This document shows, piece after piece, positions 1 through 32,244 of a stretch of 32,244 nt of DNA. Numbering within the stretch: the first letter of the stretch is position 1; the number at the start of each line of letters is the position of its first letter. The translations under genes were made by a program, and so were the position numbers. This DNA is from Nitrospirota bacterium (GTDB lineage Bacteria; Nitrospirota; Thermodesulfovibrionia; Thermodesulfovibrionales; UBA6898). The stretch spans positions 1 through 32,244 of the forward strand of contig JAJRYC010000075.1 in the NCBI GenBank assembly GCA_024275975.1. The letters run 5' to 3'. A model generated the notes under the pieces. The model had not been told where the DNA came from and did not search any database. It saw only the letters and a program-made list of their open reading frames with translations.

Positions 1-143
1 TGGAGATGGTAATGCCTGGAGACAACGTAAGCATAACGGTTGAGTTGATAGCGCCGATAGCGATGGAGAAGGAATTGAGGTTTGCGATAAGAGAAGGCGG
101 CCGTACAGTCGGCGCCGGTGTCGTTACCGAGGTGCTGGAATAA
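1..143 (+). CDS. tuf: Elongation factor Tu, C-terminal fragment
   Basis: The window opens inside the last 46 codons of a reading frame that ends in TAA at 141-143. The residues read [20 protein letters not shown] and later [15 protein letters not shown], the typical beta-barrel domain 3 ending of EF-Tu, the GTPase that brings aminoacyl-tRNA to the ribosome. The gene directly precedes rpsJ, the usual str/S10 arrangement. The N-terminus lies outside the window, so nothing can be said about its start or promoter. Confidence 0.95.
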
Positions 144-145
144 AC

Positions 146-451
146 GTGAATCAAAAAATAAGAATAAAATTACGCGCTTACGATCACAGGGTCCTTGACA
201 GTTCCGTAAGGGAGATAGTGGATACTGCTCAGAGGACAGGAGCGAGGGTAGCAGGCCCGGTGCCGTTGCCCACGCATATCAATAAGATAACGGTGCTCAG
301 GTCACCTCATGTCGATAAAAAGTCGAGAGAGCAATTTGAGATAAGGACACATAAAAGACTGATTGACATACATGATGCAACGCCGCAGACAGTGGACGCG
401 CTCATGAAGCTGGAGATTGCTGCCGGTGTTGATGTGGAGATCAAATTATGA
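146..451 (+). CDS. rpsJ: 30S ribosomal protein S10
   Basis: A 101-residue protein starting at GTG, 2 bases after the tuf stop. It begins [17 protein letters not shown] and contains [20 protein letters not shown], both diagnostic of S10, a protein of the 30S head that also serves as NusE in transcription antitermination. Length matches the family. Its end overlaps rplC in an ATGA junction (448-451), so translation is probably coupled. First gene of the S10 segment. Confidence 0.97.
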
Positions 452-1062
452 CGGAGATTTTGGGCAAAAAGCTGGGAATGACGCAGGTCATTGGTGAAGA
501 CGGAAAGATGTGTCCTGTTACCGTGGTGGCTGCCGGCCCGTGCTGTGTCATTCAGGTTAAAACCAGGGAAAATGATGGATATGAAGCGATCAAGGTCGGC
601 TTTTCAGAGATAAAAAAAGTTAAGAATGTCAATAAGCCGATGACGGGAGTTTTCAGTAAAGCTAACTCGAAACCATACAGGATTCTGAGAGAGTTTCATA
701 TGAGCGATCTCAAGACAGGTGAAATGATCACGGTTGAGAGATTCAGTAAGGGAGATATCGTAACCGTTTCCGGAATCTCAAAGGGCAAGGGCTTTCAGGG
801 TGTGATGAAAAGGCATAATTACGCCGGTGGGCCAGGTTCTCATGGCTCCATGTTTAACAGGGCGCCAGGATCGATAGGCGCTAGTTCATACCCTTCGAGG
901 GTCTGGAAAAACAAAGGTATGCCCGGTCATATGGGGTCTGAAAGGGTCACAGTAAAGAATTTGAAGATAATTGATGTCCGGGCCGAACAGAATGTGCTTC
1001 TAATTTTGGGAGCTGTCCCGGGCGCCAAGGGGACTTATCTCGAAATCAGAAAGGAAAAATAA
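448..1062 (+). CDS. rplC: 50S ribosomal protein L3
   Basis: A 204-residue protein that starts with the L3 signature [17 protein letters not shown] and carries the conserved [20 protein letters not shown] stretch that reaches toward the peptidyl transferase centre. L3 binds 23S rRNA early in 50S assembly. The ATG overlaps the rpsJ stop and has GGAGA upstream. Intact, normal length, next gene one base away. Confidence 0.97.
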
Positions 1063-1063
1063 G

Positions 1064-1693
1064 ATGGCTGAAATCGACATAAAGGATAAGAATAATAATT
1101 TAACAGGCAAGCTGGACCTTCCGGATGAAATATTCGGAGTAAAGGCCAAGGCGGGAGTTCTGCATAGCGCGATAGTGTGTTATTTGGCCAACCAGAGGCA
1201 GGGAACTCACGCGGTCAAGAGCCGTGGAATGGTGAGGGGCGGTGGAAGGAAACCCTGGAAGCAGAAGCATACCGGCAGGGCGAGGGCTGGAAGTTCGCGT
1301 TCACCGTTATGGAGAGGCGGCGGAACTGTATTCGGTCCTCAGCCGAGGGATTATTCACATGCCTTACCCAGGAAGGCCAAGAGACTGGCGTTAAAATCGG
1401 CGCTCTCCGAGAAGCTTGCGGATGGAGAGGTTATTATAATTGACGAAATAGCCATAGAGAGGCCTCGAACCAGGGAAATGGTTGCTATACTGAAAAGCCT
1501 GGGTCTCGAGGGAAAGAGCACGCTTATAGTGTTGCCGGAAAATAATGATGTGATTCTGCGCTCGGCCAGGAATATTCCCGGGGTGACTGTGCAACGGGTG
1601 TTAGACTTGAATCCTTATGAAGTAGCGGTACACAGCCGGATGCTTATGACAAGGCAATCAGTCGAGAAACTCGTGGAGACTGACTCGAAATGA
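1064..1693 (+). CDS. rplD: 50S ribosomal protein L4
   Basis: A 209-residue protein with the L4 hallmark loop GGGRKPWKQKHTGRARAGS, which lines the nascent-peptide exit tunnel. In E. coli, L4 also represses its own operon; no matching leader can be examined here because the operon start is outside the window. It lies one base after rplC and overlaps the rplW start by 4 bases. Confidence 0.97.
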   Translation: MAEIDIKDKNNNLTGKLDLPDEIFGVKAKAGVLHSAIVCYLANQRQGTHAVKSRGMVRGGGRKPWKQKHTGRARAGSSRSPLWRGGGTVFGPQPRDYSHALPRKAKRLALKSALSEKLADGEVIIIDEIAIERPRTREMVAILKSLGLEGKSTLIVLPENNDVILRSARNIPGVTVQRVLDLNPYEVAVHSRMLMTRQSVEKLVETDSK

Positions 1694-1980
1694 AAGATAT
1701 ATACAGAGTAATCAAGAGACCGTTGTTTACGGAAAAAGGTAGCAGTCTGAAGGAATCTGAAAACAAGATACTTGTTGAAGTCTCGATGGATGCAAACAAA
1801 ATAGAGATTAAAGAGGCCGCAGAGAGTATATTCAAGGTGAAAGTCGAAAAAGTGGCTACGATAAAGGTTTTTGGAAAATGGAAGAGACATGGAAAGTCCC
1901 TGGGTAAGAGGTCTGACAGGAAGAAGGCCTTAATTACCATAAAACAGTGTGAAAAACTTGACTTTATTGAGGGGGTATAA
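1690..1980 (+). CDS. rplW: 50S ribosomal protein L23
   Basis: A 96-residue protein beginning [20 protein letters not shown], the L23 entry motif, and containing [17 protein letters not shown]23 sits at the tunnel exit and docks trigger factor and SRP. ATGA overlap with rplD and a TAATG junction with rplB at 1978-1982 indicate coupled translation. Confidence 0.96.
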
Positions 1981-2798
1981 TGGGAATCAGGAAGAATAAG
2001 CTAACATCCCCCGGCAAAAGATTCCGCACTGATATGGATTTTGCCGAAATAACAGCTAACAAACCGTTAAAGTCGCTTGTAAGGCCGATAACGAAGTCTG
2101 GGGGGAGAAATAACCAGGGCCGCATTACTGTCTGGCATAGAGGTGGAGGCCATCAGAGAAAGTACAGGATTATTGATTTTAAGCGGGATAAATTCGGGGT
2201 TCCCGCGATAGTGGATACGATAGAGTACGACCCCAACCGGTCGGCGCGTATTGCGCTTTTAAAATATAAAGACGGTGAAAAAAGATATATAATCATGCCA
2301 TCGGGATTAAATGCCGGTGATGAAATCGTATCCGGAAAGGGTGCGGAGATCAAGACTGGAAACGCCCTTCCGCTGAGTGACATTCCCCTTGGAACTGTTA
2401 TCCATAATATAGAGATTAATCCGGGGCAGGGAGCAAAGGTGGTACGAAGCGCCGGGACCTCTGCGCAGCTGATCGCAAAGGACGAAAAGTATGTTCAGAT
2501 AAAGCTTGCATCCGGCGAAGTAAGACGCATAGTGAACCTGTGTATGGCTACAATTGGACAGGTGAGCAACGCAGACCATGAAAATATCACCGTTGGTAAG
2601 GCCGGAAGGAACAGATGGAAGGGGAAAAGGCCGACTGTCAGGGGAGTCGCCATGAATCCGATAGACCATCCTCTGGGTGGAGGAGAGGGAAGAAGCTCCG
2701 GTGGAAGACCCCCTTGTTCACCTTGGGGTAAGCCGGAAGGTATCAAGACAAGACATAACAAGAGAACAGACAAGTATATAGTAAAGAGGAGGAAGTAA
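1980..2798 (+). CDS. rplB: 50S ribosomal protein L2
   Basis: A 272-residue protein, the normal L2 length. It has [19 protein letters not shown] near residues 51-69 and the near-C-terminal [15 protein letters not shown], in which His230 corresponds to the conserved E. coli His229 near the peptidyl transferase centre. The ATG shares its A with the rplW stop, and GAGGGGG lies just upstream as a strong ribosome binding site. Confidence 0.98.
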
Positions 2799-2799
2799 A

Positions 2800-3084
2800 T
2801 TGCCACGGTCATTAAAGAAAGGCCCGTTTGTTGATGAAAAGCTGATGAAAAAGGTGCAGGCACTAAGCGACTCGGGAGAGAGGAAGCTTATCAAGACATG
2901 GTCAAGGCGTTCTGTTATATTACCTGACTTCATAGGATATACATTTGCTGTTCACAATGGCAGAAAGTTCATTCCTGTATACGTGACTGAGAATATGGTT
3001 GGACATAAGCTCGGTGAATTTTCACCGACAAGGACTTTCAGGAGCCATGTGGGCTCGTCAAAGACTACAAGTGTGAGGGGTTGA
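2800..3084 (+). CDS. rpsS: 30S ribosomal protein S19
   Basis: A 94-residue protein beginning [17 protein letters not shown] and containing [20 protein letters not shown], both classic S19 motifs. S19 forms a head complex with S13 that contacts A-site tRNA. The start is TTG at 2800, chosen because AGGAGG lies upstream and the family N-terminus begins exactly there. Confidence 0.97.
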
Positions 3085-3089
3085 GTTTA

Positions 3090-3425
3090 ATGGAAGCCAA
3101 AGCAATATTAAAACATGCAAGAATAACCCCAAGAAAGGCCCGGAGGGTGATCGACCTCATCAGGGGCAAGAAGGCCGGTGAGGCGCTGTTGTCTCTGAAG
3201 TTCATGCCTTACAGGGCTTCAGGTCATATAGAAAAAATACTCAAGGCCGCCATGTATAACGCGGAAAATAAAGATACTAATATAGATTCTGAGTCGTTGT
3301 TAATCAGTAGGGCGTTTGTGGACCAGGGCCCGGTCATGAAGAGGATAGAGCAGCGGGCAATGGGCAAGGCAAATGTTATAAGAAAAAGGACATGTCATAT
3401 AACTTTGACACTAACAGACAAGTAA
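3090..3425 (+). CDS. rplV: 50S ribosomal protein L22
   Basis: A 111-residue protein with the L22 core [21 protein letters not shown] and the C-terminal beta-hairpin that lines the exit tunnel. The frame is open from a TTG at 3081, but GAGGGG (3075-3080) sits 9 bases before the ATG at 3090 and would leave no spacing for the TTG, so 3090 is preferred. The start follows the rpsS stop by 5 bases. Confidence 0.95.
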
Positions 3426-3438
3426 GCAGGAGGAAATT

Positions 3439-4101
3439 TTGGGCCAGAAGACACATCCGACAGGAAACAGGCTAGGTATAATCAGAACGTGGGACTCACG
3501 TTGGTACCTGAAAAAGGGGTACGCGGCACAGCTGATTGAGGACATAAACATCAGAAGAGAGATCAAGAAAAAACTGTTTCATGCGGGAATCTCTAAGATT
3601 GAGATTGAACGTGCCGGCCAGAAAATAAGGTTAATAATATATACCGCCAGACCGGGAATAGTCATAGGGAAAAAAGGCGCTGAGGTGGAAAAGCTCCGCA
3701 AAGAGATCGAGGCGGTTACAGGGAAGCAGGCATCGGTAGATATAAAAGAAATAAGGAAACCGGAGGTGGATGCACAGCTGGTTGCGGAGAATATAGCGCT
3801 TCAGCTCGAAAAGAGAGTCGCCTTCAGAAGGGCCATGAAAAAAGCGGTTGCGTCGGCGTTAAGATTTGGGGCGCAGGGAATCAAGATTTCATGTGCTGGC
3901 AGGTTGGCCGGCGCCGAAATAGCAAGGACGGAGTGGTACCGTGAAGGAAGAGTGCCGCTGCATACATTCAGGGCGGATATTCATTATGGTGACGCCATTG
4001 CCAAGACGACTTATGGGATTATCGGAGTGAAAGTTTGGGTGTATTCAGGTGACGTGCTGCCGGAGGCTGCAAAGCCTGCGTTAGAAACAGCTACAATTTA
4101 A
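3439..4101 (+). CDS. rpsC: 30S ribosomal protein S3
   Basis: A 220-residue protein with the N-terminal [20 protein letters not shown], a KH RNA-binding domain whose GXXG loop is GIVIGKKG at residues 73-80, and the C-terminal [20 protein letters not shown]3 lines the mRNA entry channel and has mRNA helicase activity with S4 and S5. The start is TTG at 3439 with AGGAGG upstream; the family N-terminus begins there. Confidence 0.97.
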
Positions 4102-4113
4102 GGGGTTGATCAT

Positions 4114-4533
4114 ATGTTAATGCCGAAGAAAGTTAAGTTCAGGAAGACGCAAAAAGGCAATATGAACGGTAAGGCCTATAGAGGATCGGAAGTGTCGTTC
4201 GGTGAATACGGACTGAAGGCGCTCGAGCCGGGCTGGATATCAAGCAGACAGATAGAGTCGGCGAGAATAGCGATTAACCGTCATGTAAAAAGGGGCTGCA
4301 AGGTCTGGATCAGGATCTTCCCGGATAAGCCGATAACAAAAAAGCCGGCTGAGACCAGAATGGGAAAAGGAAAGGGTGCTCTTGAGTACTGGGTTGCCGT
4401 GGTGAAGCCCGGAAGGATTATATACGAAATGTCCGGAGTTGATGAAGACACTGCGAAAGAGGCGCTGAGGCTTGCTTCTCATAAATTGCCGATCTCGACA
4501 AAGTTTGTAAAAAGAGAGGAAGTAGTAATATGA
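4114..4533 (+). CDS. rplP: 50S ribosomal protein L16
   Basis: A 139-residue protein beginning [19 protein letters not shown] with the conserved [19 protein letters not shown] segment. L16 organises the A-site side of the 50S. The ATG at 4114 is preferred over ATG 4120 because L16 proteins usually begin with the longer Met-Leu-x-Pro-Lys form. Its stop overlaps the rpmC ATG (ATGA at 4530). Confidence 0.97.
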
Positions 4534-4720
4534 AGGCTGCTGAACTCAAGGAAAGACTGTCGATGAGCTTCTGAAGAAGGAGCAGGAACTCAGAAAAGAA
4601 CTCTTCAATCTCAGATTCCAGCAGGCGACCGGAGAGATCGAGAATCCAATGCGTATCAGGGCGGTAAGAAAAGATATTGCCAGGATTTTGACTGTAATTA
4701 CTATAAAACAGAAAACTTAA
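4530..4720 (+). pseudogene. rpmC: 50S ribosomal protein L29, frameshifted
   Basis: The gene starts at ATG 4530, overlapping the rplP stop, and encodes [10 protein letters not shown] before the frame runs into TGA 14 codons in. From about 4560 a different frame reads [20 protein letters not shown] and on to [18 protein letters not shown], ending in TAA at 4718-4720. That is a normal L29. The total of 191 bases is one short of a multiple of three, so one base is missing around 4557-4560. L29 sits near the tunnel exit and is widely conserved, so a base-calling error is as likely as a true mutation or programmed slippage. Confidence 0.9.
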
Positions 4721-4760
4721 ATATGAATCCCGGAACCAAAATATTGTTGGGAAGGTAAAG

Positions 4761-5021
4761 ATGGCTAATAAAATTTATACAGGCAAGGTAGTTAGTGACA
4801 AGATGGATAAAACTGTTGTGGTTGCTGTGACAAGACTTTTTCAGCATCCGGTCTACAGGAAAACCGTAAAAAAAGTCATAAGGTTCAAGGCGCACGATGA
4901 AGCGAATGAATATAAAACAGGAGACGAAGTGAAGATTATCGAAGCAAGGCCGCTCAGCAGGGATAAGCGGTGGCGCGTCTTGTCTGCCCTGAATACATCT
5001 GATAGGAGCGGCGGAAAATGA
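4761..5021 (+). CDS. rpsQ: 30S ribosomal protein S17
   Basis: An 86-residue protein with [18 protein letters not shown] and [20 protein letters not shown], the OB-fold core of S17, an early-binding 16S rRNA assembly protein. An upstream in-frame ATG at 4723 is closed by a stop, so 4761, preceded by GGGAAGG, is the start. It ends in an ATGA overlap with rplN. Confidence 0.96.
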
Positions 5022-5386
5022 TCCAGTTAAGAACCATGCTTGTTGTAGCTGATAACTCCGGTGCGAAGAAGGTGCAATGCATAAAGGTGCTTGGTGGGAC
5101 CCGCAGACGGTACGCGCGGCTTGGTGATGTGATTGTCGTCAGTATCAAGGAGGCGATTCCGGACAGCAGTATAAAAAAAGGTTCTGTTGCGAAGGCTGTT
5201 GTTGTGCGTACGAGGAAAGAGTCCAGAAGACCTGATGGCACGTACATACGTTTTGACCAGAATGCCGTCGTGCTCATTAATGCACAGGGCGAACCGTCCG
5301 GGACGAGGATTTTCGGGCCGGTTGCGAGAGAGCTCAGATGGAAAGATTACATGAAAATAATCTCCCTTGCGCCGGAAGTACTGTAG
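5018..5386 (+). CDS. rplN: 50S ribosomal protein L14
   Basis: A 122-residue protein, the exact usual L14 length, beginning [20 protein letters not shown] and ending [17 protein letters not shown]14 lies at the subunit interface and contacts 16S rRNA; it is also the binding platform of the silencing factor RsfS. Intact, overlapping rpsQ by 4 bases. Confidence 0.98.
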
Positions 5387-5394
5387 GAGGCTGA

Positions 5395-5712
5395 ATGAGT
5401 TTAGAAATTAAGAGAGAAGACAATGTTGTAGTAATTACCGGGAAAGAAAAAGGGAAGAAAGGCAGAGTGCTTTTGATTAACCGAAGCAAGAAAAAAATCT
5501 TGATCGAAAATGTAAATATAATAAAGAAGCATATGAAGCCGAACAAGAAATACACACAGGGCGGAATAATTGAGAAGGAAGCTGCCGTGAATCTGTCCAA
5601 TGTCATGCTGGTATGTCCAAAGTGTGCTAAGGCCACGAAAATCGGCGCAGTGGTTCAGGAGAGTGGCAAAAAGCACAGGGTATGCAAAAAATGCAGGGAG
5701 GTCATTGACTGA
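5395..5712 (+). CDS. rplX: 50S ribosomal protein L24
   Basis: A 105-residue protein with the KOW motif region [18 protein letters not shown] followed by [19 protein letters not shown]. The C-terminal half has paired cysteines (CPKC and CKKC), a zinc-ribbon-like variant common in L24. L24 initiates 50S assembly by binding 23S domain I. AGGAGG precedes the ATG. Confidence 0.97.
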
Positions 5713-5713
5713 A

Positions 5714-6256
5714 ATGACTCCAAGACTTCGAGATAAATATAAAAAAGAGATTGTACCGGCGTTGATGAAGGAATTTTCATACTCTAACATCATGCAGGTG
5801 CCGAAGGTACAGAAAGTGGTGCTGAACGTCGCTCTGGGAGAGGCGATCCAGAATATAAAGCTTCTCGATGCCGCCCAGAACGAACTTGCCGTAATATCAG
5901 GGCAGAAGCCGATAGTAACGAAGGCCAAGAAATCCATCGCGACTTTCAAGCTCAGGCAGGGTATGCCGATCGGCTGCAAGGTGACCATGAGAGGTAATAT
6001 TATGTACGAATTCCTCGACCGGCTGATAAGCATTTCATTGCCTAGGATAAGGGACTTCAGGGGTATATCGGGCAAATCGTTTGACGGCAGGGGAAATTAC
6101 TCTTTTGGCATCAAGGAGCAGATCATTTTTCCTGAAATAGACCATGACAAAATTCAGATGATCCATGGGCTTGATATTATAGTATGTACATCCGCAAAAA
6201 CCGATGAAGAAGGTAAAGCTCTGTTGCATTTTATAGGTTTTCCTTTTAGAAAATAG
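5714..6256 (+). CDS. rplE: 50S ribosomal protein L5
   Basis: A 180-residue protein from ATG 5714, one base after the rplX stop, beginning [18 protein letters not shown]. The frame is open further upstream inside rplX, but family length and N-terminus fix the start here. [20 protein letters not shown] and the C-terminal [14 protein letters not shown] are typical. L5 binds 5S rRNA and contacts P-site tRNA. Confidence 0.97.
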
Positions 6257-6269
6257 AGAGGTATTTTGA

Positions 6270-6455
6270 ATGGCTAAAACTTGCATGATAGAAAAGACAA
6301 AAAAACCGGCCAAATTTAATGTCAGGGTATATAACAGGTGTAAACTATGCGGCAGGCCGAGAGGCTATCTCCGGAAATTCGGGATGTGCCGTATATGCTT
6401 CAGAATGCTGGCGCTTCGAGGGGAGATCCCCGGAGTTACAAAATCCAGCTGGTAG
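6270..6455 (+). CDS. rpsZ: 30S ribosomal protein S14, zinc-binding short type
   Basis: A 61-residue protein with four cysteines in two CxxC pairs (Cys24/Cys27 and Cys40/Cys43), [20 protein letters not shown]. This is the short, zinc-binding (C+) S14 rather than the roughly 100-residue zinc-free form of E. coli. S14 sits in the 30S head. It is followed by a 46-base gap before rpsH. Confidence 0.97.
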
Positions 6456-6501
6456 TTTATATCCCACTAGCCGGAAACGAGTCGTACCGAGGAGGAATTT
6501 G

Positions 6502-6897
6502 ATGTTAACAGACCCAATAGCAGATATGCTTACTAGAATAAGAAACTCTCACATGGTAAAGGCTGAGAAGGTTGATATGCCTGCTTCGAAAATGAAGCTG
6601 GAAATCGCAAAAATCCTGAAAGAGGAAGGCTTCATCAGGGCGTATAAGCTGCTGAAAGATAAAAAACAGGGTATTCTCAGGATTACACTGAAGTACTCGC
6701 CTGAAAGTGAGGCGTTAATCTCCGGGCTTAAGCGGATAAGCAAGCCTGGGAGAAGAGTTTATGTGAATAAGGATGCGGTTCCGGTGGTACTGGGCGGAGT
6801 TGGCATTTCGATACTTACTACATCAAGGGGTATTCTTGCGGACAAGGCGTGTCGGCGTGAAAATGTTGGCGGAGAAGTTCTCTGCCATATATGGTAA
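6502..6897 (+). CDS. rpsH: 30S ribosomal protein S8
   Basis: A 131-residue protein beginning [16 protein letters not shown] with the C-terminal signature [19 protein letters not shown]8 binds the 16S central domain and in E. coli also represses the spc operon. The frame is open upstream into rpsZ, but GAGGAGG immediately before ATG 6502 and the family N-terminus fix the start. Confidence 0.97.
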
Positions 6898-6915
6898 AGA
6901 TAAAGGAGATTCAGG

Positions 6916-7458
6916 ATGTCCAGAATAGGGAAAAAACCAATAGAAATCCCGGCAAGCGTCGATATCAAGGTGGATGGAAATAGCGTGAAGGCTAAAGGGC
7001 CTAAAGGTGAACTTGAATGGAATTTTCCTGCTGGGACAAAGGTTACAATCAAAGAGAGTGCTGTTGTCGTGGAAAGGCTTGATGATATAAAAAAGACGAG
7101 GGCATTGCACGGCCTTACCAGAAACCTGATCGCGAATATGATTGAAGGTGTTTCGACGGGGTACCAGAAGATACTCAGGATTGTTGGAGTCGGATACAGG
7201 GCCCAGGTGCAGGGAGATAAAGTCCTGTTTACCCTGGGATACTCGCATCCAGTCGAATTTCAGCTTCCAGAAGGTATAAGTGCCGCAGTGGACCAGAAGC
7301 AGACGCAGTTGACGCTTGCAGGAATTGATAAGCAGATGCTTGGCCAGGTTGCTGCGAATATCAGAAAATTAAGGAAACCCGATGTATATAAAGGGAAAGG
7401 CATCCGGTATGATAACGAAAAGCTGCGACTTAAAGCTGGCAAGGCCGGAAAGAAGTAA
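6916..7458 (+). CDS. rplF: 50S ribosomal protein L6
   Basis: A 180-residue protein beginning MSRIGKKPIEIPASVDIKVD and containing the L6 signature PDVYKGKGIRYDNEKLRLKA near the C-terminus. L6 lies near the factor-binding centre of the 50S. AAAGGAG precedes the ATG. A 67-base AT-rich gap follows before rplR. Confidence 0.97.
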   Translation: MSRIGKKPIEIPASVDIKVDGNSVKAKGPKGELEWNFPAGTKVTIKESAVVVERLDDIKKTRALHGLTRNLIANMIEGVSTGYQKILRIVGVGYRAQVQGDKVLFTLGYSHPVEFQLPEGISAAVDQKQTQLTLAGIDKQMLGQVAANIRKLRKPDVYKGKGIRYDNEKLRLKAGKAGKK

Positions 7459-7525
7459 TTTAATATTAATATATTTTGAGCGATTCAAGAGTAATCGGGC
7501 CGTCATAAATTAGCAGGAGGCTATA

Positions 7526-7888
7526 GTGGTTAAGAACAGAAGAGATAGCAGGACGAGACGTCACAGGCGAATCAGAAAAAAGGTCCACGGGACCATGGAT
7601 AGAATGAGATTGTCTGTTTACAGAAGTTTGTCTCAGGTGTACGCCCAGATAATAGATGACGAGAAAGGCCATACTGTGGTTTCGGCCTCAAGCCTTGATA
7701 GTCAGTTCAAAGGGCTTGATACGCACAGGGGCAATATCAAAACGGCAAAAGAGGTCGGCAGTCTTATTGCCGACAGGGCCAGAGAGAAAGGTATCAGGAA
7801 AGTAGTATTTGACAGGGGCGGGTATCTTTATCATGGCAGGGTCAAGGCATTGGCCGAAGCGGCAAGGGAAGCAGGACTGGAATTTTAA
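7526..7888 (+). CDS. rplR: 50S ribosomal protein L18
   Basis: A 120-residue protein with [20 protein letters not shown] at the N-terminus, and [20 protein letters not shown], the L18 C-terminal signature. L18 binds 5S rRNA with L5. The start is GTG at 7526, with AGGAGG 6 bases upstream. Confidence 0.96.
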
Positions 7889-7912
7889 ATTTAAACTTGC
7901 AATAAAGGAGGC

Positions 7913-8425
7913 ATGGTGGGAAGGATAGACCCGGAAGGCTTGAGTCTGAAAGACAAGGTCATATACATAAATAGAGTTTCCAAGGTTGTTAAGGGTGGAC
8001 GGCGGTTTTCTTTTAGCGCACTGGTTGTTGTCGGGGACGGCGAAGGTACGGTAGGCGTCGGCAAAGTAAAGGCCTCGGAAGTGCCGGAGGCTATCAGAAA
8101 AGCGGTTGAGCAGGCAAAAAAATCGCTGCATAGATTTCCCCTTAGGTTTGGGACTATTCCTCACAGGATTATCGGTAAATATGGCGCGGGGATGGTTTTA
8201 ATGAATCCCGCGAAGAAGGGCACAGGGCTTATTGCCGGTGGAGCTGTGAGGCCAATCCTGGAAGTGTCCGGAATACGGGATATCGTGACCAAGTCCATGG
8301 GTAGCAACAACCCCTATAATACAGTTAAAGCAACGATCGACGGCCTTTTAAGCCTGAAGGATCCTGATCGTGTTATGTGGCTGAGGGGAAAAGCTGGAGA
8401 AGAAACGCAGGAGGCCAATATCTAA
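7913..8425 (+). CDS. rpsE: 30S ribosomal protein S5
   Basis: A 170-residue protein with [20 protein letters not shown] and [20 protein letters not shown], the double-stranded RNA-binding motif of S5, which acts in translational accuracy and mRNA entry. ATG 7913 is only one base after AAGGAGG; the adjacent GTG at 7916 has better spacing and may be the true start. Its stop abuts the rpmD ATG. Confidence 0.96.
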
Positions 8426-8605
8426 ATGTTGAAGATTGTGTTAAAGCGAAGCTACATAGGAACTCCCGAAAAGCACAGAAAAGTATTGAGAGCGCTTGGG
8501 TTGAGAAAAATCGGCGGCCAGGTAACTATGGCTGAAAACAGTGCGACCAAAGGCATGATCAGGGTTGTATCGCACATGGTGTCCGTCGAAAAAACGGATG
8601 AATAG
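8426..8605 (+). CDS. rpmD: 50S ribosomal protein L30
   Basis: A 59-residue protein beginning MLKIVLKRSYIGTPEKHRK and continuing VLRALGLRKIGGQVTMAEN, a standard bacterial L30. It starts directly after the rpsE stop with no gap and ends in TAG at 8603-8605. L30 is a small, late-assembling 50S protein that is absent from some bacterial lineages, so its presence is mildly informative. Confidence 0.95.
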   Translation: MLKIVLKRSYIGTPEKHRKVLRALGLRKIGGQVTMAENSATKGMIRVVSHMVSVEKTDE

Positions 8606-8680
8606 CACTGATTGAAATCTTCCTGCCGGGTAAATATGTCTGTCAGACAGTGCATCCGGTATTAAATTTTATAATCAGTG
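8606..8680 (+). promoter_or_regulatory. Structured gap inside the ribosomal operon
   Basis: The 130 bases between rpmD and rplO are unusually long for this operon. CACTGATT at 8606-8613 is exactly complementary to AATCAGTG at 8673-8680, and between them TGTCTG-T-CAGACA (8637-8649) forms a second, tight inverted repeat. No T-run follows. It could be an attenuator, a processing site or a protein-binding leader for rplO-secY; the function is not shown by sequence. Confidence 0.4.
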
Positions 8681-8735
8681 AAAATTTTATAAAGTAAATT
8701 CCGAACATAGATTAATTATATAGAGGTGTATTCAG

Positions 8736-9176
8736 GTGAAGATTGAAGACATAAGGCCCGCGGAAGGAAGCAGGAGAAGAAGCAGGAGAGTCGGAAGAGG
8801 CGTAGGCTCCGGAAGCGGAAAGACGTCGGCTAAGGGACACAAGGGACAGAAGGCGAGGTCCGGCGGTACAAAAGGCGCTGGATTCGATGGCGGACAGATG
8901 CCTTTACAGAGAAGAGTCCCCAAGAGAGGATTTAAGAATCCCTTCAGCATTATATACGCAATAGTTAACCTTGACAGGATTAATGACATTAAGGACATCG
9001 ATATAATTACACCCGACATACTGATGGAGCGAGGCATCATAAAAGACATCAAATCAGGACTGAAGGTCCTTGGAGTCGGAGAGATTAAAAGGCCTGTAAC
9101 AGTGAAGGCAGCGGCCTTCAGCACGTCAGCTGCGGAAAAAATCGCCGGCGCTGGTGGCAAGGCAGAGGTAATATAG
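8736..9176 (+). CDS. rplO: 50S ribosomal protein L15
   Basis: A 146-residue protein, rich in Gly and Arg near its start, with RRSRRVGRGVGSGSGKTSAK and GFDGGQMPLQRRVPKRGFKN, both L15 signatures. L15 assembles late on the 50S. The start is GTG at 8736 with GAGGTG upstream. It ends TAG two bases before secY. Confidence 0.97.
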   Translation: MKIEDIRPAEGSRRRSRRVGRGVGSGSGKTSAKGHKGQKARSGGTKGAGFDGGQMPLQRRVPKRGFKNPFSIIYAIVNLDRINDIKDIDIITPDILMERGIIKDIKSGLKVLGVGEIKRPVTVKAAAFSTSAAEKIAGAGGKAEVI

Positions 9177-9178
9177 TT

Positions 9179-10486
9179 TTGGGCCTTATCTCGAGTTTCC
9201 AGAATATTTTCAAAATTGCTGAATTAAAGGGCAGAATTCTTTTTACTCTCGCGCTTCTTACAGTATATAGAATAGGCTGTCATATACCCACCCCCGGAAT
9301 AAACGGAGAACAGCTGAGTGAGTTCCTGACGCAGAGGGGCGGAGCTATCATGGGTTTCTTCGATATGTTTTCCGGTGGGGCGTTATCAAGGGCCACAATA
9401 TTCGCGCTGGGCATAATGCCTTATATCAGCGCATCAATTATTATGCAGCTGCTCACCGTTGTAATACCGGCAATCGGCAAGCTTGCAAAAGAGGGTGAGG
9501 CTGGCAGGAAAAAGATAGTTAAATATACAAGGTACGGAACAGTGCTTATCAGCGCCGTTCAGTCCTTTATCATAGCCTCCGGCCTTGAGACCATGCAGGA
9601 TGGTATGTTTGTTACAAACCCAGGATGGTCGTTCAGGATAATCACGATGATTACATTGACATCGGGTACTGCGTTCATAATGTGGCTGGGAGAGCAGATT
9701 ACGGAAAGGGGCATCGGTAACGGGATATCGCTTATTATCTTTGCCAGTATTGTTGCAAGATTCCCATCCGCTGTTGTAAGCACAATCAGATTGACACAGG
9801 CGGGCGAGCTGTCACCATTTATTCTTATCCTGCTGATAGCAATGATGGTTGCGGTGATCGCGGGTATAATATATATCGAGAGGGGCCAGAGGAAAATACC
9901 TGTTCAGTACGCAAAGCGAGTGGTGGGCAGAAAGGTTTATGGCGGCCAGTCAACGCACTTGCCTCTCAAGATAAATACCGCCGGGGTTATCCCTCCGATT
10001 TTTGCGTCGTCCATAATTATGTTTCCGGCCACGATTGCCGGTTTTATCGCGATACCCTGGGTACAATCTATTGCCCGGCAGCTTTCTCCAGGGAACGTAC
10101 TATACACCGTCTTATACGTCAGTATGATATTCTTCTTCGCATATTTTTATACAGCCATAGTATTCAATCCCGTGGATATAGCGGATAACCTCAAGAAATA
10201 CGGGGGGTATATACCCGGCATAAGGCCAGGCCAAAAAACATCGGAATATCTTTACCGGGTGTTATCCAGGCTTACATTAATAGGTGCGGTATATCTGTCG
10301 GTGGTATGTGTTATACCGACCTTGCTGATAGCAAAATTTAATGTGCCTTTTTATTTCGGTGGAACTTCTCTTTTGATAGCGGTAGGAGTCGCACTGGATA
10401 CAGTTTCACAGATAGAGTCGCATCTGGTTACGCGGTCCTATGAGGGACTGCTAAAGAAGGGCAGGGTAAGGGGAAGGCGGGGCTGA
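9179..10486 (+). CDS. secY: Protein translocase subunit SecY
   Basis: A 435-residue polytopic membrane protein forming the Sec channel with SecE and SecG. Visible motifs are RIGCHIPTPGIN (TM1/plug region), GIMPYISASIIMQLL, GIGNGISLIIFA and the C-terminal THLVTRSYEGLLKK-like ending (here SHLVTRSYEGLLKK). About ten hydrophobic segments can be followed. The start is TTG at 9179; AGAGGT lies upstream. It is immediately followed by map, with no adk in between. Confidence 0.97.
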   Translation: MGLISSFQNIFKIAELKGRILFTLALLTVYRIGCHIPTPGINGEQLSEFLTQRGGAIMGFFDMFSGGALSRATIFALGIMPYISASIIMQLLTVVIPAIGKLAKEGEAGRKKIVKYTRYGTVLISAVQSFIIASGLETMQDGMFVTNPGWSFRIITMITLTSGTAFIMWLGEQITERGIGNGISLIIFASIVARFPSAVVSTIRLTQAGELSPFILILLIAMMVAVIAGIIYIERGQRKIPVQYAKRVVGRKVYGGQSTHLPLKINTAGVIPPIFASSIIMFPATIAGFIAIPWVQSIARQLSPGNVLYTVLYVSMIFFFAYFYTAIVFNPVDIADNLKKYGGYIPGIRPGQKTSEYLYRVLSRLTLIGAVYLSVVCVIPTLLIAKFNVPFYFGGTSLLIAVGVALDTVSQIESHLVTRSYEGLLKKGRVRGRRG

Positions 10487-10514
10487 AAACATATATAACA
10501 AGAAGAATACGCCT

Positions 10515-11264
10515 GTGATCTACCTGAAATCTCCAGAGGAGATAGAGAAGATGACCGAGGCATGTCGAGTAGTGGCGGAAGTTCTTGCGTTACTGAAAAA
10601 TATGGTAAGGGTCGGAGTGACGACAAAATAGATGGAGCTGTTTGCTGATGAACAGATCAGGGCCCGTGGTGGAAAGCCCGCATTTAAAGGGTACAGGGGC
10701 TACCCGGCGAGTATATGCACCTCCGTTAATGATGAGGTGGTACACGGTATCCCATCATCTGTTAAACTGGTTGAGGGCGATACTGTCAGCGTCGATCTTG
10801 GAGTTTACATGGACGGTTTCTATGGAGACGGTGCAGTGACAATGCAGGTAGGCAGGACGGACAGCGAGACCAGAGAATTAATTAAGGTGACCGAAGAGGC
10901 GCTGTATGTCGGCATAGATAATGCTGTTGAGGGCAACCGTGTATCGGATATATCCCATGCCATACAGAAACATGTTGAAAACAAAGGATTCTCCGTTGTA
11001 AGGCTTTTTGTAGGACATGGTATCGGCAGAAAGCTGCATGAGGAGCCCCAGATACCCAACTATGGTTCGCCTGACCATGGCCCGAGACTGAAAGCGGGAA
11101 TGACGCTTGCGATAGAACCGATGGTCAATGCAGGGTCATACGAGGTAAAGATACTTGATGACGGCTGGACTGCGGTAACGATAGATGGCAGGAAATCGGC
11201 ACATTTCGAGCATACGGTTCTTGTGACATCGAACAAACCTGAAATCTTGACTAAATGTACATAA
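10515..11264 (+). CDS. map: Methionine aminopeptidase type I, interrupted by an in-frame TAG
   Basis: Removes the initiator Met from nascent proteins. From GTG 10515 the frame reads [20 protein letters not shown] to GVTTK, then TAG (10629-10631, codon 39), then MELFADEQI and a complete Map. All expected residues lie after the stop: His77, metal ligands Asp94, Asp105, His168, Glu201 and Glu232, and His175. Counting through the stop gives 249 residues, the family norm. The stop falls where related proteins usually have Glu (GVTTxE), as if GAG became TAG. Starting at ATG 10632 would drop 39 residues of the conserved fold. A sequencing error, a recent mutation or readthrough are possible. Confidence 0.92.
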
Positions 11265-11286
11265 AAAAACTATAATTAAGGGTTAT

Positions 11287-11505
11287 ATGGCTAAAGAAGA
11301 TAATATTGAAGTACAAGGGACTATTGTAGATACGTTACCCAATGCGCGGTTCAGAGTGGAGTTGGAAAACGGTCAGGTAGTGCTGGCTTACGTGTCTGGT
11401 AAAATGAGGATGCACTTTATTAAAATTTTACCTGGGGACAGAGTGACGGTTGAATTGTCGCCCTACGATCTTTCAAAGGGAAGGATAACATACAGATTTA
11501 AATAA
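11287..11505 (+). CDS. infA: Translation initiation factor IF-1
   Basis: A 72-residue OB-fold protein, exactly IF-1 length, with [20 protein letters not shown] and [22 protein letters not shown]-1 occupies the A site during initiation. It sits between map and rpmJ, a standard position. AAGGG precedes the ATG by a short spacing. Confidence 0.98.
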
Positions 11506-11524
11506 TTTATAAAAAGAGGTAGTT

Positions 11525-11638
11525 ATGAAGGTTCGTTCATCAGTAAAGCCTATATGTTCTAAATGCATAATTATAAAAAGAAAAGGTATTGTGCGGGTAA
11601 TATGTGAAAATCCCAGGCATAAACAGAGACAGGGATAA
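11525..11638 (+). CDS. rpmJ: 50S ribosomal protein L36, zinc-binding
   Basis: A 37-residue protein beginning [20 protein letters not shown] and ending [10 protein letters not shown]. Cys11, Cys14, Cys27 and His32 form the zinc site of the C+ form of L36. AGAGGT precedes ATG 11525 and TAA is at 11636-11638. Together with zinc-type S14 and S4, it points to a zinc-dependent ribosomal set. Confidence 0.96.
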
Positions 11639-11700
11639 ACAGTTATAAGGTCGGGGTGAGAGCATGTTACTGCAACTCCGTACTGTAAAAGGAGGTTTAA

Positions 11701-12075
11701 TTGGCTAGGATCGCGGGTATTGATTTGCCGAAGAATGAGCGTATTGAAATCGGGCTGACGCGTATTTTCGGAATAGGCAGGACACTTTCCAAAAAGATAC
11801 TGGAAGAAGTAAAGGTCGACCTTAACACCAGAGTTAAAGATCTTAAAGAAGAAGATGTTATAAAGATCAGGACAGTGATAGACAGGGACTTCAGTGTCGA
11901 GGGCGATTTGAGACGTGATATAGCAATGAATGTGAAGAGACTGAAAGATATCGGATGTTACCGGGGTCTCAGGCACAGGTCCGGCCTCCCTGTAAGAGGG
12001 CAGAGGACCAAGACGAATGCGCGTACAAGAAAAGGGCCTAGAAAGGCTGTTGTCGGAAGAAAGAAGGAGGCGTAA
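11701..12075 (+). CDS. rpsM: 30S ribosomal protein S13
   Basis: A 124-residue protein beginning [20 protein letters not shown] with the C-terminal [14 protein letters not shown] tail that reaches P-site tRNA. The start is TTG at 11701 with GGAGG upstream. Heads the alpha-operon segment rpsM-rpsK-rpsD-rpoA-rplQ; in E. coli, S4 represses the equivalent operon near this point. Confidence 0.97.
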
Positions 12076-12078
12076 TCA

Positions 12079-12465
12079 ATGGCTCAAAGAAAAAAAGGGG
12101 TCAAGAAGGCCAAAAAGAATATTTACAGCGGAGCTGCTTATATTCAGGCGACGTTTAACAATACAATAGTAACAATCACTGACCCGCACGGTGCTGTTGT
12201 CACATGGTCAAGCGCCGGCAATCTCGGATTCAAGGGATCAAGAAAAGGGACTCCGTATGCCGCGCAGATGGCGGCCGAGGCAGCAGCCAAAAAGGCCATG
12301 GATTGCGGTATGAAGCAGATTGATGTATATGTTAAGGGTCCGGGTGCCGGAAGGGAATCAGCGATAAGGTCTCTTCAGTCGGCCGGTCTGGATATTAATT
12401 TAATAAAGGACGTTACCACCGTTCCTCATAATGGATGCAGACCGCCAAAGAGGAGGAGAGTTTAA
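12079..12465 (+). CDS. rpsK: 30S ribosomal protein S11
   Basis: A 128-residue protein with [20 protein letters not shown] and the C-terminal [18 protein letters not shown]. The Asn-Gly of the HNG motif is the site that becomes isoaspartate in E. coli S11. It starts 3 bases after rpsM with GGAGG upstream, and ends at the base before the rpsD start. Confidence 0.98.
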
Positions 12466-13092
12466 TTGGCACGATATACGGGATCTCAATGCAGAATATG
12501 CCGCCGGGAAACGGAGAAGCTGTTTCTCAAGGGTGACAGGTGTTTTACAGAGAAATGCGCTGTGGAGAGGAGACAGTATCCTCCCGGTCAGCACGGACAA
12601 CGACGCAGTAAATTGTCGGAATATGGGATACAGCTGAGAGAAAAACAGAAGGTGCGTAAGATGTATGGGGTTCTCGAAAAACAGTTCCGGAATTATTTTA
12701 AAAGTGCCGAAAAGAAAAGAGGCGTAACCGGGGAAATCCTGCTGCAGTTGCTGGAAACCCGTCTGGACAATATAGTTTGCAGAATGGGCTTTGCTCCCAA
12801 CAGGAACAGCGCCAGGCAGCTCGTAAATCACGGACATTTTCTGGTTAACGGCAGGAAGGTCAATATCCCGTCCTTCAGTGTCAGGGTTGGTGATCTCGTT
12901 GAAGTGCGGGAATCGAGCCGTAACCTTGCTCTGATAGGCGATAGTCTGTCCGGAAACGAACAGAAGGGTGTTCCAGCGTGGATAGAAATGGATTTTCAAA
13001 ACTTCAAGGGTAAACTGTTGCAGATACCTTCAAGAGATGATATTCAACTTCCCGCCCAGGAGCAGTTGATTGTTGAGCTTTATTCTAAATAA
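12466..13092 (+). CDS. rpsD: 30S ribosomal protein S4, zinc-binding type
   Basis: A 208-residue protein whose N-terminus has four cysteines (QCRICRRE and [12 protein letters not shown]), the zinc-binding form of S4. The S4 RNA-binding domain is visible as [20 protein letters not shown] followed by [19 protein letters not shown]4 nucleates 30S assembly. The start is TTG at 12466 with GGAGGAG upstream. Abuts rpsK. Confidence 0.97.
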
Positions 13093-13180
13093 AGTGGATG
13101 AGTAATGGTTAAGAGTTGGGAAGACTCCCTCAACTATATTAAGTTGTAATAAAATACAAATTTTAGGCATGGGAGGCCTT

Positions 13181-14203
13181 ATGAACCTAAAGAAAAAAGG
13201 CTTTCAATTACCTGAGAAGATCAGGTTTGATGAAGAAACGCTTAGTAACACGTATGGAAAGCTTATAGCGGAACCACTCGAACGTGGTTTCGGTACCACA
13301 ATCGGAAATTCATTAAGGAGGGTTCTCCTATCTTCGATTGAAGGCGCGGCGGTAACAGCGGTTAAAATTCAGGGCGCGCTTCATGAGTTTTCTAATATCG
13401 ACGGCATTAAGGAAGATGTTGTCGATATTATTTTGAACCTGAAGAAGTTGAGATTTAAATTTTACGGGGAAGGCGAGAAGATAGCGACGTTCAAACTGAA
13501 AGGACCGATGCTCGCAACAGGCAAGGATCTTGACTGTGATTCTTCTGTTGAGGTGTTGAATCCCGATCAGGTTATAGCCACGCTTGACAAGGGCGCTACC
13601 TTTGATGTGGAACTGTATATCAGAAGCGGAAAAGGTTGTTATTTCGCTGAATTGGGCAAGGAGGATCTGCCTGTCGGCATGATCGCTGTTGACACGGTTT
13701 TCACGCCGATAAAAAAAGTTAATTTCCATATAGAAAAAGCAAGGGTAGGCAGGTCTACGGACTTCGACAAGCTTGTAATGGAGTTATGGACTGACGGTGG
13801 GACCACGCCGGAACAGGCAATTTCACAGTCTGCCTCAATAATTGTTGAACATATGGATCTGTTTCTATTCGACGAAAATGTTGAAGAAGAGGATCCCGAA
13901 GAGTTCGTTCCCGAGGAACCTGTTAATGAAGTGGTTACCGAAAAAAGTGAATCATCACTCAATGATAACCTGTACAGAAATGTTGATGAACTGGAGCTTT
14001 CAGTCAGATCATGTAATTGCCTGAAGAATGCTAATATTAAGACGATAGCGGAACTTGTTCAGAAAACTGAACCGGAAATGCTCAAGACAAAGAACTTCGG
14101 CAGAAAATCGTTGAATGAAATAAAAGCGATATTGGTCAAAATGGGACTTCATCTGGGAATGAGACTGAGACAGGAAGCCCCAAATAAAGAAGAAACGGTA
14201 TAG
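13181..14203 (+). CDS. rpoA: DNA-directed RNA polymerase subunit alpha
   Basis: A 340-residue protein. The N-terminal dimerisation domain has PLERGFGTTIGNSLRRVLLS, and the C-terminal domain has NVDELELSVRSCNCLKNANI and FGRKSLNEIKAILVKMGLHL, the helices that contact activators and UP elements. The frame is open from ATG 13169, but GGGAGG at 13171-13176 points to ATG 13181, giving MNLKKKGFQLPEKIRF. The 88-base gap upstream contains an imperfect GTTGGGA/TCCCTCAAC hairpin (about 13114-13135) of unknown role. Ends in TAG, showing that TAG is an ordinary stop here. Confidence 0.97.
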   Translation: MNLKKKGFQLPEKIRFDEETLSNTYGKLIAEPLERGFGTTIGNSLRRVLLSSIEGAAVTAVKIQGALHEFSNIDGIKEDVVDIILNLKKLRFKFYGEGEKIATFKLKGPMLATGKDLDCDSSVEVLNPDQVIATLDKGATFDVELYIRSGKGCYFAELGKEDLPVGMIAVDTVFTPIKKVNFHIEKARVGRSTDFDKLVMELWTDGGTTPEQAISQSASIIVEHMDLFLFDENVEEEDPEEFVPEEPVNEVVTEKSESSLNDNLYRNVDELELSVRSCNCLKNANIKTIAELVQKTEPEMLKTKNFGRKSLNEIKAILVKMGLHLGMRLRQEAPNKEETV

Positions 14204-14221
14204 TCCGGAGGATAAACAGGA

Positions 14222-14644
14222 ATGCGTCATAAAGTTGATGGTAGATTATTTGGAAGAACCTCTAACCAGAGGAGAGCGCTCTTAAGAGGCCTGGTCACAT
14301 CTCTATTTGAACATCAGAGAATAGAGACGACAGTGGCAAAGGCGAAAGAGACAAAGAGGATTGCTGAAAAAATGATAACCTTTGGAATAAAGGGAGACCT
14401 GCATTCCAAGAGACAGGTTTTTTCGTATGTTTTTGACAGGGAAGTGGCCTCCAGGTTTTTCAAGGAGATTGCGCCGAGATTTTCGGGGAGAAACGGTGGA
14501 TACCTGAGAATAGTTCAGACCAGGAACAGGCTGAAGGATTCAGCTGCGATGGCTGTGCTTGAATTTATTGACTATGAATCGATAAAGCAGCCTAAGGGCA
14601 AGGCTAAAAAAGCAGTGAAGTCCGAAGCCGAAAAATCCAGTTAG
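14222..14644 (+). CDS. rplQ: 50S ribosomal protein L17
   Basis: A 140-residue protein beginning MRHKVDGRLFGRTSNQRRAL, the L17 signature, and containing GGYLRIVQTRNRLKDSAAMA, followed by a Lys-rich tail. L17 lies at the tunnel exit and is normally the last gene of the alpha operon. GGAGG precedes the ATG. Here a further tiny gene follows only 14 bases later. Confidence 0.97.
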   Translation: MRHKVDGRLFGRTSNQRRALLRGLVTSLFEHQRIETTVAKAKETKRIAEKMITFGIKGDLHSKRQVFSYVFDREVASRFFKEIAPRFSGRNGGYLRIVQTRNRLKDSAAMAVLEFIDYESIKQPKGKAKKAVKSEAEKSS

Positions 14645-14658
14645 GGACCTATATATTA

Positions 14659-14799
14659 GTGAATGATCTGCTTATAGTAATCGGACTAGTTGTAGTATGG
14701 ATAGTTCTGCAGTTCATAGTGTTTCCAAAGCTGGGAGTGCCCACGTGAGGGGTTCCGCGGAAAGGCTCGGGTGGGGCTGAAAAAAAGTGTGGTAAATGA
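14659..14799 (+). CDS. Candidate small single-TM selenoprotein (UGA read as Sec)
   Basis: GTG 14659 follows rplQ by 14 bases, with AGGGA near the rplQ stop. The frame begins VNDLLIVIGLVVVWIVLQ, a single hydrophobic helix (about residues 4-22), then VFPKLGVPT, a TGA at codon 30 (14746-14748), then GVPRKGSGGAEKKCGK and a final TGA. Read as Sec this gives a 46-residue membrane-anchored protein with one Cys at 44. CCCAC (14739-14743) pairs with GTGGG (14770-14774), and TGAG with CTCG just inside, so the UGA lies in a stem that could serve as a SECIS-type structure. Support: the organism uses Sec in fdhA, and yedF lies downstream. Against: the apical loop is not a classic match, and the protein could end at TGA as a 29-residue peptide. 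Confidence 0.62.
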
Positions 14800-14871
14800 A
14801 ATGGGTGGATTAGATGCTTTCTGATCGTTCCTTGATTGGTTTATGTTGTTTTTTCTGACCCACTTCATTTA
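14793..14871 (+). repeat. Long-loop inverted repeat over the end of the small selenoprotein gene
   Basis: TAAATGAAATGGGT (14793-14806) and ACCCACTTCATTTA (14858-14871) are complementary over 14 positions with one mismatch, separated by 51 bases. The left arm covers the final stop codon of the preceding small gene. No clean T-run follows, so it is not a standard intrinsic terminator; it could end or protect the ribosomal-operon transcript, or be a small mobile-element remnant. Confidence 0.45.
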
Positions 14872-15100
14872 TTAACAACTTTTAGCCTGATTCAGCCTCT
14901 TTTAATTGTGGAGTCGTATACGTGCCGGTGTTCATATATATCCCTTTTCGTTAATAAGCATATCTTTTTTAGTTCTTCAGGTTTATCAGTGGGTATATTT
15001 TCAGCGTTTATCACCTGAATTATCGCGGTCATTCCCTCAGTTTGTACCGTCAGTTATTCCGGTGGTCCGCCTCTCTTTCATTCCCTCGGTCCACACATCA

Positions 15101-15481
15101 GTCATTCTCGCGGTTTTTTGAGCGGGTCGACGCGACTCTCGCGAGGACTTACATCGAGAATCCAGTGTTTTCAATGCGTTCCTGATACCGGATCAAGCCA
15201 GCCATAACAACAAAAGTTTTTTATAAGTTCTGGATGCCCGATTACAGACTTCTGGCATGACAAATATAACAATTTGGGTCTTCAGAGAATTTTCCGGGTA
15301 GATCACAATAACTCCAGGTTTCCTCAACTCCGACCGGGATTTTAATACATCTAAATATATGAAGGATTGGAAATATCTATTGCTGCGGACAATTTTATCA
15401 GAATTAACTATTTGAAAATATGCAAAAAAACAGTTATCTTTATTGATCTGTATGAGAATCGAGATCGCAGGCGGGAATGAC
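15101..15481. repeat. REP/MITE-like intergenic inverted-repeat region
   Basis: The 731 bases between the small selenoprotein and yedF show no convincing gene. They hold nested inverted pieces: GTCATTCTCG (15101) with CGAGAATCCAG (15155-15165), ATCCAG with CTGGATGCCCG (15230-15240), and GGCATGACA (15254-15262). A further GCGGGAATGAC (15471-15481) mirrors the GTCATT-type end, and a short CGCGA-CTC-TCGCG hairpin lies near 15130. This style of GTCATTCCCGC sequence is typical of dispersed intergenic repeats. A similar GGCGGGAATGAT occurs at 16282. Confidence 0.45.
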
Positions 15482-15530
15482 GGACATATCAAAACCGGCG
15501 CCCGAATTCTATGAGCAATCAGGAGGAATA

Positions 15531-16151
15531 ATGATTATTGATGCCAGAGGGCTTGGATGTCCCAAACCGGTTCTATTAGCGGAGGAAGAACTGAATAAAA
15601 TTGATGAAGGTATAGTCGAGGTGCTTGTAGATAACGAGGCGTCTACTGAAAACCTCGGAACGTTTTCGCGTAAGAACGGTTTTTATTTAGAGACCTCAAA
15701 AGAGAATAATTACTGGCGAGTCAAGCTTGTAAAGGGGCACGTCGGTGATGTTGTCGGCGATGAAAGGAGACCGGATGCGGGACGCTCGGCAGAGAGCACT
15801 GGGGAGCAGGAGACCAAAATGAACCTGCTGCTTGTAGTAGGCACCGATTCAATAGGCAAGGAAGAGGAACTGGGTAAGACCCTGATGAAGGGTTTTTTTG
15901 AGACGATGAAGGTGACGGGAGAGATACCGGATATGATATTTTTTCTGAATGCGGGGGTGAAATTAACCACACTCAATACGGATATCGTCCCGGTCCTTCA
16001 AGAGATCGAAGCTATGGGAGTCGAGATATTCTCCTGCGGGACATGCCTTAAGTATTACGGACTGGAATCCGGGTTGAAAGTCGGCTATAGCGGCACAACG
16101 AACCATATTGTCGAGGGCATGATTGATTTCAGAAAGATAGTCTGGATCTGA
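15531..16151 (+). CDS. yedF: Sulfurtransferase-like selenium metabolism protein YedF
   Basis: A 206-residue two-domain protein. Residues 1-70 are a TusA/SirA-like domain with DARGLGCPKPVLLAEEEL, in which Cys10 of CPKP is the expected persulfide carrier. Residues from about 97 on form a DsrE-like domain (MNLLLVVGTDSIGKEEELGK) with a CGTC motif at 169-172. This fusion matches the family used as a marker of selenium-utilising genomes; its exact reaction is not established. AGGAGG immediately precedes ATG 15531. An earlier in-frame ATG at 15477 lacks such a site. Its neighbourhood with the UGA-containing small gene strengthens a selenium role. Confidence 0.9.
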   Translation: MIIDARGLGCPKPVLLAEEELNKIDEGIVEVLVDNEASTENLGTFSRKNGFYLETSKENNYWRVKLVKGHVGDVVGDERRPDAGRSAESTGEQETKMNLLLVVGTDSIGKEEELGKTLMKGFFETMKVTGEIPDMIFFLNAGVKLTTLNTDIVPVLQEIEAMGVEIFSCGTCLKYYGLESGLKVGYSGTTNHIVEGMIDFRKIVWI

Positions 16152-16219
16152 TTTTGTCCGTATTGTCCTGACCGCTCCCCCTGGCACTTCCGAATGTTTT
16201 CTCTGGATAAAGGGGGCTG

Positions 16220-16236
16220 CCGGCATGGTGTGCCGG
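16220..16236 (+). terminator. Hairpin downstream of yedF
   Basis: CCGGCA (16220-16225) and TGCCGG (16231-16236) form a perfect 6-bp stem with loop TGGTG, 68 bases after the yedF stop. No strong T-run follows (TTCCGCTTATTT), so it is a weak terminator candidate or a structural repeat. Confidence 0.4.
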
Positions 16237-16263
16237 TTCCGCTTATTTCAGGAAAAAATTATG

Positions 16264-16305
16264 TTACTATATTTATAGTAAGGCGGGAATGATCATGTAA
16301 TCCCG
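16264..16305. repeat. Palindrome followed by REP-like hairpin
   Basis: TTACTATA (16264-16271) and TATAGTAA (16274-16281) form a perfect palindrome with a 2-base centre. Directly after it, CGGGA (16284-16288) pairs with TCCCG (16301-16305), and the strand reads GGCGGGAATGAT, similar to the repeat ends near 15101 and 15471. The element lies between yedF and the deacetylase gene and may be a repeat or an operator upstream of the sugar genes. Confidence 0.35.
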
Positions 16306-16356
16306 TATTATTAATTTTTCCCAAAATACAAATCAGATCATTAAGGTCATTCTGCT

Positions 16357-17337
16357 ATGAGAAAAACTCTGATTAATACTATAAAAAGAATTGATCAAAT
16401 TCTTATGCCGGGTTTTATCGGCCTCTTTGGAGACAGGCCCTCACTCATCACAATCCTTTTCCATGGATTGTTTAATAATAGAAGAGAGATCGGGATGAAT
16501 ATTGCGGACCCCCAACAAGGAATAACATTAGAGTATTTCAGGCGGATTATCGGGTATTTTTCGGATAATGGTTATATATTTGTTTCCCCGGATGATATTC
16601 CGGACGGACTGGATATGTCAAAAAGATATATTTTAATCACATTTGACGACGGGTACTTTAATAATTTAAACGTGATGCCGGTTTTAAAAGAGTTTGAAAT
16701 ACCGGCGATTTTTTTTATTTCGACAAACCATGTAGAGAACGGTAAGGCCTTCTGGTGGGACATTATATACAGGGAACGAGTTAAGAAGGGCATATCCCTG
16801 GAGCGAATTGCCGAAGAACAGGAACAACTGAAATCGAGGACCCATGATGAAATTGAAGCATATATAGTAGCAAATTTTTCATCAAACTCACTGAAACCGG
16901 TATCTGATATCGACAGGCCTTTTACTCCCGATGAGTTAAGGGCTTTTTCTGAAGAAAAATATGTATTTTTGGGCAATCACACCAGCGACCATGGGATTTT
17001 AGCAAATTATACTGAGGGTGGAGCAAGATCACAGATTCTTGGCGCTCAAAAGACTTTGTTTGAAATGACGGGCCTGCTCCCATCTGCTATCTCGTACCCG
17101 TGTGGCAGCTATACTGGAGAAGTTATTAAGATCGCGAAAGAGATTGGGTTGCGGTCGGGGGTTACCGTAGAAAGCAGGAAGAATTATTTCCCGATTGGTC
17201 CGGCGGGTGATGATATTATGAAGCTTGGCAGATTTACTTTATGGGGTGGAAGTGATCTTATAGACCAGTGCCGTTTTTATCACTCCGAGTTTTCATTATA
17301 TAAAAAGTACAGAACGATCAGAAAGAGATTGAAGTAA
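16357..17337 (+). CDS. Polysaccharide deacetylase family protein
   Basis: A 326-residue protein with NodB-homology (carbohydrate esterase 4) motifs: ITFDDGYFNN at 94-103 (catalytic base Asp97 and metal ligand Asp98), GNHTSDH with His208 and His212 as further metal ligands, and ISYPCGSYTGE around 246-255. Such enzymes remove N- or O-acetyl groups from cell-wall or surface polysaccharides. No signal peptide is visible, so it probably acts in the cytoplasm on a sugar intermediate or a lipid-linked glycan. The genes downstream (radical SAM, glycosyltransferase) point to surface glycan assembly. The substrate is unknown. Confidence 0.88.
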   Translation: MRKTLINTIKRIDQILMPGFIGLFGDRPSLITILFHGLFNNRREIGMNIADPQQGITLEYFRRIIGYFSDNGYIFVSPDDIPDGLDMSKRYILITFDDGYFNNLNVMPVLKEFEIPAIFFISTNHVENGKAFWWDIIYRERVKKGISLERIAEEQEQLKSRTHDEIEAYIVANFSSNSLKPVSDIDRPFTPDELRAFSEEKYVFLGNHTSDHGILANYTEGGARSQILGAQKTLFEMTGLLPSAISYPCGSYTGEVIKIAKEIGLRSGVTVESRKNYFPIGPAGDDIMKLGRFTLWGGSDLIDQCRFYHSEFSLYKKYRTIRKRLK

Positions 17338-17673
17338 GTCTTTAAGATTTCTCCGGCCGTCGAAATGACAATAAGCAGAGCCAGGCAGTTAGCGGTTTAT
17401 CAGTTATTATTTTCCTCTGTTTTTATATAGGGCTGAACTATGACTGGGGAAGATTGGTGCCATCTGATTTTTTTCGGCACTTTATTTTTACTGAACTGCT
17501 TGTCCTTATTCTTATGAATTTATTAAAATACATGAAATCGTAGTTACTAAGGTCGATCTTGTCTGAATACAAGTCGAAAGCCTGCTTGTTAGTCTTTTGC
17601 GCGGTAGAATATTGATGTTTGCCGTGAATTGCTTTTAAACAATACTTCCGGAAGAGTCGTTTGAGGTACAGGA
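17338..17673. other. 336-base gap, possible gene remnant
   Basis: No complete gene is visible. A plus-strand frame without a credible start runs to TAG at about 17542 and would encode a hydrophobic stretch (VIIFLCFYIG, then FTELLVLILMNLLKYMKS). It could be the C-terminal remnant of a membrane protein gene or chance. The last part, AT-rich, precedes the radical SAM gene and may contain its promoter. Confidence 0.3.
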
Positions 17674-18741
17674 ATGAATACCGTTAATCATGAGCTGGAG
17701 AGTGTTTTAAAAAAAGTGCCTCAATATACCAGGTTGAAACGCCACGTCTCAACACTGCTATCTCACAGCACTATAAAAAAGCTGACAAATTTGGCATTGG
17801 TCGAGCTACAACGCAAGATGCGGAGAACAAAAGTCTTCGGGTATCCTTATTTTATAATTGTCGAGACCGGCAATATTTGCAACTTGAGATGTCCCCTCTG
17901 TCCCACTGGACTAAGGAAAGAGGGTGTAGACAGGAAATTTGTCGGATTCGATGATTTCAGAAAGATTATTGACCGTTTTTCCAGTTATGCTTATGAAATC
18001 ACCTTGCATAACTGGGGGGAACCTTTTCTGAACCCTGACATATTAAAGATGATAAAATATTGCTCCGATAAAAACCTGGGCACTAATTTAAGTTCAAACC
18101 TTAATAAATTTCCTTTTAACGCGGAGGACCTCATCACGTCCGGACTTGAATACCTGGTGATTTCCCTGGACGGTGCTACTCAGGATATATACAGTAAGTA
18201 TCGTGTGGGTGGTGATATCGCCGCCGTGCTGAATAATCTGAGATCCATTATCGAAAAGAAAAAGGCACTAAAGAGCAGAACGCCTTTTATCGAATGGCAG
18301 TTTCTGGTCATGAAACATAACTATCACCAGATTGAGGAAGTTAAAAGGATGGCTGATGAAATTGGTGTCGACCTGATAAGGTTTATTCCTGTCGGACTCC
18401 CCTTTGACGCTGAAGGTAAAAGGGATTTGGCAGGGAAGTGGTATCCTTATATCCATGCTGATGACGGGGACAACTATATTGAGGAGAGATTTCTGCAGAA
18501 ACCGATCAATGGCGGCTGTTTTTATCTTTTCAGGTCCGTAACAGTAAACCCTGTTGGAGTGATAGCGCCGTGCTGTGCGGTCTGGAAAACCGGGGATAAT
18601 TTTGGAAATATGCTGGACAGGGATTTTCTGGAAATCTGGAATAATGATTTTTATCAGAGTGCCAGGGCGTTATTTTCGAGTAAGAGAACATCTGTAAGGA
18701 ACTGTTGCAGCCGGTGCAATCTGTTTTATAAATTTCAATAA
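17674..18741 (+). CDS. Radical SAM/SPASM domain protein
   Basis: A 355-residue protein. ICNLRCPLC gives the CxxxCxxC motif (Cys69, Cys73, Cys76) that holds the S-adenosylmethionine-binding [4Fe-4S] cluster; NWGEPFLNPDI and YLVISLDGATQDIYSKYRVG are typical of the barrel. The C-terminus has IAPCCAVWKTGDNFGNML and CCSRCNLFY, a SPASM-type extra cluster domain. The substrate is not evident. Many such proteins in sugar clusters modify glycans, others modify peptides; the following glycosyltransferase, translated from an overlapping junction (TAATG), favours glycan work. Confidence 0.88.
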   Translation: MNTVNHELESVLKKVPQYTRLKRHVSTLLSHSTIKKLTNLALVELQRKMRRTKVFGYPYFIIVETGNICNLRCPLCPTGLRKEGVDRKFVGFDDFRKIIDRFSSYAYEITLHNWGEPFLNPDILKMIKYCSDKNLGTNLSSNLNKFPFNAEDLITSGLEYLVISLDGATQDIYSKYRVGGDIAAVLNNLRSIIEKKKALKSRTPFIEWQFLVMKHNYHQIEEVKRMADEIGVDLIRFIPVGLPFDAEGKRDLAGKWYPYIHADDGDNYIEERFLQKPINGGCFYLFRSVTVNPVGVIAPCCAVWKTGDNFGNMLDRDFLEIWNNDFYQSARALFSSKRTSVRNCCSRCNLFYKFQ

Positions 18742-18758
18742 TGACCCGGGAGATTTTT

Positions 18759-19682
18759 ATGCCCCAACAAAAATTAACAATATTAATTATAAGCTTTAAT
18801 GGTTGGCGATATCTTGACTCCTGCCTGAACTCCATACTGGCCTCGGGGTCCCATTTTTTTGAGATAATTGTGATCGATAACGCATCGGTGGATGGGACCC
18901 CCGAAAAACTCAGGAATAAGTATCCCTTTATACGGTTGATCCTGAACCCCTCGAATGTTGGGCACACCCGCGCAGTAAATCAGGGTTGCAGACTGGCGGA
19001 TGGAGACCGCATTCTTCTTCTGGATGCGGACACGGAGCTGCGCGCTGACGCCATTAAACAAATGTCGATGTTACTTGATGAAGATCCCGGGATCAGCATG
19101 GCTGCTCCGCGAATTCTGAACTCTGATGGGACTATCCAGGAAAGCGCGCGGAACTTCCCTTCTGCGTTGAATGGAATTTTCGGACGCCAGAGCGTGCTGA
19201 CCAGGCTTTTTCCCAATAACCCTTTCTCTAGCCGGTATCTGGCAAAATACAATTATGGCAAACAGATCCCATATCAGGTGGAACATATTTCTGCGGCCTG
19301 CATGATGTTCAGCAAGTCACTTATTGAGACCGTCGGAGAATGGGACGAAGGATATCATTCATATTGGGTTGACGCCGACTGGTGCAAGCGCCTTCAGGAG
19401 GCCGGAAAGACCATTTACTGTGTCCCCAGCGCTGTTATAATACATCACGAGCAGATAAGCCGTTTTCTGAGAAAAAGCCCTGTCAGGATAATAAAATTTC
19501 ATACCGGGGCCTATAGGTTTTACAGGCTGCACTATACAAAGGGGAGATGGGACCCTCGCAGCCTGGCCGCGGGGATTTTACTGTCCGGGAGATTACTGGT
19601 TCTCCTTGCAATAAATGTTTTTAAAAAGTCTCCAGGGTCACACATGGATCCGCTTTCACAACGTAAACCGGAAGATGACTGA
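18759..19682 (+). CDS. Family 2 glycosyltransferase
   Basis: A 307-residue GT-A fold enzyme: LTILIISFNGWRYLDSCLNS, EIIVIDNASVDGTPEKL, NVGHTRAVNQG, and LLLDADTEL with the DxD nucleotide-sugar/metal motif. GYHSYWVDADWCKRLQEAGK is the acceptor-side motif typical of rhamnosyl-type transferases. A hydrophobic stretch near the C-terminus (AAGILLSGRLLVLLAINVF) suggests membrane association. GGGAGA before ATG 18759 favours that start; ATG 18741, sharing a base with the preceding stop, would add six residues. Probably adds a sugar to a lipid-linked surface glycan. Confidence 0.9.
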   Translation: MPQQKLTILIISFNGWRYLDSCLNSILASGSHFFEIIVIDNASVDGTPEKLRNKYPFIRLILNPSNVGHTRAVNQGCRLADGDRILLLDADTELRADAIKQMSMLLDEDPGISMAAPRILNSDGTIQESARNFPSALNGIFGRQSVLTRLFPNNPFSSRYLAKYNYGKQIPYQVEHISAACMMFSKSLIETVGEWDEGYHSYWVDADWCKRLQEAGKTIYCVPSAVIIHHEQISRFLRKSPVRIIKFHTGAYRFYRLHYTKGRWDPRSLAAGILLSGRLLVLLAINVFKKSPGSHMDPLSQRKPEDD

Positions 19683-19689
19683 GCTTAAG

Positions 19690-19711
19690 ACCCGTTGTTC
19701 GGCGGGTGTTT
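19690..19711 (+). terminator. Weak terminator after the glycosyltransferase
   Basis: ACCCG (19690-19694) pairs with CGGGT (19703-19707) around an 8-base loop, followed by GTTTT. It lies 7 bases after the glycosyltransferase stop and before the convergent sulfotransferase gene. Stem and T-run are both short. Confidence 0.4.
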
Positions 19712-19836
19712 TCAGCCCCTTTGATCCTGACGGCATAACGCCTGATTCAGTCGTAGCCATACGGCAAACAGGATAATATGTCTCTGTCTTCCCATAACGT
19801 CTTTCTTTGCCGGTAACATTGAGATTGGCGGGCTGC

Positions 19837-20478
19837 CTAATTATCAAGGTGGATTTCTTTGATACCAGGTTCAAGCCGCTGACGGTAAAGACAAGGATCG
19901 ACAACTGAAACCATTTTTTCGGTGATGAGTGTATTTCCCAGAAATTCATTAATAGCGGGGATATATTTGTCCGGATTTTGTACGAGATCATTATAGTTGA
20001 AATCGATTTTTTTGATGTTCGGCTGTTTTTTCAGCCACTGGTCAACCTGCCTTAAATGTTTCTGATAAATTACGGCCATTTCCCTGTCGCTGGCGGTATC
20101 CGTGTCTTCACGCCGATTGATAAGCATTTTTTTTTGTGAAGCCAGTATTTCCGGCATAGCCCGCTGCATGAATAATATTCTGTAGACATATATCGAGGGC
20201 AGATGCTGCAAAAACGCCGAGATTATCTTGATTACCTTGCCCTGAGCATCCGCTAACCATGCGCTATCGGCTTTAGTCAGTTGTTTGACACGTTCAAACT
20301 CATAGTAGCCTTTTGGATTGTCTTCATCGGCCTTTCTGATATTATCGGTGAAGGGACTTAATCCCCCGGCCTCGAGCATTTTCATCATAAGTGAAGTGCC
20401 TGACCGGGGCAAACCCGAAACGATAATTATATCCCTGCCGCCCCTGTATTTTTTGAATATTTCCAATAAACTTTTCAT
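19837..20478 (-). CDS. Sulfotransferase-like P-loop protein
   Basis: A 213-residue protein with RDIIIVSGLPRSGTSLMMKM near residues 15-34, the 5'-phosphosulfate-binding loop typical of PAPS-dependent sulfotransferases. KGYYEFERVKQL and a C-terminal region with YNDLVQNPDKYIPAINEFLG (the usual phosphate-site/family ending) agree. It would transfer sulfate from PAPS to a sugar, lipid or other acceptor; the acceptor is unknown. ATG 20478 is preferred because GGTGG sits 5 bases upstream; a TTG at 20490 would add four residues. Convergent with the glycosyltransferase, so possibly part of surface-glycan decoration. Confidence 0.82.
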   Translation of the reverse strand: MKSLLEIFKKYRGGRDIIIVSGLPRSGTSLMMKMLEAGGLSPFTDNIRKADEDNPKGYYEFERVKQLTKADSAWLADAQGKVIKIISAFLQHLPSIYVYRILFMQRAMPEILASQKKMLINRREDTDTASDREMAVIYQKHLRQVDQWLKKQPNIKKIDFNYNDLVQNPDKYIPAINEFLGNTLITEKMVSVVDPCLYRQRLEPGIKEIHLDN

Positions 20479-20544
20479 ATTTTCCACCAAAAGGGTTATG
20501 ATGCTACCTGATTATCATTCAGAGATTTTACCATATGGTTCCGT

Positions 20545-20580
20545 AAAAATAAAAAAGGGCAGGGGTTGTAGCCCCTGCCC
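20545..20580 (-). terminator. Strong intrinsic terminator behind fhs
   Basis: On the minus strand GGGCAGGGG (20580-20572) pairs perfectly with CCCCTGCCC (20565-20557) around a short loop and is followed by TTTTTTATTTTT. This is a classic rho-independent terminator ending the fdh-fhs transcript before the sulfotransferase gene. Confidence 0.92.
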
Positions 20581-20608
20581 GGACGAATTTATTCTGTTTT
20601 GAGGTCTG

Positions 20609-22372
20609 TTAGAACAGACCTTTTACCTTGCCGGAGGTTGTATCTACATCGATTCTGCGATACGCGGGGTCCGAAGCCGTCCCGGGCATGAGTTTAATCG
20701 CGCCGGCGACCGGCACGACAAATCCGGCTCCCTTGTAGGTGAGGATGTCTCTTATGGACAGTTTCCAGCCCGTCGGTACACCTTTAAGGTTTGGATTGTC
20801 AGACAGGCTGAGGTGCGTTTTAACCATGCATATGCCGAGTTTGGCTATCTCCGGGTCTTCTTCCAGTCTTTTAGCTTTTGTCAGTGCCTCGGGACTGAAT
20901 TCGACGCCGTCAGCGCCATAGACGTCCTCGGCTATCATTTCTATGCGGTGTCTGAGCGGAACATCCAGATCATAAAGGAATTTAAAATCATTCGGCTCGT
21001 TACACGCGTCAACTACCGCATCGGCAAGTTCAAGTGCTCCGTCTCCGCCATACTGCCAGTGTTTTGAGACGGCGACTCTTGCCCCTGCCTGTTCAGCGAG
21101 GCGTCTGACGGCCTTTATTTCGTTTTCCGAATCAGTATAGAATGCGTTTACGCAGACGACGGGGTTGATTCCAGCCTTTTTGGCTGTGTTGATATGATGA
21201 ATAAGGTTACCGCAGCCCTTTTCTACCCATCCCACGTTCTCTTTCAGATATTCTTCCGGCATCGGCTTCCCCGGCACTGGTATCGGGGCACCGCCGTGAC
21301 ATTTAAGCGCCCTTATTGTGGCCACAATAACTGCGGCGTTAGGCTTAAGTCCGGAAAATCTGCATTTAAGGTTCCAGAATTTTTCGAAGCCTATGTCTGC
21401 GCCGAACCCGGACTCTGTAAGGTGATAATCGCCCAGCTTCAGGCCGATCCTGTCGGCAATGATCGAAGATTGTCCTATCGCGATGTTCGCGAACGGGCCT
21501 GCGTGGACAAAGACAGGCTGTCCTTCTATTGTCTGCATGAGGTTGGGATTGAGGGCCTCGACCATCCATGCCGTCATGGCGCCGGCGACTTCGAGGTCTT
21601 CCGTTGTTACGGGATCACCGTTTTTATTGTATGCAACCACGATCTTTCCCATCCGTTCGCGCATGTCCTTCAGGTCGGTGGCAACCGCAAGTATCGCCAT
21701 AACTTCCGATGATACTGCTATCGCGAATCCGGAATTCATCATGAACCCGTCCATTTTATCTCCAATGCCGATAATCATATTACGAAGAGACTGGGCACAG
21801 AAGTCCATGATCCATTTCATCTCGACGTTCCGGGGATTGATGTTCAGCCGTTTCAGCCCGCGTTTTGCCAGCTGTTCATCGTTATAATTGAACTCATGCT
21901 GTATCCGGGCAGTGAGCGCGACCATAGCAAGGTTATGCGCGTTCATGATCGCGTTAATGTCGCCTGTAAGCCCAAGCGAGAAAGGTGTAAGTGGTATGCA
22001 CTGCGAAAGGCCGCCGCCAGCAGCCGAGCCTTTAATATTCATGGTTGGACCGCCGGAAGGCTGTCTTATGGCAGCGACTACGTTTTTCCCTCTTTTGCCG
22101 AGGCCCTGGGTGAGACCCATGGTGGTTGTTGATTTGCCTTCTCCCAGAGGCGTCGGGGTGATCGCTGTGACATCGACGTATTTACCGTTCGGTTTGTCTC
22201 TGAGACGATCTAATATTTTGGCGAAATCCACCTTTGCGACATAATGTCCGTGAGGCAGGAGTTCTTCCTTTTCAAGTCCCAGCTCCTCACCGAGTTGATA
22301 TACTGTTTTCATCCGGGTTTCTGCTTCCTCCGCAACTTCCCAGTCAGCGTGTTTTATTGGGTCAAGTGCCAT
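20609..22372 (-). CDS. fhs: Formate-tetrahydrofolate ligase
   Basis: A 587-residue cytoplasmic enzyme that makes 10-formyl-THF from formate, THF and ATP. Visible motifs are [11 protein letters not shown] (residues 72-82, the ATP-binding P-loop), [36 protein letters not shown] and [15 protein letters not shown] near the C-terminus. It is slightly longer than the roughly 557-residue clostridial form. AGGAGG lies upstream of the ATG. It stands downstream of formate dehydrogenase genes, so the pair can carry CO2 or formate into the methyl branch of the Wood-Ljungdahl pathway, or run it in reverse. Confidence 0.97.
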
Positions 22373-22427
22373 TTCTCTAAAAACCTCCTCTTTCTTTATA
22401 GATTTGTCTATATAAACCCGTTGATCT

Positions 22428-22877
22428 TCAGTAACTGATCAGGGCATTTAAGAATTTGTCATTCATGCGCCTGAGGTTTTTGCACATGACAAGCGCTATC
22501 TTTTTCATTATTTTGAATGCTATGGGTGATGCGTCTTTCTCCAGTTTCTCAAATTCGTTTACGGCTATAAGCAGGATCTCGGTGTCTTCGACCGCGACCG
22601 CGATGGCTTCATGGCGTCTCTTTTCGAGGATCGAAAGTTCGCCGAAAAAATGCTCGGGAGCCAGAATTGCAAGTGGCTGTTTCCAGCCGTCAGGCGTGAC
22701 CTTTGCTATTTCAACCCTGCCGGATTTTATCAGGTAGAGGCCTTTTGTGTCCTCTTTTTCGCTGAATATCTGCTCACCTTTTTTGAATTTAAGTTCCTGT
22801 ATAATCTTTGAGATTTCAGCTAATTCGCGCGTATCGAGATCTTCGAAGAGAACCTGTTTCCTCAATGTCTTGATCAT
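22428..22877 (-). CDS. Cyclic nucleotide-binding-domain protein, no output domain
   Basis: A 149-residue protein that is essentially one CAP_ED-type beta-roll: [48 protein letters not shown] and the phosphate-cassette-like [20 protein letters not shown]. No DNA-binding helix-turn-helix follows; the C-terminus is an alpha-helix of the hinge type. It may sense a nucleotide or act as a regulatory partner of the flanking formate enzymes. It lies between fdhA and fhs on the same strand with GGAGG upstream, so it is probably co-transcribed. Confidence 0.85.
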
Positions 22878-22905
22878 TAATATGCCTCCGTTTGTCTACT
22901 TTGTT

Positions 22906-25578
22906 CTATTTTTTTATCGGCTCTATTTTTACCGCACAGACCTTCAGCTCGGGTATCTTGCAGATGGGATCAAGTGCCGCGTTTGTCAGTATATTGGCTG
23001 CCGCTTCCTTGTAATGAAATGGGATAAATACAACCCCTTCCAGAGGTCTGTCCGAGATGCGGGCCTTTATTTTGATGCTCCCTCTTCGTGAGGAGACCCT
23101 CAACATTTCACCGTCCTGAATCTTCAGCTTTTTTGCATTGACGGGGTTTATCTATACATACGCTTCAGGAGCGATCATGTTCAATTCAGTGACTCTCCGT
23201 GTCATTGAGCCTGAATGATAATGGAAAAGCTGTCTCCCGGTCGAGAGGACAAATGGAAACTCCCTGTCCGGGAGTTCTTTTGACCTGGAATAATGTACAG
23301 GCGTAAAAGCAGCCTTTCCGCGCGGAAAACCGCCCTTGAAGAGATAAGGCGTGCCGGGATGGTTGAGAGTAGGACACGGCCATTGCAGTCCGAAGGTTTC
23401 TATTCTGCCGTATGTGATACCGGCAACGGCAGGCCATACCTTGCCGATCTCCTGGAGTACTTCTTCTATGAAGTTATACTGCATCTCATAACCCATGCGT
23501 CTGGAAAGTTCGAGTACTATCCACGAGTCTTCTCTTGCGTTATCAGGGGGAGTAACGGCTTTTCTTACCCGCTGCAACCTCCTCTCTGTGTTTGTAAATG
23601 TCCCCTCTTTTTCCGCGAAACACGCGGCCGGTAGCACGACATCCGCTAATTCAGCGGTCTCCGTCATGAATATGTCCTGTACTACAAGAAACTCCAGCTT
23701 CTTCAGGGCCTTTTTGGTATGGTTAATGTCAGGGTCGCTGATCAATGGGTTTTCGCCCATTATGTACATGGCATTGAGACTGCCTTCTGAAGCCGCGATT
23801 ATCATCTCCGTTGCCGTAATCCCTGGTTTGCCGGAAAGTTTGACGCCCCAGGCGGACTCAAATTTTTCTTTTATTGCATCGAGGTCAACCTTCTGGTATC
23901 CTGGATACTGGTTCGGAATGCATCCCATATCAGTAGAACCCTGCACATTATTCTGGCCTCTCAACGGATTTACTCCCGTGCTTTCTTTCCCGAGATTTCC
24001 TGTCATCAGGGCGAGGTTCGCCACCGCGAAGACATTCTGGGTGCCATGGGAATGCTGGGTTATGCCCATAGTGTAATAGATCGCCGGCCTTGCGGCTTTA
24101 CCGTACATCCGCGCTGCCTGTACTATTTCTTTTGCCGGAACACCGGTTATTTTTTCGGCCTTTGCCGGGGTATAGTCTTTAAGGGTCTTTGAAAAGGCGT
24201 CGAAGCCCTCGGTCCATTCGTCGATAAACTTCCCGTCCAGCATTTTTTCTTTCAGGATAACATGCATTATCGCATTGAGCAGAGCAACGTCCGTTCCTGG
24301 CTTATGCTGCATCCATAAGCTCGAAAACCTGACCAGGTCAATCTTCCTCGGATCGGCGATGATAATCTCCGCTCCCTTGCCGGCAGCCCTTTTCATCTGC
24401 AGTGCTATAATCGGATGTGTTTCCGTTGTATTTGACCCGATTACGAATATAACATCATTAGCACTAATTTCCGGGATCGAATTGGTCATTGCGCCTGATC
24501 CGAATACTGTGGCCAGACCGGCCACTGTAGCGCTGTGTCAGAGACGGGCGCAGTGGTCAACATTGTTTGTTCCCACCGCGGCCCTTATGAATTTCTGGAA
24601 GAGATAATTTTCTTCATTTGTGCACCTGGCGGATGCGAGTCCGCCTATTGAATCCGGCCCGTGCTTTTTCCTGATTTTTTTTAATTTCGAGACAATCAGG
24701 TCAAAGGCTTCATCCCATGAGGCCTCCCTGAATTTGCCCTTTTCTTTTATTAAGGGGGTCTTCAGCCTCTCGGGACTGTTTATAAAGCTGAAGCCGAATC
24801 GGCCCTTGGAACAGAGCCATCCTTCATTAATTGTGTTTTCTTTTGAAGAGACCCGGATAACCCTGTTTCTTCTTATATGTAAGGTCAGGCTGCAGCCGCA
24901 TCCGCAATAAGGACAGACTGTATCGACTTCCCTGATGTCTTTCTGTCGCCCTTTTGTGACCCACATCTTTCCTGTAAGCGCGCCTGTCGGACACACCGCC
25001 ACGCACTGGCCGCAGAATTCACAGTTCAGGTCTTTTCCGAAGGGGGGGCTTACCTTTGCGTTGAATCCCCTGTAAGTGAGGTCTATTGCTCCGACACCCT
25101 GGATTTCGTCACAGATACGCACACATTTGCTGCAGAGTATGCATTTTTCCATGTTCCTTCTGATAAACGGGTTATCGTCTTTTTCTGTATACTGTCTCCT
25201 TTCGCCTTCAAAACGGTTTTCCCTGATCCCGTAAAAATAGGCGAGTTCCTGCAGTGTGCAGTCGCCAGCTTTTTCACATATCATGCAGTCGTTCGGATGG
25301 TCCGAGAGCAGGAGTTCAAGAATCGTACTGCGGAGCTTTTCTATCTCCGGATTTGTTGTGGACACCTCCATCCCTTCCGTAACCGGCGTGGTGCAGGAAG
25401 TTACAGGCCTGTTTATCCCTTTTACATCGACGATACAGAGCCGGCACCCACCGTAAGGCGTAAGTTTCGGATGATGGCAGAGTGTGGGAATAGGTATATC
25501 GGCTGATTTGGCCGCGTCTAATATCGTCGTGCCTTCGGGTGCCGATACTGATATTCCATCTATTCTTAAGTTTGGCAT
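22906..25578 (-). CDS. fdhA: Formate dehydrogenase catalytic subunit, selenocysteine-containing, with an internal TAG
   Basis: 890 residues when read through UGA codon 347 (Sec) and TAG codon 809. In order: [2Fe-2S] ferredoxin domain (Cys34, 45, 48, 62), NuoG-like His94-Cys98-Cys101-Cys107 cluster, two [4Fe-4S] sites (Cys146-156 and Cys186-196), then the molybdopterin enzyme core with CPYCGCGC (Cys222, 225, 229, plus Cys256) and DHCARL-U-HSATVAG, the active-site Sec motif of formate dehydrogenases. The C-terminal domain after TAG ([20 protein letters not shown]) is the usual MoCo dinucleotide-binding domain. The TAG stands where relatives commonly have Glu. Forms an NAD(P)-linked complex with the two upstream genes. 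Confidence 0.93.
24509..24540 (-). promoter_or_regulatory. Sec UGA codon and bacterial SECIS hairpin in fdhA
   Basis: The UGA is at 24540-24538. Eight bases further the mRNA forms UAC-A-GUGGCC, loop GGUCU, GGCCAC-A-GUA: a perfect 6-bp inner stem, an A-A mismatch and three more pairs. The GGUCU loop is the same as the core of the E. coli fdhF SECIS loop known to bind SelB. This is direct sequence support for selenocysteine insertion. Confidence 0.93.
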
Positions 25579-25582
25579 CTCC

Positions 25583-27361
25583 CTATCCTTTCCTTATCGC
25601 TTTGAACTTGCATGACTCAATGCAAGCGCCGCATTTAACACAGGTTTGAGTATCGATTTTATGAACTGCTTTGCGCTCACCACTTATCGCACCGGCCGGG
25701 CATACTCTCTTGCAAGCGCCACATCCCTTACAGAACTGGTCGAGTATTATATAGGAAAGAAGGTCTTTACAGACGCCCGCCGGGCATTTTTTTTCTTTAA
25801 TATGAGCTTCATATTCGTCCCTGAAATATTTTATTGTGCTTAAGATCGGGTTTGGGGCCGTCTGTCCGAGACCGCATAGTGAGGTCGCCTTTATATCATG
25901 CGACAGGTCTTCCAGAAGCTTAATGTCCCCATCTCGTCCGTTGCCTGACGATATTCTTTCGAGTATTTCAAGCAGTCTTTTTGTCCCGATCCTGCATGGC
26001 GTGCATTTGCCGCAGGACTCCGACTGTGTAAACTGCAGAAAGAACTTGGTGATGTTAACCATGCAGTCGTTTTCATCGAGAACAACCATCCCCCCCGAGC
26101 CTACGATTGAGCCGACACTCGCAAGGGATTCATAGTCCACCTTGATATCCAGAAGCTTTGCCGGGATGCAACCACCTGAAGGACCACCTGTCTGGACCGC
26201 CTTGAATGCCATATCGTTTTCTATCCCGCCGCCTATATCATAAATGATCTCCCGGAGAGGAATGCCCATGGGGACCTCAATGAGTCCTGAATTCCTGATC
26301 TTGCCTGTTAGTGCGAATACCTTTGTTCCCTTGCTCTTCTCGGTACCGAAGGAAGCATACCATTCAGCGCCGTTTCTGAGAATATACGGTATGTTAGCGA
26401 GTGTTTCGACATTGTTTATTACAGTGGGCTTTGACCACAACCCTTTATAAACCGGGAAGGGCGGCTTTGCTTTCGGCATTCCCCTGTAGCCCTCTATTGA
26501 GGCTATAAGCGCGGTTTCTTCACCGCATACGAAAGCCCCGGCGCCGAGCTTGACTTTTATATCGAAGTTGAACTCTTTGCCCAGTATTTTTTTCCCGAGA
26601 AATTTATGCTTCCTCGCCTGTTGCAACGCCTTTCTCAGCCGTTCCACGGCAAGAGGATATTCAGCCCGGATATAGACGTATCCATTGTCTGCGCCTATGG
26701 AATATGCGCCGATAATCATACCTTCGATTACGGCATGCGGATTGCCTTCGATTACGGACCTGTCCATAAAGGCACCTGGATCTCCCTCGTCGGCGTTACA
26801 TATTATGTATTTTTGCGCTGAAGTCTCCTTGCTGCAGAATTCCCACTTCAGACCTGTTGGAAAACCAGCGCCGCCCCGGCCTCTCAACCCGGATTTTTTT
26901 ATGGTTTCTATGGTCTCCCCCGGTGACATCGTAAGCATAACCTGCCTGAGGGCGTCATAGCCCCCGGCATTGATATACGCCTCTATTTCTTCCGGGTCAA
27001 TTATACCGCAGTCGGAAAGTACAACCTTTATCTGGTTGTCATGGAATTGATGATAATCTTCCGATACAACCCATTCCAGTACGGGATTTCCATTGATAAA
27101 ATGTTCCTCTATTATCCTCTCCACCATGTAAGGTTTGATGAACTGGTAAGTTGTTTTGACGTTATTCAGAATAATATCGACCAGAACATCCTTCGCGCAT
27201 AGGCCGCGGCAGCCGACCTTATGCATGGAACAGTGCTTTTTTATATCGGCCTTTATGGATTTTTTCCCGAGCTGGTTCCTGAAGGCGTGCATCACATCAA
27301 GGCCGCCGGAAGCTATTCCTCCTGTCCCCATGCAGATTTTTATAATTAGATCATGCTTCAA
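25583..27361 (-). CDS. NuoF-like NAD(P)H-binding subunit of the formate dehydrogenase
   Basis: A 592-residue flavoprotein. An N-terminal thioredoxin-like [2Fe-2S] domain has Cys10, Cys51 and Cys55 (its usual second cysteine is Gly in MGTGGIASGG). Next, GLRGRGGAGFPTGLKWEFC (158-176) binds FMN/NADH, ESCGKCTPCRIGT (Cys450, 453, 456, plus Cys496) holds a [4Fe-4S] cluster, and two C-terminal ferredoxin motifs lie at Cys544-554 and Cys574-584. This layout matches HydB/NuoF-type subunits of NAD(P)-dependent or electron-bifurcating formate dehydrogenases and hydrogenases. Start is TTG 27361 with AAAGGAAAA upstream; 4 bases separate it from fdhA. Confidence 0.92.
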   Translation of the reverse strand: MKHDLIIKICMGTGGIASGGLDVMHAFRNQLGKKSIKADIKKHCSMHKVGCRGLCAKDVLVDIILNNVKTTYQFIKPYMVERIIEEHFINGNPVLEWVVSEDYHQFHDNQIKVVLSDCGIIDPEEIEAYINAGGYDALRQVMLTMSPGETIETIKKSGLRGRGGAGFPTGLKWEFCSKETSAQKYIICNADEGDPGAFMDRSVIEGNPHAVIEGMIIGAYSIGADNGYVYIRAEYPLAVERLRKALQQARKHKFLGKKILGKEFNFDIKVKLGAGAFVCGEETALIASIEGYRGMPKAKPPFPVYKGLWSKPTVINNVETLANIPYILRNGAEWYASFGTEKSKGTKVFALTGKIRNSGLIEVPMGIPLREIIYDIGGGIENDMAFKAVQTGGPSGGCIPAKLLDIKVDYESLASVGSIVGSGGMVVLDENDCMVNITKFFLQFTQSESCGKCTPCRIGTKRLLEILERISSGNGRDGDIKLLEDLSHDIKATSLCGLGQTAPNPILSTIKYFRDEYEAHIKEKKCPAGVCKDLLSYIILDQFCKGCGACKRVCPAGAISGERKAVHKIDTQTCVKCGACIESCKFKAIRKG

Positions 27362-27362
27362 T

Positions 27363-27827
27363 TTAATTTTCCTTTTCTTTTAGCTTTCGTATCGCTTTCA
27401 TTAAATTGTCGGTAGATGATTTGCCGTGGACCTTGTCATTTATAATAACCACGGGGGCGATGCTGCAGGCGCCGACGCAGTTAACCTTTTCCACTGTGAA
27501 CTCCCGGTCGCCGGTTGTAGTTTCGCCTTCGGGGAGATCGAGTTCTTTCATGAGACCGTTTATAAGTCTTTCGGAACCCTTGACGTGACAGGCGGTGCCG
27601 CAGCATGTTGTTATTATATTTTTCCCTCTGGGTGCGAGATGAAACTGTGCGTAAAAGGTGGCTATGCCGAAAAACCGGCTGGCCGGTATATCAAGCCTGC
27701 CCGAGAACCAGTATATGGCGTCCTCGGGGATATAACCAAATTCGTTCTGTATATCCTGGAGCAAGGATATAATATTGCCGGCATCTTTTTTGTAATTCGT
27801 GTACAGTTTATTTAAGATTTTTTCCAT
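27363..27827 (-). CDS. NuoE-like [2Fe-2S] subunit
   Basis: A 154-residue thioredoxin-like ferredoxin: LLQDIQNEFGYIPEDAIYWF, GIATFYAQFHLAPRGKN, then CCGTACHVKGS (Cys75 and Cys80) and VNCVGACSIAPVVIIN (Cys117 and Cys121), the four [2Fe-2S] ligands of the NuoE family. Passes electrons between the FMN subunit and the rest of the complex. First gene of the minus-strand fdh operon; one base separates it from the NuoF-like gene. Confidence 0.94.
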   Translation of the reverse strand: MEKILNKLYTNYKKDAGNIISLLQDIQNEFGYIPEDAIYWFSGRLDIPASRFFGIATFYAQFHLAPRGKNIITTCCGTACHVKGSERLINGLMKELDLPEGETTTGDREFTVEKVNCVGACSIAPVVIINDKVHGKSSTDNLMKAIRKLKEKEN

Positions 27828-27889
27828 AATTGGGATTGCCTTCCAGGATTTTTTTGTTGCTACCTGTGTTATTACTATGAGCCTTCAAA

Positions 27890-27917
27890 AATATCATATA
27901 GAAAGAAATACTGTCAA
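27890..27917 (-). promoter_or_regulatory. Putative sigma-70 promoter of the formate dehydrogenase operon
   Basis: On the minus strand TTGACA (27917-27912) is followed after 16 bases by GATATT (27895-27890), about 63 bases upstream of the NuoE-like start. The -35 element is consensus, and the -10 is moderate. It is well placed to drive the whole fdh-cNMP-fhs run. Confidence 0.5.
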
Positions 27918-28384
27918 GAAAATAGAGGGTCATGCTTATTAGAATGTTTAATAAACATATAGCCGCCCTGGTGGCAGGTCGGGAGAAAACATGAAAAATG
28001 CTGTAACAGCGCCTGTAAAGTGGGACAGCAAATTTCTTCCGGCGTTATATTTAAGCAAACCCCTGCTTATCCGATTTAGCTGTCGTTTTTCTGTTTGAAA
28101 TGATTGCGTATAACACGCTTTACATGGTCTGGAAGCTCTTTCCCGACCTTTTCTGATTCATATTTAGGCAACACGTTCGGCTGTTTGCTCTTCTGTCCAC
28201 ATTAGCTCAAGACGCCTTATATCGCGTGTTGCTATATGACTGTAATTTTCAGGAAATGCCCAATGCCGTGATAAGCTGCCGCGCGGCTGTTTGCGCGGTC
28301 TGCTTGATTAAAAAGTTATATGCTTTTATTTTTTGTTATTGACATTAAAGGGGTCGTGTCAATCCTTATGGGTTGGGCCAAGTT
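27918..28384. other. Gene-free stretch with attC-like fragment
   Basis: No credible gene is seen between the fdh promoter and the DUF2335 gene. AACCCCTGCTTATCCGAT (28058-28075) matches 17 of 18 bases at 31442-31459, and CGATTTAGCTGTC (28072-28084) recurs exactly at 29119-29131 inside the attC site. ATTGACA/TGTCAAT (about 28339-28363) is a 7-bp inverted repeat just behind the DUF2335 gene. This looks like cassette-boundary debris. Confidence 0.5.
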
Positions 28385-28798
28385 TCAATTATTTGATTTT
28401 TTGATATGTCCAGTAACAAAAACAGTTACTAATCCAACGACTGTAGTGCTACCAATAGCGATTGCTGTTTTTTTAGAACCAAGGGAGAGGGCGACGATGC
28501 AGGTTGAAAAAGCGAAAACACCGATGATTAATCCAAATATTTGGCCACGTCTTGCTTCTGAAGATGCTGATTGTAAAGCAGCTTTTTCAATACCGCGCTG
28601 GTGTTTTGCATCTTCTTCCGCCATTATCAATATCCGCTCTGCGGCCCCGGGGACAATTTGGTCATATCGATTTAAAACGTCCGGATGTGGTAGTGGGCCA
28701 GAAAATTGCTGTGTGACTTGTGTGATTTGCCCTTTTGGAGGTTTTGAGGACAACGAATTGCTTGGGATAGGAGGATTATTTTTTCTTTTCTTGCTCAT
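28385..28798 (-). CDS. DUF2335 family membrane protein
   Basis: A 137-residue protein. A Pro/Ser-rich N-terminus is followed by FSGPLPHPDVLNRYDQIVPG and AAERILIMAEEDAKHQRGIE, which I recognise as the DUF2335 pattern, then two hydrophobic helices (IFGLIIGVFAFSTCIVALSL and a second near AIGSTTVVGLVTVFV) and a short basic tail. Function is unknown. ATG 28798 lies inside the end of the small gene upstream (23-base overlap), suggesting coupled translation; a GTG at 28819 would add seven residues. Probably a mobile cassette gene. Confidence 0.75.
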   Translation of the reverse strand: MSKKRKNNPPIPSNSLSSKPPKGQITQVTQQFSGPLPHPDVLNRYDQIVPGAAERILIMAEEDAKHQRGIEKAALQSASSEARRGQIFGLIIGVFAFSTCIVALSLGSKKTAIAIGSTTVVGLVTVFVTGHIKKSNN

Positions 28799-28967
28799 GG
28801 GCAAATCGGTCGATAGCACCTTTAATATGTTGACCAGTGCGCTCCCAATGCCCTCTCATTCTTTCGCTAGCACTTTCTTTCGGGACAAAGCGACTGTAGT
28901 CGGTGGCAGGAGATATATCCATAACGCTACCGACACCTTTCAAAATATGCTTAAGTTGCTTGGTCAT
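28776..28967 (-). CDS. Small basic protein paired with DUF2335
   Basis: A 63-residue soluble protein, MTKQLKHILKGVGSVMDISP, then SRFVPKESASERMRGHWERT and IDRFAHEQEKKK. I believe similar short proteins precede DUF2335 genes elsewhere, but this is from memory and unverified. It overlaps the DUF2335 frame by 23 bases. Function unknown; a two-gene unit such as a toxin-antitoxin or phage-defence pair is possible but not shown. Confidence 0.65.
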   Translation of the reverse strand: MTKQLKHILKGVGSVMDISPATDYSRFVPKESASERMRGHWERTGQHIKGAIDRFAHEQEKKK

Positions 28968-28973
28968 ACATTT

Positions 28974-29003
28974 AATATTGCTCGATTATTGGACAAATGT
29001 CAA
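28974..29003 (-). promoter_or_regulatory. Putative promoter of the DUF2335 gene pair
   Basis: On the minus strand TTGACA (29003-28998) is followed after 18 bases by AATATT (28979-28974), only 7 bases before the ATG of the 63-residue gene. Transcription would give an almost leaderless mRNA, consistent with no visible Shine-Dalgarno sequence before that ATG. Confidence 0.45.
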
Positions 29004-29080
29004 GTAAAAGCTAGCGCTTTGATTGTAGGCCTAACGCCGTGGGAAAGGATTATCACCATATACTTCCTTGCCTCAATCCC

Positions 29081-29170
29081 ATATAACGATTTGCATAAGC
29101 TGCAGATAAAGCACGTAGCGATTTAGCTGTCCGAGTGAGCGTAGCGAGCGACTTCATGCACTTGTTAGGT
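29081..29170 (-). other. Integron attC recombination site
   Basis: Read on the minus strand: R'' ACCTAAC (29170-29164), L'' GCATGAAG (29159-29152), a long variable arm, L' CTTATGC (29099-29093), spacer AAATC and R' GTTATAT (29087-29081). L'' and L' pair with one extra base in L'', the feature that sets attC orientation; the outer boxes pair only partly (R' deviates from GTTRRRY). R'' begins one base after the stop codon of the gene at 29172, exactly as in gene cassettes. No integrase gene is visible. Confidence 0.72.
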
Positions 29171-29171
29171 T

Positions 29172-29684
29172 TCACTGAACCCTGTCTCCGCTTACATGTT
29201 GCTGAAAGCCCTCACGTGCCTCGCCGATGAATGACAGCAGCTGCTCTTCTGGAACACGAACTACGACAATTTTGTTCCGCTCTGCTTCAACGTTCAGAAG
29301 ATCGGCTGCTTGATTGGTTGGGATAAACAGTTTCTTTGGGAATTGCTGTTTGTGAGAGTGCCCACCTTTCAGCAAGCGTTTGGACTCAAGTTGCGATGGC
29401 TCTGATAAATCAGCACGAACGAATTCTGTGCCGAGAATCATGCAGCTTGCAGCGTCCATTAGTGCGAGAACATTAAAGTCGCCATCTGCTTCGGTGACAA
29501 CCGGAGCGTCGTTTAGCTTGAATGCTATCCAAACCTCGTTTACTTGAAATTGACTCGGGTCGAACACCGATATTACCTCCTTCTGAAACCTAACGTATAG
29601 AGTTTTATCCATAGTGACGGAGGCACTTATGGATAAAACTTGTTGAACTGAACCTTCCAGCCATTTGACTTGCTTATCGTACAA
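29172..29684 (-). CDS. Hypothetical cassette protein
   Basis: A protein of up to 170 residues, unrecognised. No signal peptide or membrane helix; mixed acidic composition with VNEVWIAFKLNDAPVVTEAD, LALMDAASCMILGTEF and FPKKLFIPTNQAADLLNVEA. The longest frame starts at TTG 29684, but a possible promoter (TTTACA 29712-29707, 18 bases, TATATT 29688-29683) would start transcription after it. The next start is then ATG 29612, giving 146 residues. A 13-bp inverted repeat covers that ATG. Its stop abuts an attC site, so it is a gene cassette. Confidence 0.65.
   Translation of the reverse strand: MYDKQVKWLEGSVQQVLSISASVTMDKTLYVRFQKEVISVFDPSQFQVNEVWIAFKLNDAPVVTEADGDFNVLALMDAASCMILGTEFVRADLSEPSQLESKRLLKGGHSHKQQFPKKLFIPTNQAADLLNVEAERNKIVVVRVPEEQLLSFIGEAREGFQQHVSGDRVQ
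29601..29640 (-). repeat. Perfect 13-bp inverted repeat over a possible start codon
   Basis: AGTTTTATCCATA (29601-29613) and TATGGATAAAACT (29628-29640) are exact reverse complements separated by 14 bases. On the minus strand the second arm carries ATG 29612-29610, a possible start of the cassette gene, so the RNA hairpin would bury it. It could also be an operator for a dimeric regulator. Confidence 0.6.
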
Positions 29685-30146
29685 TATAGTTTATTTCTAT
29701 GGGGATTGTAAATAGAAGATTTCATCTACAAGTGATAAAACGCATCTGAAGAAAGTGATTTTTGAGTAATTCACCAAAGATTGCAACCCTTGAATTGATC
29801 CGGATAGTGTAAGATGAAGAAAAAATCCTTTCTTTGACGAAAAAATGCCTTGTAAAGACGCAGCAATCTATTGACTCTTTGGAGAGCCTTTTTGAACTTT
29901 GAACCATGAATTTCGACACTTCGGTCAGCCAGGAAAGAAGACGGCTGAAAGAGAGACTTCAGAAAGACCGTAAAATCCGGACATTGTTGAGTCGAATCGA
30001 ATCGAAATTGTCACAAATGAATAGACCCCATTTGTCTTCTTCCTACCCGACCAAGTAGTAGGATATTCATTCCTCACTATAGTTTTTAACTGGCAAGAAT
30101 GAAGACCTCTCTGTTTTTATGGATGCCCCGACTCCCTCATAGTTCA
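29685..30146. other. 462-base stretch without a convincing gene
   Basis: Two opposing short frames overlap here: a plus-strand frame 29906-30058 of 50 residues (MNFDTSVSQERRRLKERLQ and on) and a minus-strand frame 29722-29919 of 65 residues. Neither has a ribosome binding site or a recognisable family. The Arg/Lys/Glu-rich plus-strand frame is the more protein-like. No attC was found behind the lipoprotein gene that ends at 30147. Confidence 0.35.
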
Positions 30147-30749
30147 TTACCTCACCCGATTCCGGAACACGACCTCCACGTCATGCACCCCCCGCCCGAT
30201 CGATCTTGTTACAGACTCAATTTTGGACCGAGTCTGGTCGTAATCGGCGAGGGCATTCACTTTGATATAGGCCTTTGAAAAACCAGTCGTGTAAAGTGCT
30301 ACCTTTGCGCCCGTGCTTTGCTCAAAGCGAAACTCCAGCGTTCCGAAGTTCACGATAGAATTTTCTTTACTGACCAACACAGTTGGGATGGGATCCAGAT
30401 TAAAAGAAAAATAGGTGGTCGCAACCCGTGCAAAGTTGTACTGACCTTCAGAAACCGCCACGTAGATGTATCCATCTTCATCTGGTCTTACGATCATTGA
30501 ACTCTCTTCGCCCTGACGATTGAAAAAAAACGTCCACTTTCCCAATTTGGAAGCGTCGGAAGGCTCACCATTCCTATAACAAACAATTCTTCCAGCGAGA
30601 ACTTTTCTGTCACCGAGTTCAACTTTGTCGTCAATGTTTATGACAAGATTGCTTGGAGCACAACTAGCCAAAAACAAGGTAACGAATCCCAAGACTACTC
30701 CTGAGGCAAACAACCAACGAATTTTTCCTGCACAGCATACTGCCTTCAT
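30147..30749 (-). CDS. Hypothetical lipoprotein
   Basis: A 200-residue protein with a basic start (MKAVCCAGKIRW), a hydrophobic core and the lipobox LASC, so it should be lipidated at Cys and anchored in the outer or inner membrane. The mature part has SNLVINIDDKVELGDRKVLA and GKWTFFFNRQGEESSMIVRP followed by beta-rich segments; the family is not recognised. ATG 30749 is chosen because GGAGGG lies just before it; ATG 30761 would lie upstream of that site. Confidence 0.78.
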   Translation of the reverse strand: MKAVCCAGKIRWLFASGVVLGFVTLFLASCAPSNLVINIDDKVELGDRKVLAGRIVCYRNGEPSDASKLGKWTFFFNRQGEESSMIVRPDEDGYIYVAVSEGQYNFARVATTYFSFNLDPIPTVLVSKENSIVNFGTLEFRFEQSTGAKVALYTTGFSKAYIKVNALADYDQTRSKIESVTRSIGRGVHDVEVVFRNRVR

Positions 30750-30775
30750 GATTCCCTCCATTATTCTTGTTCGGG

Positions 30776-30804
30776 ATTATGTTAGCTTTGATTTTATCAC
30801 TCAA
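30776..30804 (-). promoter_or_regulatory. Putative promoter of the lipoprotein gene
   Basis: On the minus strand TTGAGT (30804-30799) is followed after 17 bases by CATAAT (30781-30776), 26 bases before ATG 30749. Spacing is ideal; both boxes are near consensus. Confidence 0.45.
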
Positions 30805-30996
30805 ACGTTTCGACTTCCAAGCAAACACAACCATCCCGGATATGTATGAGCAATATTGTAGTTTATTTCTTATTTTACTGTTTTTACTGTCTTTATAATT
30901 TTCCCGGCGTTCACAAGCAAATCAGACATTTTGCATTTATTAAATTAATCGGCAAGCCATCAAGGCCATTGCCGTTATTGTCGTTTTATTCTTTGT

Positions 30997-31046
30997 GCCT
31001 AACGCCGCTGCGCTTCTTGCTGCCACCCATCAACGACGGGTTCGGT
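30997..31046 (-). other. Degenerate attC-like site
   Basis: Minus strand: ACCGAAC (31046-31040) stands one base after the stop of the gene at 31048, and GTTAGGC, a perfect R' box, is at 31003-30997. The 50-base span is short and I could not pair the inner boxes, so it may be a decayed or incomplete attC. The rest of 30805-31047 contains no gene. Confidence 0.4.
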
Positions 31047-31047
31047 T

Positions 31048-31434
31048 TTATTTCAACTCATATCCATATTTCTTAAACCATCTCGCTACCTTTGTATATA
31101 AATCCAATATTGCTGGTGCCTTGATTGTATGTTCTTCCGGTGGCATAGGAGCAGTGAAAGGTTGTCTGCCGTCAAACTTTAATATCATTTCAACTGGATT
31201 TTTGCCTGTATCTTTGATTCTTATTTTAGCTATATAATCTAAGTAGTCATCGGATTTTGGGTGGTAATATTTTGCAGTTAAGATTCTTTCTTCTTCGTAT
31301 ATTACAGTTGTTTTTGTCATATTATTTGGTGGACCGAACGTTTGCGTCATAGATGCGTGACTGACGCGTATCTCTTGCTTAAAAACTGATTGCAAATCAA
31401 AAACTAGCAAAAGCAAAAAAGATCCTGCTGTCAC
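31048..31434 (-). CDS. Hypothetical exported cassette protein
   Basis: A 128-residue protein whose first residues (VTAGSFLLLLVFDLQSVF) resemble a short signal peptide or signal anchor. The body contains MTQTFGPPNNMTKTTVIYEE, AKYYHPKSDDYLDYIAKIRI and VARWFKKYGYELK; I do not recognise it. The start is GTG 31434, a few bases behind GTTAGAA (31444-31438), with GGGGG as possible ribosome binding site inside the attC-like end. The frame stays open upstream into intron sequence, so an original longer N-terminus cannot be excluded. Confidence 0.6.
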   Translation of the reverse strand: MTAGSFLLLLVFDLQSVFKQEIRVSHASMTQTFGPPNNMTKTTVIYEEERILTAKYYHPKSDDYLDYIAKIRIKDTGKNPVEMILKFDGRQPFTAPMPPEEHTIKAPAILDLYTKVARWFKKYGYELK

Positions 31435-31441
31435 GCATTCT

Positions 31442-31459
31442 AACCCCCGCTTATCCGAT
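31442..31459 (-). repeat. attC-like end, second copy, interrupted by the intron
   Basis: AACCCCCGCTTATCCGAT matches AACCCCTGCTTATCCGAT at 28058-28075 in 17 of 18 positions; identity stops at base 31460, where the group II intron begins. On the minus strand both copies read CGGATAAGC, G-rich spacer, GTT, like the L'-R' end of an attC site. Confidence 0.6.
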
Positions 31460-31950
31460 GTACGCCCGGCATGGGCGTGAACTAAAGGGGTGTAAGTCCC
31501 CTGTACGTGAACCCTGCTGATATAAAGAATATTAACAGAAGTATTAGCCTAAGGCAAGGGCAAAATCGTGAGAGATTGTCTGGAGCCAACAGTAGGGGCC
31601 TTTAAGCCGAAGCATACGGCAAAACTGTGAGCCGACGAACAGAAACAGCATAGCAAGGCCGAGTCTGCGGGTAAGTTGGCACCTGTCTGCGTGCACGGCA
31701 CAGGCAGGCAACACAACAAAGCCCTACCTTTAGTTGAGGAGCCTGTCCCGGTGTTGCGTTGAGCCGGGAGTGAATGCTGCGGTTGTACAGTGAAAGTTCA
31801 CGTTCTTATCCGGGGAGATCTCTCTGCTGAGCGACAGTATAGTCATGAGAAAATTCCGGAATGGGGTTACCCGGTTGAACAGGAGCCCATAGGGAATAAA
31901 GTGAGAAAGTCAACGTAGTCAATAACGTCCCCTAGTCCAGAGGGAATAAA
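31460..31950 (+). mobile_element. Group II intron, 5' portion only
   Basis: The sequence from GTACGCCCGGCATGGGCG, through GGGGTGTAAGTCCCCTGTAC and AGAAGTATTAGCCTAAGGCA, has the look of the domain I 5' end of bacterial group II introns. The 5' boundary is fixed by comparison with the uninterrupted copy near 28075. No reverse transcriptase frame and no domain V/VI hairpin follow before the transposase element at about 31955, so the intron is truncated and should not splice or move by itself. The 3' limit is approximate. Confidence 0.7.
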
Positions 31951-31987
31951 GCAAAGGGGGTCAAGTCTTGCTTCTTGCATTTGAGGG

Positions 31988-32244
31988 TCACCCTTTAAGC
32001 AATTTGCTTATTACAGAATAATGTAAGCCGATGTAGTCCGCAACCTCTTTCTGACTGTAACCATGTCTTTCAACTGCTTCCCGCACTTTTTTCTTCCGCT
32101 TTATCCTGTCACCTTTTATTCTTTCATCAAATAATCCGTCAAGCCCCGGTCTGCTTGCATATCTCTGGCCCCTGGGTATTTCTTTTATATCCCGATACCC
32201 TTTTACATAGTCTATCAGGCCCTCCACAAAGTCCTCTTTCCCCA
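31988..32244 (-). CDS. REP-associated tyrosine transposase, C-terminal fragment
   Basis: The frame runs off the window end. The visible 85 residues read GKEDFVEGLIDYVKGYRDIK, KEIPRGQRYASRPGLDGLF, and a C-terminal helix-turn-helix (YSQKEVADYIGLHYSVISKL). This is the C-terminus of Y1/IS200-like transposases of the REP-associated (RAYT) group; the catalytic HUH and Tyr residues would lie outside the window. The stretch AGGGGGTCAAGTCTTGCTTC just beyond its stop (31956-31975) may be the element end. Confidence 0.75.
   Translation of the reverse strand, partial: GKEDFVEGLIDYVKGYRDIKEIPRGQRYASRPGLDGLFDERIKGDRIKRKKKVREAVERHGYSQKEVADYIGLHYSVISKLLKG

Follow-up and report, generated by a model that had tools for sequence, protein, structure and literature searches.

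In the window, the whole 32,244-nucleotide stretch of DNA that we analysed, we identified a 46-residue gene on the forward strand (14659-14799) whose in-frame UGA (14746-14748) is, to judge from comparison with its homologues, almost certainly read as selenocysteine (Sec), and whose product would be the local member of a family of very small, single-helix membrane selenoproteins that spans many bacterial phyla. The gene lies immediately downstream of rplQ, which encodes ribosomal protein L17 (14222-14644, forward strand), and has the layout given in a preliminary description of this DNA: a GTG start at 14659, 14 bases past the rplQ TAG (14642-14644), one hydrophobic helix, the motif PKLGVPT, the in-frame UGA and 16 further codons ahead of the final stop, TGA (14797-14799). 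The product is VNDLLIVIGLVVVWIVLQFIVFPKLGVPT-U-GVPRKGSGGAEKKCGK, and its homologues align at the same start and the same UGA. As that description had anticipated, standard gene finders would miss the gene, as the frame appears to be only 29 residues long; the deltaproteobacterial lineage that it had assumed proved mistaken, as the genome groups with Nitrospirota (Thermodesulfovibrionales-like).

When the UGA is read through, the peptide is matched in 84 of 101 relatives (best E-value of 1e-15 outside the window's own genome), well beyond chance, and nearly every match contains a single TGA, positioned at the codon of the window's UGA, with all credible ones having TGA there. Nearly all extracted peptides have the UGA at a distance of 29 residues from the start, whichever start codon is used. 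Homologues were found in 104 of 163 genomes of the window's class within Nitrospirota, as well as in 79/197 genomes of the phylum of Geobacter sp. OR-1, 55/197 of Acidobacteriota, 20/197 of Spirochaetota and 12/195 of Planctomycetota; a weak stop-free match (E-value of 2e-4) in one genome with no selB and a weak motif was excluded from these counts. In four genomes the family is present twice, both copies having a UGA of their own, and three relatives of the window's genome have neither the family nor a selB above cut-off, consistent with joint loss. The family signature is W-x2-LQ-x3-[FL]P-[KR]-x-G-[VI]-x-T-U. In a cross-phylum alignment of 47 rows (A7), W14, L17, Q18, P23, G26, T29 and residue 30 are invariant, an invariance that is partly built in, as many rows were found by a pattern already demanding W, L, Q, P and G, with T29 and codon 30 left open; later members deviate at some of these positions, e.g., N for Q in L251-L255.

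The identity of codon 30 supports Sec. A hand-made pattern that leaves this codon open, run on named genomes, returned TGA in 80/80 readable loci from many phyla and TAA, TAG, TGC or TGT in 0/80, and UAA or UAG was seen at this position in none of the true homologues whose codon was read. There are five clear Cys forms, namely L229 (TGT) from Acidobacteriota and L251-L254 (TGC/TGT) from Planctomycetota, and selB is absent from the genomes of all five, as opposed to its presence in 60 of the 61 UGA-form genomes of these two phyla (Fisher p of 6.7e-7, the unit of this and the following test being genomes, not independent events). Within Acidobacteriota alone, selB was found in 52/53 UGA-form genomes versus 79/144 other genomes (p of 3.5e-10). 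Four UGA carriers apparently without selB all have a tRNA-Sec(UCA); none of the five Cys-form genomes does (four gave no tRNA-Sec match and the match in the fifth is a tRNA-Ser). In a tree that rests on few columns, the Cys forms nest among the Sec forms, and this arrangement forces two or more switches. Among substitutions between close pairs, the share at third codon positions is 0.48 after the UGA versus 0.33 after the final stop, an enrichment that follows the UGA and not the final stop and marks the sequence past the UGA as coding. The host genome itself has a selB above cut-off and a tRNA-Sec with the anticodon UCA. Conservation past the UGA and homologues with UGC or UGU at codon 30 were the signs by which the preliminary description had proposed that its Sec assignment be judged, and both were found, the latter in genomes without selB.

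A compact hairpin is conserved between positions +12 and +40 relative to the UGA, and in most sequences the apical loop begins at +19 to +27 (e.g., CGGGA, CGUGU, AGGU, and GGUC). Compensatory changes in this region far outnumbered those in shuffled and slid controls, both in a set of Nitrospirota sequences aligned without gaps (58 double-change cells versus 17.6 +/- 4.7, 0/500 shuffles; best slide 34) and in a Desulfobacterales-type set (16 versus 6.5, 0/500). The window's copy of this SECIS-like hairpin (14764-14778, forward strand) has five pairs, two of them G-U, around the apical loop GGGUG (14769-14773, +23 from the UGA); it is weaker than those of its relatives, its register is shifted by one base, and the minimum free energy fold is a competing long stem. 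The UGA had earlier been placed within a stem formed by CCCAC/GTGGG plus UGAG/CUCG, and this stem does exist in the window copy, with 9/9 pairs, but at least eight of the nine pairs are kept in 1 of 61 aligned Nitrospirota sequences (mean of 51% of pairs); we therefore rejected it as a SECIS, as it is private to the window copy and the conserved hairpin is a different one. Rfam gave no match at the site.

Two other readings of the UGA have to be set against these data. The gene could encode a 29-residue membrane peptide that ends at an ordinary UGA stop, the conservation downstream reflecting a regulatory RNA element; a conserved hairpin really does stand right after the UGA and short single-helix peptides are made by many bacteria, but an ordinary stop is hard to reconcile with the constancy of UGA in the codon-blind loci and the lack of UAA or UAG wherever the codon was read, with the appearance of Cys exactly where selB is missing, or with the codon-position bias past the UGA and the retention of a Cys in the tail across most of the family, and we consider it extremely unlikely. 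Scarcely more credible is that the UGA is translated as some other amino acid, either through genome-wide reassignment or as Cys by way of a selC*-type tRNA-Cys. This class of tRNA has been reported for Nitrospirae, and a UCA anticodon has been reported for some of its members (PMC7609411); the host does have, besides its tRNA-Sec, a tRNA-Sec-like tRNA resembling this class (L250 1501-1592; G000:C91:10675-10768 in its own genome). The anticodon of the host tRNA is GCA, however, which would read UGC/UGU; TGA is the final stop of the window gene and of many homologues, which indicates that UGA is not reassigned, and a hairpin of the SelB type accompanies a tRNA-Sec whose anticodon is UCA. We retain Sec as the reading of codon 30, which SelB and tRNA-Sec would decode with the help of the hairpin just downstream.

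Read through to its final stop, the protein is predicted to cross the inner membrane once. Its single helix (residues 4-22; 14668-14724, forward strand) is supported by hydropathy (mean Kyte-Doolittle value of 2.6 over 153 family members) and contains the near-invariant W14, L17 and Q18 (alignment A1). There follows, in the family alignment, the signature [FL]P[KR]xG[VI]xTU, residues 23-30 (P23 to Sec30; 14725-14748, forward strand), ending in the Sec codon. Lysine and arginine average 4.8 across the 24 residues that follow the helix versus 0.2 before it, and as the basic residues of the family lie almost wholly after the helix, the positive-inside rule would place the N-terminus outside and the PKLGVPT-Sec motif, with the short lysine-rich tail, at the cytoplasmic face. 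This tail carries a Cys codon (residue 44; 14788-14790, forward strand) that likely provides a resolving thiol. A Cys follows the Sec in most family members at a variable spacing, most commonly 5, 8 or 13-15 positions on (8 of 153 members have none in the examined part of the tail), as would be expected if the two formed a selenenyl-sulfide pair. The label of a tiny membrane-anchored redox protein, applied in the preliminary description, suits the Sec and the Cys downstream of it, as well as the sulfur and thiol genes that neighbour the family; on these sequence features, a selenoprotein with a membrane-anchored redox role is very probable, if a step less secure than the Sec assignment itself.

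Profile searches of family members against Pfam and NCBIfam 20.0 gave only matches far below cut-off, and no credible relatives of the peptide were found in the PDB. None of the families in the inventories of 2022 (PMC9312934, 87 families) and 2026 (PMC13188914, 119 families) is recognisable as this one by size, motif or context; it may have been described in Haft and Tolstoy 2025 or in the Olavius selenoproteome paper, and the NCBIfam models listed for the families of Haft and Tolstoy 2025 were within the library that we scanned. Set apart by these profile libraries and inventories, it appears to be a new family of bacterial selenoproteins, which are themselves a known kind. The predictor deep-Sep may miss selenoproteins without Cys homologues (PMC12013277), and as Cys forms are rare here, this limit fits the family having escaped notice. 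Its members resemble the predicted families in the two inventories (PMC13188914, PMC9312934) in having a hairpin downstream of an in-frame UGA, Cys homologues in bacteria without Sec, a redox-looking Sec/Cys arrangement and thiol or sulfur neighbours, and are unlike them in their length (43-60 residues), single helix, PxxGxxTU motif and rarity of Cys forms. There is also a likeness to VhuU, SELENOK/SELENOS, KCU-star, SaoC and TsoA-C, which either are very short or have a single membrane helix and a Sec that is not part of a large domain. VhuU completes a hydrogenase, while SELENOK and SELENOS are eukaryotic ER proteins. NCBIfam models are given for KCU-star, SaoC and the Tso families (PMC13188914); unlike these, the members of the present family match no NCBIfam model.

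The order rplQ-family gene is conserved in most Nitrospirota loci, and in most of these the start of the gene runs into the rplQ stop or directly adjoins it, in many cases sharing 4 bases or 1 base with rplQ, which makes co-transcription with rplQ plausible in this phylum. One Nitrospirota clade has the gene after secG instead, and the genes downstream vary from one part of the phylum to another. Among the loci sampled outside Nitrospirota, none had rplQ as a neighbour, and we rejected linkage to rplQ as a universal feature, since it is confined to Nitrospirota. The window also carries an fdhA gene with an in-frame UGA (VDHCARL-U-HSATVAG) and a yedF gene (TIGR03527, E-value of 7e-56), both as previously described; yedF was rejected as a conserved operon partner, as it adjoins the family gene only in the window. 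A group II intron match lies at the window's end (31562-31804, RF02001, 71.8 bits).

Neighbourhoods differ by phylum. In Planctomycetota the order is TauE, MBL/rhodanese, the family gene, type III sulfide:quinone reductase (SQR) and DsrE, the Cys form standing in the same operon too, and in Acidobacteriota it is MBL/rhodanese, rhodanese and the family gene, so that in these unrelated phyla the family gene shares its operon with SQR, rhodanese or persulfide-dioxygenase-like genes. Thioredoxin, AhpC/TSA and C_GCAxxG_C_C genes adjoin the family gene in Syntrophaceae, Geobacter and others, and DsbD_TM and YeeE-like neighbours are also seen outside the rplQ clade; ECF sigma, ArsR and RND pump genes adjoin it in some loci. 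Two planctomycete SQR-like proteins whose genes share an operon with that of the small Sec/Cys protein (L252 3195-4448, L255 768-1949) are closest to, though below the cut-off of, NF049943, a selenoprotein subtype. Relatives of this type III SQR subtype and of the persulfide dioxygenase/rhodanese are operon neighbours in Planctomycetota and Acidobacteriota, and probably act in the same pathway as the family, although they are large enzymes that are not homologous to the small Sec peptide. In eight Desulfobacterales-type loci the start of an ECF sigma frame falls at precisely +40 relative to the Sec-UGA, so that this frame and the selenoprotein tail overlap, and in most of these a Cys-containing anti-sigma-like gene comes next.

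The sulfur neighbours outside the rplQ clade suggest a membrane-anchored selenol or thiol that handles sulfane sulfur or disulfides. As no sulfur link was seen among the Nitrospirota neighbours (rplQ, secG and the varied downstream genes), the function proposed for this phylum is carried over from the others. The Sec and the tail Cys would most likely form a redox pair, a selenenyl sulfide, at the membrane surface; the protein would probably take up or reduce either sulfane sulfur, in the form of persulfide or polysulfide, or the disulfides of proteins, and pass sulfur or electrons on to partners of the rhodanese or thioredoxin type, and in Nitrospirota it would probably be made from the ribosomal transcript. 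A sulfane-sulfur role is our leading but tentative suggestion, and we would put it a little short of probable. Held somewhat more loosely still is the fuller proposal of a hitherto unrecognised multi-phylum family of single-helix micro-selenoproteins that may serve as membrane selenol carriers, moving or reducing sulfane sulfur between a membrane SQR and cytoplasmic rhodanese or thioredoxin, with the UGA giving way to Cys on loss of the Sec machinery.

A genuine selenoprotein might instead have a part in metal or metalloid handling, as an accessory to ArsR-regulated RND efflux, or in ECF sigma/anti-sigma envelope-stress signalling, as ArsR-like regulators and AcrB-type RND genes adjoin the gene in several loci and several Desulfobacterales loci have an ECF sigma factor gene after it. 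These contexts are lineage-specific, however, whereas those with rhodanese, SQR, thioredoxin and DsrE recur in independent phyla, Cys forms included, and we regard such roles as unlikely, if deserving of serious attention. The position of most Nitrospirota loci directly after rplQ, and of one clade after secG, could likewise point to a service in translation or protein export, but with this linkage confined to Nitrospirota and no rplQ neighbour in the loci sampled elsewhere, we consider that reading improbable.

The family occurs in about 40% of the sampled genomes of Geobacter's phylum and in more than 60% of those of the window's class, and yet it appears to be unlisted, which we attribute to each gene looking like a 29-residue open frame. 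With it the bacterial selenoproteome would gain a compact architecture in which a single helix is combined with Sec, and a gene so short and genetically simple lends itself to tests of Sec at the surface of a membrane. The sulfur-handling proposal, tentative as it is, would provide a concrete hypothesis for the membrane wiring of sulfide oxidation or of sulfane-sulfur handling in several phyla, and the switch between UGA and Cys that accompanies the absence of selB may serve as a clean natural experiment on the reasons for keeping Sec.
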